A DNA stretch of 64,000 nt, from the NCBI RefSeq assembly GCF_024806835.1, contig NZ_JANTYU010000007.1, positions 62,001 through 126,000 on the forward strand, written 5' to 3'. The translations under genes were made by a program, and so were the position numbers. The stretch comes from Xanthomonas sp. 3793. Its GTDB lineage: Bacteria; Pseudomonadota; Gammaproteobacteria; Xanthomonadales; Xanthomonadaceae. Shown here in pieces: positions 1-64,000 of this stretch; the first letter of the stretch is position 1; the number at the start of each line of letters is the position of its first letter. The notes beneath the pieces are model-generated. The model was not told the origin of the DNA. It was given only the letters and a program-made list of their open reading frames with translations, and did no database searches.

Positions 1-220
1 TGTCACTGCGCAGGGCATCGCCCCCCGGCGGCTGGTCTCCGGCGCCGGTCACGATGCGATGACCATGGCCGCGCTCTGCCCGACCGCGATGCTGTTCGTG
101 CGCTGCGCCGGCGGCATCAGCCATCATCCGGACGAACACGTCGACCCGGGCGATGCCGAGGTCGCCCTGGCGGTCATGCGCCACTTCATCGAACACCTGG
201 GAGCGCCCCTTGTCACCTGA
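1..220 (+). CDS. Allantoate amidohydrolase / carbamoylase-family amidase, C-terminal part
   Basis: Only the last 72 codons are in the window, in the frame starting at base 2, so the gene begins upstream. The tail has the metal-dependent amidase signature of the AllC/hydantoinase-carbamoylase (M20-like) family: GAGHDAM, then a GGISHHPDEHV segment, both near the dinuclear metal site in this family. In ureide catabolism such enzymes hydrolyse allantoate to ureidoglycine, carbon dioxide and ammonia. It is the first visible gene of the purine operon, and its final 11 bases overlap the TTG start of the aminotransferase. The neighbours (PuuE, PucG-like) favour allantoate over other N-carbamoyl substrates; that substrate is inferred. 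Confidence 0.85.
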   Translation, partial: VTAQGIAPRRLVSGAGHDAMTMAALCPTAMLFVRCAGGISHHPDEHVDPGDAEVALAVMRHFIEHLGAPLVT

Positions 221-1466
221 TCTGCGTCACCTGCACACCTTCGCCGAACTCGATCCTCCACAGCGCCTGTTGATGGGGCCGGGCCCGGTCAATGCGCATC
301 CGCGCGTGCTGCGCGCGATGGCGGCCGATCTGCTGGGACAGTTCGACCCGGAAATGACCACCTACATGAACGAGGTGATGGCGCTCTACCGGCCCTTGTT
401 CGGCACCGAGAATCGCTGGACGTTTCTGGTCGACGGCACTGCGCGTGCCGGCATCGAAGCGGCGCTGGTGTCGCTGGTGCAACCGGGCGACCGCGTGCTG
501 GTGATCAACTTCGGCCGCTTCGGCCTGTTGCTCACCGAAATCCTGCAGCGCCTCGGCGCCGACGTGCACAGCGTGGATGCGCCATGGGGGCAGGTGGTAC
601 CGCTGGCAGCCATTGCCGAGGCGATCGAACGGGTGGCGCCCAAGCTGGTGGCCACCGTGCACGGCGACACCTCCACCACCATGGCGCAGCCGCTCGATGG
701 CCTGGGCGCGCTGTGCCGCACGGCCGGCGCGCTGAGTTACGTGGATGCCACCGCCACCATCGGCGGCATGGAGATCGCCAGCGATCGCTGGGACGTGGAC
801 GTGGTGACCGGCGGCCTGCAGAAATGCCTGGGCGGGCCGTCCGGATCTGCACCGATCACCGTCTCCAACGCGGCAGCCGAGGCGATCTTCGCGCGCCGCC
901 ATGTCGAACGCGGCATCGTGCGCGATGACATCGTCAATGGCCGCGGGCCGCGCATCGCTTCGAATTATTTCGACCTGGCGATGATCATGGATTACTGGTC
1001 GGACAAGCGCCTCAACCACCACACCGAGGCCACCACCATGCTATACGGCGCCCGCGAATGCGCACGCGTGGCGCTGCAGGAAGGCCTGCACGCACGCTTC
1101 GCGCGCCACGCCGCCGCCGGCCGTGCGGTGAGCGCCGGCGTCACCGCGATGGGCCTGGAGGTGTTTGGCGACGCAGCGCATCGCATGACCAATGTCACCG
1201 GCGTGGTGATCCCTGCAGGAATCGACAACGACGCCGTGCGTCGGCGCATGCGCGAGGATTTCGAGATCGAGATCGGCACCGCTTTCGGCCCGCTGCAAGG
1301 CAGGATCTGGCGTATCGGCGCGATGGGCTACAACGCGATGAAGCACAAGGTACTGATCACCCTGGCCGCGCTGGAAGCGGTGCTGCGCGCCGAGGGCTAC
1401 ACCTGCACACCAGGCCTGGCGGTGGAAGCCGCCCTGGCCGCCTGGCATGCGGAGCCGGCTGCATGA
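210..1466 (+). CDS. pucG: Ureidoglycine/alanine-glyoxylate aminotransferase (PucG-like)
   Basis: A 418-residue class V PLP aminotransferase. The N-terminal LLMGPGPVNAHP segment is typical of alanine-glyoxylate/serine-pyruvate aminotransferases, and the PLP lysine is K205 in GGLQKCLGGPSG. I chose the TTG at 210 because GGGAG lies seven bases before it; the ATG at 273 would cut into the conserved GPGP motif, and the longer frame opening at 153 has no family support. Between allantoate amidohydrolase and PuuE it most likely transaminates ureidoglycine with glyoxylate to give oxalurate and glycine, as described for PucG. Plain alanine-glyoxylate aminotransferase activity is the alternative. It ends in an ATGA overlap with puuE. 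Confidence 0.85.
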   Translation: MSPDLRHLHTFAELDPPQRLLMGPGPVNAHPRVLRAMAADLLGQFDPEMTTYMNEVMALYRPLFGTENRWTFLVDGTARAGIEAALVSLVQPGDRVLVINFGRFGLLLTEILQRLGADVHSVDAPWGQVVPLAAIAEAIERVAPKLVATVHGDTSTTMAQPLDGLGALCRTAGALSYVDATATIGGMEIASDRWDVDVVTGGLQKCLGGPSGSAPITVSNAAAEAIFARRHVERGIVRDDIVNGRGPRIASNYFDLAMIMDYWSDKRLNHHTEATTMLYGARECARVALQEGLHARFARHAAAGRAVSAGVTAMGLEVFGDAAHRMTNVTGVVIPAGIDNDAVRRRMREDFEIEIGTAFGPLQGRIWRIGAMGYNAMKHKVLITLAALEAVLRAEGYTCTPGLAVEAALAAWHAEPAA

Positions 1467-2353
1467 GCGCGATGCGCGATCTGGTCGGCTACGGCGCCAC
1501 ACCGCCGCCTGCGCAGTGGCCCGGTGGTGCGCGCATCGCGGTGCAGTTCGTCATCAATTACGAAGAAGGCGCGGAAAACTGCGTACTCAACGGCGATGCC
1601 GGCTCGGAAGCCTTCCTGTCGGAAATGGTCGGCGCACAAGCGCAGCCCGGCGCACGCGCCATCGCCATGGAAAGCCTGTACGAGTACGGCAGCCGCGCCG
1701 GGTTCTGGCGGCTGCATCGGCTGTTCGCCGCACGCGCGGTGCCGGTGACCGTGTTCGGCGTTGCGAACGCGCTTGCCGCCAATCCAGAAGCAGTGGCCGC
1801 GATGCAGGCCGCCGACTGGGAAATCGCCAGCCACGGGCTGCGCTGGATCGACTATCAACACATCGACGAGGCCACCGAGCGCGCGCATATCGCGCAGGCC
1901 ATCGCCTTGCACACACGCGTTACCGGCAGCCGCCCACTGGGCTGGTACCAGGGCCGCACCAGCCCCAACACCGCACGGCTGATCGCCGAAGAAGGCGGCT
2001 TTGTCTACGACGCCGACAGCTATGCCGACGATGTGCCGTATTACGACGCCCGCCACGGCCGCACGCAGTTGATCGTGCCTTACACGCTGGATGCCAACGA
2101 CATGAAATTCGTCGCCTATAACGGCTTTGCCGATGGCGAGCCGTTCTTTCGCTATCTGCGCGACAGCTTCGAGCAGCTGCGCAGCGAAGGTGGGCGCATG
2201 CTGTCGATCGGCCTGCACGGGCGCATCGTCGGCAAGCCGGCGCGCGCCGCAGCCCTGGCGCGTTTTGTCGATCACGTGCTGGCCAGCGGCGATGCCTGGA
2301 TTGCGCGCCGTATCGACATTGCGCAGCATTGGCTGCAGGTGCATCCGGCATGA
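1463..2353 (+). CDS. puuE: Allantoinase PuuE (polysaccharide deacetylase-like)
   Basis: A 296-residue NodB/polysaccharide-deacetylase-fold protein. The usual metal-binding Asp pair of deacetylases is replaced by FVINYEEGAE near residues 30-40, which is characteristic of PuuE allantoinases. They hydrolyse allantoin to allantoate and are unrelated to the AllB metallo-amidohydrolases. Further signatures are ESLYEYGSRAGFWR, the SHGLRWIDYQ segment and a C-terminal GLHGRIVGKPAR. The start ATG at 1463 forms an ATGA overlap with the aminotransferase; the frame is open far upstream only as a shadow of that gene. It ends in an ATGA overlap with hpxZ, so translation is probably coupled. Confidence 0.92.
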   Translation: MSAMRDLVGYGATPPPAQWPGGARIAVQFVINYEEGAENCVLNGDAGSEAFLSEMVGAQAQPGARAIAMESLYEYGSRAGFWRLHRLFAARAVPVTVFGVANALAANPEAVAAMQAADWEIASHGLRWIDYQHIDEATERAHIAQAIALHTRVTGSRPLGWYQGRTSPNTARLIAEEGGFVYDADSYADDVPYYDARHGRTQLIVPYTLDANDMKFVAYNGFADGEPFFRYLRDSFEQLRSEGGRMLSIGLHGRIVGKPARAAALARFVDHVLASGDAWIARRIDIAQHWLQVHPA

Positions 2354-2745
2354 GCATCGACACCGCCGACATCGACCTGCCCGAGGTGATCGCGCAAGTG
2401 ACCGCCGCCTTCCATGCCTACGAACAGGCCCTGATGGACGACGACATCGCCGCGATGGATGCGCTGTTCCACCCCGCACCCAGCACGGTGCGCTACGGCG
2501 TGGGCGAGGTGCTGTACGGCATCGATGCGATCCGCGCGTTTCGCATCGGCCGCGGCGGCTCGCCACAGCGCCAGCTCGCACATGTGGAAGTGCATGGCTT
2601 CGGCCACGACTTCGCCACCACGCACGCAGAATTCGTCCGCGTAGGCAGCAGCGCGCGCGGCCGCCAGAGCCAGAGCTGGGTGCGCTTTGCCGACGGCTGG
2701 AAAGTGGTGGCCGCGCACGTCTCGCTGCAGGGCACCCACGCATGA
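2350..2745 (+). CDS. hpxZ: Oxalurate catabolism protein HpxZ-like (DUF3225, NTF2-like fold)
   Basis: A 131-residue protein of the AtzH/HpxZ family, a cone-shaped SnoaL/NTF2-like fold. Diagnostic stretches are an N-terminal helix ending YEQALMDDD, ALFHPAPSTVRYGVGE, and a C-terminal WVRFADGWKVVAAHVS. HpxZ is known from purine-utilisation clusters where it accompanies oxalurate breakdown; its exact reaction is not firmly established. Its position beside a PucG-like enzyme, which would generate oxalurate, fits that assignment. ATG at 2350 and the stop both lie in ATGA overlaps with neighbours, so it is an integral operon member. Confidence 0.85.
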   Translation: MSIDTADIDLPEVIAQVTAAFHAYEQALMDDDIAAMDALFHPAPSTVRYGVGEVLYGIDAIRAFRIGRGGSPQRQLAHVEVHGFGHDFATTHAEFVRVGSSARGRQSQSWVRFADGWKVVAAHVSLQGTHA

Positions 2746-3233
2746 GCGTGACCGACGATCCGGTGCTGGACGATGCTGCCTTCGTGGCGCGCTACCGCGA
2801 GCTGTTCGAGCATTCGCCGTGGGTGGTCGAACGCGCTGCGAGGCGGCGCCCGTTCGCCGATGTGTACCGCGGGCTGATGCAGGTGGTGTTCGACGCGTCG
2901 CAGGAAGACCAGCTTGCGTTGATCCGCGCACATCCGGAGCTGGCCGGCAAGGCGGCGATCGACCGCACGCTCACCGCCGCGTCGGCTGCCGAGCAGGCAT
3001 CGGCAGGTCTGGACCGGTTGAGCGAGGACGAATTCAAGCGCTTCCATGCGCTCAACCGGGCCTATCGCCAGCGCTTCGGTTTTCCGTTCGTGATCTGCGT
3101 ACGGCTGCACGACAAGGCCGGCATCCTGGCCGCGCTGGAGCGCCGCCTGGATGCCGCGCGCGATGCCGAGATCGCCACCGCTCTCGCCGAGATCGGCAAG
3201 ATCGTCCACCTGCGCCTGGAGGCACTGCCATGA
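2742..3233 (+). CDS. uraD: 2-oxo-4-hydroxy-4-carboxy-5-ureidoimidazoline (OHCU) decarboxylase
   Basis: A 163-residue all-helical OHCU decarboxylase that converts OHCU stereospecifically to S-allantoin, the third step after urate oxidation. The catalytic His is H64 in HPELAG, followed by the conserved AASAAEQASAGLD segment (E84 and Q85) and the substrate-lining FGFPFVICVR. The length is standard for bacterial UraD. ATG at 2742 overlaps the hpxZ stop by four bases, and the stop overlaps the flavoprotein start in the same way. Confidence 0.95.
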   Translation: MSVTDDPVLDDAAFVARYRELFEHSPWVVERAARRRPFADVYRGLMQVVFDASQEDQLALIRAHPELAGKAAIDRTLTAASAAEQASAGLDRLSEDEFKRFHALNRAYRQRFGFPFVICVRLHDKAGILAALERRLDAARDAEIATALAEIGKIVHLRLEALP

Positions 3234-4651
3234 GCCTGGCCCAACTCGAACGCGAGCTCGCCCGCGACCTGCAGCATCTGGCCCATGGCGGCGAGGCCTG
3301 GGTGCAACCGCGCGTGCATCCTGCAGGGCACGTGTACGACGTGGTGATCGTCGGCGCCGGCCAGAGCGGCCTGGGCGCGGCATTCGCGCTGCAACGCGAG
3401 CGCGTGCACAACGTCCTGGTCATCGACGAAAACCCCGCCGGGCAGGAAGGCCCGTGGGTGACGTACGCACGCATGCAGACGCTGCGCACGCCCAAGCAGA
3501 TCACCTCGATCGACCTGGGCGTGCCCTCGCTGACCTTCCGTGCCTGGTGGGAGGCGCAACACGGCAGCGCCGCCTGGGATGCGCTGGACAAGATTCCGCG
3601 CGGCAGCTGGATGGACTATCTGCGCTGGTACCGCGCGGCGCTGCGGCTGCCGGTACGCAACGCCACGCAGCTGGCGCGCGTCGAACCCGACATCGCGCCC
3701 GGCATCCACCGTTTGCATCTGACGATGGGCGCGCCGCTGCTGACGCGCAAGCTGATCCTGGCCACCGGCATCCAGGGCGGTGGCCAGTGGGTGGTGCCGG
3801 AGTGGATCGGCCGTGCCCTGCCCACCCACCGCTACGCACACACCTCCAGCCACATCGACTTTGCCGCATTGGCCGGCAAGCGTGTGGGCATCCTGGGCGG
3901 CGGCGCTTCAGCGTTCGACAACGCCTGTTTCGCGCTGGACCAAGGTGTCGCCAGTGCCGAGGTGTTCGTGCGTCGCAGCGAGTTGCCGCGTATCAACCCG
4001 TTCCGCCACATGGAGCAGGCCGGCATCATTCCGCGGTTCCTGACCCTGCCCGATGCAGACAAGTACCGGATGATGGCCAGCTTCTTCGCACACAACCAAC
4101 CGCCCACCAACGACACCTTCCAGCGCGCCTGCGCCCATGCCGGCTTTGCGCTGCATCTGGGCGCGCCGTGGCTGGAGGTGGCCGAGCGCGATGGCGCGGT
4201 GGTGGTACGCACCCCGCACGGCGAACACCGCTTCGATTTCCTTGCCATCGCCACCGGCCTGGTCACCGACCCGCAGCTGCGCCCGGAACTGGCCGCACTG
4301 TCCGGGCGCATCGCCTGCTGGGCCGACCGCTACCAGCCACCACCGGGACAGGCCAATGCGGTGCTGGATGCGCATCCCTACCTGGGGCCGGGCTTCGAGC
4401 TGCTGCCGCGCACGCCCGACGACGCCGCACTGCTGCACGGCGTGTTCGCCTTCAACTATTCCGCGTTGATCAACCACGGCCCCTCGGCGGCGGCGCTGTC
4501 CGGGCTCAAGGTGGCGTTGCCACGGCTGGCGCGCGCGGTAGCGGACCAACTGTTTCTGGACGACCGCCAGGCCATCGTCGATAGCTATCTGGCTTACGAC
4601 CAACCCGAATTCGTCGGCCAGTGGCCGCAACCGACCCGGGCGGTGGCATGA
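3230..4651 (+). CDS. hpyO: FAD-dependent urate hydroxylase, HpyO type
   Basis: A 473-residue flavoprotein. An FAD-binding Rossmann motif GAGQSG lies at residues 42-47 and a second nucleotide-binding motif (VGILGGGASAFDN) near residue 220, so it resembles a two-dinucleotide-fold monooxygenase rather than the aromatic-hydroxylase fold of HpxO. It sits between uraD and uraH, exactly where a urate-oxidising enzyme is needed, and no classical uricase or PuuD is seen. I recall a published Xanthomonas campestris enzyme, HpyO, described as a non-homologous functional equivalent of HpxO; this gene fits that description. Predicted reaction: urate plus NAD(P)H and oxygen to 5-hydroxyisourate. The fold is seen; the substrate is from context and recall. 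Confidence 0.8.
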   Translation: MSLAQLERELARDLQHLAHGGEAWVQPRVHPAGHVYDVVIVGAGQSGLGAAFALQRERVHNVLVIDENPAGQEGPWVTYARMQTLRTPKQITSIDLGVPSLTFRAWWEAQHGSAAWDALDKIPRGSWMDYLRWYRAALRLPVRNATQLARVEPDIAPGIHRLHLTMGAPLLTRKLILATGIQGGGQWVVPEWIGRALPTHRYAHTSSHIDFAALAGKRVGILGGGASAFDNACFALDQGVASAEVFVRRSELPRINPFRHMEQAGIIPRFLTLPDADKYRMMASFFAHNQPPTNDTFQRACAHAGFALHLGAPWLEVAERDGAVVVRTPHGEHRFDFLAIATGLVTDPQLRPELAALSGRIACWADRYQPPPGQANAVLDAHPYLGPGFELLPRTPDDAALLHGVFAFNYSALINHGPSAAALSGLKVALPRLARAVADQLFLDDRQAIVDSYLAYDQPEFVGQWPQPTRAVA

Positions 4652-4980
4652 GCACGCTGTCCACCCACGTGCTGGACACCGCGCTGGGCCGCCCGGCGGG
4701 CGGCGTGCCGCTGCGCCTGTTCGCCGGCGACACGCTACGCCTGGAAGCGGTCACCAACCACGACGGGCGCTGCCCGGCGCTGGCGGCCCTGGTCCTGTCG
4801 CCGGGCCGCTACCGGCTGGAATTCGATGTCGCCGGCTACTGGCGCGCCATCGGTACCGCGCTGGCCGACCCGCCGTTCCTGGAACAGGTACCCATCGCCT
4901 TCGGCATCGCCGACGACGGCCACTACCACGTGCCGCTGCTGCTCTCGCCCTATGGGTATTCCACCTACCGCGGCAGCTGA
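4648..4980 (+). CDS. uraH: 5-hydroxyisourate hydrolase (transthyretin-like)
   Basis: A 110-residue transthyretin-related protein that hydrolyses 5-hydroxyisourate to OHCU. The N-terminal LSTHVLD (H7) and C-terminal YRGS tetrapeptide are the two diagnostic motifs, with the central TNHDGR stretch and the GHYHVPLLLSP strand also present. No periplasmic signal is seen, so it is cytosolic. It closes the operon, overlapping the flavoprotein stop by ATGA, and supplies the step directly after HpyO. Confidence 0.95.
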   Translation: MSTLSTHVLDTALGRPAGGVPLRLFAGDTLRLEAVTNHDGRCPALAALVLSPGRYRLEFDVAGYWRAIGTALADPPFLEQVPIAFGIADDGHYHVPLLLSPYGYSTYRGS

Positions 4981-5207
4981 GCCCAGGCATGCCGGGGCCA
5001 GGCGGCCCGACCGCAAACAATCCTGCAGCGGGGCGCTAGCCCAGCCCGCGCTGTCCGCCGCGCAGCCTCCACCGTGGCCGCTGCAGCCAGCGCTGTCGTA
5101 GATACGGTCGCCATCGGAGGCGCGGCCGGTGTCAGCACACGCCCGACTTCTGCTCGCGCCCGTAGAATGGCCGCTTTCCGGCACCGCGCCGGGGCCCCGG
5201 AATTGCC

Positions 5208-5681
5208 ATGATCCACAACGATGTACTGCGCAGCATCCGCTACATGCTCGACCTCAGCGACGACAAGGTAGTGGAGATCACCCACCTGGCCGACCCGGAG
5301 TTCGCGCTCGACAAGCCGCAGGTACAGGCCTGGCTGAAGAAGGAAGACGAGCCCGGTTTCGAGCCCTGCACCGATGCGATGCTGGCGCGCTTTCTCGACG
5401 GCCTGGTACTGCGCTTCCGCGGCCGCGACGACAGCCAGCCGGCACGCCCGCTGGAAGCGCGCGTCGGCAACAACCTGGTCCTGAAGAAACTGCGCGTGGC
5501 CTTCGAACTGAAGGACGTGGACATGCATGCCATCTTCGCCGGCGCCGGTTTCCCGCTGTCCAAGCCGGAGCTGTCGGCGCTGTTCCGCCAGCCCGGCCAC
5601 AAGAACTTCCGCCCCTGCGGGGACCAGTTGCTGCGCGCCTTCCTCAAAGGGCTGACTGCCCGGGTGCGCGAAGCGGGTTGA
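5208..5681 (+). CDS. DUF1456 family protein (YehS-like)
   Basis: A 157-residue protein made of two tandem copies of the DUF1456 repeat, roughly residues 3-65 and 75-150. Each copy has the pattern NDVLRSIRYMLDLSDD or NNLVLKKLRVAFELKD followed by a hydrophobic helix and an acidic/aromatic turn. The family includes E. coli YehS; its biochemical function is unknown to me. A probable promoter element TAGAAT lies about 40 bases upstream in GTAGAATGGCCGC. It is transcribed alone and converges with the chemoreceptor across a repeat-rich spacer. Confidence 0.88.
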   Translation: MIHNDVLRSIRYMLDLSDDKVVEITHLADPEFALDKPQVQAWLKKEDEPGFEPCTDAMLARFLDGLVLRFRGRDDSQPARPLEARVGNNLVLKKLRVAFELKDVDMHAIFAGAGFPLSKPELSALFRQPGHKNFRPCGDQLLRAFLKGLTARVREAG

Positions 5682-5890
5682 TGTCTGGGTGGTGAGATTG
5701 GTCTGATCCGGTCGTCTGCCGCGTGTCACGAGCATCGCCTGGCGTGCGCAATTTGAAGTCCTTCAACAACGGCGGAGTAGTGCGGAACAGCCGGCCCTGC
5801 TCCTGTCTGTTATCCCGCTGTCATCGCAACCAGTTGGACAACACGGATAGATCAGTTGCAGAGCGGCTGATCTGCGGTTTGGCTGCAGGG

Positions 5891-5993
5891 CCCTTGCCCG
5901 CCCACCATCGCGGGACACGCCGCAAGTACGTCCCTGTAGGCTCTTACGCGGCATCCATGCCGCGTAAGGTCCCGCGACGGTGGGCGGGCAAGG
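5891..5993 (+). repeat. Extragenic palindromic element, copy 1
   Basis: Nested dyad. The outer arms at 5891-5916 and 5969-5993 pair over about 25 bases with one mismatch. They enclose a 26-base segment (5917-5942) and a perfect inner hairpin with 12-base arms around CC at 5943-5968. The 26-base segment reappears inverted in copy 2 with one difference over 27 bases. The form resembles REP/BIME-type elements or a non-autonomous mobile repeat. No transposase is nearby. Confidence 0.85.
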
Positions 5994-6142
5994 ACCAGTC
6001 GAGATGGTCGGTGTGCATAGTGCAAGCAATGCAGGACGTTCTTCTGGTTGGCTAGCTATCGTGTCGTTCTGCGACCCGCACCGGCAAGCCCACGCAACTT
6101 GCGAGACGCTCAGCTTTTTACCCGGCGACCGACTAACTCTCT

Positions 6143-6251
6143 GGCGCGGTGCCCTCGCCGATTGCGGGACCGTGTGGCGGCATGGATGCCGCCACCGAGC
6201 CTACAAGGACGTACTTGCGGCGTGTCCTGCGAGCGGTGAGGGCACCGCGCC
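6143..6251 (-). repeat. Extragenic palindromic element, copy 2 (inverted)
   Basis: Same architecture as copy 1 in the opposite orientation. The outer arms at 6143-6170 and 6224-6251 pair with about four mismatches. A perfect inner hairpin at 6174-6195 has 10-base arms around GG. The asymmetric segment (6196-6223) now lies on the right. The outer arm sequence differs from copy 1, but the asymmetric segment is nearly identical. Confidence 0.85.
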
Positions 6252-6339
6252 CTCGACCAACCAGCGACCAACTTGACGTTTGACCTAGCTTTTGGCTGCA
6301 TCTAAACGCATGGCGTGCATCTTTACTCGTGGTCCTGTC

Positions 6340-8457
6340 TCACGCCGCAACCGCCAACCGCGGCCGGCGTGCATCCAGGCGGAACACCGACACCGCCTCG
6401 CTCAGCTCCGCCGCCTGTTCTTCCATCGCACGTGCGGCCGCCGAGGCTTCTTCCACCAGCGCGGCATTGCGCTGGGTGGTCTCGTCCATGTCGTTGACGG
6501 TACGCGCCACCTGCTCGATGCCCGACGACTGCTCGCGCGAAGCGGCGGAAATCTCGGCGATCAACGTGGTGACCTGCTGCACCGATTGCACGATGTCCTG
6601 CATCGTGCGCCCGGCCTGATCCACGCGTGCGCTCCCGCGCGCCACGCTCTCCACCGACGCATCGATCAACTGCTTGACCTCCTTGGCCGCCCCGGCCGAG
6701 CGCTGCGCCAGCGCGCGCACCTCGGAGGCCACCACCGCAAAGCCGCGGCCCTGTTCGCCGGCGCGCGCCGCTTCTACTGCCGCATTCAACGCAAGGATAT
6801 TGGTCTGGAACGCAATGCCGTCGATGACGCTGATGATCTCGGCGATCTTCTTCGACGACACTTCGATCTCGCCCATGGTATCGACCACGCTGGCGACCAC
6901 CTCGCCACCACGCCCGGCGATGTCGGCAGCGGCCTGTGCACCACGGCTGGCCTGCTGCGCGGTGTCGGCGTTCTGCCGCACGGTGGAGGTGAGCTCTTCC
7001 ATCGAGGCGGCGGTTTCTTCCAGATTGGCAGCTTGTTGTTCGGTGCGTTGCGCCAGATCGCTGTTGCCGGCGGCGATTTCTGCCGAGGCGGTGCGAATGG
7101 TCTGCGCGGCCAGGGTGATATCGCCAACGATATCGGTCAGGCGCTGCACGGTGGCGTTGGCATCGTCGCGCATGCGCGCAAACACGCCCTGCTGGTTGCC
7201 GTGCATGCGCGCGGTCAGATCGCCATCGGCAATAGCCTTGAGCAGCTGCGACAACTCGGCCAGATTCTGGTCCACGTTCTGCATCAGGCCATTGAGGCCC
7301 TCGACCATGCCGCGGAATTCGAATTTATAGGCATCGGCATTGCCGCGGGTGGCGAAGTCGCCGGCAGCGGCGGCATCCACCAAACCACGGATCTCGCCGT
7401 TGATGGCGGCCAGGTTGCGCTTGGTGGTGTCCATCGCATCGGTGATCTGGGCCTTTTCGCCCGGCAGGCGCGGCATGTCCACCGACATGTCGCCCACCGC
7501 GTAATGCTGCATGACCTGCAACATCGTGCCGATCAGGCCCACCTGCGCGCCGATTAATCCGTTGGTGTCATCGACCATGCGGCCGTAAGCACCCGGAAAG
7601 GCCTGCGCATCCATGCGGTAGCTCATCTGCCCGGCTTCGTGGCGCTGCGCCATGTCCGCCTGCGCGCTGGAGACATCGGTGAGCGTATTGACCACCTGCC
7701 CCATCGCCTGGCCGAGCAGGCCGATCTCGTCGCGATTGCTGACCGCAGCGTGCGCGGACAGATCGCCGGCCGCCACCAGGCGTGCCGCACGCGCAACGTT
7801 TTCGATGGGGCGCACGATCGAGCGCCGGATCCACCACCCCAACACCGCCACCAGACAGAGCGCGGCAGCAATGGTGGCCAGTGCCGAATACACCAGCATG
7901 CGCTGCGCCGATTGCGAACTTGCAAGGACGGCGGCATCGGCCAACGCCTTGCTGCGCGCGACCAGTGCCTCCAGCGTGTGGCTGGGTGCGCGGTCCTTGC
8001 CCTTGACCAGCTGGTCGCCCACCTGGGTGTCGTAGCCGGACGCGGCGAACTTGCCCAACGCCGCTTCGTAGCTGGTCTGCAGTTCCAGATGCGCCTTGGC
8101 GAAGTCCTGCGCCAACGCACGCGCCTGCGGATCGGCCAGCGCACCCGCCAACGTCCTGACACTGGCCTGCACGCTCTTGCCTTTGTCGCGGAAGGCGGTC
8201 AGATGCTTGTCGAGCAGTGCGGGGTCGCGGCCACGGATCAGCACGTTCTTCCATTCCTGCACCTGCAGGCGGAAATCGCGGGTGAGTTCTTCGCTGGCCG
8301 AGGCCTGCGCCACTTCCACCGGCACCTTGCCGGACAGGCTCAGCCAGGCAGAGCCCAGACCGCCAAGTGCGCATAACAGGATGATCGACAGACCAAGCGC
8401 AAGGGCGCCCAGCAGCTTGCTTTGCAGACTGACAAAACGCGGGGATGGGGTGGACAT
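6340..8457 (-). CDS. Methyl-accepting chemotaxis protein
   Basis: A 705-residue transmembrane chemoreceptor. TM1 spans about residues 14-36, followed by a roughly 150-residue mostly helical periplasmic domain (helical-bundle type, ligand unknown). TM2 is near 190-212, a HAMP domain follows, then a long linker. The kinase-control tip carries the invariant [19 protein letters not shown] core near residue 560. I start at the ATG at 8457, which puts MSTPSPRF just before TM1; the upstream in-frame codons give a hydrophilic extension without family support. The C-terminus has no NWETF-like CheR-docking pentapeptide. It is a single gene, without other chemotaxis genes nearby. Confidence 0.92.
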
Positions 8458-8763
8458 GATCAATCCGGTGACGGGTTCATCCGGGTTATCGACGCCAGCC
8501 ATGCACTCTGAAGCATGCAAGCCTCCTGCATTTGCCCTCGTCCGACCCGCTGCGCGGCGGCCGAGCGGACGCTACCGGATCCGCCGGGTGACGCACACCC
8601 CCGGGCACGCGCAGCTCTCGGTTGGCAGCGCGTCCCGACCAGCAAGCACCGCCGGCAATCCCGGCTGGTGCGTCGCCAACGGACCCGGCGCCATTCCCCG
8701 ACAGGCTTCACCTCCCTTCCCGACCATCGCACCGGCGCGAGCAGGCCCGTATCCTTGCCGCGC
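8458..8763. other. 306-base divergent spacer between the chemoreceptor and hrpB genes
   Basis: Both flanking genes point outward, so promoters for each should lie here. I see no clear operator, hairpin or conserved small gene. Confidence 0.4.
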
Positions 8764-11265
8764 ATGACTGAGCCTGTCTTCCCCATCGCCCCACTGTTAC
8801 CGCAGATCCGCGACAGCCTCGCCGCCCATCCGCGGCTGGTGCTCGAAGCCCCGCCCGGCGCCGGCAAGACCACCCAGGTGCCGCTGGCACTGCTGGATGC
8901 GCCCTGGCTGGCCGGTCGCAGCATCGTGATGCTGGAACCGCGCCGGGTGGCCGCGCGCAGCGCTGCGCTGTTCATGGCGCGCCAGTTGGGCGAGCCGGTC
9001 GGCGAGACGGTGGGCTACCGCATCCGCTTCGAAAACAAGACCTCGGCGCGCACCCGGATCGAAGTGGTCACCGAAGGCATCCTGACCCGCATGATCCAGG
9101 ACGACCCGATGCTGGAACGCGTGGGCGCGCTGCTGTTCGACGAGTTTCACGAACGCCATCTGGCCGGCGATCTGGGCCTGGCATTGGCGCTGGACGTGCA
9201 GGCGCAGGTGCGCGATGACCTGCGCATCGTGGCGATGTCGGCCACGCTCGATGGCGAGCGGCTGGCCGGCTTTCTGGATGCGCCGCGCCTGAGCAGTGCC
9301 GGGCGCAGTTTTCCGGTGGAGATCGCGCATTTCCCCGCGCGCCGCGACGAAGCGCTGGAACCGCAGACGCGGCGTGCGGTGGAGCATGCCCTGCTCACCC
9401 ATCCCGGCGATGTGCTGGTGTTCCTGCCCGGCCAGCGCGAGATCGCGCGGGTGCAAGCCGCCTTGCTCGATGTCCTGGACCCGACCATCCAGGTGCTGCC
9501 CTTGCACGGCGAGTTGTCGGTGGACGCGCAGAGCCAGGTGCTGCAGCCGGATGCGCAGGGCCGCCGCCGCGTGGTGCTGGCCACCAACGTGGCCGAATCG
9601 TCGGTGACCTTGCCCGGCGTGCGCGTGGTGATCGACAGCGGCCAGGCGCGCGAACCGCACTACGATCCCAACAGCGGCTTTTCACGGTTGGATGTGGCCA
9701 CCATCGCGCAGGCGTCGGCCGACCAGCGTGCCGGCCGCGCCGGCCGCGTGGCCAGCGGCTGGGCATACCGGCTATGGCCGCAATCGCAGCGGCTGGAACC
9801 GCAACGGCGCGCGGAGATCACCCAGGTGGAACTGGCTGGCCTGGCGCTGGAGCTGGCGGCCTGGGGCAGCGATGCGCTGCGCTTTGTCGACGACCCGCCC
9901 ACCGGCGCGCTGGCGGCCGCACGCGAATTACTGCAACGGCTGGGCGCGCTCAGCGACAGCGGCGGCATCACCGCGCTGGGCCGCCGCATGCTGGCGCTGG
10001 GCACGCATCCGCGTCTGGCGGCGATGCTTGCGCAGGCCGGCGAGGCAACGCGCCTGGCCCTGGCCTGCGATCTGGCCGCACTGCTGGAGGCGCGCGATCC
10101 GCTGCGCCAGGGCGGCGATGGCCTGGCCGCGCGCTGGCGTGCCCTGGCCGCATTCCGCCAGGGCCGCAGCGCGCCCGACGCCAACCGCGGCGGCCTGGCT
10201 GCCATCGATAGCGCCGCCAAACAATGGCGACGCCGGCTGCGCTGCGACTGCGCCCCGCCCACGAGCGTGGAGGCGCACGCGCTGGGCGACCTGCTCGCGC
10301 ATGCCTTCCCCGACCGCATCGCCGCACGCCACCCGGCCGACCCGTTGCGCTACCTGCTCGCCAATGGCCGCAGCGCGCGTCTGTTCGACCACAGCGACCT
10401 GCGCGGCGAACCCTGGCTGGTCGCCAGCGAGCTGCGCTACGAAGCCAAGGATGCGTTGCTGTTGCGGGCAGCTCCGGTGGACGAGGCCTATCTGCGCCGC
10501 AGCCTGCCAGAGCGCTTCGTGCAGCAGGACGTGGTGCAGTGGGACGCCGACAAGCGCGCCCTGGTCGCGCGCCGGCAATCCAGCTTCGACCGCATCGTGC
10601 TCGACAGCCGCCCCGCCGGCCGCGTCGACCCCGCGCAGGCGGCCGGCGCACTGACCGAGGCAGTGCGCCAACTCGGCCTGGACGCCCTGCCCTGGACCGA
10701 GACCTTGCAGCAATGGCGCGCCCGTGTGCTGTCGCTGCGGGTGTGGATGCCGGAGCTGGAGCTACCCGATCTCTCCGATGCCGCGCTGCTCGCCTCCTTG
10801 GATGCCTGGCTGCGTCCGGCCTTCGCCGGCAAGACCCGGCTCGACGCGCTGGACGAATCCAGCCTGGGCGAAGCGCTCAAGGGCGCGCTGCCGTGGGAGC
10901 GCCGCCAGGCCATCGACCGCCATGCCCCCACCCGCATCAACGTGCCGTCGGGCATGGAGCGGCAGATCAGCTACGCACTCGACCACGCCCAGCAACCGCT
11001 GCCGCCGGTCCTGGCGGTCAAGCTGCAGGAACTGTTCGGTCTGGCCGAAACCCCGCGTATCGCCGACGGCCGCATTCCGCTGACCCTGCACCTGCTCTCG
11101 CCCGGCGGCCGCCCGCTGCAGGTCACGCAGGATCTGAAAAGTTTCTGGGTCAATACCTACCCTGACGTCAAAAAAGAGATGAAGGGGCGGTATCCCAGAC
11201 ATCCGTGGCCCGACGACCCCTGGACTGCGATGGCAACCCATCGGGCAAAACCTCGTGGCACCTAG
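8764..11265 (+). CDS. hrpB: ATP-dependent RNA helicase HrpB (DEAH-type)
   Basis: An 833-residue DExH-box helicase. Walker A is PPGAGKTT at residues 30-37, motif II is DEFH at 126-129, and a SAT motif lies near 158. Further motifs are the helicase-C Arg finger region SADQRAGRAGRV and a long C-terminal domain ending in the HrpB-type VTQDLKSFWVNTYP and YPKH-like segment. ATG at 8764 begins MTEPVFPIAP, matching where HrpB proteins normally start; the open frame upstream is spurious. This is the housekeeping helicase, not the type III secretion HrpB of plant pathogens. The RNA substrate is unknown. Confidence 0.94.
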   Translation: MTEPVFPIAPLLPQIRDSLAAHPRLVLEAPPGAGKTTQVPLALLDAPWLAGRSIVMLEPRRVAARSAALFMARQLGEPVGETVGYRIRFENKTSARTRIEVVTEGILTRMIQDDPMLERVGALLFDEFHERHLAGDLGLALALDVQAQVRDDLRIVAMSATLDGERLAGFLDAPRLSSAGRSFPVEIAHFPARRDEALEPQTRRAVEHALLTHPGDVLVFLPGQREIARVQAALLDVLDPTIQVLPLHGELSVDAQSQVLQPDAQGRRRVVLATNVAESSVTLPGVRVVIDSGQAREPHYDPNSGFSRLDVATIAQASADQRAGRAGRVASGWAYRLWPQSQRLEPQRRAEITQVELAGLALELAAWGSDALRFVDDPPTGALAAARELLQRLGALSDSGGITALGRRMLALGTHPRLAAMLAQAGEATRLALACDLAALLEARDPLRQGGDGLAARWRALAAFRQGRSAPDANRGGLAAIDSAAKQWRRRLRCDCAPPTSVEAHALGDLLAHAFPDRIAARHPADPLRYLLANGRSARLFDHSDLRGEPWLVASELRYEAKDALLLRAAPVDEAYLRRSLPERFVQQDVVQWDADKRALVARRQSSFDRIVLDSRPAGRVDPAQAAGALTEAVRQLGLDALPWTETLQQWRARVLSLRVWMPELELPDLSDAALLASLDAWLRPAFAGKTRLDALDESSLGEALKGALPWERRQAIDRHAPTRINVPSGMERQISYALDHAQQPLPPVLAVKLQELFGLAETPRIADGRIPLTLHLLSPGGRPLQVTQDLKSFWVNTYPDVKKEMKGRYPRHPWPDDPWTAMATHRAKPRGT

Positions 11266-11569
11266 AAGACTCCCGGCCCGCGGCGGCGGTGAAGCACGAC
11301 AGCGATTCAACGGCTGCTGCGGCGCGCTTCGCTCGTACCCTCATCCGCCCTTCGGGCACCCTTCTCCCGGCGGGAGAAGGGTGACTTACACGCGCATCGA
11401 ATCTGTTTTACCGCTACCCATCTGTTTTACCGCTGCCCGGACTCCCACGCATAAAGCGCGGCGCAATACTCCTTAACCGCAACCCAAACGAGCCCTGCCA
11501 CCGCTAACACCGTCTATACGCATCAGCCTACACACTGCGGTCCACGTACTCAGAAAGGAAACGCCTCCA
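11266..11569. other. 304-base spacer after hrpB
   Basis: Contains the hairpin repeat at 11359-11381 and, at its end, the ribosome binding site AAGGA of the next gene. No other gene is supported. Confidence 0.5.
11359..11381. repeat. GC-rich hairpin repeat, possible hrpB terminator
   Basis: A perfect 11-base inverted repeat, CCCTTCTCCCG and CGGGAGAAGGG around a single G. It is preceded by a small GCCC-TTC-GGGC hairpin (about 11347-11358). The combination is a repetitive intergenic motif I recall from xanthomonads. It lies about 95 bases past hrpB and may serve as a terminator, although no T-run follows. Confidence 0.65.
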
Positions 11570-12001
11570 ATGAGCAAGCTGACTGTGATCACCGAACGCG
11601 CCCTGGAGCGTGCCCTGGAACTGGCCGGCACTGCCGGTGACCAACTGCGTCATGCCGCGTCCAGTGCGGGCGACCAGGCACGTAGCGCCGGCAGCAGCCT
11701 GCGTCATTTCGGTCCGGGCGCCAGCGAGTGGCTGAAGACCGGCGTGGCACTGGGCGCCGTGCGCAGCGGCGGCAAGGCGGCCAGCAAGCTGGTCAAGCGC
11801 AACCCGGCCATCACCGTGGCGGCGGCCGTCGCCGGCCTGGGCCTGATCGGCTATGCGGTGTACCGCAAGCGCCAGCGCGATCAGCAGGTGCTCGGCGGCA
11901 ATGTGCACCGTCTGGATCGCGAACACGCCAGCAATGCCAATGCACGCCGTGCTGCCTACCAGCGGCGCGCTGCAGTGACCCCGAGCGACGGCGTCGAATA
12001 A
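11570..12001 (+). CDS. Small membrane-anchored protein, DUF883/YqjD-like layout
   Basis: A 143-residue protein I do not recognise precisely. It has a charged, Ala-rich amphipathic N-terminus (residues 1-55), a Gly/Ala linker, one hydrophobic segment near residues 83-101 (ITVAAAVAGLGLIGYAVYRK) and a basic C-terminal tail. This layout resembles the ElaB/YqjD/DUF883 family of stress-related, ribosome-associated inner-membrane proteins, but the match is structural only. AAGGA lies ten bases before the ATG, and a strong hairpin follows the stop, so it looks monocistronic. Confidence 0.75.
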   Translation: MSKLTVITERALERALELAGTAGDQLRHAASSAGDQARSAGSSLRHFGPGASEWLKTGVALGAVRSGGKAASKLVKRNPAITVAAAVAGLGLIGYAVYRKRQRDQQVLGGNVHRLDREHASNANARRAAYQRRAAVTPSDGVE

Positions 12002-12385
12002 GACGACGGCTCCGCCAACAGGCGGGTTGTAGTACACGCCACGACGCCACGGCCTTCCGCCGTGGCGTTGTCGTTTGTGGGCAGGCAGTACACATCGCTG
12101 CATGGCATTGAGCCGCACGGCAACGCATTGCGTTGCCAGATCGCTACGCCGCTGTCGCGCAGCCAATAGAACCACTGCGCCGACCACCTGGCAGGCATGG
12201 CCGATGCTCGGCACGCAGGGCTCAACCATACAAACCGGCTCCGGGTACGCCATCCACACCCAGCCGAGAGCGGCTCGCTGCGTTTTGCCAGCGGCCCTTT
12301 CAAAGATGCATGCAACCGCCGCAGTTCGATCGCATCGCCGACGCTTGCATCATTGCGCCATCGACCTGATCGCCATAACGCAGCG
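12002..12385. other. 384-base spacer between the small membrane gene and rluE
   Basis: Lies between convergent genes. Apart from the terminator hairpin at 12041-12071 I see nothing gene-like; short frames here lack ribosome sites and family resemblance. Confidence 0.5.
12041..12071 (+). terminator. Terminator-like hairpin after the small membrane gene
   Basis: A 13-base stem (12041-12053 with 12059-12071, one G-U pair) closes a five-base loop and is followed by CGTTT. It lies 40 bases past the stop at 12001. Confidence 0.7.
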
Positions 12386-12961
12386 CTATCTGCGCATACC
12401 GCGTCCCGGTCGTGGGCGCGACGTGTCATCCGCACGCCATTGGCCGGGCGCAAGCCCATCCACGCTCCAGTCGCCGATCGCCACCCGCACCAGACGCAAG
12501 GTCGGCAGACCGACCGACGCCGTCATCCGGCGCACCTGACGATTGCGGCCTTCGCTGATCTGCAGTTCCAGCCAGGCATCGGGCACGGTCTTGCGCACAC
12601 GCACCGGAGGATTGCGCGGCCACAGCGCGGGCGCAGGGTCGAGCGTGCGCACCGTTGCCGGCCGGGTCGGGCCATCGTTGAGCAGCACGCCATCGCGCAG
12701 CGCCTGCAGCTGTGCCTCCTGCGGCTCGCCTTCCACCTGCACCCAGTACGTCTTGGGCTGCTTGTGCCGCGGGTCGGTGAGCCGATGCGCCAATGCACCA
12801 TCGTCGGTGAGCAACAACAACCCTTCGCTGTCGTGATCCAGGCGGCCCGCCGCGTACACGTCCGGCGGCAGGCCGAACTCGGCCAACGTGCGCTTGGGCG
12901 GCTGCGAGCGGTCGCTGAATTGCGACAGCACGCCATAGGGTTTGTTCAACAGCACCAACAT
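12386..12961 (-). CDS. rluE: 23S rRNA pseudouridine synthase RluE (RsuA family)
   Basis: A 191-residue RsuA-type pseudouridine synthase. The protein begins MLVLLNKPYGVLSQF, the catalytic Asp is D42 in GRLDHDSEGLLLLT, and the EGRNRQVRRM motif marks the C-terminal half. There is no S4 domain, as expected for RluE, which modifies U2457 of 23S rRNA in E. coli. I start at 12961; the frame remains open about 100 codons upstream, but that part shows no homology pattern. A short Arg/Pro-rich C-terminal tail is present. Confidence 0.92.
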   Translation of the reverse strand: MLVLLNKPYGVLSQFSDRSQPPKRTLAEFGLPPDVYAAGRLDHDSEGLLLLTDDGALAHRLTDPRHKQPKTYWVQVEGEPQEAQLQALRDGVLLNDGPTRPATVRTLDPAPALWPRNPPVRVRKTVPDAWLELQISEGRNRQVRRMTASVGLPTLRLVRVAIGDWSVDGLAPGQWRADDTSRPRPGRGMRR

Positions 12962-13279
12962 GGACGGACCTGTGACAGGGAGAGCGCTGCGCGGCGACCG
13001 CCGCGCGTGGCTGTGCAGCGTAGCCAGGATGCCTGCAGCCCGCCATGCAATGACGGGCCTGCGGCATCGCACGAAAACAACGGGCCGCTTGGGTATGCAG
13101 ATCACAGCATGGTCAGCGGCAACGTCTGCCACGCATCGCGCACTGGTGTTGAAGCGCGCGTAAACCCTGCGTTGCATGCTTGCGCCGCCTGACATGCATC
13201 CAACTGCGCGGTGCTTGAAAGGCATACACGCACAACCGCTGCATGCCGGCCGCGGCTGCGCCGGCATGCAGACACACGC
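12962..13279. other. 318-base spacer upstream of rluE
   Basis: Should hold the rluE promoter. The open frames continuing rluE upstream and a 73-codon forward frame have no recognisable content. I see no clear hairpin or operator. Confidence 0.4.
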
Positions 13280-14134
13280 TTACTGCTTGACGAACTTCAA
13301 CGTCATGCGGTCGCTCTCGCCGATGGCCTTGTACTTGGCATCGTCGGCCGCGTCATGGCTGTTGCTCGGCGGCAACGTCCACACCCCGCCCGGGTAGTCC
13401 TTGGTGTCGCGCGGGTTGGCGTTGAGCTCGCTCTTGCCGGCCAGCTTGAAGCCGGCCGCTTCGGCCATCGCGATCACCTGCGCCTGGCCGACATAGCCGC
13501 TCTTGTCGTCGGCCGGCACGTCGGTCTTGGCGCGGTGTTCGACCACGCCCAGCACGCCGCCGGGCTTGAGCACCTTGTAGAAGCCGGCAAACATCGCCTC
13601 GGCATTGCCGGCCATGCGCCAGTTGTGCACGTTACGGAAGGTCAGCACCAGGTCGGCCGAGTTGTCCACGCCGAACGACGGCGACTTGGGCACATAGGAC
13701 ACGAACGACGGCTTGCCATATATCTCGGGCTTGGCCTGCAATTTCTTTTCCAGCTCGTCGCGCGCACGCTGGGCGTAATCGCGGCTACGGCCTTCGGGTG
13801 CCGATACCGGGTCGACCACCGCTGCCACGTACTTGCCCTTCTGGCGCAGATACGGCGCCAGGATTTCCGAATACCAGCCGCCGCCGGGCGTGATTTCGAT
13901 GACGGTCTGGGTCGGCTTGATGCCGAAGAACGCCAGCGTCTGGCCGGGGTGGCGGTACTGGTCGCGCTGCACGTACACGCGGTCGCGCCAGGTGCCGTTG
14001 ATGGCCGCCTGCAGCGCCGCATCGGGCGCCGGCAGGCTTGCGCTGTCGGCCGGCTTCATCGCCATCGCCAGCGGCGCACTCATCGCCACCATGACACTCA
14101 TCACACACGCACAGGCCAGCTTGTTGCGGATCAT
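13280..14134 (-). CDS. Exported class I SAM-dependent methyltransferase-like protein
   Basis: A 284-residue protein with a cleavable signal peptide (basic MIRNK, hydrophobic core, APLAMA cleavage region near residue 25). The mature part has a methyltransferase fold: a motif I-like VIEITPGGGWYSEILAP, then VDNSADLVLTFRNVHNW and LKPGGVLGVVEH. Periplasmic members of this family are common in proteobacteria, but their substrate is unknown; SAM is not expected in the periplasm, so enzymatic activity is uncertain. GAGG lies seven bases before the ATG at 14134, which excludes the upstream extension of the frame. Confidence 0.85.
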   Translation of the reverse strand: MIRNKLACACVMSVMVAMSAPLAMAMKPADSASLPAPDAALQAAINGTWRDRVYVQRDQYRHPGQTLAFFGIKPTQTVIEITPGGGWYSEILAPYLRQKGKYVAAVVDPVSAPEGRSRDYAQRARDELEKKLQAKPEIYGKPSFVSYVPKSPSFGVDNSADLVLTFRNVHNWRMAGNAEAMFAGFYKVLKPGGVLGVVEHRAKTDVPADDKSGYVGQAQVIAMAEAAGFKLAGKSELNANPRDTKDYPGGVWTLPPSNSHDAADDAKYKAIGESDRMTLKFVKQ

Positions 14135-14364
14135 CGCAGCGCCCTCTTCCGGGTAAAAGTAGCGCGAGCCTAGCATGCGGCCCGGGGCCTGCCATGTGCC
14201 CGAATCGCGGCGCTCAGCCCTGGTTCGCATCGCCGTGCAGCATCCAGATGTTCATATCCTGTGAGCCGATGGACACGATCGACGGAACGCTGAATCCACA
14301 TCGATGTCACACGCATGATCGGTGCGCATGACTATCCTGTCGGCAGTTCGAATCAGGAGCTTCC

Positions 14365-15336
14365 ATGATGACTCACCCCCGCGCACTGGGCCGCTCCGGC
14401 CTGCAGGTTCAACCGATCGTCTTCGGCGGCAATGTCTTCGGCTGGAGCGCCGACGAGGCGACCTCCTTCGCCTTGCTGGATGCGTTCGTCGATGCCGGCT
14501 TCAATCTGATCGACACCGCCGATGCGTATTCGGGTTGGGTGCCGGGCAATCGCGGCGGCGAGTCGGAAACCATCATCGGAAGTTGGCTTGCCCGCAGCGG
14601 CAAGCGCGACAAGGTGCTGATCGCCACCAAGGTCGCCAAGTGGAGCGAGCATCCCGGCCTGTCGCCGGAGAACATCGCAGCGGCGGTGGAAGATTCGCTG
14701 TCCCGTCTGCAGACCGATGTCATCGATCTGTACCAGGCGCACGAAGACGACGAGTCCATTCCGCTGGAAGCCACGCTGGCTGCGTTCGGCCGCCTGATCG
14801 AACAAGGCAAGGTGCGTGCGATCGGCGCCTCCAATTACAGCGCTGCACGCCTGCGCGATGCGCTGGATATTTCCGAGCAGTACGCGCTGCCGCGCTACGA
14901 AAGCCTGCAACCCGAATACAACCTCTACGACCGCACCGGCTTTGAGGCCGAACTGGAACCGCTGGTACGCGAACGCGGCCTGGGCGTGATCAGTTACTAC
15001 TCGCTGGCCAGCGGCTTTCTGACCGGCAAGTACCGCAGCGCCGACGATGCCGGCAAGAGCAGCGCGCGCGGCGCCTCGGTGGTGAAGCAGTACGTCAACC
15101 CGCGTGGGCTGCGCATCTTGCAGGCATTGGACGATCTGGCCGCGACCCACAACGCCACGCCGGCGCAGATCGCGCTGGCCTGGTTGATCGCACGCCCCAG
15201 CCTCACCGCGCCGATCGTCAGCGCCACCAGCGTGACCCAGCTGCACGACGTGCTGGCTGCCGCGCAGCTGTCGCTGAGCGACGCGCAGATTGCGCAACTC
15301 GATGGTGCGAGCGCGCCGGAGCCGGCCGCAGCGTAA
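14365..15336 (+). CDS. Aldo/keto reductase (YhdN/AKR11-like)
   Basis: A 323-residue TIM-barrel aldo/keto reductase. The catalytic tetrad is visible as D and Y in LIDTADAYSGW, K in LIATKVAKW and H in YQAHEDDES. NADPH-binding features include GASNYSAARLRD and the C-terminal IVSATSVTQL. AGGAG lies six bases before the ATG. It leads three successive NAD(P)-dependent oxidoreductases on this strand, spaced about 105 and 62 bases apart. A general aldehyde-detoxifying role is inferred; the substrate is unknown. Confidence 0.9.
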   Translation: MMTHPRALGRSGLQVQPIVFGGNVFGWSADEATSFALLDAFVDAGFNLIDTADAYSGWVPGNRGGESETIIGSWLARSGKRDKVLIATKVAKWSEHPGLSPENIAAAVEDSLSRLQTDVIDLYQAHEDDESIPLEATLAAFGRLIEQGKVRAIGASNYSAARLRDALDISEQYALPRYESLQPEYNLYDRTGFEAELEPLVRERGLGVISYYSLASGFLTGKYRSADDAGKSSARGASVVKQYVNPRGLRILQALDDLAATHNATPAQIALAWLIARPSLTAPIVSATSVTQLHDVLAAAQLSLSDAQIAQLDGASAPEPAAA

Positions 15337-15441
15337 CGCCGCAGCAGCGCAGCAGCGATCCATTCCCTCATTCGCGCAGCCACTGCGGTGGCTGTGTTCC
15401 CTCGGCCGCGCACGCGCGGCTCCCCTGCGAGGATCTTCCGC

Positions 15442-16470
15442 ATGATATCGATCACCAACCGCCGCATCGTGCTGGCATCGCGCCCGTATGGCGAACCCAA
15501 CGCGGACAACTTCCGTATCGAAGAAGCCCCCTTGCCGCCCACTGGACACGAGCAGATTCTGGTGCGCAACCGTTTCCTTTCGCTGGACCCGTACATGCGC
15601 GGTCGCATGGACGACGGCCCGTCGTATGCGGCGCCCGTGGCGATCGATGCGGTGATGGAAGGCGGCACCATCGGCGAAGTGGTGCAGTCGCATCATGCCG
15701 ACTATCAGCCCGGCGACCTGCTGGTGCTGCACGGCGGCTGGCAGACCTACAGCCTGATCACCCCGACGACGCCGCTACGCAAATTGCCCAAGGACGACAG
15801 CCTGCCGCTGAGCACTGCGCTCGGGGTCTACGGCATGCCCGGCTTTACCGCCTATGCCGGCCTGCATGAGATCGGCAAGCCGCAGCCCGGCGAAACGCTG
15901 GTGGTGGCAGCGGCCAGCGGGCCGGTTGGCGCGACGGTGGCGCAGTTGGCGCGTCTGCAAGGCTTGCGCGTGGTGGCCATCGCCGGTGGCGAAGAAAAGG
16001 TGCGCTACCTGCGCGAATCGTTGAAGGTGGATGTGGCACTGGATCATCGTGCCGACGACTTTGCCGCGCAGTTGCGCGCCGCCACACCCGACGGCATCGA
16101 TATCTATTTCGAAAATGTCGGCGGCAAGGTATTCGATGCGGTGCTGCCGCAACTCAACGACTTTGCGCGCATTCCGGTCTGCGGCGTGATCGCGACCTAC
16201 AACAGCCGTGGCCAGGCACTGCCCGGGCCCGATCGCCTGCCGGACTTCATGGGCCAGGTATTGCGCAAGCGGCTGACCGTGCGCGGCTTCATCCAGCACG
16301 ATTTCATCCGCTTGATGCCGGCGTTTCTGCGCGAAATGGGCCAGTGGCTGCGCGAGGACCGCATCCAGTATCGCGAGCATGTGCTGCACGGGCTCGATGC
16401 CGCACCGCAGGGGCTGATCAGCCTGTTGCGCGGCGAAAACTTCGGCAAGGCCGTCGTCGCACTCGACTGA
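15442..16470 (+). CDS. NADP-dependent oxidoreductase, MDR zinc-independent (PTGR/CurA-like)
   Basis: A 342-residue medium-chain reductase of the leukotriene B4 dehydrogenase/CurA group. Diagnostic segments are [12 protein letters not shown] (residues 45-60), the [14 protein letters not shown] nucleotide-binding loop near 155-168, DIYFENVGG, and a C-terminal Ile/Val-rich end. No zinc ligands are present. The family reduces alpha,beta-unsaturated aldehydes and ketones with NADPH. GAGGA precedes the ATG at 15442, so I reject the longer frame from 15388. Confidence 0.92.
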
Positions 16471-16500
16471 CCAATTCGCAGCGCTCCATCGGCTCTTACG

Positions 16501-16520
16501 ATTCCCCATTCCCCATTCCC
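16501..16520. repeat. Tandem heptamer (ATTCCCC) array
   Basis: Nearly three tandem copies of ATTCCCC directly before the ribosome binding site of the following reductase gene. Such C-rich heptamers recur between genes in xanthomonads as far as I recall. It may vary in copy number. Confidence 0.7.
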
Positions 16521-16532
16521 AAAAGGAACACA

Positions 16533-17336
16533 ATGACTGTCCCCGCATTCGGCCTCGGCACTTTCCGTCTCAAGGACCAGGTCGTCATCGACTCGGTGCG
16601 CAACGCGCTGGCGTTGGGATATCGCGCGATCGATACCGCACAGATCTACGACAACGAAGCCCACGTTGGCCACGCGATCAGCGCCTCGGGCGTGCCGCGC
16701 GACCAGTTGTACCTGACCACCAAGATCTGGGTCGACCGGTTCAGCCGCGACACGCTGCAGCCCAGCCTGCAGGAAAGCCTGCGCAAGCTGGGCACCGACC
16801 ATGTCGACCTCACCCTGATCCATTGGCCCTCGCCGAAGGATCAGGTGCCGATGCGCGAGTACCTGGAAGCCTTGGCGGAGGCCAAGCAGCAGGGCCTGAC
16901 GCGTGCGATTGGCGTGTCCAACTTCACCATTGCCCTGATCAAGCAGGCCATCGAGATCCTGGGGGCCGACGCGATTGCCACCAACCAGATCGAAGTGCAC
17001 CCGTATCTGCAGAACCGCCCGCTGATCGGCTTCCTGCGCGAGCAGGGCATCCATGTCACCTCCTACATGACACTGGCCGTGGGCGAGGTGCTGAAGGACC
17101 CGGTGATCGTGGCCATTGCCGCACGCCACAACGCCACCCCGGCGCAGGTGACGCTGGCCTGGGCGTTGCAGCAGGGATATTCGGTGATTCCCTCATCGAC
17201 CAAGCGGGCCAATCTGGAAAGCAATCTGAAGGCGCAGGAGCTGCGTCTGAGCGAGCAGGACATGGGCGAGATCGCCACGCTCGACCGCGGGCAGCGGCTG
17301 GCCAACCCGCACGCCATCGCACCCGATTGGGACTGA
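16533..17336 (+). CDS. dkgB: 2,5-diketo-D-gluconate reductase B-like aldo/keto reductase
   Basis: A 267-residue aldo/keto reductase that matches E. coli DkgB closely by eye: [18 protein letters not shown] at the start, [13 protein letters not shown] with catalytic D and Y, TTKIW with [10 protein letters not shown] with H, then [19 protein letters not shown] for NADPH phosphate binding. DkgB reduces 2,5-diketo-gluconate and methylglyoxal-type aldehydes. AAAAGGA lies six bases before the ATG. The context of two other reductases suggests carbonyl detoxification. Confidence 0.93.
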
Positions 17337-17516
17337 TGGCGCACCGACGTATGCAGCAGGCTGGGAGCGGCTAACCGGACGACCGCACTCGCCGTCAGGC
17401 GGGCGCAGCCGTTACTCGGTGCGGCTGGGACCATGCGTCCGCTTCGTTTCCGAATGCGCTATCCAAACCCGCACGGCGACTGCCATCAGGTTCTAGCCAC
17501 CTCTAGCGCTGCATTC

Positions 17517-17555
17517 CACCAGCACGCGACGACCGCTCGTCGTCGCGTGCTGGTG
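17517..17555. other. Perfect 17-base inverted repeat (long hairpin)
   Basis: CACCAGCACGCGACGAC at 17517-17533 and its exact reverse complement at 17539-17555 flank a five-base loop. There is no T-run on either side. It lies 180 bases after dkgB and 64 bases before the next start codon, so it could terminate dkgB or act on the leader of the following gene. Confidence 0.8.
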
Positions 17556-17618
17556 AGCGGCCAGCGGCGCTGCTACGGTGCCCGCACAGGGGGGTAGCCC
17601 GGTCACGGAGTCCTACCC

Positions 17619-17921
17619 ATGCTTAGTGCAGCCGTTCTGACCCGCAGCAGCGTCAATGTCGACGCAGAGCTCGCCTACTGGCGCGACGCCCATGCCGAAG
17701 GGCATCTGGGCGGCTACGCGTTTGCCGATTACGCCCGCGTGCTGATGTTGGGTTACGGCATCTATCTTGCGTATCCGCGCGCAACCGAAGCTCAGTTGTA
17801 CCGTGTGTTGCAGGATGCGTACTACCAGGACCAACCGATGCTGTCGGTGCCATGGGACCAGGCACGCTGGATCGTGCGACACGCCTGGCAGCATTTGCGC
17901 GACGCGAGCATGCGGCACTGA
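17619..17921 (+). CDS. Uncharacterised 100-residue protein
   Basis: I do not recognise a named family. The protein has an AYWRDAHAEG opening, a FADYARVLMLGYGIYLAYP middle and a WDQARWIVRHAWQHL end. That spacing of aromatic and acidic residues resembles short proteobacterial stress proteins with a DY-x-x-AY-x-YG pattern and a terminal W-x-x-A-R-x-x-x-x-x-AW helix; the resemblance is by eye only. GGAG lies nine bases before the ATG. It has no signal peptide or membrane segment. Confidence 0.7.
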   Translation: MLSAAVLTRSSVNVDAELAYWRDAHAEGHLGGYAFADYARVLMLGYGIYLAYPRATEAQLYRVLQDAYYQDQPMLSVPWDQARWIVRHAWQHLRDASMRH

Positions 17922-18300
17922 GCGCACCTGCGCGTCTGGACAACGCGAGAACGATGCAGGCCGGGAGGCAACGCCTTCCTATCGGCAAACGCTTGCTGGG
18001 TGCCGTGCGGAGCGCCGTTTGGTCACGACCAAGTGCACGCCATCGCGTTGCTCGATGGCAGCGGATGTCCTTCGCTCACCGCATCACAGGTGCTCGGGCG
18101 CCACGAACCAAGGGCCGATGTTTCAAGGGCGTACTGGCGCTACAACTTTCCAAGACATATCGAGGCGATAAGCCTGCTGGCCACACCAACGACACGCAGC
18201 ATGCGCTGACCCGGACGCGGTGTTGCAAGCGCCCTGCGACGCGGCCCATCCATCCAGTAGACGCCGGCCGCGCAGCATCGCGCGGCAACCTGGACAGCAG
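17922..18300. other. 379-base spacer with no supported gene
   Basis: Lies between convergent small genes. Several overlapping short frames occur, but none has a ribosome site or recognisable content, and I see no strong hairpin. Confidence 0.45.
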
Positions 18301-18717
18301 TCAGTTCAACTGACCCATTGCCATCGCCTGCCGGTCGATACGGTGCTTTTCGGCCAGCGCCTGCATGCCTTGCAGCGTCGATGCGATCAGGCTCGCATAG
18401 CGCAACCGCCACAGGTTGGCGCGGTCGTCGTCGTCGTGCGTGCTGCCTAGCCCGTCCAGCACCTGCGGCAGGCGGCGATCTGCCAGGGCGGAGGCGGCCA
18501 GGTAGGGCTTGGCCGGTGCGATCACGTCCACCGGTGCGCGCCAGTCGTTGGCGACGTGGCGGGCAATGCCGGCCAGGTGCGACAGCTGATGCATGCCGAT
18601 CAGGGTCTCATGCAGCATCTCGCGGCACGCCCACTGCCACAGCGCCACCTTTTCCGAGGGGTCCTGGGCAATCTCGGTCAGCGCCAGGTCAACCTTTTCG
18701 ATACGTGTGTCGAGCAT
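18301..18717 (-). CDS. Uncharacterised 138-residue helical protein
   Basis: No family recognised. The sequence is predicted mostly helical, with conserved-looking clusters WQWACREMLHETLIGMHQ and LWRLRYASLIASTLQGMQAL and a central acidic THDDDD run. There is no signal peptide. GGAG lies seven bases before the ATG at 18717 (GGAGCTCAGCAATG), and codon use matches neighbouring genes, which supports a real gene. Neighbours do not suggest a function. Confidence 0.65.
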   Translation of the reverse strand: MLDTRIEKVDLALTEIAQDPSEKVALWQWACREMLHETLIGMHQLSHLAGIARHVANDWRAPVDVIAPAKPYLAASALADRRLPQVLDGLGSTHDDDDRANLWRLRYASLIASTLQGMQALAEKHRIDRQAMAMGQLN

Positions 18718-19215
18718 TGCTGAGCTCCGATGCTGCTATGCAACATAATTCACACCATACGCCGTGAGAATCAAGTGAGCCAGTCGTTTGGATAGCGTCA
18801 TCGCACCGATGCTCGACCCGGTTCACGCTTTGCCACGACCGCTGGTCGGACAGCGCGGGCGGCACCCCGACTTCCTGCCCCTGTAACCCGGGCACCGCTG
18901 CGTGATGCTGCAGTCCCCGCCAGCGGTCACCCCCCATGCGCCTCGCCGTTCGCGTGCCGCTGCTTGCCTTGGCGATCTGCGCTGCGCGGGCCGAAACCGC
19001 CAGGCCGCACTTGTCGTCGCGGCAGTGCGAGGCCAGCACCTACGCCCACGCACAAGGACGATGCGCCGGTGTCTGCCAGTGGCGCATTAAGCTCCGCGCC
19101 TGCATGCTGGATGTGTCAGTCCAGGACCATCGCCTGATGCGCCATGTACTCGTCGTACGAGCCACGCGCTGGCGGGACATCGCGTGATGCTCGACCGCGT
19201 TTAACGCATTGCTGT
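18718..19215. other. 498-base spacer with no firm gene
   Basis: A forward frame at 18936-19187 begins with a signal-peptide-like MRLAVRVPLLALAICAARA followed by a short Cys-containing stretch, but its C-terminal half is not protein-like and no ribosome site is evident, so I do not call it. Nothing else is supported. Confidence 0.4.
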
Positions 19216-19917
19216 CTAGCGCAGCAGCCAGTTGCGTAACGCATCGGACACTGCCTGCGGCTGTTCCAGGGGCGAGAGATGCCCGCACATCGGCAAACGC
19301 ACCAGCTGCGCGTGTGGTGCAAGCATCGCCATTTCTTCGTGCAAGGCCGGTGGCGTGATTGCATCGTCCTCGCCGCACAGCACCAGCACCGGTCCGGCGT
19401 AGGCGCGCAACACCGCGCGCCCGTCCTGGCGTTGCAGCCGGTTCTGGCGCAAGAACACCTCCACGCCCAGGCGCTGGGTCATGCCGCGCACACGCTCCAG
19501 CAAGGCCTCATCCTGCCAGCGCGAGGGATGCACGTAGTGCCGCATCAGGCGTTCGCCGAACCCGTGGAACGTGCTGCCGGCACGCACGCTGGCTTCCTGC
19601 GCACGTCGTTGCGCCACCCGCTCAGGCGCATCGGCACGCACGGAAGTATCCAGCAGGGCCAACCGCTCCACCCGCTCCGGTGCGATGCGCAGGATCTCCT
19701 GCGCCACATAACCGCCCAGCGAGAAACCCGCTAGCGCAAATCGCGGCGGCAACCGGTCAAGCAGTTGCAGTGCCAGCGCGCGCATGCTGTCGGCCCGGGT
19801 GAGATCGCCGACCACGCACTCGGCGATTCCGGCCAGCGCGGCGCGCTGCGCATGCCAGAGCTCGGCATCGTTGAGCAGGCCGGGAAGCAGCAACAGCGTC
19901 GGGCGATCGGCGCTCAT
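19216..19917 (-). CDS. Alpha/beta-fold hydrolase
   Basis: A 233-residue alpha/beta hydrolase. The oxyanion region is LLLLPGLLND, the nucleophile elbow is GFSLGG near residue 65, the acid lies in LCGEDDAITPP, and the catalytic His is in MCGHLSPLEQP. It resembles the BioH/MenH-like cytosolic hydrolases; the substrate is unknown. AAGGGG precedes the ATG at 19917. It stands alone, with large unannotated spacers on both sides. Confidence 0.88.
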   Translation of the reverse strand: MSADRPTLLLLPGLLNDAELWHAQRAALAGIAECVVGDLTRADSMRALALQLLDRLPPRFALAGFSLGGYVAQEILRIAPERVERLALLDTSVRADAPERVAQRRAQEASVRAGSTFHGFGERLMRHYVHPSRWQDEALLERVRGMTQRLGVEVFLRQNRLQRQDGRAVLRAYAGPVLVLCGEDDAITPPALHEEMAMLAPHAQLVRLPMCGHLSPLEQPQAVSDALRNWLLR

Positions 19918-20442
19918 GCATGCCCCTTGCCGCTCGATTCGAACGCGGCGACGTGGGAGGTCGTGGAAATCGTCATCGCCATAGTGTGCCGGGCGCCAGC
20001 TGCGCGCTCAAACCGCAAGGCGCGGTCTGCGCAGGGACGGGTGATCCACGTGCCCTCGGCTGGAGTGTCCGCGCAGGAAGTTCGGTAGACCGCGTTGCGG
20101 TTGAAGGCAACCCGACCCACGTCGAGAAAGCTTCAAACGCCCTACAAGCATGCAGACGTCAGGTCGCGCGCAATCAAGACATGCAGCGCGTTGCGCGGAG
20201 TGCAGGAAGCACACGCGCAGGAAGGACAAAGGAACGCGCACACGGATGCCCGATGCGGCTGCACCGGGCGTCTGTGCTGTGGCACTCAACCATCGCAAGA
20301 GAGTGTCTGTCCGCGCGCACATCGGTCCCGTTCACCGCACTATGACTGCGCAAGCTCTCTTGAAGGGGATGCACCGCTCGGACTGTGCGCTGACGAGCGC
20401 GTCGTCAACAGGTGCTGACGAACAACCGGTCAGCGGCCCCGG
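19918..20442. other. 525-base spacer with no supported gene
   Basis: One of the longest silent stretches in the window. Base composition is somewhat less GC-rich than in neighbouring genes. Short frames on both strands lack ribosome sites and motifs. I see no mobile-element ends or strong hairpins. Confidence 0.45.
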
Positions 20443-21474
20443 TTACCTGGCCAGATGCTGCTGCAACGCATCGCCCGCCTGGCCGATGGCGGTACGGACG
20501 GCCGGCACGTCGCTGAGCGCATTGAGCAGGCCGTAATCGTGGATCAAGCCGTTGTAGCGGGCGACCGTGACAGCCACACCGGCCTGGTCCAGCTTGCGGC
20601 CGTAGGCTTCGCCTTCGTCGCGCAACACATCCAGCTCGGCGGTCTGGATCAAGGTGGGCGGCAGGCCCTTGAGCTGCTCAACGCTGGCCTGCAACGGCGA
20701 GGCATAGATCTCGCGGCGCTGCGTCGGGTCGGTGGTATAGCTATCCCAGAACCAACGCATCATGTTGCGGCTAAGGAAATAGCCCTGCTGGTACTGCTGG
20801 TAGGAGCTGTTATCGAACGCGGCATCGGTCACCGGCCACAGCAGCACCTGGTAGCGGATCGCCGGCGTGCCGGCCGCCTTGGCCTGCAAGGCCACCGAGG
20901 TCGCCATGTTGCCACCCACGCTGTTGCCGGCCAGCGCCAGACGCGTGCCGTCCACGCCAAGTTCGGCACCGTGCTCGGCGACCCACTTGGTGGCCGCATA
21001 GGCCTGGTGGATGGCCACCGGATAACGCGCTTCCGGCGATGGGCTGTAGTCCACGTACACCGCCGCCGCGCCAGAGGCCCGCGCCAGATCGCGGATCAGC
21101 CGCTCATGGGTGGGGAAATCTCCCAATACCCAGCCGCCGCCGTGGAAGAACATGAACACCGGCAAGGTCTTGCCGGCGCTACCCGGCGGCTTGACCACCA
21201 CCAGGCCGAGCGGCTTGCCGTCGACGGTGATGGTCTTGCGGGTGAGCTCGGCGGCCGGCAGCGTGGCGCCGGCCTGCGCGTCCACCAGGATCTTGCGGGC
21301 CTGTTGCGGGGTGAGCTGCTCCATCGGCGTGCCGCCAGCGGAGTTGAGCGCGTCCAGGAAGGCCTGGACCTTGGGCGAGGCGGCCGGTGCGCTGAAATCG
21401 GTCGGCGCGGCAAGCGCGCCGCCGATTGCCGACGCCAACGTGCCAACCAGCAGCAACGATGCGTAGGGTTTCAT
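20443..21474 (-). CDS. Exported esterase/lipase of the hormone-sensitive-lipase family
   Basis: A 343-residue alpha/beta hydrolase with a signal peptide (cleavage near GGALAAP, about residue 22). The HSL-family oxyanion motif HGGGW is at residues 111-115, the nucleophile is S185 in GNSVGG, the acid lies in ELDVLRDEG and the His in GLIHDYG. It is expected in the periplasm or outside the cell. It begins 17 bases after ohr on the same strand, so it is probably cotranscribed with ohrR-ohr; that would tie it to organic-peroxide stress (inference). Confidence 0.9.
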   Translation of the reverse strand: MKPYASLLLVGTLASAIGGALAAPTDFSAPAASPKVQAFLDALNSAGGTPMEQLTPQQARKILVDAQAGATLPAAELTRKTITVDGKPLGLVVVKPPGSAGKTLPVFMFFHGGGWVLGDFPTHERLIRDLARASGAAAVYVDYSPSPEARYPVAIHQAYAATKWVAEHGAELGVDGTRLALAGNSVGGNMATSVALQAKAAGTPAIRYQVLLWPVTDAAFDNSSYQQYQQGYFLSRNMMRWFWDSYTTDPTQRREIYASPLQASVEQLKGLPPTLIQTAELDVLRDEGEAYGRKLDQAGVAVTVARYNGLIHDYGLLNALSDVPAVRTAIGQAGDALQQHLAR

Positions 21475-21491
21475 GGGGCGTCCGGCTGGGA

Positions 21492-21920
21492 TCAGGCCAA
21501 CGTCAGGGTGACGTCGATGTTGCCGCGGGTGGCATTGGAATACGGGCAGACCTGGTGGGCCTTGTCGACCAACGCCTGCAGGTCGGCCTTGTCCATGCCC
21601 GGCACGGCGACGCGCAGTTCGACCGCGATGCCGAATCCGCCCGGAATCTGGCCGATGCCGACGCTGCTGTCGATGCTGACTTCGCCCGGCAGCTTGAGCT
21701 TGTCCTGCGCAGCCACGGCCTTCATCGCACCGATGAAGCAGGCCGCATAACCGGCAGCGAACAACTGCTCCGGGTTGGTGCCGTCGCCGCCAGCGCCGCC
21801 AAGCTCGCGCGGGGTGGACAGCTTGGCGTCCAGCGCGTTGTCCGAGGACACGGCACGGCCTTCGCGGCCGCCGGTGGCAGTGGCGTGGGCGGTATAGAGG
21901 ATCTTTTCGGGTGAGGCCAT
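21492..21920 (-). CDS. ohr: Organic hydroperoxide resistance protein Ohr
   Basis: A 142-residue OsmC-fold peroxidase. The two reactive cysteines are at the expected positions, C61 in YAACFIG and C125 in HQVCPYSN. Ohr reduces organic and fatty-acid hydroperoxides using lipoyl-dependent electron donors and acts in the cytoplasm. It lies 99 bases downstream of ohrR on the same strand; that spacer is AT-rich and may hold an additional promoter. GGAG precedes the ATG. Confidence 0.97.
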
Positions 21921-22019
21921 GGTGGTTCTCCTGAGTGAGCGCAGTGCGCGGTGAATAAATTGTTGTCGATTAAATCGTGTGCTATTTGATGTCGAAGCGA
22001 TTGGATGCAGGAACAGGTT

Positions 22020-22481
22020 TTATCCCGCACCCAAACTGGAGCGTAGCTTCTCCAGCTCCTGCTTGAGTTGACGCAGTTCGTCCAACGAGCAGGCCGAGGC
22101 GCAAAACACCTGCTCCGGCACGCGACCGGCCTTGCTGCGCAGCGCGCGCCCGGCATCGGTCAGCGCAATGATGACCTGGCGCTCGTCGCTGACGGCCCGC
22201 GTGCGGGTGACCAGTCCAGCGCTCTGCAACCGCTTGAGCAGCGGCGTCAGCGTGGCCGAATCCAGATACAGCCGCTCGCCGATCTCCGACACGCTGCGGC
22301 TGTCGGTTTCCCACAGCACCAGCATCACCAGGTACTGCGGATAGGTCAGATCCAGATCCTTCAGCAGCCCGCGGTAGAGCTTGTGCATCGCCAGATTGGC
22401 CGAATACAGCGCAAAGCACAGCTGGTTGTCCAGCTGCAGCAAGGCGGTGGTGCGGTCGGCTGTGGTGATGGCGGTGTCCAT
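22020..22481 (-). CDS. ohrR: Organic-peroxide-sensing MarR-family repressor OhrR
   Basis: A 153-residue winged-helix MarR repressor. The sensing cysteine is C22 (DNQLCFALY) and a second cysteine is C127 (VFCASACS), exactly the C22/C127 pair known from Xanthomonas campestris OhrR, where peroxide oxidation forms a disulfide and releases DNA; a third, C131, lies close by. The recognition helix region is [13 protein letters not shown] start at the ATG at 22481; the long upstream frame is spurious. It is expected to repress its own promoter and ohr. Confidence 0.96.
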
Positions 22482-22860
22482 GGGCTGCACTTTATATAGC
22501 GCGCTATTTAATTGCAAGCGATTTTTGAAAGACAGATGCGGTTGACCGCCAGGCCCCTGTCGCAGCACGACAACCGACACAGGGCCACCGCATCTGCAAT
22601 ACCCCACTGACCCATCCGCTGCCGACGCGCGGCAGTCGGCAGGTGGGAGTGGACTGCGCACCGAAGATGGGGGGCCATGACGTGCCGATCTCAGGCATCG
22701 GTCCGCGCCGCGGCGGTGCAGCGTGGCTTGCTGGCAGCACCAGGTAGCCGGTGTTCGCTGCGCATCTGCTGCCATGGCCTCCCGGGCGAGCCCTGCGCAT
22801 GACGCGCGTCGCCGCGGCGGCCGAGCACTCATGGCTCGGACCGGCGATCCGCGCCTGGAC
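22482..22860. other. 379-base spacer upstream of ohrR
   Basis: Holds the ohrR promoter and operator at its left edge. The rest shows no gene; a 98-codon reverse frame here has no recognisable content. Confidence 0.45.
22493..22510 (-). promoter_or_regulatory. Candidate OhrR operator at the ohrR promoter
   Basis: An AT-rich 18-base near-palindrome, TATATAGCGCGCTATTTA, with a perfect 12-base core ATAGCGCGCTAT, ends 12 bases before the ohrR start. Its position over the promoter and its symmetry fit autoregulation by OhrR. Confidence 0.65.
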
Positions 22861-23541
22861 TCAGGTGAACTGGATAAAGAAATAGCCTGCGGTATCGCCC
22901 TCGCGCAGGACGTTGGCGCGATGCTCTGCGAACAGGTAGCCCATGCCGTCGGCAAAGATGCCGTCATAGGCTGCATCGGTACGCCGCAACTGCGACTCGA
23001 CGAACTGGGCAAGGAAATAGTGACGCGGGTGCTCGGCAATCGCGTCCTGCAGCCAGCACGGCCGACCCAGCTGCTTGCTCATCCCTGCCCCATTGTCGGC
23101 GTCGCCCAGCTCTTCGGCGTGATCGTGATCATCGAACGACTGCAGCCCCACGAAGTACCGCGGCAGCATCCCCGCGTCACAGGCCAGTTCCTGCGCGGCA
23201 CGACGGTGCAACAGCACCTTGCTATGGACCGACGCGATGGTGTCCAGTTCGCCCTGCTGATGGATGGTGAACTTGCGCAACGCGGCACGGCTGTAGCGGT
23301 CGCCTTGCCATTCGATCGCTGCGAACACCGTGACCGCCATGCCCTCGGGCAGCCAGGGGCTGGGCAGGAACAGGTCGGTCAGCATGACGATCGGCAGCAT
23401 CGGTTGGTCGGTCGACGGGTCGCAGGGCCACAACGCCCTATCGTTCAACCATGCGCCACCGCCAAACTGGCCAAAACCGCCATCTTGGTCGGTGACGTTG
23501 ATCTTGTAGCGCCCCGGTGCAGGGCGCGCGCGTGGGCTCAC
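22861..23541 (-). CDS. Uncharacterised protein, possibly DUF1963/YwqG-like, coupled to zapE
   Basis: A 226-residue protein starting with GTG at 23541 that overlaps the zapE stop as GTGA, so translation is probably coupled. Segments such as [43 protein letters not shown] and [10 protein letters not shown] resemble YwqG-type DUF1963 proteins, but I am not certain. There is no signal peptide or membrane segment. The link with a cell-division ATPase is noteworthy but may be only cotranscription. Confidence 0.72.
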
Positions 23542-24632
23542 GCCCGATGCGCCGTCGCCAGATACTCGGCGCTTTGCATTTCGATCAAACGCGAAGCGGT
23601 GCGCTCGAAAGCACCGGCCAGGCGCTGCCCGCTGTACAGCGCCGGCGGTGCGTCCTGCGCGGTGCAGACCAGGTTGACATGGCGGTCGTAGAGCTCGTCG
23701 ATCAGGTTGACGAAGCGCCGCGCGGCATCTTCATTCATGCGATCGAAATGCGGAATGCCGCCCAGCAGCACGGTGGTGAACTCGCGTGCGATCTCGATGT
23801 AGTCCGCCGGGCCGCGCGGGCCTTCGCACAGCGCGGCGAAATCGAACCAGGCAATGCTCTTGCCACGTGCGCGCACCGCGATCTTGCGCGCCTCGATTTC
23901 GATATTGCCGCCGCGTGCCTCGGCATTGCCGCTCAATTCGCTCCAGCGCTGCAGCAGCCAGTCATCGGCTTGCGCATCCAGCGGCGCGCGATACACCGGC
24001 GAGCGCGTGAGTGCGCGCATGCGGTAGTCCTCGGTGCCTTCGGCATAGAGTTCCACGCAGAACTTCTGCAGCAGGCCGATCGCCGGCATGAAGCTGTCGC
24101 GCTGCAGACCGTTGGCGTAGAGGTTTTCCGGCGCGGTATTGGAGGTGGTCACCAGGGTCACGCCTTCGGCGAACAGGCGCTCCAGCAGGCGCGCCAGCAG
24201 CATCGCATCGCCGATGTCGGTGACGAAGAATTCGTCCAGCACCAGCACGCGCAGATTCTCGCGCCACTGCTGCGCGATCTTGGCCAGCGGATCGCTTTGC
24301 CCGGCATGCTCGCGCAATTGCTCGTGCACCCCGCGCATGAAACGGTGGAAGTGCGTGCGGTATTTCTGCTTGATCGGCAGACCGTCGTAGAACAGGTCGA
24401 CCAGGAAGGTCTTGCCGCGCCCCACCCCACCCCAGAAGTACAGGCCGCGCACCGGCTCGGGCTTTTTCCAGAACGCCGACAGCCGGTCCAGCCAGCCGTC
24501 CTGCGCGCTGTCCACCAAGGCCTCGTGGATACGGTCCAGTTCCGCCAGGGCCGCCTTTTGGGCGGGGTCGGCGCGCCAGTCGCCGCGTTGTACGCCGGCG
24601 GCGTAGCGCTGCGACGGGGTCATCTCACTCAT
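23538..24632 (-). CDS. zapE: Cell division protein ZapE (AFG1-like ATPase)
   Basis: A 364-residue AFG1-family P-loop ATPase. Walker A is GGVGRGKT at residues 68-75, Walker B is RVLVLDEFFVTD near 135-145, followed by sensor-like TLVTTSNTAPENLY. In E. coli ZapE associates with the Z-ring and modulates FtsZ under stress. GGAG lies six bases before the ATG at 24632, so I prefer it to an in-frame ATG 13 codons upstream. The unknown gene at 22861-23541 overlaps its stop by four bases. Confidence 0.94.
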   Translation of the reverse strand: MSEMTPSQRYAAGVQRGDWRADPAQKAALAELDRIHEALVDSAQDGWLDRLSAFWKKPEPVRGLYFWGGVGRGKTFLVDLFYDGLPIKQKYRTHFHRFMRGVHEQLREHAGQSDPLAKIAQQWRENLRVLVLDEFFVTDIGDAMLLARLLERLFAEGVTLVTTSNTAPENLYANGLQRDSFMPAIGLLQKFCVELYAEGTEDYRMRALTRSPVYRAPLDAQADDWLLQRWSELSGNAEARGGNIEIEARKIAVRARGKSIAWFDFAALCEGPRGPADYIEIAREFTTVLLGGIPHFDRMNEDAARRFVNLIDELYDRHVNLVCTAQDAPPALYSGQRLAGAFERTASRLIEMQSAEYLATAHRA

Positions 24633-24710
24633 CGTGTTCTCCGCGGGCCGGCTGCTGCCTTGCCCGCTCAACGGCGTATCGCCAGGCGATACGCGTGGCC
24701 CATGCCGCAG

Positions 24711-25373
24711 TCAGACAGCGGCCGGCAACCAGCGCCGGACACCATGCTGGATCGCACCGCGCAGGTCGATCAGTTTGCGGTGGAAGAAATGGCTGGTATC
24801 GGGCATGCGCACCAGCTCGGGCTGCTGCTCCAGGGTCTCCAGCCAGTCGTAGACCGCTTGCGGGTCGACGATTTCGTCGGCATCGCCTTGGATCACCAGC
24901 CACTGCGCCGGCGGTTGCACGTCGCTGAAATCCCAGCGTCCGGCCGGCGGTGCGATCGAGATCAGCACCTGCGGGGCGAGCGCGCCGGCAGCACGCAACG
25001 ACACGTACGCGCCGAAACTGAAACCGCCCAGCCAGAGCGTGTCGCCGGACCGTTGTGCACGCACCCAGTCGGCAACCGCGCGCAGATCGTCCTGCTCGCC
25101 ATCGCCGTGATCGAAGCTGCCGGCAGAGGTACCCACGCTGCGGAAATTGAAGCGCACCACGGTGATGCCCAGCTCGCGCAGCGCGCGTGCGGCCATGGTG
25201 ACGACCTTGTTGTGCATGCTGCCGCCCTCGGTGGAGAGCGGGTGGCAGAAAATGGCGGTGACCGGTTGCGCGACAACGTCCGGCTCGGGCAGATCGACCG
25301 CGACATCGAGCGGACCGACCGGCCCGTCCAGCGTCAACGTTGCCGATTCGGTGGGGAATGGGGGATTGGACAT
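24711..25373 (-). CDS. Alpha/beta hydrolase of the dienelactone-hydrolase/COG2945 type
   Basis: A 220-residue hydrolase. The CHPLSTEGGSMHNKV segment and VRFNFRSVGTSAGSFDHG are hallmarks of the COG2945 group. The nucleophile is in GGFSFGAYV, the acid in IQGDADEIVDP and the His in DTSHFFHRKL. The protein is cytosolic; the substrate is unknown. AGGG lies just before the ATG at 25373. It is divergent from the DMT transporter gene across 66 bases. Confidence 0.9.
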   Translation of the reverse strand: MSNPPFPTESATLTLDGPVGPLDVAVDLPEPDVVAQPVTAIFCHPLSTEGGSMHNKVVTMAARALRELGITVVRFNFRSVGTSAGSFDHGDGEQDDLRAVADWVRAQRSGDTLWLGGFSFGAYVSLRAAGALAPQVLISIAPPAGRWDFSDVQPPAQWLVIQGDADEIVDPQAVYDWLETLEQQPELVRMPDTSHFFHRKLIDLRGAIQHGVRRWLPAAV

Positions 25374-25439
25374 GCCCTCATAATAGCCGCCCCGCCGGCC
25401 GCGTTCATCGCCCTGCCTGCACACTTCGTTGCGTTGCCC

Positions 25440-26321
25440 ATGCATTTTCTGCTGTTTGCCGTTGTCTGCAGTGTTCTGGTGTCGGTGTTGTTGAAGCTGG
25501 CACCGCGCCGGGATATCGACGTGTTTCAGGCCATTACCTGGAATTACGCCGCCGCCTGCGTGCTGTCCGTGGCACTGCTGAACCCCGCGCTTTCCACCCT
25601 GGGCGCAGCGACCACGCCGTGGCTGGCACTGGTGGGACTGGCGATTGCATTGCCGAGCATTTTCCTGGTGCTGGCGCGCTCGGTGCGCGTGGCCGGCATC
25701 GTGCGCACCGACGTGGCGCAACGGCTGTCGCTGCTGTTGTCGCTGGCGGCAGCGTTTACCGTCTTCGGCGAAGACGCCGGCCCCTGGAAGCTGGCAGGGC
25801 TGGGCGTGGGATTGCTGGCGATGGTCGGCATCGTGCAGCGCGCGCATGCGCCGTCGACGGTCGAGCCTGCATCTACCATCGGCACGCAGACCCGTGCTTG
25901 GCCCTGGCTGTTGGGCGTGTGGGTGGGCTTTGCGCTGATCGACATCCTGCTCAAGACGATTGCGCTTTCGGGCACCACCTCGCTCACTGCGCTGACGCTG
26001 TGCTTTGCAATCGCGTTCGGGCTACTGCTGTGCGTGCAGCTGGTGCGCATGTGGCGCGGCCATCGGCTGCATCCGCGCAGCATGGCTGCCGGGCTGCTGC
26101 TGGGCGTGCTCAATTTCGGCAACATCCTGTTTTACGTGCGCGCCCACCAACATCTGCCGCACAGCCCCGCCACGGTCTTTGCGACGATGAACATCGGTGT
26201 GGTGGCATTGGGCGCGCTGGCCGGCATCGCATTGTTCGGCGAGCGCACCACGCGCTGGACGCGCGTGGGTCTGGGATTGGCGGTGCTGGCGATTGCGCTG
26301 ATTGCCCAGGGCTCGCGCTGA
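25440..26321 (+). CDS. DMT superfamily (EamA-like) transporter
   Basis: A 293-residue integral membrane protein with about ten predicted helices arranged as two EamA-type halves. The N-terminus is MHFLLFAVVCSVLVSVLLK; conserved positions include FQAITWNYAAA in helix 2, the basic RTDVAQRLS loop, and FATMNIGVVALGALAGI with GERTTRWTRVG in the last two helices. It is probably an inner-membrane exporter of a small metabolite; the substrate cannot be read from the sequence. Confidence 0.88.
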   Translation: MHFLLFAVVCSVLVSVLLKLAPRRDIDVFQAITWNYAAACVLSVALLNPALSTLGAATTPWLALVGLAIALPSIFLVLARSVRVAGIVRTDVAQRLSLLLSLAAAFTVFGEDAGPWKLAGLGVGLLAMVGIVQRAHAPSTVEPASTIGTQTRAWPWLLGVWVGFALIDILLKTIALSGTTSLTALTLCFAIAFGLLLCVQLVRMWRGHRLHPRSMAAGLLLGVLNFGNILFYVRAHQHLPHSPATVFATMNIGVVALGALAGIALFGERTTRWTRVGLGLAVLAIALIAQGSR

Positions 26322-26392
26322 GGGCCCAGTTGCCTCGCTTTGCGGCCGTCATGCCTGCGCCACCGACATCGGCATGACAGCGCGCGCAGACC

Positions 26393-27718
26393 TCAACGCT
26401 CCCACTGCGGGAACGGGTCGTCCAGCAGCTGCCAGTGCGCCGGGCCCTGACGCAGTTCCTGATCGCTTAGCAGGCAGGCATCCAGCGCCGCGCGCGTGCG
26501 CGGTGCATCCATCTCCACACCGATCACCGCCAGTTCCTGACGGCGGTCGCCCCAGAGCGGGTGCCAGAGCCGCTGCATGGCCGCGTATTCGGCGGGATCG
26601 CCCACTTCATGCAGTTGCGGCAGCGGCGCGGTCCAGCACTGCATCTGCTGCCGCTGCCAGCCGATATCGGTGTAGGGCAACGGGGTCATGCCGGTGTGCG
26701 CCGGCTGTCCGATCACCTGCGCATCCACACGGTGGCGCGCGGCGAACCAGAAGCCGGCGGCATTGGCCTGGGTTGCGCCGCCGACGCTGGACAATTCGCC
26801 CACCCAATCCATGCGGCTGGCCAGCCAGAAGAAGCCCTTGCTGCGGATCACCTGCGGCAACCCGCTGTGCACCATGCGCGCGAATCGCTGCGGGTGGAAC
26901 GGCCGACGTGCGCGATACACGAAACTGCTGATGCCGTATTCCTCGGTCTCCGGTGTGTGCTGCCCGCGCAGCTCCTGCATCCAGCCCGGCGCCAGCTGCG
27001 CGCGGGTGAAATCGAAGCGCCGGGTATCGAGCAGCTGATGCAACGGCACATCGCCGTGCGCCGCATCCACGATCGCCGCGTCGCGATTGAGTGCACGCAA
27101 CACCGCGCGCAGACGCTGCAGCTGCGATGCATCGATACGGTCGCACTTGCTGATCACCAGCACATCGGCGAACTCCACCTGCTCGCCCAGCAGTTGCACC
27201 ACGCCGCGCGTGTCGTCCGGACCAGCTTGTTGCCCCAGCTCGGCCAGCGTGGCAGCCGAGCCGAAATCCTCCAGAAACCGGCTGCCGTCCACCACCGTCA
27301 CCATGGTGTCCAGGCGGGCGATATCGGACAGGCTGAAGCCGTCCGCATCGCGCACCGCAAAGGTCGCAGCGACCGGCATCGGTTCGGCGATGCCGGTCGA
27401 TTCGATCAGCAGATAGTCGTAGCGCTTCTGTTCGGCCAGCCGCCGTACTTCCTGCAGCAGGTCGTCGCGCAGCGTGCAGCAGATGCAGCCGTTGCTGAAC
27501 TCCACCAGCGTTTCTTCGGTCCGCCGCAATGCCGCGCCGCCGTCGCGTACCAGCTGCGCATCGATATTGATCTCGCTCATGTCGTTGACGATCACCGCCA
27601 CGCGCAGGCCGTCGCGGTTGTGCAGGATGCGGTTGAGCAAGGTGGTCTTGCCGGCACCCAGGAAACCGGACAGCACGGTGACGGGAAGACGCGGATCGCG
27701 GACGGGGGACAGGGACAT
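26393..27718 (-). CDS. COG0523 G3E GTPase (CobW/ZigA-like zinc metallochaperone)
   Basis: A 441-residue G3E-family GTPase. Walker A is GFLGAGKTT at residues 18-26, the metal-binding CXCC motif is GCICC at 77-81, Walker B-like ESTG lies near 105, and the guanine-specifying motif is SKCD. The C-terminal CobW domain spans about 270-440. Subfamilies act as zinc chaperones under zinc limitation. The Zur-like box 22 bases before the ATG at 27718 supports a zinc-starvation role. It is divergent from the MerC gene, which shares the same box. Confidence 0.93.
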
Positions 27719-27739
27719 CCAGGCAGCCTCGAGGGGATG

Positions 27740-27760
27740 AAGTGTTACTATATAACACTT
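27740..27760. promoter_or_regulatory. Zur box between COG0523 and merC-like genes
   Basis: A perfect 8-base inverted repeat, AAGTGTTA and TAACACTT, separated by CTATA. It matches the shape of the proteobacterial Zur consensus (TGTTATA-N-TATAACA class). It lies 21 bases from the COG0523 start and 18 bases from the MerC start, where bound Zur could block both promoters when zinc is plentiful. Confidence 0.85.
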
Positions 27761-27778
27761 ATTCGACGGGACTGGGCC

Positions 27779-28165
27779 ATGCGTGCAACCGCTTCTTTCT
27801 TCGATACCTCGGCCATCGCCTTGTCTGGTCTGTGCCTGCTGCATTGCCTGGCACTGCCCCTGCTGGCCGCCGCGCTTCCGCTGCTGGGCGCATGGACGCG
27901 TGCCGAGTGGGTGCACGTGGTGTTCGCCGCTGCGGCAGTCCCGCTGAGCAGCTACGCGCTGTGGAGCACGCATCGGCGCCACGCGCTGCCGGCGTCGGTG
28001 TGGACCCTGGCGGGCGTGGGACTGGCCGGCCTGGCACTGGGCGCAAGCGGCATTGCAGGCGGCACCCTGGAAACCCCCATCACGGTTACCGGCAGCCTGC
28101 TACTGGCCAGCGCGCACCTGCTCAATCTGCGACTGCGTCGCCGCGCGGGGCGATGCGTGGGCTGA
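27779..28165 (+). CDS. MerC domain protein, probable zinc-limitation membrane transporter
   Basis: A 128-residue membrane protein with four predicted helices. The first helix carries the MerC-type cysteine pair in [15 protein letters not shown], and Gly/Ala-rich helices follow. MerC proteins were first described in mercury uptake. Here there is no mer operon, and the gene starts 18 bases from a Zur-like box shared with a zinc-chaperone GTPase, so a role in zinc or other divalent-metal uptake under starvation is inferred. Confidence 0.85.
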
Positions 28166-28349
28166 ACCTGACCAGGCGCGCCGACTGGATGCCGTCGTGG
28201 ACGATGACGTGCGAGGGGCGCGCAGCAGCTGCAACACCACGCGCCGATGTGCGTTTGGCAAAGACTGGCCGCTGCAGTGGCCGCGGCGGCGGTCGGCCCC
28301 CGAGGTTGGCGACGGTACGGTGGCCGGGCCGCCTGATCTCAGGTATCTC

Positions 28350-28377
28350 GCGAGAACGCGCCTGCGTGCGTTCTCGC
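28350..28377. terminator. Hairpin between convergent merC-like and nuclease genes
   Basis: GCGAGAACGC and its exact complement GCGTTCTCGC with an eight-base loop, 185 bases past the MerC gene and 75 bases past the nuclease stop. It could terminate both; there is no T-run. Confidence 0.45.
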
Positions 28378-28451
28378 AACCTGGCACTGCATGCAGGCAT
28401 CGATTGCGCGCCTTCGCCGGCGTCGACGCGACGACCCTGCCTCGGCATCAG

Positions 28452-30170
28452 CTACAACGAAAAGCCCAGCAGGACCGGGTCGTGGTCGGAACTGCGCCAC
28501 GGGCCGGGCAGGTTGCGCTTGGCATAGCCGGCGTCGTCCATCGCATCGGCATTGACGTGCCATTCCACGGCGCCACGCAGTTGCTTGGCCATCGCCGGGC
28601 TGAGCAAGGCATGGTCCAGGCGCCCGCTCATGCCGTCGTAGACGTAGCTGTAAGGCTGCTTCACGCCGGCCACTGCGAAGGCGTCCTGCCAGCCGCTGGC
28701 ACGCAGGCTGCGCATCGGCGTTTCCATGGCGTAGGCATTGAAGTCGCCCAGCAACACGGCCAGCTTGGTCTGCGCGCCGGTCGGGTCGGTCTGCAGCCAT
28801 TGGTGCAGGCGCTTGGCCGATTCGGTGCGCGTGGCATTCCAGCAGGCCTGACCGTCGCGCTGGTCGGCATCGGCGCCGCTGGCGGTACCGCAACCCTTGG
28901 ACTTGAAGTGGTTGGCGACCACCACGAAGGTCGCGCCGCGGCTACTGCGGAAGGCTTGCGCCAACGGCACGCGGCTGTGGTTGTCGAACGGCCCGCCGGT
29001 CAGCGTGGCCGGCTTGCCCACCGGGGTGACCTGCGTGCTGCGATAGATCATGCCGACCCGGATCGCGTCCTCGCCCGGGCCGCTGCCGGTATCGACGAAC
29101 TGCCAGTCCTTGTCCTTGCCGGCGGCGTTGAGCGCGGCAACCAGCTGCGCGACGGCTGCATCGGCACCGTTGCCGTCGTTTTCCAGTTCCATCAGCGCGG
29201 CCACGTCGGCCTGCAACGGCATGATGGTGGCAACCAGCTTGGCCAGCTGCGCCTGAAATTGCTCGTGCGTTCGCGCACCGCGCTTGGTCGGGAAACCGCC
29301 GCCACGCCCATTGCCGTTGAAGAAGTTCTCCAGATTGAACGAGGCGATGCGCAGATCGCCGCCCACCTGCGGCGCCACCGCAGTCGGCATGGCCGGCAGC
29401 GTCAACGGGTTCAGCACCTGGATGCGGTATTGGCCGTCATGGCGTTGGTCGACGATGCCATCCACCGACTTGAGCAGGCTGCCGCTGCGCAGCGTCGCAT
29501 CGGGCTGCAGATACGACACCGTCTTGGGGCTGCGTCCGTTGCGCGCATCGTCCAGCAGCACGCGGCGGCGTGCATTTTCCGCTTCGACCTGGGCAAAGGC
29601 CGGCGTGCCGGCGGCGGCCACTTCGCTCGGCTGCCACAGCCGCCCGCCGAAGGCGGCGACCAGCTCGCCATAGGTGTCCAGGCGGTCGCTGCCGTTGAGC
29701 GTCAGCGCAGCGATGCGCACGTGCTCGCCTTCCAGCGCTTCCCAGTTGGCTGGCGGCCCGCTGAGCATGCGCACCGGTACCGGCTGGCCGCCGGCGAGCC
29801 GCTCGATGCTGCTGGCATCCAGCGTGGTCATGCTCGCTTCGCCGCCTGCCGACACCTCGCGCACCGTGCCGACGATGCGGACGCGATCGCCCACCGCCAG
29901 CTCGGCGTTGCCGGCGCCGGTGACGAACAGCCCATGCGAGCGCCGCGGCTCGAAGCCGGGCTGCTGCACGAACAGGCCGGCCAGCCCGGTTCGCGTATCG
30001 GCAGTGACGATGCCTTCGAGCTCGACCACGCGACCGTCGTAGGGGCTGCGGCTGTCCTCGCCCTGTACATCGGCAATCGACAGACGCTGCGGCGCGCTAT
30101 CGGCAGCGCCACACAGCAGCGGCGCCAGCAAACCGATCACACCGAGCACAAGCAGCGGGCAACGCGACAT
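28452..30170 (-). CDS. Secreted endonuclease/exonuclease/phosphatase-family nuclease (ExeM/NucH-like)
   Basis: A 572-residue exported protein. A signal peptide covers residues 1-23, an OB-fold-like domain spans about 30-150 (VVELEGIVTAD and RVRIVGTVREV strands), and a C-terminal EEP nuclease domain about 265-570. Active-site signatures are IASFNLENFF, MELENDG (metal Glu), VVANHFKSKGCG, VLLGDFNAY and SSDHDPVL. Members degrade extracellular DNA and can affect biofilms. A GGCGG hairpin lies just upstream of the gene. It is divergent from no obvious partner. Confidence 0.92.
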   Translation of the reverse strand: MSRCPLLVLGVIGLLAPLLCGAADSAPQRLSIADVQGEDSRSPYDGRVVELEGIVTADTRTGLAGLFVQQPGFEPRRSHGLFVTGAGNAELAVGDRVRIVGTVREVSAGGEASMTTLDASSIERLAGGQPVPVRMLSGPPANWEALEGEHVRIAALTLNGSDRLDTYGELVAAFGGRLWQPSEVAAAGTPAFAQVEAENARRRVLLDDARNGRSPKTVSYLQPDATLRSGSLLKSVDGIVDQRHDGQYRIQVLNPLTLPAMPTAVAPQVGGDLRIASFNLENFFNGNGRGGGFPTKRGARTHEQFQAQLAKLVATIMPLQADVAALMELENDGNGADAAVAQLVAALNAAGKDKDWQFVDTGSGPGEDAIRVGMIYRSTQVTPVGKPATLTGGPFDNHSRVPLAQAFRSSRGATFVVVANHFKSKGCGTASGADADQRDGQACWNATRTESAKRLHQWLQTDPTGAQTKLAVLLGDFNAYAMETPMRSLRASGWQDAFAVAGVKQPYSYVYDGMSGRLDHALLSPAMAKQLRGAVEWHVNADAMDDAGYAKRNLPGPWRSSDHDPVLLGFSL

Positions 30171-30451
30171 CGAAACACTCCAGAAGATGGATCAAACGCA
30201 AACGCCGCCCGGAAGGCGGCGCGTGATGGCAGGGGCGCAGAAGCAGGCTAACAAAACGCAGCGATGCGCCGCCAGATCATCCGTCGACAGATCGGTGCCA
30301 GCCAATTGCCGCCGGTGAGCGCGGTTGTCGCGCGGCGCTTCGCGGGCAGCCCGTGCAGCGAGGCCGAACCGACACCACAGGCAACCTCGACGGAGGCCCG
30401 CATCGCAGCGGGCGCGGGCCGATCCTTCGCCAGGCCCGGCACCAAAGCGGC

Positions 30452-30970
30452 TTATTTCAGATTGCCCAGCATCCAGTCGACGGTGGCACGCACCTGTTCT
30501 TCGGTCAGCGCCGGATTGCCGCCCTTGGGCGGCATGATGCCGCCGTCCGGGCCGGTGTAGCCCTCGATCGCATGCTTGTACAAGGTGTCCTTGCCCTGGG
30601 CGATGCGTGCATCCCAGTGCGAATGGTCCAGCGTCGGCGCCTTGCCCACGCCGGTGGTGTGGCAGGCGGTGCACAGGTTGTCGAAGATGGTCTTGCCGTC
30701 GGTGGTACCACCGTAGGCGGACTGCGAGGACGCCTTGGCCAGCGCTGCTGCCTGGGCCGCCGCCTGTGCGGCGGCACCGGTGGTACCGGCATAGACCGCC
30801 CCGGCCGGTGCGATGCGTTGCTGCACGCGCTTGGCGGCAGTCGGCGAGACCTCATCGGGAATGGCACGTTGCAAATAGGCTGCCAGGGCGATCAAGCCCA
30901 GGGTGATCACCACCAGTAAACCGATCACCATCGAGAATTTTTTCAGGAACTCGAGGTCGTAATTCCGCAC
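30452..30970 (-). CDS. Membrane-anchored c-type cytochrome (cytochrome c5-like)
   Basis: A 172-residue protein with an uncleaved N-terminal membrane anchor (residues 15-33), an Ala-rich linker (60-85) and one c-type heme domain. The heme site is C100-T-A-C103-H104 and the likely axial Met lies in GIMPPKGGNP. It fits cytochrome c5/CccA-type electron carriers facing the periplasm. I start at the GTG at 30970, preceded by GGGGTGA; this puts the charged NYDLEFLKKF just before the anchor. The frame continues upstream, but that part is not protein-like. Confidence 0.9.
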   Translation of the reverse strand: MRNYDLEFLKKFSMVIGLLVVITLGLIALAAYLQRAIPDEVSPTAAKRVQQRIAPAGAVYAGTTGAAAQAAAQAAALAKASSQSAYGGTTDGKTIFDNLCTACHTTGVGKAPTLDHSHWDARIAQGKDTLYKHAIEGYTGPDGGIMPPKGGNPALTEEQVRATVDWMLGNLK

Positions 30971-31171
30971 GCGCTCACCCCTGGCTGTTGGTCGAAGACC
31001 TCTGCTAGCGCCGGAGTATAGAGCACAGTTCATGCCAGTCTGACCAGCGTGCATGACAGTTTTTGCCGCGATGTGCGCTGCGCCCTGACGGGTAGTCGCT
31101 CCTGCATGCAGCCACGCTCGCGCCCGCCGACGAATTGCCGCAATGCCGCATGGCACGTTGGTCTCGCCGAA

Positions 31172-31191
31172 GGGAATTGCGTATCATTCCC
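31172..31191 (+). promoter_or_regulatory. Candidate Fur box upstream of the DUF4198 operon
   Basis: The inverted repeat GGGAAT and ATTCCC is separated by eight bases. On the minus strand it reads GGAATGATACGCAATTCC, close to the AATGATACGCATT-type Fur sites I recall upstream of xanthomonad iron-uptake genes. It lies 60 bases before the first gene of the module. Confidence 0.6.
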
Positions 31192-31251
31192 ATCAATCCA
31201 CGGTGACGCGCACCCCGCCTCGCCCGGTCCCGTCTACGAGGAGTCGCCGCG

Positions 31252-31896
31252 ATGAAGTCCTTCCTGCTGTCCTGCCTGGCCTTGGCCAGCATCAGTCTGT
31301 CCGCCCAAGCCCACGAAATCTGGATCGAACGCGATGGCAGCGGGCCGGTGCGCATCTTCTTCGGCGAGCCCGCGCAGGAAACGCTCGACCACGGCCAGGA
31401 CGAGATCAAGCGCGTGGTCAAGCCGACCGTGTTCGGCGCCGCCGGCAAGGCTGGCGCCCTGACGCGCGGCAACGACTTCCTCACCGCGCCGCTGTCCGGT
31501 GCCGGCGATGCGTGGCTGAGCGATGACAGCGTGTTCGAGCCGTGGAAGGGCGAAGCCGGCGGGTTCGAGACGGTGAGCTACTACGCCCGTGCCGGACGCA
31601 GCACGCCGGCAGCCAAGCTCGATCTGGAACTGGTACCCACCAGCGCCAACGGCAGCACGCTGACCGTGCTCTACCGCAACAAGCCGCTGCCCAAGGCCGA
31701 GGTCACCGTGATCGACCCGCAGAAGTGGCAGAAGACGCTGACCTCCGACGCCAAGGGCCAGGTGACCCTGCCGGCACTGCGCGCAGGTCGCCACATCCTG
31801 GTGGTCAACAACAAGGAGCCGGTGAAGCGTGAGATTGCCGGCAAGCAGGTGTCGATGGTGCATCACATCAGCACGCTGACCTTCGTCGCCGAATAA
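31252..31896 (+). CDS. Periplasmic DUF4198 protein
   Basis: A 214-residue protein with a signal peptide (cleavage after SAQA, residue 20). The mature N-terminus HEIWIERDG, with a His immediately after cleavage, is typical of DUF4198 proteins linked to metal uptake. A C-terminal carboxypeptidase-regulatory-like beta fold follows (TVLYRNKPLPKAEVTV, ALRAGRHILVVNN). It leads a four-gene set with DUF3649, PepSY and DUF3325 genes behind a Fur-like site, so a role in ferric-siderophore or heme-type iron uptake is inferred. Confidence 0.87.
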   Translation: MKSFLLSCLALASISLSAQAHEIWIERDGSGPVRIFFGEPAQETLDHGQDEIKRVVKPTVFGAAGKAGALTRGNDFLTAPLSGAGDAWLSDDSVFEPWKGEAGGFETVSYYARAGRSTPAAKLDLELVPTSANGSTLTVLYRNKPLPKAEVTVIDPQKWQKTLTSDAKGQVTLPALRAGRHILVVNNKEPVKREIAGKQVSMVHHISTLTFVAE

Positions 31897-31926
31897 GCAT
31901 CGCTCTCTCGCATCCACGCCCGCCTG

Positions 31927-32238
31927 ATGTCCAGCGCACCACCCCTGTCGCTTCCCTGGTTCCGGCGCCCGTGGCTGGGCGTGCTTGCGCGCACGCTGGC
32001 GGCTATTTTCGGCGGCTATGCGCTGGCCAGCGCGACCAATCTCTTGCTTGCACTGGCATTGCCGTTGCCGCGTAGCGAAGCGGTGTTGACCAGCATGCTG
32101 ATCGGCATCGTGGTGTGCGCATGCGCGCCGCTGTGGGCATTTGCCACCGCCAGCGTCTGGCGTGCCTGGGCAGGCATCGCCGTGCCGGCGGCGCTGATGT
32201 TTGCGTTGGCCGCCTGGCTGCAACGGGGTATGGCATGA
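31927..32238 (+). CDS. DUF3649 small membrane protein
   Basis: A 103-residue protein with three predicted transmembrane segments (about 20-45, 50-72 and 78-98). The GGYALASATNLLLALALPLP core is typical of DUF3649 proteins, which accompany PepSY and DUF3325 genes in iron-uptake clusters. The stop overlaps the PepSY start by ATGA. Confidence 0.85.
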   Translation: MSSAPPLSLPWFRRPWLGVLARTLAAIFGGYALASATNLLLALALPLPRSEAVLTSMLIGIVVCACAPLWAFATASVWRAWAGIAVPAALMFALAAWLQRGMA

Positions 32239-33854
32239 AGCAGGGATTTCGCCAATCGATGGCCTGGTTGCATACCTGGACCGGGTTGCTGGTCGGCTGG
32301 GTGTTGCTGCTGATCTTCATGGGCGGCACGGCCAGTTATTACCGCGACGAAATCAGCCGTTGGATGCGCCCGGAGCTACCGTCCACCACGGTAAGCACGG
32401 AAACAGCACTGCGCAGTGCCGAACGCTATCTGCGGACGCATGCGGCCGACGCGCTGAGCTGGAACATCACCTTGCCGGACACGCGCAATCCGGTGGTGAG
32501 CATGTACTGGCAGAACCCTGCGCCAGCCGATGGCAAACCGGCCAGTCGCCGCCAGATGTACGGCAACGCCATCATCGACCCGGCCACCGGCAAGGAGATC
32601 GCTGCGCGCGACACGCTGGGCGGCGAGTTCTTCTACCGGCTGCATTTCGATCTGCATTATGTGCCGGTGCTGTGGGCGCGCTATATCGTGGGTTTCTGCG
32701 CGATGTTCATGCTGGTGGCGATCATCAGCGGCGTGATCACGCACAAGAAGATCTTCAAGGACTTCTTTACCTTCCGCCCGGGCAAGGGCCTGCGCTCGTG
32801 GCTGGATTTCCATAATGTCAGCGCGGTGACCGCGTTGCCGTACCACGCGATGATCACCTACACCGGCATCGTGACCTTGATGTTCATGTACCTGCCATGG
32901 GGCATCAAGGCGCGTTATGCCGACGAGGAGATGCGCTTCTACGACGAGTCGGCCAACCGCGTGGCCGACACGCGGCAGGCGGCCGGTACGCCGGCGCCCA
33001 TGCTGCCGCTGGAGCAGTTTGTGGAGCGTGCGCGCCGCGACCTGCGCGGGGCCGACATCGGCAATGTGGCGGTGTCGCTGCCCAACGATGCGCATGCCGC
33101 CGTCGGGGTGAGCCAGCTGGCAGCCAACCTGTCCACCAGCGCGCCGTCCATTCTGTACGACGCGGTCAGCGGTGCGCGTCTGCAACGCAGCAGCGCGCCC
33201 GGCGGTGCGAGCGAAACGCGCGGCGTGATGGTCGGACTGCATATCGCGCACTTCGCCGGCCCCTGGTTACGCGCGCTGTTTTTCGGTTCCGGGTTGCTGG
33301 GCTGCCTGATGGTGGCCAGTGGCGTGGTGATGTGGGCGGTGAAAGAACGACCCAAGCATCTGAAAGCCGGCCGCATCGGGTTTGGATTGCGCCTGGTCGA
33401 TGCGCTCAACATCGGCACGGTGGCCGGTTTGCCGATCGCCTTTGCCAGTTTCTTCTGGGCCAACCGGCTGTTGCCGGTGGCGCTGGAATCGCGTGCGGCG
33501 ATGGAAGCGAACCTGTTCTTCGCCGCCTGGGGCGCTGCGTTGCTGGCCGCGTTCGTCTGGCCGCGTCGCGCGATGTGGAGCTGGCAGCTGTATCTGGGCG
33601 CGGCATTGTTCGCACTGGTGCCGCTACTGAACGCAGCGACCACCGACCTGCATCTGGGCGTGACGCTGCCGGCCGGGCAATGGGCGTTGGCCGGCATCGA
33701 TCTGGTCTGCCTGGGTCTGGGCGTGTGTCTTGGCATCGCCGGCTGGCGCCTGCAGCGGTGGAAGGCGCCGCAATCGGCGGCAGCGCGCCGTGCACGCGCC
33801 ACCATGCCTGCGACAGCGGCGCAAACCAACGTTGCCGTGCAGGAAGGCGCATGA
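32235..33854 (+). CDS. PepSY-associated TM protein (siderophore/iron reductase-like)
   Basis: A 539-residue inner-membrane protein of the PepSY_TM family. TM1 begins WLHTWTGLLVGWVLLLIFMGG; a PepSY-like periplasmic segment follows, then a LHFDLHYVPVLWARYIVG helix with His residues, THKKIFKDFFTFRPGKG, LDFHNVSAVTALPYHAMI, and four C-terminal helices. Members are thought to reduce ferric siderophores in the periplasm using heme-bearing His residues. ATGA overlaps on both sides tie it to DUF3649 and DUF3325. Confidence 0.92.
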   Translation: MKQGFRQSMAWLHTWTGLLVGWVLLLIFMGGTASYYRDEISRWMRPELPSTTVSTETALRSAERYLRTHAADALSWNITLPDTRNPVVSMYWQNPAPADGKPASRRQMYGNAIIDPATGKEIAARDTLGGEFFYRLHFDLHYVPVLWARYIVGFCAMFMLVAIISGVITHKKIFKDFFTFRPGKGLRSWLDFHNVSAVTALPYHAMITYTGIVTLMFMYLPWGIKARYADEEMRFYDESANRVADTRQAAGTPAPMLPLEQFVERARRDLRGADIGNVAVSLPNDAHAAVGVSQLAANLSTSAPSILYDAVSGARLQRSSAPGGASETRGVMVGLHIAHFAGPWLRALFFGSGLLGCLMVASGVVMWAVKERPKHLKAGRIGFGLRLVDALNIGTVAGLPIAFASFFWANRLLPVALESRAAMEANLFFAAWGAALLAAFVWPRRAMWSWQLYLGAALFALVPLLNAATTDLHLGVTLPAGQWALAGIDLVCLGLGVCLGIAGWRLQRWKAPQSAAARRARATMPATAAQTNVAVQEGA

Positions 33855-34186
33855 GCGTGTTGCTGTTGCTGGCGCTGAATTTTTCCGGGTTTGCCGCGCT
33901 ATGCCTGGCCATGGAAAAACACCAGCACGAGGTGCGCGGCCGCAGTCTGGGCGCTGCCCGAACGCGACAGCTGCGCGGCACCGGCTGGGTGCTGTTGCTG
34001 TGCACGTTTGGCCTGGCGGTATGGACGCGGGGCTGGGGCATCGGGCCGGTGCTGTGGCTGGGGACATTGACCGCTGCGGCGGCACCGCTATCGCTATGGC
34101 TGCTGCCGTATCGACGCGCGGCGATCCTGCCGGCGGCGCTCCTGGCACCGGTGGCGGCCGGCATGGCGCAGCTGCTGGCCGGTTGA
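33851..34186 (+). CDS. DUF3325 small membrane protein
   Basis: A 111-residue protein with three or four predicted helices. LCLAMEKHQHEVRGR between the first two helices is the typical DUF3325 signature. It overlaps the PepSY stop by ATGA and closes the iron module. The biochemical function of the family is unknown. Confidence 0.88.
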   Translation: MSVLLLLALNFSGFAALCLAMEKHQHEVRGRSLGAARTRQLRGTGWVLLLCTFGLAVWTRGWGIGPVLWLGTLTAAAAPLSLWLLPYRRAAILPAALLAPVAAGMAQLLAG

Positions 34187-34387
34187 ATCAGCCTGCGATG
34201 TGGTCGCGGCGGCGCTGCGTTGGTGTGCAGCGCTTGACGATGCCATTGGCGTCAGCAGCGTGATGGGACATGCCTGCGGGCCAGGCAGCCGTCAGGACAT
34301 TGGCAAGCGGCGTGTTCGCAGCGCGGCCGCAACGATATCCGGTGCGTCCGGTGCAGGATCTGCAGTTGTCCGCCGCACGTGTTGCCA

Positions 34388-34915
34388 CTACACCACTGTC
34401 GGCGGGTCGCCCCAGCTGCGGCCATCGCGCGGCAGACGGCCATCGTCAAGCACGCGTAGCACCTGGTCGGGCTGCAGCTTGTCCAGGAACAGCACCACGT
34501 TGACGCCCTTGGGCGCCGCGATGCTCGGGAAGATCACCCCGGGAATCAGCGCCTCACGCAGCATGTCGCCGAGCACCCAGCTGACCGGTTCGACCTTGTT
34601 GACCAGGGCCTTGCGCCAGTCGTCGGTCCAGTCGGCCCATAGCGCGTCCCAATCCGAGTCGAGCAGGCGCAGGTCGGCCAGTGCCGGCAACTCGGCGGCA
34701 TAGCTGACCAGCGTAAACGGCGGCAGGAACGGCGCCGCCTGCGCATATTCGGCGGCGGCGGTGTCCAGTTCCATGGCCAGATACAGCGCCGGCTGACCGA
34801 AGCGATTGAAGCGCCCGCCGGATCGCGCGGCACCTGCGCCGCTCAGCGGTTCGGCGGCCCAGCGCGGCGTGAAGGCGCGATACAACGTGCAATGCGCCGG
34901 GGCGCTCAGCCTCAA
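34388..34915 (-). CDS. RES-domain toxin
   Basis: A 175-residue RES-family toxin. The family is reported to degrade NAD+ or to ADP-ribosylate targets. The RES core shows YRAFTPRWA near the start, GGRFNRFGQPALYLAME with the conserved Arg and Glu, and LIPGVIFPSIAAPKGVNVVLF. Start: a TTG at 34915 overlaps the antitoxin stop (TTGA); no in-frame ATG exists before conserved residues. The longer frame on this strand is a shadow of the antitoxin. Antitoxin-then-toxin order with overlap is standard for RES-Xre pairs. Confidence 0.9.
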   Translation of the reverse strand: MRLSAPAHCTLYRAFTPRWAAEPLSGAGAARSGGRFNRFGQPALYLAMELDTAAAEYAQAAPFLPPFTLVSYAAELPALADLRLLDSDWDALWADWTDDWRKALVNKVEPVSWVLGDMLREALIPGVIFPSIAAPKGVNVVLFLDKLQPDQVLRVLDDGRLPRDGRSWGDPPTVV

Positions 34916-35286
34916 CCCGCGGCCCCGGCGGCGACGGTCCGCAGATACGTCAGCGCGTCGTCGGTGCGGCCTTGCTTGACCACCTCCAGCAGCGTGGCGA
35001 ATTCGAACGCGGGGATCGGCGTGTTTTTCAGATGGAACACCAGCTGTTGCTCGTCCGGTTGAATCTGCGCCATCGCCACCAACAGGCGCGACAGGTTGCG
35101 CAGCAGATCCTGCACGCGCGGACTCTCCGGATGCACGCGCAGGCTGTTGCGATGCACGCCGGCCAGCTCGGCCAGCTCCTGCTGCGACAACTCCAGCAGA
35201 CCTGCCATCGCCGACGGCGAGAGGATGGTGCGATCGGGCGCGCGCAGCCGCTCGGTCAGGGACAGGGGATTGAGGACGGCGACCAT
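34912..35286 (-). CDS. Xre/MbcA/ParS-type antitoxin of the RES pair
   Basis: A 124-residue antitoxin. An HTH spans about residues 25-55 (LLELSQQELAELAGVHRNSL), followed by the helical toxin-binding domain of DUF2384/MbcA type (TLLEVVKQGRTDDALTYL). I chose the ATG at 35286, which has GAGG eight bases upstream; an ATG 13 codons earlier overlaps the direct-repeat operator. It neutralises the adjacent RES toxin and probably represses the pair. Confidence 0.88.
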   Translation of the reverse strand: MVAVLNPLSLTERLRAPDRTILSPSAMAGLLELSQQELAELAGVHRNSLRVHPESPRVQDLLRNLSRLLVAMAQIQPDEQQLVFHLKNTPIPAFEFATLLEVVKQGRTDDALTYLRTVAAGAAG

Positions 35287-35309
35287 GACATGTGCCTCGA
35301 CAAGGGGTT

Positions 35310-35329
35310 TGCACAGTATATGCACAGTA
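35310..35329 (-). promoter_or_regulatory. Direct-repeat operator of the RES-Xre pair
   Basis: Two copies of TGCACAGTA separated by TA (11-base period, one helical turn), 24 bases upstream of the antitoxin start, in an AT-rich promoter region. The phasing suits cooperative binding of an Xre antitoxin dimer. Confidence 0.7.
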
Positions 35330-35373
35330 ATTTACCTTGATCCAGCACAGCCGGACACATGGTCAGTGCAGTG

Positions 35374-35991
35374 TCAGGCCGGGGCAGGTGCGCCGACGGC
35401 GCGCAGGCAGAAGCCGCAGATCGCCTCCACCAGGTGCTCGCCCTGCTGCGGGTCGCCCCGGCTTGGCGCAATCGGCCCGACCAGGGCTTCGGTGAAGGCG
35501 CCGACGATGCAGGCCGCGGCCGCGTCCAGCGACTGCTCGGGGAACTCCCCGGCTGCCACGCCTTCGGCCAGCAGCTGCCGGAACACTTCGCCAAAAAGGC
35601 GACGGCCGCGGATACGTTCGGCATCCACCTCGCTTTCCACCGGCTCGGCGATGAAGGCGTAGGCCAGCGCCGGGCCGGCCAGCGCCCGCCGTACAAAGGT
35701 GGCAATCGCGCTGCGCAGGCGCTCGGCCGCGCTGGCCTCGGTGGTGGTGATGGCGCGCAGGATGGTCATCTCACGCTGCACTGCCTCATTGAGAACTTCC
35801 ACGAAAAGTTCTGCTTTTGACGGGAAATGTCGGTAAATCTGCCCGGTCGAGACGCCGGCGGCGGCCGCGACCGCGGTGATCGGGGCGTTGCGATAGCCGC
35901 CTTCGGCAATCAGGGCACGGGCCGCGTGCAGGATGCGTTCGCGGTTGCCGGCCAGGCGTTCTTCCATCAGGGCGGAGCGTCGATAAGCCAT
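35374..35991 (-). CDS. TetR-family regulator, probable local repressor of the liu genes
   Basis: A 205-residue TetR regulator. An N-terminal HTH lies at about residues 15-62 (ILHAARALIAEGG, AAAAGVSTGQIYRHF), and the C-terminal ligand domain ends with a LVEAICGFCLRAVG helix. It is divergent from isovaleryl-CoA dehydrogenase, with a palindrome between, so an acyl-CoA-responsive repressor of leucine/isovalerate catabolism is inferred. It differs from the MerR-type LiuR of pseudomonads, which makes this arrangement of interest. Confidence 0.88.
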   Translation of the reverse strand: MAYRRSALMEERLAGNRERILHAARALIAEGGYRNAPITAVAAAAGVSTGQIYRHFPSKAELFVEVLNEAVQREMTILRAITTTEASAAERLRSAIATFVRRALAGPALAYAFIAEPVESEVDAERIRGRRLFGEVFRQLLAEGVAAGEFPEQSLDAAAACIVGAFTEALVGPIAPSRGDPQQGEHLVEAICGFCLRAVGAPAPA

Positions 35992-36005
35992 GGTGTGATT
36001 CTTGG

Positions 36006-36018
36006 TTCAATAGTTGAA
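36006..36018. promoter_or_regulatory. Palindromic operator candidate between tetR and liuA
   Basis: TTCAATAGTTGAA, a perfect 5-base inverted repeat around TAG, flanked by related half-sites GGTTCAA and AGTTCAC. It lies 14 bases before the regulator start. Confidence 0.6.
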
Positions 36019-36120
36019 TTTTAGTTCACTTTTTTGTCGCGGACCGCTAGGCTGCCCCACATACGCCGTGCGGCCCGCCCGCTCCCACCCGGCACGTCCC
36101 GATCCTTGTGGAGTTGCTGC

Positions 36121-37284
36121 ATGCATGTGCCGTCCTTGAACTTCGAGCTTGGTGAAGAGATCGATCTGCTGCGCGAAAGCGTCGCCGCGTTCGCCGGTCA
36201 CCATATCGCCCCGCTCGCCGCTGCGGCCGATCACGATAATGTGTTCCCGTCGCAACTGTGGCCCCTGTTCGGCGAACAGGGCCTGCTCGGGCTGACCGTG
36301 GAAGAAGACTACGGCGGCAGCGGCATGGGCTACCTGGCGCATGTGGTGGCGATGGAAGAAATCTCGCGCGCCGGCGGCGCCATCGGGCTGTCCTACGGGG
36401 CGCATTCCAACCTGTGCCTCAACCAGCTGCGCAAGAACGCCAGTCAAGAACAGAAGCAACGCTACCTGCCCAAACTCTGCACCGGCGAGCATGTCGGCGC
36501 ATTGGCGATGAGCGAAGCCGGTTCCGGCTCGGACGTGGTGTCGATGAAGCTGCGCGCCGACGCGCGCGGAGACCGCTTCGTGCTCAACGGCAGCAAGATG
36601 TGGATCACCAATGGCCCCGATGCCGACGTGCTGGTGGTGTACGCCAAGACCGACCCGGATGCGGGCGCACGCGGCATCACCGCGTTCATCGTCGAAAAGG
36701 GCATGCCCGGATTTTCGACCGCGCAGAAGCTCGACAAGCTGGGCATGCGCGGCTCCAACACCTGCGAGCTGGTGTTCACCGATTGCGAAGTGCCGGCCGA
36801 AAACGTGCTGGGCACGCTCAACGGCGGTGTGCGCGTGCTGATGTCCGGGCTGGATTTCGAACGCGTGGTGCTGGCCGGTGGGCCGCTTGGGCTGATGGCC
36901 GCCGCGATGGATGTGGTGCTGCCGTATGTGCATGAGCGCAAGCAGTTCGGCGAGCCGATCGGCACCTTCCAGTTGATGCAGGCCAAGCTGGCCGACATGT
37001 ACGTGGGGCTCAATGCCTGCCGCGCGTACGTATACGCGGTGGCGCGCGCCTGCGATGCGGGGCGTACCACACGCCAGGATGCAGCCGGGGCGATCCTGTA
37101 CGCGGCAGAAAAGGCGACCTGGCTCACCGGCCAGGCGATCCAGGTGCTGGGCGGCAACGGCTACATCAACGACTATCCCACCGGGCGCTTGTGGCGCGAT
37201 GCGAAGCTGTACGAGATCGGTGCGGGCACCTCGGAGATCCGCCGTATGTTGATCGGCCGCGAGCTGTTCGAACGCACTGCCTGA
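36121..37284 (+). CDS. liuA: Isovaleryl-CoA dehydrogenase
   Basis: A 387-residue acyl-CoA dehydrogenase. The catalytic Glu is E247 in [17 protein letters not shown], a placement diagnostic for isovaleryl-CoA dehydrogenases rather than short/medium-chain enzymes. FAD contacts include [17 protein letters not shown] and [11 protein letters not shown], and [20 protein letters not shown] near the C-terminus. It oxidises isovaleryl-CoA to 3-methylcrotonyl-CoA in leucine breakdown. ATG at 36121 is the natural start. liuB follows after ten bases. Confidence 0.95.
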
Positions 37285-37294
37285 CGGAGCCATC

Positions 37295-38905
<1,611 letters not shown>

Positions 38906-39108
38906 GCGGCAACGCGCCCTGGCGCTGTGTGCAGCGGTCGCTCCATCACCGCGCGTGCAGCGTGTGGGACCCGATGAGGGCATCCGGCCGGTCTCCAGCG
39001 TCTGCGTCGCTCTTGCCGCCTGTAGTCCGCACCACATCCGCGCATTCAATCGCACGACCTTAATCGCACGAGTGCCGGCCACGCCGGCGATGTGCAGAGA
39101 CCGACCCG

Positions 39109-41136
39109 ATGACACAGCACGACTCGATCGTCACACCACCGCAGCGGCCCTTCGCCAAGATCCTGATCGCCAATCGCGGCGAGATCGCGTGCCGCATCAT
39201 TGCAACCTGCCGCAGGCTCGGCATCGCCACGGTGGCGGTGTATTCGGACGCAGACCGCGATGCGCGGCATGTGCGCCTGGCCGACGAAGCGATCCATCTC
39301 GGCCCGGCACCGGCGCAGCAGAGCTACCTGCGCGGCGATGCGATTCTCGATGCGGCACGCGTCAGTGGCGCCGAGGCGATTCATCCGGGTTACGGATTCC
39401 TGTCTGAAAATGCCGCGTTTGCCGAGGCCTGCGCGCAGGCCGGCGTTGTGTTTATCGGCCCGCCGGCAAGCGCGATTCGCGCGATGGGCGACAAGAGCGC
39501 GGCCAAGGCGGTGATGGAACGTGCGGGCGTGCCGTTGACGCCGGGTTATCACGGGCCCGAACAGGCGCCCGCGTTTCTGCGTGCGCAAGCCGATGCCATC
39601 GGCTACCCGGTCCTGATCAAGGCCAGCGCCGGTGGCGGCGGCAAGGGCATGCGCCGGGTCGATGCCGGCGCCGCGTTCGAGGAGGCACTGGCCAGTTGCC
39701 AGCGCGAGGCGCAATCGGCGTTCGGCAATGCGCATGTGCTGGTGGAGAAATACGTCGAGCGTCCGCGACATATCGAGATCCAGGTATTCGGCGATGCGCA
39801 TGGCGAGGTGGTGTATCTGTTCGAACGCGACTGCTCGGTACAGCGCCGGCACCAGAAGGTGCTGGAGGAAGCGCCCGCACCGGGCATGACCGAACAACGT
39901 CGTGCGGCGATGGGCAAGGCGGCCGTGGATGCAGCGCGCGCGGTGGGGTACGTCGGCGCCGGCACGGTGGAGTTCATCGCCGGGCCGGATGGCGATTTTT
40001 ACTTCATGGAAATGAACACCCGGCTGCAGGTGGAGCACCCGGTCACCGAGTTGATCACCGGCACCGATCTGGTCGAATGGCAACTGCGCGTGGCCGCAGG
40101 CGGGCCGTTGCCGCAACGCCAGGAGGCGCTGCGCATCCACGGCCATGCGCTGGAAGCGCGCCTGTATGCCGAAGATGCCGACCGCGGTTTTCTGCCTTCT
40201 ACCGGCACCCTGCGCCAGCTGCAGCTGCCGGCCACCAGCGCGCATGTGCGGATCGATGCAGGTGTGGAGCAAGGCGACACCATCAGCCCTTACTACGACC
40301 CGATGATCGCCAAGCTCATCGTCTGGGACATCGACCGCCCGGCGGCACTGGCACGCATGCGCGAGGCGCTTGCGCAGGTGCATGCAGTGGGCGTGACCAC
40401 CAATAGCGCCTTCCTTGCGCGGCTGGTCGGCACTCATGCGTTTGCGACTGCCGATCTGGATACCGCGCTGATCGAACGCGAGCAGGCGGCGCTGTTTCCG
40501 CAGGCAACCGTACCGCAACCTGCATGGTGGTGCCTGGCCGCGGTGCTGCTTGCCGAACAGGCGCCACTTGCCCGCAACGATCCGGCCGATCCGTACTCGC
40601 CGTGGCAGACCCGCGACGGATGGCGCATCGGCCTGCATGCAGCGCGTAGCGTGACGCTGGAGGCCGCCGGCGAACGCCGCGCACTTGCGTTGCGTCCGCT
40701 CGCCGATGGCTGGGAGGTGAGGTCCGCCGATGCCACCCACCTGCTGCGGTATCACGTGCAGGACGACGGGTTGCGCGTGGAGGTGGACGGCCGGCAATGG
40801 CGCGTACAGGCGCTGCACGACGGCGCTGCGGTGACCTTGCGCGATGGCAGGCACAGTGCGCTCTTCCGTCATCACGATGCCCTGGTGGAGGCCGATCAAC
40901 CGGCGCATGCCGGCGGCGGCCTGACTGCCCCGATGCCCGGCCGCATCGTGGCGCTGACCGCGCCGGTCGGCGAAACGGTGACGCGCGGGCAGGCGCTGGT
41001 GGTCATGGAAGCGATGAAGATGGAGCACACCTTGCACGCCCCCAGCGACGGCACGGTACAGGCCTACCTGGTGGCCGAAGGCGATCTGGTCGCCGATGGC
41101 GCCTTGTTGGTGGAATTCGTGTCCGCGAAAGCGTAG
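39109..41136 (+). CDS. liuD: 3-methylcrotonyl-CoA carboxylase, alpha (biotin carboxylase/carrier) subunit
   Basis: A 675-residue protein. The biotin carboxylase domain spans residues 1-450: IANRGEIACRI, the Gly-rich ATP loop ASAGGGGKGMRRV, MEMNTRLQVEHPVTE and the EARLYAED segment. A linker and BT domain follow, and the biotinyl domain has the biotinylated lysine K637 in VMEAMKMEH. It carboxylates biotin, which LiuB transfers to methylcrotonyl-CoA. It lies 203 bases after liuB; liuC (hydratase) and liuE (lyase) are not between them or immediately after. Confidence 0.95.
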   Translation: MTQHDSIVTPPQRPFAKILIANRGEIACRIIATCRRLGIATVAVYSDADRDARHVRLADEAIHLGPAPAQQSYLRGDAILDAARVSGAEAIHPGYGFLSENAAFAEACAQAGVVFIGPPASAIRAMGDKSAAKAVMERAGVPLTPGYHGPEQAPAFLRAQADAIGYPVLIKASAGGGGKGMRRVDAGAAFEEALASCQREAQSAFGNAHVLVEKYVERPRHIEIQVFGDAHGEVVYLFERDCSVQRRHQKVLEEAPAPGMTEQRRAAMGKAAVDAARAVGYVGAGTVEFIAGPDGDFYFMEMNTRLQVEHPVTELITGTDLVEWQLRVAAGGPLPQRQEALRIHGHALEARLYAEDADRGFLPSTGTLRQLQLPATSAHVRIDAGVEQGDTISPYYDPMIAKLIVWDIDRPAALARMREALAQVHAVGVTTNSAFLARLVGTHAFATADLDTALIEREQAALFPQATVPQPAWWCLAAVLLAEQAPLARNDPADPYSPWQTRDGWRIGLHAARSVTLEAAGERRALALRPLADGWEVRSADATHLLRYHVQDDGLRVEVDGRQWRVQALHDGAAVTLRDGRHSALFRHHDALVEADQPAHAGGGLTAPMPGRIVALTAPVGETVTRGQALVVMEAMKMEHTLHAPSDGTVQAYLVAEGDLVADGALLVEFVSAKA

Positions 41137-41238
41137 CCCCACCCGGCAGGGTGACCAACGGCACGTCCGCACGCCTCGATACTGCACGTAGCGTGGCCGG
41201 ATCGGCTGGATTGGCCGCGATTCCCACCGGAGGCTTTC

Positions 41239-43332
41239 ATGCAACGCCTGCTTCTCGTTTCCAGCATGCTGCTGGCGTTGTCCGCCTGCAGCGACAAGAC
41301 CGCTCCACCCACCAGCACCGCGGCAACCGCCGCGCAGACGCCCACGGCCGCGCCCGCACCGGTCACCGCGCCTGAGCTGATCACCCGCGATGCGCTGTTC
41401 GGCAATCCGGAGCGCGCCAACGTCAGCATCAGCCCGGATGGCAAGTACCTCAGCTGGGTGGCCCCGCTGGATGGCGTGCTCAACGTCTGGGTCGCGCCGG
41501 TGGATGCACCGGACCAGGCGCATGCGATCACCAAGGACACCGCGCGCGGCATCCGCAACTATTTCTGGACCTATCACACCGACACCTTGTTGTACCTGCG
41601 CGACAACGGCGGCGACGAGGATTTCCATCTGTTCTCGGTCAACCTGAGCGATAGCAGCAGCAAGGATCTCACCCCCTTCCAGAAGACCAATGCCGAGGTG
41701 GCCGCGATCAGCGCGCACCATCCGGAATCGATCATGGTCGGCATGAACGACCGCGATGCGAAGTGGCACGATCTGTATCGCGTCGACCTGGCCACGGGTA
41801 AACGCACCCTGGTGCAGAAGAACACCGACAGCCTGGACAGCTACCTGCTCGATGGCGACTTCCGGCTGCGCTATGCGACCCGCGCCACCGACGATGCCGG
41901 CAGGGAATTGCTGGTGCCCGATGGAAAGGCATGGAAGAGCGTGGATCGCATTCCGTTCGAGGATGTCACCAACACCTCGCCCGAGGGACTGACCGACGAC
42001 GGCAAGACGCTGTACATGCGCGATTCGCGCAACCGCGATACCTCCGCGTTGTATGCCATCGACACCGCCAGCAACGCACGCACACTGCTGTTCGAGAACC
42101 CGAAGGCCGACGTCGGCGACACCTTGAGCGACCGCAAGACCGGAGCCGTACAGGCAGTGTCCACCGATTATCTGCGCGAAGAATGGAAGGCGCTGGATAC
42201 CGGGATCGCTGCCGACCTGCAGAAACTCAAGTCGCTCGGTGCCGGCGATGCCGCGGTGGCCGCACGCACGCTCGATGACCGCACCTGGATCGTCGCTTAC
42301 TCGGCCGCGGAAACGCCGACGACGTATTATCGCTACGACCGCGCCGACGGCGGCAAGCTGAGCAAGCTGTTTTCCGCTCGGCCTGCACTCGAGGGCAAGC
42401 CGCTGGTGCCGATGTGGCCGCAGGCGCTGACCGCGCGCGATGGCCTCACCCTGGTCAGTTACCTCACCCTGCCCGCCGAGGCCGACGCCAACCACGACGG
42501 CAAGGCAGACAAGCCGGTGCCGTTGGTGCTGTTCGTGCATGGCGGCCCGTGGGCGCGCGACAGCTATGGCTATGGCCCTTACGAGCAATGGCTGGCCAAT
42601 CGTGGCTACGCGGTGCTGTCGGTCAATTTCCGCGGCTCCACCGGCTTCGGCAAGGCCTTCACCAACGCCGGTAACGGCGAGTGGGCCGGCAAGATGCACG
42701 ACGACCTGCTCGATGCGGTGCAGTGGGCGGTCAAGCAGGGCGTGACCAAACCCGACCAGGTCGCCATCATGGGCGGCAGCTACGGCGGCTACGCCACGTT
42801 GGTAGGCATGACCTTCACCCCGGACAGCTTCAAGTGCGGCGTAGACATCGTCGGCCCGGCCAATCTCAACACCTTGCTCGGCACCGTGCCGCCGTACTGG
42901 GCCAGCTTCTACAAGCAGCTGACCAAGCGCATGGGCGACCCGGCCACCGTCGCCGGCAAGCAATGGCTGACCGAACGCTCCCCGCTCACCCACGTCGACA
43001 AGATCAGCAAGCCGCTGCTGATCGGCCAGGGCGCCAACGACCCACGCGTCAAACAGGCCGAAAGCGACCAGATCGTCAACGCGATGAAAGCCAAGAACAT
43101 CCCGGTCACCTACGTGCTGTTCCCCGACGAGGGCCACGGCTTCAAGCGCCCGGAAAACAGCAAGGCCTTCAACGCAGTGACCGAAGGCTTCCTGAGCCAA
43201 TGCCTGGGCGGCCGCGCGCAACCGATCGGCGCCGACTTCGAAGGCTCCAGCATCACCGTCCCGGAAGGCGCCGACAAGGTCACCGGCCTGAGCGATGCGT
43301 TGAAGACGCATACGCAGGCGATTCGGAAGTAG
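41239..43332 (+). CDS. S9-family prolyl oligopeptidase-like lipoprotein peptidase
   Basis: A 697-residue exported peptidase. The lipobox LSAC puts the lipidated Cys at C17; a Thr/Ala/Pro-rich linker (20-45) follows, then a beta-propeller (50-420) with WD40/PD40-like repeats such as NVSISPDGKYLSWV, and the S9 catalytic domain (430-680). Catalytic residues are S514 (GGSYGGYA), D601 (GANDPRVKQ) and H633 (DEGHGF). It probably cleaves short peptides, dipeptidyl-peptidase style, in the periplasm or at the outer membrane. AGG precedes the ATG. Confidence 0.94.
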   Translation: MQRLLLVSSMLLALSACSDKTAPPTSTAATAAQTPTAAPAPVTAPELITRDALFGNPERANVSISPDGKYLSWVAPLDGVLNVWVAPVDAPDQAHAITKDTARGIRNYFWTYHTDTLLYLRDNGGDEDFHLFSVNLSDSSSKDLTPFQKTNAEVAAISAHHPESIMVGMNDRDAKWHDLYRVDLATGKRTLVQKNTDSLDSYLLDGDFRLRYATRATDDAGRELLVPDGKAWKSVDRIPFEDVTNTSPEGLTDDGKTLYMRDSRNRDTSALYAIDTASNARTLLFENPKADVGDTLSDRKTGAVQAVSTDYLREEWKALDTGIAADLQKLKSLGAGDAAVAARTLDDRTWIVAYSAAETPTTYYRYDRADGGKLSKLFSARPALEGKPLVPMWPQALTARDGLTLVSYLTLPAEADANHDGKADKPVPLVLFVHGGPWARDSYGYGPYEQWLANRGYAVLSVNFRGSTGFGKAFTNAGNGEWAGKMHDDLLDAVQWAVKQGVTKPDQVAIMGGSYGGYATLVGMTFTPDSFKCGVDIVGPANLNTLLGTVPPYWASFYKQLTKRMGDPATVAGKQWLTERSPLTHVDKISKPLLIGQGANDPRVKQAESDQIVNAMKAKNIPVTYVLFPDEGHGFKRPENSKAFNAVTEGFLSQCLGGRAQPIGADFEGSSITVPEGADKVTGLSDALKTHTQAIRK

Positions 43333-43381
43333 GCTCTGATCGCGTCGCGCGGGGCGACTGAATGTATCTGCGGATCCTGAT

Positions 43382-43419
43382 CGCACTGCGCTCGGCGGTT
43401 ATCCACCGAGCGCAGTGCG
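43382..43419. terminator. Hairpin after the S9 peptidase gene
   Basis: A 14-base stem (CGCACTGCGCTCGG with its exact complement) and a ten-base loop, 50 bases past the stop. No T-run follows. It also marks the left edge of the lower-GC RiPP-like region. Confidence 0.6.
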
Positions 43420-43585
43420 GGATGAGGCACATCGTCCGAACGTCATCACTGTAAGGCCGATGCCGTGACATCAGGTAGCCACCCGTGCAGTGCGCGGGAT
43501 GGCACACCGCTCTCAATCTGAATGCATGCGCTCGCGTGGTACCCCGGCGGCGCCAAACGTGGCAGCCGATCAGGCGAATCGTCAG

Positions 43586-44749
43586 CTAGCTCGACACCCA
43601 GACTTCGTTGTTGGGATCGAGCTCCATATTTTGCATGATATCGCCGCGCACACCGAAGCCACACAATGCCACCACCCCTTCCATGATCGGCTCCAGTCCG
43701 AGCAACGCTTCGATCTGGACTTCATTGATTGCGCAGGTGACGAATGCACCCAATCCCACATCTGTGGCTGCCATATACAGCGTTTGCGAGAAATGACCTG
43801 CTTCCAGCGCAAGCGCTCGATACGCCTTCGCATGCATGCGGTACTTCCAGAAATTGCGGTAGTAACGCGGGCAGAGCGCCACGATCACCTGTGCATTGGC
43901 GAACCAGTCCTGCCCCGCCAGTAGACTCAGCGCGACATCCTGCAGATTGTCCACCTCCACACGAAGCGGCTCCAGGGCATGATCGATGGGAAGGTAGTGG
44001 TAAATCCCATCCGCGATACCCGACACGTTACGGATCAACAGATACGCGTCCAACGGATGCAGGCCGCCACCCGACGGACTTGAGCGCTTGATAAACACTG
44101 TGTCTGGATCGGCCTCCAGCACTGCATTGGCAGCGAAGGTTCGCTCGATGATCTGCGCAAACATCGCAGCATCCATGTGCGCATGGGTCGCGAAGTTTCT
44201 GCAGGTGGTACGACGTCGGAGCACTGTATCCAGGTGGCTGTGATTCTGGGCCCGTGTGAGGCAGATTGCATCGGTCGTTCCCCGTAGCACCTGCTCGGGC
44301 GGCGGCGGGCCGAAGGTCCGCAGCAATCCGGCAGCAGTGTCCGCACCTGCGTCCTTGGCTGCTTGCGCAGAGTCGACATCATTCCAACGGGTAAAGGCGT
44401 GATAGGTTGCCGCGAGAGGATGCCACTGACTGTGGCGTTGGACGGTATCGCGGTGCTGTACCAGATGCGTCTGTTCGCTGTCCTCTAACAGCAGACCCTT
44501 GTCCAACAGCGATCGCACAACAGATGGTTCTTCAACGGCCATCGCGTCTTGCCAGCTGCTCGGACTCAACCGGCCCAACACAAGCGCCTCCGCCTCGGTC
44601 AGAACACACTCCCCATCCAGATGCGGCGCAAGGGCGACCCAGCGCAATGCACGCGAGGCACCGGCACCTCCCGCACACAGATCGACAAGATCAATCGCAA
44701 CAGACTCTCTGGGCTCGAGATAGACAACCGCACAACGCCTTACTCGCAT
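43586..44749 (-). CDS. SagB-type peptide maturation dehydrogenase
   Basis: A 387-residue two-part protein. Residues 1-180 resemble a small winged-helix/RRE-like region (ALVLGRLSPSSWQDAM, VVRSLLDKGLLLED); the RRE reading is inference. Residues 190-387 form a SagB-type nitroreductase fold: VLRRRTTCRNFATHAH, SSPSGGGLHPLDAYLL, GIYHYLPIDHALEPL and EAGHFSQTLYMAATDVGLG, which line the FMN site. I recall that xanthomonad homologues are named putative peptide maturation dehydrogenase. Such enzymes oxidise azolines or other backbone/side-chain groups in RiPPs. I use the ATG at 44749; the frame upstream overlaps the divergent precursor gene. GC content is below that of neighbouring genes. Confidence 0.88.
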   Translation of the reverse strand: MRVRRCAVVYLEPRESVAIDLVDLCAGGAGASRALRWVALAPHLDGECVLTEAEALVLGRLSPSSWQDAMAVEEPSVVRSLLDKGLLLEDSEQTHLVQHRDTVQRHSQWHPLAATYHAFTRWNDVDSAQAAKDAGADTAAGLLRTFGPPPPEQVLRGTTDAICLTRAQNHSHLDTVLRRRTTCRNFATHAHMDAAMFAQIIERTFAANAVLEADPDTVFIKRSSPSGGGLHPLDAYLLIRNVSGIADGIYHYLPIDHALEPLRVEVDNLQDVALSLLAGQDWFANAQVIVALCPRYYRNFWKYRMHAKAYRALALEAGHFSQTLYMAATDVGLGAFVTCAINEVQIEALLGLEPIMEGVVALCGFGVRGDIMQNMELDPNNEVWVSS

Positions 44750-44764
44750 GTTCTTGGACTCATC

Positions 44765-44799
44765 TTTAGATTGATCTTCTAGCGGTCTGGATTTAGATT
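44765..44799. promoter_or_regulatory. AT-rich divergent promoter region with TTTAGATT direct repeat
   Basis: TTTAGATT occurs at 44765-44772 and 44792-44799 (27-base period) within a line of sequence that is only about 40% GC. It sits between the divergent dehydrogenase and precursor genes, so it may be an activator or repressor site controlling both. Confidence 0.5.
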
Positions 44800-44828
44800 T
44801 CTTGAAGACCTCCCTACCATTGAAGAGC

Positions 44829-45140
44829 ATGAACGAGAACGAGAAAGGCCCTGTCCCACTGCAACCGGACACAGCACACAGGCTGCTGGATCTTCTGGCA
44901 ACCGATGATGGATTCCGCGACCTGTTCAAGAACGACACGAAGGCCGCATTGGTGCAGGTCGGTCACCCCCCCGAGGATGCCGAGCTGCTCGCGGCTCAAC
45001 TCAAGGTAGAAAATCTGGCCGACAAGGCTTCCATTGCACAGGCACGCGACGACATCCACGCCAGCCTGACGTCGTCGGCCAATATGCAACCGATTCGACT
45101 GAATGTTCCCTCGGGATCGACGCCCCAACTCAAGAAGTAA
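44829..45140 (+). CDS. NHLP-related RiPP precursor peptide
   Basis: A 103-residue peptide with a nitrile-hydratase-alpha-like leader: AHRLLDLLATDDGFRDLF and KAALVQVG at residues 16-45 match the usual pattern of helices and a closing Gly. The C-terminal 24 residues (SLTSSANMQPIR onward, then LNVPSGSTPQLKK) are the likely core. There is no Cys and no GG/GA leader-cleavage motif. Possible starts are ATG 44829 (used), TTG 44820 and TTG 44802; none has a good ribosome site. It diverges from the dehydrogenase and converges on the cyclase with 27 bases between stops. I recall the family name NHLP-related RiPP peptide in xanthomonads; no product is known to me. Confidence 0.82.
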   Translation: MNENEKGPVPLQPDTAHRLLDLLATDDGFRDLFKNDTKAALVQVGHPPEDAELLAAQLKVENLADKASIAQARDDIHASLTSSANMQPIRLNVPSGSTPQLKK

Positions 45141-45167
45141 TCGTGCTGCGGCAAATGACACCCTCGG

Positions 45168-47660
45168 TCATTCGCCGCCAGCTTTCATGGCATCAAAGAC
45201 ATTCATCGGCTGCTGGCACCACCCACAGCCGCCGAACTCGGCATAAGCGCGCCCATGCGCGTTTTGTAGCCATCCGGATTCGTTTGCCGCGGAGTGTTGA
45301 TCGCCTAAAGACGTGTACGCCTCTTTCAGCACGACGTGGTACTGGTAGGCCTCAGTCCCATCCAGACGCGGCTTGAGCAGTTGCACGGCCTCGCTGGCGC
45401 GCCCCTCAAGAAGCGCCGTCCGTGCCTGCAGCAGCAAGACCAGCTCTGCCACAGAAGGCATCTTGGCCAGCTCTGGCTTAGCCATCAGTGCCTGCAGGAC
45501 TGCCTTGGCCGTTGCAGCGTTCCCCAGGCGCTGCCCCAACAGTGCCAAGGAAGCGGCAACTACCGCGTTGGAGCGCTGACTGAAACCATCCGCGCTTGTT
45601 GAGATACTCGCCAACGCCTCAGGGACCGTCGCCTCGATTGTCGCCAGGACTTCGGCATGCTGTCCCTGCGCATATTGCGCTGCGGCCGTGGCCACCAACG
45701 ATTGGCGGTAGCGCGTGGAAGTGTGCTCGATACCTTTGGAAAGACGCAGTATTTCCGGAAGCGCTTTATCGCTGCGCCCTTCATCGATATAGATGGAGAC
45801 CTGATCGAAATAGGCGACATCCAGGCGTTTTTCGTCCGGCCAGATGGCGTGCGCAGCCGCAAAGTCCCCCATCACAGCCAGGGTCACCGCTTCCCAGACT
45901 GCAGCCGATGCGAGGCCAGAGGCTCTGGCTGAGCGGAATGCTGCCAGTGCTTCCTTCTTTTTCCCCAACGCCAACTGCATCCGACCGAGAAGCTCCAATG
46001 CTAACGGGTCGTATTCGTAGCGGGATGAAGCGGCACTCTTGGCGTAGACAAGCGCTTCCCTGTAGCGATTACGCGCTTCCAGGGCATACGCGGTATTCTC
46101 GGCGGCAGCGAAATCGTCCGGATACAGATTGGCCATCTGCATCCATTTTTCGTATGCGTTTATTGGATCCTTGATCTGTGCGTACCACGCGTCCAAGTAG
46201 ACCTGCTCGCGTGGAGGAAGCTTTCCTCGGAAGCTGAGAGCCTTCTCCAGATAAGGCAATCCGAGTGATGGCTCTTCCAAATAATAGTTGCAGCGCGCTA
46301 CGCCTACATTGGCCAGCGCAAATGTCGGATCAAGCTCTACCGCCCTCATGTAATAGTCGCGTGCACGCAGATAATGCCCGGTGCCAAATTCGCGCTGCGC
46401 CAGTGCGTACGCGTTCAATGCATCCATATTTGCGGTGGACACGCGCGGAAGCGGTGCAGAATTCACCTTGATAGACGCCAGCGTTTCGCCAAGTCCTGCG
46501 CGCAGATTGGAGCTTACCGCGTCAATCGAAGACAGCAGCGAGCGCTGGCCGCGACCCTCGGAGTGATACATGTAGACCGTCGCCTGCGTTACAGGATCGA
46601 TCACTTCAACGGTCACACGAAGGTTGCCGCCAACATCCGCCACGCTCGGCAGTATCAGGGCTTTGGCGCCAGATCGAAGGGCAATTTGCGCACCCAGCGC
46701 ACGGTCGATCTTGGCACGATCGCTCTGCTTCATCAGTTCCAGCATGTCGTGCGCGCGTTTCTCGGACACGAGGTTGACGTGCTTTGACTGCTGGAGACTG
46801 AGTCGTAATGCTTGCTGCAACGGGTCATCGAGGACAGCGCTGTCGGTAAGGTTGTGCAGATCGCCGACCACCACCCAATCGCGCTCGGCGAAAGCGATGG
46901 CAGGCTCCGGACGACCGATGATCCACAGGATGCCTGCGGTAAGCAGGATCAATGCGACCTCCGTCATCAACGCCGCCGGCCGGCGCCACAGCGGCACATC
47001 GCGCCAGGCCTTCGCCGAGTTTTTCGGCATGCGCAGCGGGGTCAGGCCGACTTCGCCGACTTCGTAGATCTCCATCGGCGTGGGCACGCCCTTGAAGCGC
47101 CAGCGGCCGTGGGACTTCCACAGGATGCGTTCGGCGCGGTCGCCCAGTTCGCGTGCGGCGCGGTGGGTCAAGGATTCGGCCACGGCCGAGATCAGGATCT
47201 GCCCCGGCCGCGCCATCGACATCAGGCGTGCGGCAGTCGGTTTGGCCAGGCCTTCGACTTCCAGCGGTTTGGCGCCGATGCTCACTGCCTCGTCGCTGTT
47301 GCGCCAGGTCAGCACTTCGCCGACGTGCAGGCCCTGGCGCGCGCACAAGGTGAGCGCGTGGGCATCGCCCATCGCCTTGAGCCCGCGCGCGTAATCCAGT
47401 GCAAAGCCCAGCCCGTCGATCGGGCGGTCGAACAACAACAGCAAACCGTCGGAGCGGTCGATCAGGCGGCCGCGCCACTGCTGCTGCAGCTTGACCACCA
47501 AGCGGTCGTGTTCGCGGAACAGTGCCGCGGCGGCGTTGTCGCCGATGCGTTCGACCAACGCGGTCGAATCGCATAGGTCGGTCAACAGCAAGGTACGAAG
47601 ACGCGGGGCCTGCATCGCCTCCGACGACGCGTCCTTGCGTGCGTGGGTGCGGGCGCTCAT
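45168..47660 (-). CDS. Peptide modification system cyclase: class III cyclase-like domain, TM, TPR
   Basis: An 830-residue protein. Residues 20-200 form a class III nucleotide-cyclase-like domain with both metal Asp positions (D28 in LLLTDLCDST, D71 in RSDGLLLLFD) and the Arg of AARL (R145). The transition-state Asn normally four residues before that Arg is Pro (P141), so activity is uncertain. A membrane helix spans 230-249. A TolB/FlgO-like domain lies at 255-400, TPR-like repeats at 405-800, and a Cys-containing tail EFGGCGWCQQP ends the protein. I recall homologues named putative peptide modification system cyclase. It starts three bases after the diguanylate cyclase stop. GC drops from about 70% to 53-58% at the membrane helix. 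Confidence 0.88.
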   Translation of the reverse strand: MSARTHARKDASSEAMQAPRLRTLLLTDLCDSTALVERIGDNAAAALFREHDRLVVKLQQQWRGRLIDRSDGLLLLFDRPIDGLGFALDYARGLKAMGDAHALTLCARQGLHVGEVLTWRNSDEAVSIGAKPLEVEGLAKPTAARLMSMARPGQILISAVAESLTHRAARELGDRAERILWKSHGRWRFKGVPTPMEIYEVGEVGLTPLRMPKNSAKAWRDVPLWRRPAALMTEVALILLTAGILWIIGRPEPAIAFAERDWVVVGDLHNLTDSAVLDDPLQQALRLSLQQSKHVNLVSEKRAHDMLELMKQSDRAKIDRALGAQIALRSGAKALILPSVADVGGNLRVTVEVIDPVTQATVYMYHSEGRGQRSLLSSIDAVSSNLRAGLGETLASIKVNSAPLPRVSTANMDALNAYALAQREFGTGHYLRARDYYMRAVELDPTFALANVGVARCNYYLEEPSLGLPYLEKALSFRGKLPPREQVYLDAWYAQIKDPINAYEKWMQMANLYPDDFAAAENTAYALEARNRYREALVYAKSAASSRYEYDPLALELLGRMQLALGKKKEALAAFRSARASGLASAAVWEAVTLAVMGDFAAAHAIWPDEKRLDVAYFDQVSIYIDEGRSDKALPEILRLSKGIEHTSTRYRQSLVATAAAQYAQGQHAEVLATIEATVPEALASISTSADGFSQRSNAVVAASLALLGQRLGNAATAKAVLQALMAKPELAKMPSVAELVLLLQARTALLEGRASEAVQLLKPRLDGTEAYQYHVVLKEAYTSLGDQHSAANESGWLQNAHGRAYAEFGGCGWCQQPMNVFDAMKAGGE

Positions 47661-47663
47661 GCC

Positions 47664-48731
47664 TCAGCCATGCCCCGGAGCAGGCGCAGCGCCGGATGGC
47701 GGCGGTGCGAGCGCTTGGTGCATGGCCAGCACATTGCCGCCTTGCCGCTTGGCTTCGTACAGCGCGCTATCGGCGAGCGTGTACCAGTCGTTCCAGGACG
47801 CCTCCGCATCGATCATGCACAGGCCGACGCTGACCGAGCAGCCCTGCTCGCCCTGGTTGTTGCATAGGCGCGCTTCCACCGCGCGCACGATGCACTCGCC
47901 GATGTGGTGCACCAGCTCCGGGGTGCCTTGCGCAACCAGCACGCAGAATTCGTCGCCGCCGAGACGGCAGGCAAGATCGCCCTCGGCGATGACCGAACGC
48001 AGGGCATGCGCCACGTTCTGCAACACGCGGTCGCCGGCCAGATGGCCGAACTCGTCGTTGATGCGCTTGAAGCGGTCGCAGTCGATCAGGATCAGCCCGA
48101 CGCCCGGCACGTTGCCGACGCGTCGACATTCCTGCAGATACAGCGCCAGACCGCGCCGGTTGTGCAGCCCGGTCAGCTCGTCGGTGCGGCTGAGTTCTTC
48201 GGTGTGGTTGAGCTGGTGCGAGGTGACGTAGAGATTGTCCAGCGCCGCTTCCAGATCGTGGTTGCGACGGCGCAGCTGACGGATCAGCAGCTGCTCGTTG
48301 TTGACCACACGCACGATGGAGCGGCGCAGAAAATGCGCGACCATCGAAGGATCGTGGTCGACCAGACGCTGAAAATCGTCGTGCGCCAGTTCGATCAGGC
48401 GGCTGTCCATGGATGCGCTGGCACCGGCACTGCGCGCGTGATCGCCGATGAGCAGGCCGAGCTCGCCAAAAAATTCGCCTGGCCCCAGGTGCTTGAGCGT
48501 CAGGTCTTCGCCGAAATCCAGGTCGATCTGGCCACTGACCACGATGAACATCTGGGTGCCGATCGCACCGCGCTCGAACAGCGCCTGGCCCGCGGCAAGC
48601 TCACGGGGACGGCCGAAGCGGGCGAAAAACGCCAGTTCGTCAGCGGTCATCAACGCATGCAGCCCGTCCGAGAGCGTCTTGGCAACGCTTCCGGTCGGCT
48701 CAACTGCGCCTGCAGTGTTGTGGCAAGTCAT
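47664..48731 (-). CDS. Diguanylate cyclase with N-terminal cyclic-nucleotide-binding domain
   Basis: A 355-residue signalling protein. A CNB (Crp-like) domain covers residues 35-125, with phosphate-binding-cassette features GEFFGELGLL and R100-S101 (HARSAGASA). A coiled-coil linker (140-182) follows, then a GGDEF domain (183-340) with an intact RLGGDEFC active site at 258-262. The inhibitory I-site Arg is replaced by A249 (AEGD), so product feedback is probably absent. It predicts cNMP-controlled synthesis of c-di-GMP. The cyclase-TPR gene follows after three bases (TGAGGCATG), implying coupled expression. Start ATG 48731 is preceded by GGAAACGGG. Confidence 0.92.
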   Translation of the reverse strand: MTCHNTAGAVEPTGSVAKTLSDGLHALMTADELAFFARFGRPRELAAGQALFERGAIGTQMFIVVSGQIDLDFGEDLTLKHLGPGEFFGELGLLIGDHARSAGASASMDSRLIELAHDDFQRLVDHDPSMVAHFLRRSIVRVVNNEQLLIRQLRRRNHDLEAALDNLYVTSHQLNHTEELSRTDELTGLHNRRGLALYLQECRRVGNVPGVGLILIDCDRFKRINDEFGHLAGDRVLQNVAHALRSVIAEGDLACRLGGDEFCVLVAQGTPELVHHIGECIVRAVEARLCNNQGEQGCSVSVGLCMIDAEASWNDWYTLADSALYEAKRQGGNVLAMHQALAPPPSGAAPAPGHG

Positions 48732-48853
48732 CCCGTTTCCTTAGGCCGGCCCGCACCATTAGCCCGTGGGCAAATCCTACAGGAACCCCACGGCCCCGCA
48801 CCAGATCACACTCTTTCTCTCGGGAAAAGAGACGGAATGTCGGGTATTGCCGC

Positions 48854-48881
48854 AAAAAAAAGGGCCCGGTTTCCCGAGCCC
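48854..48881 (-). terminator. Intrinsic terminator of aceA
   Basis: Read on the minus strand, an eight-base GC stem (GGGCTCGG with CCGGGCCC, one G-U pair) and a four-base loop are followed by eight T residues, 44 bases past the aceA stop. Confidence 0.9.
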
Positions 48882-48924
48882 TCTCCCCCTCCCGGGGTGG
48901 CGAAACGCGGCGGCCCGCTGCAGG

Positions 48925-50220
<1,296 letters not shown>

Positions 50221-50528
50221 CTTGCGTTCTCCTGAAGAGGTACGACGGATGGAACGAGGAAGGAACGGCGCGCATGCGATGCACGCGGCATGGCGAGGCC
50301 GTCGTTGCGTCTGCGCGCAACGGGCGGTGTGCTGCATTGAGGTGAGGAGTGCAGGGGCACCATGGGTGTCGCTGCAATGCGGTGATTAGAGCGGCTACCA
50401 GAACGTAGCGAGCAGTCGTCAGGTGGGTGCGGACGGCGCGGAGGAACCGGAGTGTACGAGCGGCACATGAGGATTCCGAGCACCGGCCGCGCCCGCCTGC
50501 AGGCTGCGCAGTAGTTCTGTTGGCTGCT
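50221..50528. other. 308-base spacer between aceB and aceA
   Basis: It may hold a separate aceA promoter. I see no terminator with a T-run after aceB and no gene. Confidence 0.4.
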
Positions 50529-52145
50529 CTAGTCGATCAGGCGGTACGCCGGCACGGTGAGAAAGTCCGCCAGTTCATCGGCACGGCTGAGTTCTTCCAG
50601 CAACGCGATTGCCTCATCGATTCGCGTGGCGCCAGGGAGTGCCGTGGCTGTCCCCAGGCGCGCCGGCAATGCGCGCAGGGTTGCCTGCAGCAGTTGCTGA
50701 TCGATGGCGGTGCCGTCGTCCAGATGCTGGCCGTGATGCAGCCACTGCCACAGCTGCGCGCGACTGATTTCGGCGGTGGCGGCGTCTTCCATCAGGTTGT
50801 GGATCGGCACGCAGCCATTGCCTTCCAGCCAGGCGGCCAGATAACGCACGCAGACTTCGACATTACCTTCGAAACCGGCGCGGGTGATGGTGCCCGGCGA
50901 AGGCGCGATCAGCATGTCGCGCGTCACCTGCACATCGTTGCGCAACACATGCTGCTGATGCGCGGTGGGCATGTGTTCGTCGAACAGTTTCATCGCCACC
51001 GGAATCAACGCCGGATGCGCCACCCAGGTGCCGTCGTGGCCGGCGGTGACCTCGCGCAGCTTGTCGGCGCGCACGCGTGCCATGGCCTGTTCGTTGGCAG
51101 CCTCATCGTGGTTGATCGGAATCTGCGCGGCCATCCCGCCCATCGCATGCGCGCCGCGGCGGTGACAGGTCTTGATCAGCAGTTCCGAATACGCCTTCAA
51201 GAACGGTTGGGTCATGGTGACCTGGCCACGCTCGGGCAACACACGGTTGCGGTGCGCGCGGAAGGTCTTGAGATACGAAAAGATGTAGTCCCAGCGCCCG
51301 CAATTGAGCCCGACGATGCGCTCGCGCAGCGCATGCAGGATCTCGTCCATCTCGAACACTGCCGGCAGCGTTTCGATCAGCACGGTGACCTTGATCTGGC
51401 CGTGCGGCAGACCCAGCATCGCTTCGATGTGCGCCAGCGCGGTCTCCCACAGCGCGGCTTCTTCCATGCTCTGCAACTTGGGCAGGTACAGGTAGGGGCC
51501 GCGGTCCTTGGCCAGCAGCGCGCGGGCGTTGTGGAAGGCGAACAACGCCGCGTCGAATAGGCCGCCCGCCAGCGGCTGGCCATCGATATGGACGTGTTTT
51601 TCGTCCAGGTGCCAACCGCGCGGGCGCACGATCAGCACCGCACGCTCGGCTTCCGGGCGCAGCGCGTAATGCTTGCCATTGGGCGCATCGAAGCTGAGGT
51701 CGCCGCGCACGGCGGCGGCCAGGGTGCGCTGGCCGGCCAGCAGGTTGCGCCAGGTCGGCGCGGTGGAATCCTCGAAGTCGGCCATGAACACCTTGGCGCC
51801 GGAGTTCAGCGCATTGATGACCATCTTCGGATCGGTCGGGCCGGTGATCTCCACGCGCCGGTCCTGCAGCGCCGCCGGCAGCGCGGCGACGCGCCAGTCG
51901 CCGGCGCGGATGGCGTGGGTGTCCGCACGAAAGTCCGGCAGCTGGCCGGCATCGAAGGCGGCCTGGCGGGCACGCCGCTGGGCCAGCCGCTGCTGGCGGC
52001 CGGGCTCGATCGCCCGATGCAGCGACACCAGCAGTGCCAGCGCGGCTGGCGGCAGCAGCTCCGCCTGCCCTGCAACCTGTGTGGTCAACGACAAACCGGG
52101 CGTGGCGCGGTCGGTGGGACGTGAAGCGAAAGCGGTGGCAGACAT
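50529..52145 (-). CDS. aceB: Malate synthase A
   Basis: A 538-residue malate synthase that condenses glyoxylate with acetyl-CoA. Conserved features are GPTDPKMVINALNSGA with DFEDS, LYLPKLQSMEEA, KVTVLIETLPAVFEM and GLNCGRWDYIFS, followed by MGGMAAQIPI and the C-terminal catalytic Asp in HNLMEDAATAE. AAGGA precedes the ATG at 52145. It is divergent from a LysR regulator with a dyad in between. Confidence 0.96.
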   Translation of the reverse strand: MSATAFASRPTDRATPGLSLTTQVAGQAELLPPAALALLVSLHRAIEPGRQQRLAQRRARQAAFDAGQLPDFRADTHAIRAGDWRVAALPAALQDRRVEITGPTDPKMVINALNSGAKVFMADFEDSTAPTWRNLLAGQRTLAAAVRGDLSFDAPNGKHYALRPEAERAVLIVRPRGWHLDEKHVHIDGQPLAGGLFDAALFAFHNARALLAKDRGPYLYLPKLQSMEEAALWETALAHIEAMLGLPHGQIKVTVLIETLPAVFEMDEILHALRERIVGLNCGRWDYIFSYLKTFRAHRNRVLPERGQVTMTQPFLKAYSELLIKTCHRRGAHAMGGMAAQIPINHDEAANEQAMARVRADKLREVTAGHDGTWVAHPALIPVAMKLFDEHMPTAHQQHVLRNDVQVTRDMLIAPSPGTITRAGFEGNVEVCVRYLAAWLEGNGCVPIHNLMEDAATAEISRAQLWQWLHHGQHLDDGTAIDQQLLQATLRALPARLGTATALPGATRIDEAIALLEELSRADELADFLTVPAYRLID

Positions 52146-52195
52146 GTGGAGGTCCTTGTGCGTCCGGACCTGCACCGTGCGCCGCCAGCAACTAT

Positions 52196-52216
52196 TTGAC
52201 AAAGCAGTTTTATCAA
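52196..52216. promoter_or_regulatory. Dyad and promoter elements between aceB and lysR
   Basis: TTGAcAAAgC pairs with TTGATAAAAC on the other strand (eight of ten matching) across 52196-52216, a LysR-like interrupted dyad. The same TTGACA can serve as a -35 element for the LysR gene, with TGTAAA 18 bases on. Confidence 0.55.
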
Positions 52217-52263
52217 TGCTGTAAATAAGCTGTACTTATATTCAATCCGGAAGCCAGCTCCAT

Positions 52264-53220
52264 ATGGCGCCAACCCCTCGATTTTCCTACAAATCCGACC
52301 GTCTCAAGCCGCTGCGTGCGTTCTGCCAGACAGTGCGGCTTGGCTCGGTCTCACGGGCGGCTGAGGCGCTTTACGTCAGCCAACCGGCAGTAACCCTGCA
52401 GCTGCAAGCCCTGGAGCGCGATCTCGGCGTGGCCCTGTTCGAGCGCTCCGGGCGCCGCCTGGCCCCCAGCCGCGAAGGACAGCTGCTGTACGACATGGCA
52501 CTGCCGCTGGTGGAAAGCCTGGACGGGCTGGAGGCCAGCTTTCGCGAGAAGGTACGTGGGCTGGATGCCGGCGAGCTCAATATCGCCGCCAACAGCTCCA
52601 CCATCCTGTACCTGCTGCCGCGCATCGTGGCGAACTTCCGCGCGCGCCATCCGGACGTGCGCCTGACCCTGCACAACGCGATCAGCGCCGATGGCACCGA
52701 CCTGTTGCGCGAAGACGCCGTCGACCTGGCGGTCGGCTCCATGCTGGACGTACCCGCCGACCTCAACTACGCGCCGGTGTATCGCTTCGAGCAATTGCTG
52801 ATCACCCCGCCCGACCACCCGTTGGCCGGCAAGTCCACGGTCACGCTGCAGGATCTGTCGCCGTATCCGTTGATCCTGCCGCCACGCCGACAGGTGACCT
52901 ATCGCCTGGTCGACCTGATCTTTCAGCAGGCACGCGTGCCGTACACCGTCGCGCTGGAAGTGGGCGGCTGGGAAGTGATCAAGCAATACGTGGCGATGGG
53001 CATGGGCATTTCCATCGTCACCGCGATCTGCGTCACCGATGCCGATCGCGACAAACTGGCCACGCGCTCGCTCAAGGACTACTTCCCCACCCGCAGTTAT
53101 GGCGTGGTGGTGCGCAAGGGCAAGTATCTGTCGCCGCAGGCGCGTGCCTTTATCGAGCTGATCCAGCCGGATCTGTTTACGCCGCGCGGGTACGACGAAG
53201 GCGGCGATTCGGAACGTTGA
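52264..53220 (+). CDS. LysR-family regulator, probable regulator of the glyoxylate shunt
   Basis: A 318-residue LysR regulator. The winged HTH is at residues 15-75 (AFCQTVRLGSVSRAAEAL, VSQPAVTLQLQALERDLG), and the co-inducer domain at 95-300 resembles CysB-type binding domains (NSSTILYLLPRIVANF, GMGISIVTAICV). Divergence from aceB, with a dyad between, suggests that it controls aceB and perhaps aceA; its effector is unknown. Confidence 0.9.
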   Translation: MAPTPRFSYKSDRLKPLRAFCQTVRLGSVSRAAEALYVSQPAVTLQLQALERDLGVALFERSGRRLAPSREGQLLYDMALPLVESLDGLEASFREKVRGLDAGELNIAANSSTILYLLPRIVANFRARHPDVRLTLHNAISADGTDLLREDAVDLAVGSMLDVPADLNYAPVYRFEQLLITPPDHPLAGKSTVTLQDLSPYPLILPPRRQVTYRLVDLIFQQARVPYTVALEVGGWEVIKQYVAMGMGISIVTAICVTDADRDKLATRSLKDYFPTRSYGVVVRKGKYLSPQARAFIELIQPDLFTPRGYDEGGDSER

Positions 53221-53692
53221 GCCACCCGCATGCGTGCTGCCGTCGGGCTCGCCACGCGCACGGATGCCGCACGGTTCGCCTGCAAGCAGCCTCGCGCGGT
53301 GCAGCGCGGCTGTGGACCGGCGCTGTAAAGCGGCAGGTCAACCGAGGCGGGAACGTGGGATTGCCGCTTCGGTGCGCATCGGTGCGGGTGCTTGCCTGCG
53401 CCATTGCCAGCGCGCTGCAACGGCGCAGGCCTGGCGCCTGGAGCGGGAGCGATCATCGGGACCAAGGCGCCGCACAGGCAAGGCAAACACATCGGATCGC
53501 CGTGCACCGCTCGCAGGCCACGCTTGCGAGCGCCAGTCCTGCGCTGTGACACACGCCAATGCTTCTGGCCACGGATCAAGCTCTGTGTCGATGCAGTACA
53601 GTGCTGTGCGGCCGGTCCGCAGGGAAGGCCGGCCATGCCCACGCCGCCTGTCCTGCGGCCGTGCCGACGCAACCCATGGAAAAGCGAAGCAG
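53221..53692. other. 472-base spacer with no supported gene
   Basis: Sits between lysR and the antiporter. Overlapping GC-rich frames on both strands are extensions of the antiporter frame or its shadows. No operator or hairpin stands out. Confidence 0.4.
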
Positions 53693-54955
53693 ATGAATCC
53701 GACCACGTTGTTATTGGTGCAACTGGCAGTGATCCTCGGCGTGGCACGCGGATGCGGCGCGTTGCTGCAACGCGTCGGGCAGCCGCCGGTGATCGGCGAA
53801 ATGGCGGCCGGTTTGTTGCTGGGTCCGATCGCCTTCGGTGCCTGGTTCCCGCAGATGCATGGTGTGCTGTTCGCGGCCAAGAGCTTGCCGCCGCTGTCGG
53901 GCCTGGCCAACATCGGGGTGGTGCTTTTCATGTTCATCGTGGGCGTGGAGCTGCGTGCGCCGGAAGGCAACAAGGCGCAGATCCGCTCGTCGGTGACGGT
54001 CGGCATCGCGGGGATCGTATTGCCGTTGCTGCTGGGCCTTGCCGCCGCGCCTTGGTTGTTTGCGCGCTTTGCTCCGCACGGCATCGGCTTCTGGCCGTTC
54101 GCGTTGTTCATCGCTGCGGCGATGTCGGTGACCGCGTTTCCGGTGCTGGCGCGCATCCTCAAGGACCGCAACATGACCCGCACGCCGGCAGGGCGCCTGG
54201 CATTGGGCGCGGCAGTGATCGACGACGCCACGGTATGGATCTTCCTGGCGGTAGTGCTCACCCTCACCGGAAACAGCGCGCACGGCGGCGTGGCGTTTAC
54301 CGCAGTCGGTGCGCTGGTCTTGCTCGCCCTGGTGTTCGGCGTGCTCAAGCCCGTGTATGCGCGGCTGCTCGCGCCGCGCGCGCGCGACGGCCGCCATGCG
54401 TCCAGCGCATTGGTGTGGGTGCTGATCGGCCTGCTCGGCTGCGCCGCAGCGGCCGAATGGATCGGGTTGCATGCGATTTTCGGTGCCTTCGTGTTCGGCA
54501 TCTGCCTGCCGCGCGAAGACCGCTTGCTGGAGCATCTGGCCGAACGCATCGAGCCGCTGGCGATCGCCTTGCTGATGCCGGTGCTGTTTGCCGTCGCCGG
54601 CCAGGCCACCAGCCCCAGCGCGTTTGCCGGCGCCGGCATTGCCGGTTTGCTGCTGGTGATCGGCGTGGCGGTCACCGGCAAGCTGGTCGGCTGCACCTTG
54701 GGCGCGCGGCTGAGCGGCCACGATTGGCGCGACAGCCTGACCGTGGGCTCGCTGATGAACGCACGCGGCCTGATGGAACTGGTGGTGATCAAGATCGGCC
54801 TGGACAGCGGCGTGATCGGGCCGGACCTGTTCACCCTGTTGTTCGGCATGACGCTGGTGACCACAGTGATGGCCTCGCCGATGGTGGCCTGGTTCCATGG
54901 ACGCCGGTACGCGGACACCGCCGGAGCACTGGATACCGGTCGTTCCGGTCGCTGA
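53693..54955 (+). CDS. CPA2-type monovalent cation/proton antiporter (KefB/NhaP-like)
   Basis: A 420-residue membrane protein with about 12-13 predicted helices. Conserved stretches are QPPVIGEMAAGLLLGP in helix 2, FMFIVGVELR, SVTAFPVLARIL, the ALGAAVIDDATVWIFLA ion site with its Asp pair, GAFVFGICLPRE and LMNARGLMELVVI. No C-terminal TrkA-N domain is present. It probably exchanges Na+ or K+ for protons. ATG at 53693 starts right at the first helix. Confidence 0.92.
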   Translation: MNPTTLLLVQLAVILGVARGCGALLQRVGQPPVIGEMAAGLLLGPIAFGAWFPQMHGVLFAAKSLPPLSGLANIGVVLFMFIVGVELRAPEGNKAQIRSSVTVGIAGIVLPLLLGLAAAPWLFARFAPHGIGFWPFALFIAAAMSVTAFPVLARILKDRNMTRTPAGRLALGAAVIDDATVWIFLAVVLTLTGNSAHGGVAFTAVGALVLLALVFGVLKPVYARLLAPRARDGRHASSALVWVLIGLLGCAAAAEWIGLHAIFGAFVFGICLPREDRLLEHLAERIEPLAIALLMPVLFAVAGQATSPSAFAGAGIAGLLLVIGVAVTGKLVGCTLGARLSGHDWRDSLTVGSLMNARGLMELVVIKIGLDSGVIGPDLFTLLFGMTLVTTVMASPMVAWFHGRRYADTAGALDTGRSGR

Positions 54956-55205
54956 CGGGTTCTGCGACGTTGCGCGCGTGCTGATACCCGGCAGCGAGAG
55001 CATTTCGGCTATGCGCTACAGCAGCTGACGCTATTGCCGGTTGCGCCAGGCTGCAATCAACCAGGAGATGAGGTCCATGCCTACCGCTACCCGGAACGAT
55101 CCTGCCGCGACACCGGGCCGGCCCGAGCGCCCGGGCGGCCGCGTCGACACATCGGCAGATGCAGCCATCCGGCTGCGCTGACGCGTCTTGCCACAGACCG
55201 CTTCC

Positions 55206-55931
55206 ATGCCCCCGGACTCCGAATCCCGCTACGCGCAGCTCCCGCCGCCGCCCGACCTGCACACACAGCTGCGCTGCAGTTGGCGGTATCGGCAGGGTGC
55301 GGCGAGCGCACCGGTGCGGGTGTTGCCGGATGGCTGCGTCGATCTGATCTGGGATGGCGCCTCGCTGTTCGTCGCCGGCCCAGACCAGACCGCGAACATG
55401 GCCTGCCTGGCGGCCGGCAGCGTGCTCACCGGCGTGCGCCTGAGCGCGGGTGCGGCCGCAGGCGTGCTTGGCGTCCCGCTGCATCATCTGGCCAACCAAC
55501 GTGTGGCGCTGGAGGAGCTGTGGGGCGCCCGTGGACATCACTGGCAACAGCGGCTGCACGAGGGTGGCGATGCGCTGCAGGCGCTGCATGCGTTATGTCG
55601 GCAGCATGCCACGCCGGTGGATCGGCGCATGGCCTGGACCTTCGCGCAGCTGGCAGACCATGCAGCGCTGCGGGTGCCCGCGTTGTGCGCAGCGCTGGGC
55701 ATCAGCGAGCGCCAGCTGCGGCGGCGTTGCCACGTGGCATTCGGCTACGGCCCCAAGACCCTGGAACGCATCCTGCGCCTGCAGCGCTTCTTGCGCCTGG
55801 CTGGTCACTACCCCACCCTCACCGCTGCCGCACTGGAAGCAGGCTACGGCGATGCACCGCATCTGGTCCGCGATGCGCGCCAGCTTGCCGGGTTGAGCCC
55901 GCGCGAGTTGGTGCAGCAACACGCGCGTTGA
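55206..55931 (+). CDS. AraC-family regulator with DUF6597-type N-terminal domain
   Basis: A 241-residue regulator. The N-terminal domain contains VRVLPDGCVDLIWDG and GVRLSAGAAAGVLGV, a pattern shared by AraC proteins with a DUF6597 domain. The C-terminal double HTH (about 150-238) includes VPALCAALGISERQLRRRCHVAFGYGPK read as two adjacent motifs, and AALEAGYGDAPHLVRDARQL. A TTG at 55188 is an alternative start; neither has a clear ribosome site. The VOC gene follows immediately. Confidence 0.88.
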   Translation: MPPDSESRYAQLPPPPDLHTQLRCSWRYRQGAASAPVRVLPDGCVDLIWDGASLFVAGPDQTANMACLAAGSVLTGVRLSAGAAAGVLGVPLHHLANQRVALEELWGARGHHWQQRLHEGGDALQALHALCRQHATPVDRRMAWTFAQLADHAALRVPALCAALGISERQLRRRCHVAFGYGPKTLERILRLQRFLRLAGHYPTLTAAALEAGYGDAPHLVRDARQLAGLSPRELVQQHAR

Positions 55932-56002
55932 TGGCCGTTTTCGCCAAGTCGGTCGAGGCCTGGCAGCCCATGCTGTGCAGCCACCCGACACGCGAGATCA
56001 CC

Positions 56003-56365
56003 ATGCACCGCAGCGAACAGCATCACCGTATCGACTACCTGGAATTTGCAGTCACCTCGATCGAGGTCGCCAAGGCGTTTTACGGCGCGGCGTTCGAGTG
56101 GACCTTCCAGGAGTACGGCCCCGACTATTGCGAGTTCCGCGACGGCCGACTCGCCGGCGGGTTCTTCCACGGCATACCGCAGCCGGGCGGCGCACTGGTG
56201 GTGCTGGCCTCCGACGATCTGGCGGCCACGCAGGCGCGCATCGAAGCGGCCGGCGGCACCATCACTCGCCCGGTGTTCGCATTTCCCGGCGGGCGACGTT
56301 TCCACTTCACCGATCCGCATGGCTATGCGCTGGCGGTGTGGGCGCAGGACGCTGACGGCACGTGA
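56003..56365 (+). CDS. VOC-family (glyoxalase/bleomycin-resistance fold) protein
   Basis: A 120-residue single VOC module pair: HRIDYLEFAVTSIEVAKAFY at the start, then FEWTFQEYGPDYCEF, GGALVVLASDDL and the second half RRFHFTDPHGYALAVW. The substrate is unknown. An alternative ATG at 55931 forms a TGATG overlap with the AraC stop and would add 24 residues not typical of the family. The AraC regulator immediately upstream may control it. Confidence 0.87.
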   Translation: MHRSEQHHRIDYLEFAVTSIEVAKAFYGAAFEWTFQEYGPDYCEFRDGRLAGGFFHGIPQPGGALVVLASDDLAATQARIEAAGGTITRPVFAFPGGRRFHFTDPHGYALAVWAQDADGT

Positions 56366-56712
56366 GTGGCTCTGCGCGGTTTGCCTGCCGCGCCAGGATG
56401 CGCGCCCACGCCGTCGGCTGCGCCGGACGCGTGCAGCAATCCGCAGCGCGCACATGCCGCCGGTGACATGCGCTGCATGCCTTGCCGCTCTGCGTGTAGC
56501 AATAGCTCGGCATTTCTCGCTCGCAGGCGTCAGCGCAGATGACACCACGCGCTCGGCCGCGAGTGCGCACAGACGCCGCTGAGCGACCGACAAACCGAGC
56601 AGGTGCGTCAGGTGCGCGAGGGCCGTGCGCAAGGGCCGCAGTGCGCGACCGCTACTGCGGCTTCCAAGCAAGAACCAGCCAGTCGGCGCACGCGGCCGCG
56701 CTGCCACGACGC
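56366..56712. other. 347-base spacer with no supported gene
   Basis: Lies between convergent VOC and TetR genes. No hairpin with a T-run and no gene-like frame with a ribosome site is seen. Confidence 0.4.
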
Positions 56713-57345
56713 TTACTCGCGCCCGTAGAGCGCCAGAAACATCTCCACCGCCGATTCGGCCACCTGCGCCTGCTGGGCGGGCGACAGCGGCGGCTGCCCC
56801 ATCGCCAACTGCGGCCAGAACGCAAACCCCTTCACCAGCGCCTGGAGTTGTTGCGAGGCGAATTCCGGATCGACCTCGACCAGGCGGCCATCGGCCAGTG
56901 CGGCACGCAGCCAGGTGGTGGTGCCCTCTTCCTTGCTGCCCAGTTGCGCCAGCAGCGCGCGGGCGCGTTCGGGCGAGTGGATACCTTCGGCGATCGCCAC
57001 GCGCGAGAGGTCGATAAAGGCGGCATCGTCGAGCAGCCGCAGCTTTTGCTGCAGCAATTGCGTCAACTGCGTGCGCAATGATTGGTCGGGGCGGTACGCC
57101 AGATTCACCGCTTCGGCACTGCGCTGCCACAGCCCGCGCAGGATCTCGCCAAACAGCGCGTCCTTGCTGGGGAAATGGTTATAGACGGTGCGCTTGGACA
57201 CGCCGGCCGTGGCCGCCACGCGGTCCATGCTGGTGGACTCGAACCCGTGCTGCCGGAACTCGGCAATGGCCGCCTCGACGATGGCGTGGCGCTTGCGGTC
57301 GGTGAGCCGTTGCTGCGCCGGCGCCGCGTCGGATGAACTGGACAT
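56713..57345 (-). CDS. TetR-family regulator with AefR-like C-terminal domain
   Basis: A 210-residue TetR protein. The HTH is at about residues 18-64 (IVEAAIAEFRQHGFEST, VAATAGVSKRTVYNHFPSK). The C-terminal domain, with LRLLDDAAFIDLSRVAIAEG and a LVKGFAFWPQL segment, resembles the AefR/TetR_C group. It is divergent from the MBL-fold/SDR pair with a 15-base palindrome between, so it probably represses them and itself. Confidence 0.9.
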   Translation of the reverse strand: MSSSSDAAPAQQRLTDRKRHAIVEAAIAEFRQHGFESTSMDRVAATAGVSKRTVYNHFPSKDALFGEILRGLWQRSAEAVNLAYRPDQSLRTQLTQLLQQKLRLLDDAAFIDLSRVAIAEGIHSPERARALLAQLGSKEEGTTTWLRAALADGRLVEVDPEFASQQLQALVKGFAFWPQLAMGQPPLSPAQQAQVAESAVEMFLALYGRE

Positions 57346-57387
57346 GGCGCAATGTTACACCGCCTGGTTTACATTTCCCAAGATAAA

Positions 57388-57402
57388 ACTACACTGTGTA
57401 GT
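57388..57402. promoter_or_regulatory. Palindromic TetR operator
   Basis: ACTACACTGTGTAGT, a perfect 15-base palindrome, lies 42 bases from the TetR start and 42 bases from the MBL-fold gene start. Its symmetric position suits control of both divergent promoters. Confidence 0.75.
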
Positions 57403-57444
57403 GTACTCATACCACCGGCGCTGCCGGTTCGCCCGCCCTCATCG

Positions 57445-58512
57445 ATGGATCGCGTCGTGCTCACCCAGTCCCGTCATCTGCCACGCACCGCCTCGCATGC
57501 CGCCTCGCCGCAGTTCCGCAACGGCCGCTTCCGCAACGCACTGCCCACCCGCCTGAGCCAGCCCGGTGTGTTGGGTGGCCTGCGTCTGTTGTGGGAGGTG
57601 CTGTTCAACAAACCCACGCACACGGTGCCGTCGCAGGCGCTGCCGGTGCTGCCGCTGAGCGCGGCGCAATTGCGCGACGCGCCGGACCACAGCCTGTTCC
57701 GGCTCGGTCATTCCACAGTGCTGATGAAACTGCGTGGCGGCCTGTGGCTGACCGATCCGGTGTTCTCCAAGCGCGCCTCGCCGTTCACGTTTGCCGGGCC
57801 CAAGCGCTTCCACGCGCCGCCGATCGCGCTGGATGCGCTGCCGCCGCTGGCCGGGGTCCTGCTGTCGCACAACCACTACGACCACCTGGACCGCGCCACC
57901 ATTGCCGCCCTGGCCGACCGTGTCGGGGTGTTCGTCGCGCCGCTGGGCGTGGGCGACCTGCTGGTGCGCTGGGGCGTGGACCCGGGCAAGGTGCGGCAGC
58001 TGGACTGGTGGCAATCGGTGGAGGTGGGTGGCCTCACCCTCACCGCCACGCCGTCGCGGCATTTTTCCGGCCGCGGCCTGTTCGACCGCGACCGCACGCT
58101 GTGGTGCTCGTGGGCGATCCAGGACGCCGACCTGCGGGTGTTCTTCAGTGGCGACGGCGGCTACGGCCCGCACTTCAAGACGATCGGCCAGCGTCTGGGG
58201 CCATTCGATGTGGCACTGATCGAAAACGGCGCCTACGACCAGATGTGGCCAGACGTGCACATGCAGCCGGAACAGAGCCTGCAGGCGTTTATCGATGTCG
58301 GCGGGCGCACCTTGCTGCCGATCCACAACGGCACCTTCGATCTGGCCATGCATGTCTGGTCCGAGCCGCTGGAGCGCATCGTGGCGCTGGCCGCAGCCGC
58401 GGACGTCGCGCTGGCTACCCCGCAGATGGGCGAGCGGGTGGATTTGCGCCGTCCGGCCAGCGGGCAGCGCTGGTGGCGCACATTGCCCGAAACGCTGGCA
58501 TTGGCGCCATGA
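57445..58512 (+). CDS. MBL-fold metallohydrolase (NAPE-PLD/UlaG-like)
   Basis: A 355-residue metallo-beta-lactamase-fold protein. The metal motif is SHNHYDHLD near residue 143, with further ligands in SRHFSGRG, SGDGGYG and LPIHNGTFDL. The RLGHSTVLMKLRGGLWLTDPVF segment is typical of the N-acylphosphatidylethanolamine phospholipase D-like group. It may act on lipids, but the substrate is not determinable here. The stop overlaps the SDR start by ATGA. Confidence 0.9.
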   Translation: MDRVVLTQSRHLPRTASHAASPQFRNGRFRNALPTRLSQPGVLGGLRLLWEVLFNKPTHTVPSQALPVLPLSAAQLRDAPDHSLFRLGHSTVLMKLRGGLWLTDPVFSKRASPFTFAGPKRFHAPPIALDALPPLAGVLLSHNHYDHLDRATIAALADRVGVFVAPLGVGDLLVRWGVDPGKVRQLDWWQSVEVGGLTLTATPSRHFSGRGLFDRDRTLWCSWAIQDADLRVFFSGDGGYGPHFKTIGQRLGPFDVALIENGAYDQMWPDVHMQPEQSLQAFIDVGGRTLLPIHNGTFDLAMHVWSEPLERIVALAAAADVALATPQMGERVDLRRPASGQRWWRTLPETLALAP

Positions 58513-59438
58513 CCGGCTGGACCCTGGCCGACCTGCCACCGCAGCGCGCAAAGGTCGCCGTGATCACCGGCGCCAGCGTGGGCGGGCTGGGCTATGAGAC
58601 CGCACTGGCGCTGGCCGGTGCAGGCGCCAGTGTGGTGCTGACCGCGCGCAGCCCCGACAAGGGCGAGACCGCGCGGCAGGCGCTGCTGGCCGTGCATCCA
58701 GATGCCACGGTGCGCGTGGAACTGCTGGATCTTGCACGCCTGGCATCGGTGCGCGCGTTCGCCGAGCGGCTTGCCGCGGACCAGCAATGGGTGGACCTGT
58801 TGATCAACAACGCCGGCGTGATGGCGCCGCCACAGCGGCAGACCACCGCCGACGGGATGGAGCTGCAGTTCGGCAGCAATTATCTGGGGCATTTCGCGCT
58901 GACCGCGCAGTTGCTGCCGCTGCTGCGTGCGGCGACGGCGCCGCGCGTGATCAACCTGTCGAGTCTGGCGCATCGCCATGCCCGCATCGATTTCGACGAT
59001 CTGCAGACCGCGCGCCCGTATCGCCCGTGGAAGGCGTATGGCCAGTCCAAGCTGGCCATGCTGATCTTCAGCATGGAACTGCAGCGACGCAGCGAGATGC
59101 ACGGCTGGGGCCTGCAGGCGCTTGCCGCGCATCCCGGCTTCGCGCGGACCGCCCTGATCGCCAATGGACCGGCGATCGACGGTCGCCCCGGCGTGCTCGG
59201 CGCGGTCAACCGGGTGCTCAGTCCCTACATCAGCCACTCTGCAGCCGCCGGCGCGCTGCCTACCCTGTATGCCGCTACCGACCCGCAGGCACGCGGCGGT
59301 GGGTATTACGGTCCGGACGGCCTGCTCGAACTGAAGGGTGCCCCCGCCCCGGCAACCATCGCCCGCCAGGTCCACGACCGGCAGGCGGCGACGCGCTTGT
59401 GGGAGACCTCCTGCACGCTGGCGGATGTGGCGTTCTGA
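58509..59438 (+). CDS. Short-chain dehydrogenase/reductase (retinol-dehydrogenase-like)
   Basis: A 309-residue SDR. The nucleotide-binding loop is TGASVGGLGYETA near residue 21, the structural motif is INNAGVM, and the active site is NLSSLAHR with Ser and the YGQSK Tyr-Lys pair. The AHPGFARTAL segment and overall length resemble the WWOX/RDH-like SDRs. It forms a two-gene operon with the MBL protein by ATGA overlap, under probable TetR control. Confidence 0.92.
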   Translation: MTGWTLADLPPQRAKVAVITGASVGGLGYETALALAGAGASVVLTARSPDKGETARQALLAVHPDATVRVELLDLARLASVRAFAERLAADQQWVDLLINNAGVMAPPQRQTTADGMELQFGSNYLGHFALTAQLLPLLRAATAPRVINLSSLAHRHARIDFDDLQTARPYRPWKAYGQSKLAMLIFSMELQRRSEMHGWGLQALAAHPGFARTALIANGPAIDGRPGVLGAVNRVLSPYISHSAAAGALPTLYAATDPQARGGGYYGPDGLLELKGAPAPATIARQVHDRQAATRLWETSCTLADVAF

Positions 59439-59517
59439 TCAGCGCGCAACGCAAGCAGTTGCGCATCGGCTGCGCGTGTTCGCTGCGCGTCGCCACGCGC
59501 CGTGCGGGCGCCAGCGA

Positions 59518-60147
59518 CTACAGGCGCTTCCACTCCAGGCCTTCGCCGCGCCGGTAATACACTGCCACTGCCTTGCCGTACACCGCCGAAGCATCGACGA
59601 AACCGAAATAGCGCCCATCCTGGCTATTGCCGCGGTGGTCGCCGATGGCCAGTATCTTGCCGGCCGGCACCCGCACATCGTGCAGATCCGGCCCACCGCC
59701 GGCATCCAGGTTCAGGTGCGCAATACGTGCGCCGAAGCGCTCACGCTCACCATCGTCATCGATCTGCAGCGGTTGGCCGTTGATGGACAAATGCCCACCG
59801 CGCAGATCCACGCGGTCCCCTGCCACCGCCACCACGCGCTTGATCAAGCGCGTGCCGTCGTGCGGAGAATCGAACACCGCCACATCCCCGCGCTGCGGCC
59901 GATCGCCACCGACGACGATGCGGTTGCTCAGCGGCCAGCGCCAGCCATAGGCATGCATATCCACCACCACGCGATCGCCTGGCTGCAAGGCGGGCTGCAT
60001 CGAGCCGCTGGGGACCTGATAGTGATTGGCAAACGACGAACGCGCGGCGGTGAGTAGTACCAGCATGACCAGCAGCGGCAGCAGTTCCTTGCGCGACCAC
60101 TGTGCGGCGCGCTGGAGGCGGGAGGTAGTCGCAGTGGCTTGGCTCAT
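59518..60147 (-). CDS. lepB: Signal peptidase I, short paralogue
   Basis: A 209-residue type I signal peptidase. One N-terminal membrane helix (residues 21-37) is followed by the catalytic Ser S49 in VPSGSM and the Lys K103 in RLIKRVVAVAGD; GDHRGNSQDGRYFG is the conserved box E. It is shorter than the roughly 265-324-residue housekeeping LepB of most gammaproteobacteria, and no lepA/rnc genes flank it, so it is probably an accessory paralogue. AGG lies near the ATG at 60147. Confidence 0.92.
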   Translation of the reverse strand: MSQATATTSRLQRAAQWSRKELLPLLVMLVLLTAARSSFANHYQVPSGSMQPALQPGDRVVVDMHAYGWRWPLSNRIVVGGDRPQRGDVAVFDSPHDGTRLIKRVVAVAGDRVDLRGGHLSINGQPLQIDDDGERERFGARIAHLNLDAGGGPDLHDVRVPAGKILAIGDHRGNSQDGRYFGFVDASAVYGKAVAVYYRRGEGLEWKRL

Positions 60148-60482
60148 GAGGCACCTGTCGGCTGGAATGGGGGTGGCTGGCGATGGCCTGAGCAAGATGC
60201 ACCTGGTGCCGGGCCGGTGGAAGTGACGAAAGGCATGGCACCCGTTGTGTCGTTATTCTGGATGCCGCTTGAGTGACTGCTCCGCTATCGCCAGTCTTGC
60301 TGCGGGGGTAGCGACCCAAACGACAAACAACGCAGCGCCACAGGCAGAGGCAATCGCAACGCCATCATCTGAAGCACCATCCGCAAACAAGAACGGGATG
60401 GCGCGTGGCCATCCCGTCTCGATTGCTGACTGCAGCGACTCCACATGCATGCGCCAACCACGCGCATGCACCACTCAGTCAC
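60148..60482. other. 335-base spacer between dcp and lepB
   Basis: A 73-codon reverse frame starting with GTG at 60474 encodes one hydrophobic segment (ASACGAALFVVWVA) but lacks a ribosome site, so I leave it uncalled. No other feature stands out. Confidence 0.35.
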
Positions 60483-62648
60483 TCACTCCGTCAAACCGCG
60501 ATTTTCCAGCAGCGCCTTGACGCTAGGGTCCTTGCCGCGGAAGTCGCGATACAAGGTGGCCAGATCGACCGTGTTGCCGCGCGAGAGGATCTTGGCGCGG
60601 AAGATGTCGCCGTTCTTGCGGTTCAAGCCACCGTTTTCCTTGAACCATTCGAACGCGTCGTCGTCGAGCACTTCCGACCAGAAATACGCGTAGTACCCGG
60701 CCGAATAACCGCCGCCCCAGATGTGGTCGAAATAGCTGCTGCGGTAGCGCGGCGGCACTTCGGCCAGGTCGACCTTGAAGCGCTTGAGCGCGTCGGCTTC
60801 GAACTTGCTTACGTCCTGCAGCGGCGCGTCGGCCGGCTGGGTATGCCAGGCCAGATCGAGCAGCGCGGCCGACAGATATTCGGTGGTGGCGTAGCCGCTG
60901 TTGAAGGTCTTGGCCTTCTTGATCTTTTCCACCAGCTCGGCCGGCATCGCTGCGCCGGTTTGATAATGCTTGGCGTAGTTGGCGAAGACCTTCGGATCGG
61001 AGGCCCAATGCTCGTTGAACTGCGAGGGGAATTCCACAAAATCGCGCGAGGTGCTGGTGCCGGCGATCGAGGGGTACTTCACCTTGGAGAACATGCCGTG
61101 CAGCGCATGGCCGAACTCATGGAACAGCGTGGTGACGTCATCGAAGCTCAACAGCGCCGGCTGGCCGGCGGCCGGCTTGGTGAAGTTGCAGACGTTGTAG
61201 ACCACCGGCTTGGCGCCGGTGAGGCCGTCCTGCTCGACGAACACATCCATCCAGGCGCCGCCGGACTTGCTGTCGCGCTTGAAATAGTCGGTATAGAACA
61301 GCGCCATCGAGGTGCCGTCGGCATCGAAGACTTCATACACCTTCATGTCAGCGTGATAGGTCGGGATGTCGGTGCGCTGCTTGAAGGTGATGCCGTACAA
61401 CTGCGTGGCCGCATAGAAAACGCCGTTCTGCAGCACGTTGTCCAGCTCGAAATACGGCTTGATCTGCGCCTCGTCCAGGTCGTACTTGGCCTTGCGCACC
61501 TGCTCGGCGTAAAAATCCCAATCGGAGGCGGCGAGTTTGAAATCCCCCTTCTGTGCGTCGATGACCTTCTGCATCTCGCCCACTTCGCGACGGGCCTTGG
61601 CGGTAGCCGCCGGCACGGTGTCGGTCAGCAGCTTGAGCGCGGCGTCCGGGGTCTTGGCCATCTGATCGCCCAGGCTGTAGGCGGCGTAGTTGTCGAAGCC
61701 GAGCAGCTTGGCCTTTTGTGCGCGCAGCTGCGCCAGGCGCTGGATGGTCTGGCGGGTGTCGTTGGCATCGCCCTTTTCTGCGCGGGTTTCGGAGGCCTTC
61801 AACACCTCGGCGCGCAGTGCGCGATCCTTCAACGAAGCGAGCACCGGCTGCTGGGTGGTGTTCTGCAAGGTCAGCAGATAGTTGCCATCGAGCTTGCGCG
61901 CCTTGGCGGCATCGGCGGCGGCGGCGATGTCGCCCTCGCTCAGCCCATCGAGTTTGGCCTTGTCGTCCACCACCACTGCACCGGCAGCGGAGGCTGCAAC
62001 CAGACGGGTATGGAACTGCGTGGACAGCGTGGTTTCTTCCACGTTGAGCTTGCGCAGGCTGTCCTTGTCGGCATCGGAGAGCTGCGCGCCGGAGCGCACC
62101 AGTTCTTCGTAGTCGCGCTCGACCAGGCGCTTTTGTTCCGGCTCCAGATTCAGCGTATCGCGCTGGTCGTAGAGGGTCTTGACGCGTGCGAACAGCTTCG
62201 GATCGAGGTTGATCTCGTCCTGATGCGCGGCCAGCTTGGGCGCGATCTCTTCCTGGATCTTCTGGCGTGCATCGCTGGTATCGGCCTGCACCAGCCCGAA
62301 GAAGATGCGCGAAACGCGCGTCAGCGTCTCGCCGCTGCGCTCCAGTGCCTCGATGGTGTTGTCGAAGGTGGGCGCTTCGGTGTTGTCGGCGATCTTGCGC
62401 ACCTCGGCCAGATGCAGGCGCATGCCTTCTTCGAACGCGGGAAGGTAATCGCTGTCCTTGATCTTGTCGAACGGCGGCGCCTGGAATGGCAGCGTGCTGG
62501 CGGTCAGCAACGGGTTCGGCGCTGCGTCCGCGGCCGGCGTGGTGGTCTTTTCGGGCACGGTGGTGGACTCCTTACCGGATGGCTCTTTTCCAGAACATGC
62601 GGCCAATGCCAGGGTGATGGCGGCGGCCAGAACGACGGTACGCGACAT
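60483..62648 (-). CDS. dcp: Peptidyl-dipeptidase Dcp (M3 family), lipoprotein
   Basis: A 721-residue M3 zinc metallopeptidase that removes C-terminal dipeptides. The lipobox LAAC puts the lipid Cys at C18, so it is probably anchored in the outer membrane facing the periplasm. The zinc motif is LFHEFGHALHGM, the third ligand lies in DFVEFPSQFNEHW, and the C-terminal YFDHIWGGGYSAGYYAY and FWSEVLDDDAF parts complete the active site. Isoaspartyl peptidase lies upstream on the same strand, 157 bases away. Confidence 0.95.
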   Translation of the reverse strand: MSRTVVLAAAITLALAACSGKEPSGKESTTVPEKTTTPAADAAPNPLLTASTLPFQAPPFDKIKDSDYLPAFEEGMRLHLAEVRKIADNTEAPTFDNTIEALERSGETLTRVSRIFFGLVQADTSDARQKIQEEIAPKLAAHQDEINLDPKLFARVKTLYDQRDTLNLEPEQKRLVERDYEELVRSGAQLSDADKDSLRKLNVEETTLSTQFHTRLVAASAAGAVVVDDKAKLDGLSEGDIAAAADAAKARKLDGNYLLTLQNTTQQPVLASLKDRALRAEVLKASETRAEKGDANDTRQTIQRLAQLRAQKAKLLGFDNYAAYSLGDQMAKTPDAALKLLTDTVPAATAKARREVGEMQKVIDAQKGDFKLAASDWDFYAEQVRKAKYDLDEAQIKPYFELDNVLQNGVFYAATQLYGITFKQRTDIPTYHADMKVYEVFDADGTSMALFYTDYFKRDSKSGGAWMDVFVEQDGLTGAKPVVYNVCNFTKPAAGQPALLSFDDVTTLFHEFGHALHGMFSKVKYPSIAGTSTSRDFVEFPSQFNEHWASDPKVFANYAKHYQTGAAMPAELVEKIKKAKTFNSGYATTEYLSAALLDLAWHTQPADAPLQDVSKFEADALKRFKVDLAEVPPRYRSSYFDHIWGGGYSAGYYAYFWSEVLDDDAFEWFKENGGLNRKNGDIFRAKILSRGNTVDLATLYRDFRGKDPSVKALLENRGLTE

Positions 62649-62805
62649 GGCGTGTGATTCCTGAGTGGTTGTTACGGCAGCCGGTCACGCTAGCGGGTTT
62701 GCCGGCCGCTGGCATGTGCCGTTGGCTGGGGGATCGATGACTGGTTGTGCAGCTGACGTGGCCAGCATGCCTTGATCCGTGCGCTGATCTGTATGCTGGG
62801 CCCCG

Positions 62806-63816
62806 TCAGAGCGTCTCGTCCTTGAAGATGGCCACATGCGCGGTGCCGTCGGCACCGATCCAGCCGCGGTACATGCCCTGGGTATTGAACGGGAAGGCGA
62901 TGTTGCCTTGCGCATCCAGCGCGATGGCGCCGCCATCGCCGCCGGCCTTCGGGATCTGCTGATCGATCACCGCCTCGGCGGCCTGTTGCAGCGATTGCCC
63001 GGCGTACTTCATGCGCGCGCAGATGTCGTAGGCGGCTACCGCGCGGATGTAGAACTCGCCCCAGCCGGTGCCGGACACCGCGCACTGCGCATTGGCGTAG
63101 GTACCGGCGCCGATGATGGGTGCATCGCCCACGCGGCCATAGCGCTTGTTGGTCATGCCGCCGGTGGATGTGCCGGCGGCCAGATGACCGTCGCGGTCCA
63201 GCGCCAACGCGCCGACGGTGCCGAAGTGCTTGGCGGTTTCCAGATCCAGTTCGGCTTGTGCCTTGCGGTCGCCGGCCTCGGCCTTGAGCGCTTTTTGCAG
63301 CTGCTGCCAGCGTTTGTCGGTGCGAAAGTAACTTGGGTCGACCAGGGTGACGCCCTGCTCGCGCGCGAACTGTTCGGCGCCATCGCCGACCAGCATCACG
63401 TGCTTGGAATGGTCCATGACGCTGCGCGCCAGCTGGATCGGGTTCCTGATCATATGCACGCCGGCGATCGCACCAGCCTTGCCGCTGGCACCGTCCATGA
63501 TGGCGGCATCCAGTTCGTTCTTGCCGTCATGGGTGAACACCGCGCCGCGCCCGGCGTTGAACTGCGGCGCATCCTCCAGCACGGTGATGGTGGCCGCCAC
63601 TGCATCCACTGCACTGCCGCCGCGCGCCAACACAGCATGGCCGGCACGCAGCGCGCGTTGCATCGCCTCGCGCGCCTGGACTTGTTCGTCGGGTGAAAGA
63701 CTGGACTTTTCCACGCCCGCCCCTCCGTGGATCACCAGCATCGGGGTGGCGGCCAGCGCGGGGCCGGCACACAGCAGCAAGGAAAGGCACAACGCACGGG
63801 TGGACGAAGCGATCAT
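62806..63816 (-). CDS. iaaA: Isoaspartyl peptidase / plant-type L-asparaginase, exported
   Basis: A 336-residue Ntn-hydrolase with a signal peptide (cleavage about residue 23, PALAA). The autocatalytic cleavage site is KHFGT-VGALALD, making T200 the nucleophile after self-processing into alpha and beta chains. Substrate-binding motifs are IHGGAGV, FNAGRGAVF, ELDAAIMDG and GTSTGGMTNKRYGRVGDAPI as adjacent parts. It hydrolyses isoaspartyl dipeptides and asparagine and probably works in the periplasm alongside Dcp. Confidence 0.94.
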   Translation of the reverse strand: MIASSTRALCLSLLLCAGPALAATPMLVIHGGAGVEKSSLSPDEQVQAREAMQRALRAGHAVLARGGSAVDAVAATITVLEDAPQFNAGRGAVFTHDGKNELDAAIMDGASGKAGAIAGVHMIRNPIQLARSVMDHSKHVMLVGDGAEQFAREQGVTLVDPSYFRTDKRWQQLQKALKAEAGDRKAQAELDLETAKHFGTVGALALDRDGHLAAGTSTGGMTNKRYGRVGDAPIIGAGTYANAQCAVSGTGWGEFYIRAVAAYDICARMKYAGQSLQQAAEAVIDQQIPKAGGDGGAIALDAQGNIAFPFNTQGMYRGWIGADGTAHVAIFKDETL

Positions 63817-64000
63817 GGTGTTTCCTCAAACCTTCATGGCAGTGAATGGCGACACTGGCGCTGCGGGAGGTGCCATGAGCAAGACAGTCTCGTCTCATGC
63901 ACGCTTCCCTGCTCTATCGAATACGCCCTGGATACGACAGCAACGCGAAACGGTGTCGGCCTGAATGAAGCAGTAGCTGCGTTACTCATAACCGCGCCCA

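What the first reader, a model, noticed from the sequence alone, without database searches (positions are those of the whole stretch)
43586..48731. Compact RiPP-like cassette: SagB-type dehydrogenase, NHLP-like precursor, cyclase-TPR protein and cNMP-gated diguanylate cyclase
Seen: a SagB-fold oxidoreductase, a small peptide with a nitrile-hydratase-like leader, and a large membrane cyclase-TPR protein are packed together. The cyclase follows a CNB-GGDEF protein by three bases. Known: SagB-type enzymes and NHLP leaders belong to RiPP biosynthesis, and xanthomonad homologues carry provisional names for a peptide modification system. Inference: a signalling domain is coupled to peptide maturation, possibly making a modified peptide that reports through cyclic nucleotides to c-di-GMP. 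There is no YcaO, lanthipeptide synthetase, radical SAM enzyme, protease or exporter in the cassette. I know of no characterised product.
Basis: partly seen in the sequence, partly recalled or inferred. Interest (0 to 1): 0.92.

Follow-up and report, generated by a model that had tools for sequence, protein, structure and literature searches.

The report
Swappable peptide-receptor locus driving cGMP signalling
A conserved four-gene locus in Xanthomonas and its relatives appears to make a small modified peptide and the membrane enzyme that senses it; because related strains exchange the peptide end and the sensor together, it looks like a private bacterial signal that feeds a known cGMP pathway, although this has not been tested at the bench.

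Summary
The cassette is real and conserved. Three genes match NCBIfam's provisional trio TIGR04509/04510/04511. All four genes lie together in 103 of 119 loci examined.

New here: the locus is allelic. Against a same-species genome the 64-kb window is colinear at about 96-100% identity, except 43337-46866, where blastn finds nothing: SagB, precursor and the cyclase's predicted periplasmic TPR part are replaced together, while cyclase residues 1-200 are 100% and the GGDEF protein 99.4% identical. In three other lineages the replaced block is the precursor's C-terminal end plus the cyclase's TPR part, with leader, SagB and catalytic domain conserved.

Best reading (0.55): a ComQXPA-like pherotype system in Gram-negatives. 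A SagB-modified peptide is the cognate ligand of a receptor guanylate cyclase that signals through cGMP to c-di-GMP. Ligand binding, modification and export are inferred, not shown.

The parts
43337..46866 (.). allelic block: replaced as a whole between the window and the same-species genome G064
   Evidence: blastn: 99.1% identity over 38710-43336 and 97.3% over 46867-52612, nothing in between; over 64 kb 0.957-1.000 per kb outside the block
43586..44749 (-). SagB-type (nitroreductase-fold) dehydrogenase, predicted to modify the precursor
   Evidence: TIGR04511 488 bits; Pfam nitroreductase; Lys302-Tyr303 invariant in 100 of 100 cassettes; aligns with CyaGox, BmdC and McbC
44829..45140 (+). 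precursor peptide, 103 aa, helical leader plus C-terminal core
   Evidence: TIGR04509 86 bits; predicted helices at residues 13-82, low-confidence tail 85-103 (mean pLDDT only 59)
45081..45137 (+). putative core (residues 85-103), class 1 allele
   Evidence: mean identity 0.954 within class 1 against 0.821 for the leader; replaced together with the sensor in other lineages. The exact borders are my choice
45168..47660 (-). guanylate cyclase-TPR protein, orthologue of XC_0250 in its catalytic half
   Evidence: TIGR04510 1096 bits; D41, D71, L73, A150 and A161 as in XC_0250, residue 157 Ile
47061..47612 (-). catalytic cyclase domain (residues 17-200), constant between alleles
   Evidence: 100% identical to G064 over residues 1-200; 0.86-0.99 between classes
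46917..46973 (-). single membrane span (about residues 230-248)
   Evidence: hydropathy: one span in 97 of 100 cassettes, N side more positive in 100 of 100
45171..46868 (-). predicted periplasmic sensor (residues 265-830): LpoB-like domain, then a TPR superhelix; varies between alleles
   Evidence: AlphaFold model pLDDT 82.8; LpoB 4q6l, Rap and NprR among structural matches; identity 0.14-0.63 between classes after residue 275
47664..48731 (-). CNB-GGDEF protein, orthologue of XC_0249 (cGMP-activated diguanylate cyclase)
   Evidence: 122 of 129 residues identical to PDB 5h5o; cGMP-contact residues F73, E90, H98, N145, E146 conserved
48279..48665 (-). cyclic-nucleotide-binding domain (residues 23-151)
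   Evidence: alignment to 5h5o
47721..48200 (-). GGDEF domain (residues 178-337)
   Evidence: TIGR00254 118 bits

Best explanation
The locus is a polymorphic peptide-signal/receptor ('pherotype') system that uses cGMP. SagB oxidises the C-terminal part of the precursor (inferred). The product reaches the periplasm by an unknown route (inferred). It binds the periplasmic TPR superhelix of the neighbouring receptor guanylate cyclase (inferred) and sets cGMP synthesis in the cytoplasm (regulation inferred; cGMP synthesis shown for XC_0250). cGMP binds the CNB domain of the adjacent protein and raises c-di-GMP synthesis, which affects biofilm formation and other traits (shown for XC_0249, not for this strain). 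Strains carry different ligand/receptor alleles on a constant output module, so signalling would be private to strains that share an allele.
For: Output half known: An et al. 2013, key residues conserved. Four genes together in 103 of 119 loci; the six Xanthomonas genomes without the cyclase also lack the GGDEF orthologue. Same-species swap of SagB + precursor + sensor with constant catalytic domain and GGDEF protein. Six sensor classes in 29 Xanthomonas loci, matched by the precursor classes in 29 of 29 and by SagB classes in 27 of the 28 that have SagB. In 100 cassettes sensor distance follows SagB (partial 0.72) and precursor (0.52), 0 of 500 permutations each, while the catalytic domain of the same protein does not (0.14 and 0.08). 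Three lineages with breakpoints inside both genes: precursor end + TPR part replaced, leader 0.95-0.97 and SagB 0.88-0.93 kept. Within a class the core is the best conserved part of the precursor (class 1 pN 0.025, pS 0.79). 12 of 16 groups of similar GGDEF proteins hold two or more sensor classes. TPR folds bind peptide pheromones in Rap and NprR, which are among the structural matches. Same layout as ComQXPA.
Against: No ligand, modification or export was shown. Core and sensor are neighbours, so hitchhiking can explain part of the match. Family-wide the sensor-core correlation given all other parts is only 0.117 (4 of 1000 permutations), below sensor-leader 0.216 and SagB-core 0.255. Where the sensor is kept and the leader diverged (49 pairs), core and leader identity are nearly equal, 0.81 and 0.79. 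Only 5 of 48 pairs with conserved leader and SagB have a changed sensor. XC_0249 also has another input: it interacts with RpfG under DSF signalling (passages of PMC3749722). G054 keeps cyclase and GGDEF gene without precursor or SagB. Rap-like matches are 6 of 50 rows among unrelated TPR proteins.
Confidence: 0.55

Rival explanations
1. Hitchhiking: only the exposed periplasmic sensor is under diversifying selection (phage, predators or environmental ligands). Precursor end and SagB change with it because they lie between the same conserved recombination arms; there is no ligand-receptor relation.
For: Core, sensor and, in most classes, SagB are contiguous; the family-wide sensor-core correlation is small once the other parts are removed.
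Against: The core is more conserved within classes than the leader in all three classes measured, so it is constrained in step with the sensor; breakpoints fall between leader and core in three lineages; precursor classes match sensor classes in 29 of 29 Xanthomonas loci.
Confidence: 0.18
2. Polymorphic antimicrobial peptide: the modified peptide attacks competitors, and the cyclase senses or tolerates the own variant; cGMP is a side branch of autoinduction.
For: RiPP-like precursor and SagB-type enzyme; several precursors per locus in some genomes.
Against: No dedicated exporter or C39 peptidase in the genome (other exporter types were not searched); conserved single-copy locus at a fixed site near aceA-aceB in most loci; constant cGMP/c-di-GMP output rather than an immunity gene.
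Confidence: 0.13
3. Internal factor: the SagB-modified peptide stays in the cell as a cofactor-like or regulatory product, and the cyclase responds to something else in the periplasm.
For: No secretion route was found, and the precursor has no obvious export signal; SagB keeps its catalytic residues.
Against: Classes that cross genera and are swapped with the sensor are unusual for housekeeping metabolism.
Confidence: 0.09

Closest known systems
XC_0250/XC_0249 cGMP to c-di-GMP pathway of Xanthomonas campestris (An et al. 2013, PMC3770947; whole main text read)
   Same: Same adjacent gene pair, catalytic residues and cGMP-contact residues; CNB domain 122 of 129 identical to 5h5o (that 5h5o is XC_0249 itself is my inference, the paper names entry 4KG1).
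   Different: The paper calls the TPR domain uncharacterised and names neither precursor nor SagB. XC_0250 has 886 aa, the window protein 830 aa; 886 aa is the length in class 2 (for example L113), so XC_0250 may carry another sensor allele (inference from length only).
NCBIfam trio TIGR04509/TIGR04510/TIGR04511
   Same: All three proteins over cut-off.
   Different: The models carry provisional names only; the CNB-GGDEF partner, the allelic block and the XC_0250 identity are not part of them as far as their one-line descriptions show.
ComQXPA pherotype locus of Bacillus (PMC4008528: outline and sections 3 and 12 read)
   Same: Modifying enzyme, precursor, membrane receptor and output protein side by side; variable peptide C-terminus and sensor, conserved cytoplasmic receptor part and output; several pherotypes per species; export route of ComX unknown in that paper.
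   Different: Unrelated parts: SagB-type flavoenzyme, NHLP-like precursor, guanylate cyclase instead of histidine kinase, cGMP/c-di-GMP instead of phosphotransfer; precursor on the opposite strand. The census found no comQXPA locus outside Firmicutes.
RRNPP receptors (Rap, NprR)
   Different: Those are cytoplasmic (recalled); this TPR part is predicted periplasmic on a cyclase. Fold only, common among TPR proteins.
SagB-type oxidases of TOMM and cyanobactin pathways (McbC, CyaGox)
   Same: Nitroreductase fold with a W-K-Y segment aligned with CyaGox.
   Different: No YcaO cyclodehydratase in the genome, so azoline oxidation is not the likely reaction.
Receptor guanylyl cyclases of animals (recalled)
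   Same: Outside ligand domain, one span, inside guanylate cyclase; peptide ligands.
   Different: No homology claimed; different sensor fold.

Membership tests
TIGR04509/TIGR04510/TIGR04511 trio | each protein over the curated cut-off, genes linked | tested here: met
   86, 1096 and 488 bits; linkage
XC_0250/XC_0249 pathway | adjacent orthologues with the tested catalytic and cGMP-contact residues | tested here: met
   5 of 6 tested cyclase residues identical, residue 157 Ile instead of Leu; 5 of 5 CNB residues
XC_0250/XC_0249 pathway | cGMP synthesis and cGMP-stimulated c-di-GMP synthesis | not testable with these tools
   shown for X. campestris in PMC3770947, not for this strain
Pherotype (ComQXPA-like) signalling, by function | variable ligand and sensor parts replaced together on a constant output within a species | tested here: met
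   within-species evidence is one pair of genomes
Pherotype (ComQXPA-like) signalling, by function | peptide activates its own receptor allele only | not testable with these tools
   needs a reporter experiment
ComQXPA family, by descent | ComQ isoprenyl transferase, ComP histidine kinase, ComA response regulator | tested here: not met
   the four proteins match other families
TOMM (azole RiPP) | YcaO cyclodehydratase | tested here: not met
   no PF02624 match in the genome
RiPP in general | post-translationally modified ribosomal peptide | not testable with these tools
   precursor and enzyme present, no product known
RRNPP receptors | TPR peptide-receptor fold | tested here: inconclusive
   Rap and NprR in 6 of 50 rows, but many unrelated TPR proteins score alike
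Pycsar defence | cyclase matching a PycC model with a CNB effector | tested here: not met
   no PADLOC match of the cyclase; only the CNB part of the GGDEF protein matches weakly, best E 2.4e-9

The most novel reading that the evidence does not exclude
A kind of receptor not described in bacteria to my knowledge: a receptor guanylate cyclase gated by a modified ribosomal peptide, with matched ligand and receptor alleles (six classes among 29 Xanthomonas loci; 62 sensor classes at a 62% identity cut in 100 cassettes) exchanged as a tail-to-tail block on a constant cGMP to c-di-GMP output across Xanthomonadaceae. It would be a private peptide language in Gram-negatives and would say what controls the XC_0250/XC_0249 pathway.
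Probability: 0.45. Interest if true: 0.93.

Novelty: new variant of a known kind. Interest (0 to 1): 0.85.

Why it matters
The paper that established cGMP signalling in Xanthomonas left the sensor domain of the guanylate cyclase uncharacterised. This locus offers a concrete candidate ligand, encoded tail to tail with that sensor, and makes the question testable: does a precursor control cGMP only through the sensor of its own allele? It also proposes a role for an orphan RiPP-like family over cut-off in 93 of 149 sampled Xanthomonadaceae genomes, and suggests that closely related plant-associated bacteria are divided into communication groups.

Tried and rejected
Considered and dropped. (1) TOMM-type azole product: no YcaO in the genome. 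(2) Bacteriocin with a C39 exporter: no C39 peptidase in the genome; other exporter types were not searched. (3) The C-terminal CxxC of the window cyclase as a conserved motif: in only 18 of 100 cassettes. (4) Pycsar-like defence: no PADLOC match of the cyclase. (5) The S9 peptidase next door (41239-43332) as processing enzyme: it belongs to the conserved flank (38710-43336 is 99.1% identical in G064) and an S9 match lies in 41 or fewer of the 119 loci. (6) Family-wide sensor-core covariation as clean proof: partial 0.117 only.

Limits and dropped rows. and the later family tests used 100 of 119 loci (exactly one cyclase of 780 aa or more, one SagB of 340 aa or more, one GGDEF gene, at least one precursor); 19 were dropped. 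One search set the leader/helix border of class 2 wrongly; redid the segments with 12 of the 15 class 2 loci (L207, L215, L220 left out) and 4 of the 5 class 3 loci (fragmented L228 left out). Two further pairs with conserved SagB and leader but changed sensor and core (L151/L139, L137/L151) were not counted as close pairs, their catalytic domains being 0.78 identical; L168/L154 (SagB 0.91, sensor 0.35, core 0.30, leader 0.62) is a swap without SagB but with a changed leader. In L130/L140 and L116/L118 the stretch between leader and SagB also contains extra precursors and does not align throughout. The precursor model is poor (pLDDT 59). A first ORF script stopped with an error after printing, the first family script timed out.

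Literature; none of the accessions is held; the one paper listed holds only the phrase 'putative peptide modification system' (a Vibrio paper, not opened); no paper with XC_0251 or XC_0252. Searches joined RiPP, NHLP, SagB, Xanthomonas, guanylate cyclase and pheromone terms; nothing on this locus showed in the listings, most of which I did not open; of PMC8939145 I saw two passages. The five other papers holding XC_0250 or XC_0249 were seen as passages only and do not mention a peptide or SagB there. All this is one open-access library.
Full report
WHAT IS THERE. The window carries a SagB-type dehydrogenase (43586-44749, minus), a 103-residue precursor (44829-45140, plus), a large cyclase-TPR protein (45168-47660, minus) and a CNB-GGDEF protein (47664-48731, minus) three bases from the cyclase. 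NCBIfam names the first three: TIGR04511 putative peptide maturation dehydrogenase, TIGR04509 NHLP-related RiPP peptide, TIGR04510 putative peptide modification system cyclase, all over cut-off. Pfam adds nitroreductase, CNB and GGDEF and does not recognise the cyclase domain. The precursor is convergent with the cyclase, so its C-terminal end and the sensor end of the cyclase lie tail to tail.

THE KNOWN HALF. The CNB domain is identical at 122 of 129 positions to PDB 5h5o, a 'Diguanylate cyclase'. An et al. 2013 (PMC3770947, main text read in four parts) showed in X. campestris that XC_0250, a class III cyclase linked to a TPR domain of uncharacterised function, makes cGMP, and that the linked XC_0249 (CNB-GGDEF) binds cGMP and then makes more c-di-GMP; loss of either reduces biofilm formation and virulence. 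The residues tested there are present at the same numbers here: D41, D71, L73, A150 and A161 of the cyclase (157 is Ile here, I/L/V in the genus) and F73, E90, H98, N145 and E146 of the GGDEF protein; apart from position 157 they are invariant in 29 of 29 Xanthomonas loci. The text mentions neither precursor nor SagB (its supplement was not read).

CONSERVED LINKAGE. Of 149 Xanthomonadaceae genomes, 93 have the cyclase, 91 SagB and 93 the precursor over cut-off, and 93 a CNB-GGDEF match at E<=1e-45. Cyclase and CNB-GGDEF occur together in 86; seven have the GGDEF match without an over-cut-off cyclase (G011 and G120 hold cyclase pieces), seven the reverse (one at a contig end); cyclase and precursor occur together in 91. 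In the class-wide sample 5 of 369 genomes have TIGR04511 over cut-off, all of the same order. Of 119 loci, chosen because they carry the cyclase or SagB, 103 hold all four genes, and an aceA or aceB homologue lies beside most of them, so the site is largely fixed; exceptions are the multi-copy loci L190 and L192, whose GGDEF relative is elsewhere in the genome. In the genus sample 29 of 35 genomes have the cyclase; the six without it have no GGDEF orthologue, only generic GGDEF matches of 87 bits or less.

THE ALLELIC BLOCK. The tool labels G064 'same species'. Over 64 kb window and G064 are colinear at 0.957-1.000 identity per kb, except 43337-46866, where blastn finds nothing (the kilobase from 46001 is 13% covered at 0.776; two other gaps, 309 and 74 bp, lie at 28142-28450 and 62726-62799). 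The block covers SagB, the precursor and the cyclase from about residue 265. At protein level: GGDEF 99.4%, cyclase residues 1-200 100%, 201-250 70%, then 50% falling to 20%, SagB 34.5%, precursor 29.5%. In G064 SagB also lies on the other strand relative to the cyclase. In the genus, 29 loci fall into six sensor classes; precursor classes agree in 29 of 29 and SagB classes in 27 of the 28 that have SagB (L223 joins class 3 at the 62% cut). Catalytic domain and GGDEF do not follow the classes (0.83-1.00 and 0.82-0.99 to the window). Records named X. arboricola carry class 1 (NL_P126), 2 (pv. juglandis, pv. guizotiae, CFBP 7645) and 3 (pv. populi) (matched by contig). Along the cyclase the mean identity between classes is 0.86-0.99 up to residue 200, 0.83 at 201-225, 0.55-0.73 at 226-275 and 0.14-0.63 after that; within classes it is 0.56-0.95 after residue 275.

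BEYOND THE GENUS. In 100 one-copy cassettes sensor distance correlates with SagB distance at 0.72 and with precursor distance at 0.52 after removal of catalytic-domain and GGDEF distances (0 of 500 permutations each); the catalytic domain of the same protein correlates with SagB at 0.14 and with the precursor at 0.08 given GGDEF. Classes cross genera: the G064 sensor is 0.48 identical to L173 of another genus and 0.26-0.29 to other Xanthomonas sensors. Of 16 groups of loci with similar GGDEF proteins (clustered at 20% distance), 12 hold two or more sensor classes.

WHICH PART OF THE PRECURSOR GOES WITH THE SENSOR. In three other lineages the block is smaller. L137 against L139: 95% nucleotide identity to cyclase codon 460, then only two short weak matches through the rest of the cyclase and the last 60 or so codons of the precursor, then 93% from the leader through SagB. 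L130/L140 and L116/L118 show the same for the last 42 and 20 codons. Leaders are 0.95-0.97 and SagB 0.88-0.93 identical, cores 0.32-0.55 and sensors 0.49-0.62. Among close pairs with conserved leader and SagB (48), mean core identity is 0.44 in the 5 with a changed sensor and 0.87 in the 43 with a similar one. Within a class the core is the best conserved part of the precursor: 0.954, 0.883, 0.954 against leader 0.821, 0.832, 0.838 in classes 1, 2, 3; class 1 core pN 0.025 with pS 0.79. So the core is constrained within an allele and replaced between alleles with the sensor. Against: core and sensor are neighbours; family-wide the partial sensor-core correlation is 0.117, lower than sensor-leader (0.216) and SagB-core (0.255); and in 49 close pairs with a kept sensor and diverged leader, core and leader are about equal, 0.81 and 0.79.

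HOW IT MOST LIKELY WORKS. One membrane span (97 of 100 cassettes; three have two) with the more positive side N-terminal (100 of 100) puts the catalytic domain inside and the TPR part in the periplasm. The model of the latter (pLDDT 82.8) begins with a domain like the LpoB C-terminal domain (4q6l, TMt 0.75), then a long TPR superhelix; Rap and NprR pheromone receptors are 6 of the 50 best VIA-align rows, among many unrelated TPR proteins, so this shows fold, not function. SagB keeps Trp301-Lys302-Tyr303 in 100 of 100, aligned with CyaGox, so it is probably an active flavin dehydrogenase; with no YcaO in the genome the reaction is open. Proposed chain: precursor, SagB-modified peptide, periplasm (route unknown), TPR binding, cGMP, CNB-GGDEF, c-di-GMP. 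The last two steps are published for X. campestris; the others are inference. In that paper the cyclase domain alone restored biofilm formation, so the sensor would modulate rather than enable the enzyme. The nearest analogue is ComQXPA (PMC4008528, outline and two sections): modifying enzyme, precursor, receptor and output side by side, variable peptide end and sensor, conserved output, several pherotypes in one species and, in that paper's words, an unknown export route.

NOVELTY. Family names and the cyclase/GGDEF pathway are known. Not found in the searched library: that the two belong to one locus, the allelic block, and the ligand-receptor proposal. I file it as a new variant of a known kind (pherotype locus) made of parts not used that way in any system I know.

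Noticed in passing
L192 (G022:C2:338551-358425) and L190 (G067:C35:1-20000): Expanded multi-copy versions: several SagB genes (some fragmentary) and up to nine over-cut-off precursors on both strands, with the closest CNB-GGDEF relative elsewhere in the genome.
   Followed up: partly
L172 (G054:C1:1560595-1573072): Cyclase and GGDEF gene without precursor or SagB: a possible receiver-only (cheater) locus, or evidence that the output works without the peptide.
   Followed up: no
L199 (G040:C2:522111-535965): Five near-identical tandem precursor genes next to SagB and cyclase, no CNB-GGDEF relative in the genome at E<=1e-45.
   Followed up: no
L207/L254 (X. vasicola), L215, L228/L251 (X. phaseoli), L201: Apparently decaying cassettes: no SagB match, a 111-aa SagB piece, or a cyclase in several pieces. 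Not examined for sequencing errors.
   Followed up: no
L181, L167, L173, L175, L180, L202 (also L186, L191, L200): Second cassette form: SagB on the opposite strand to the cyclase, precursor of about 78-87 aa in most, ending in short hydrophobic tails such as VFCR.
   Followed up: partly
precursors listed: Core ends fall into recurring motif groups across genera: TPQLD-like, FEAG-like, PIRLN-like, CPPEL-like and short hydrophobic tails; possible clue to the modified position.
   Followed up: partly
G052, G060, G069, G094, G107: CNB-GGDEF relative without any over-cut-off cyclase: orphan effectors.
   Followed up: no
window 41239-43332: S9 prolyl oligopeptidase with a lipoprotein-like start directly beside the cassette; part of the conserved flank in Xanthomonas.
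   Followed up: partly
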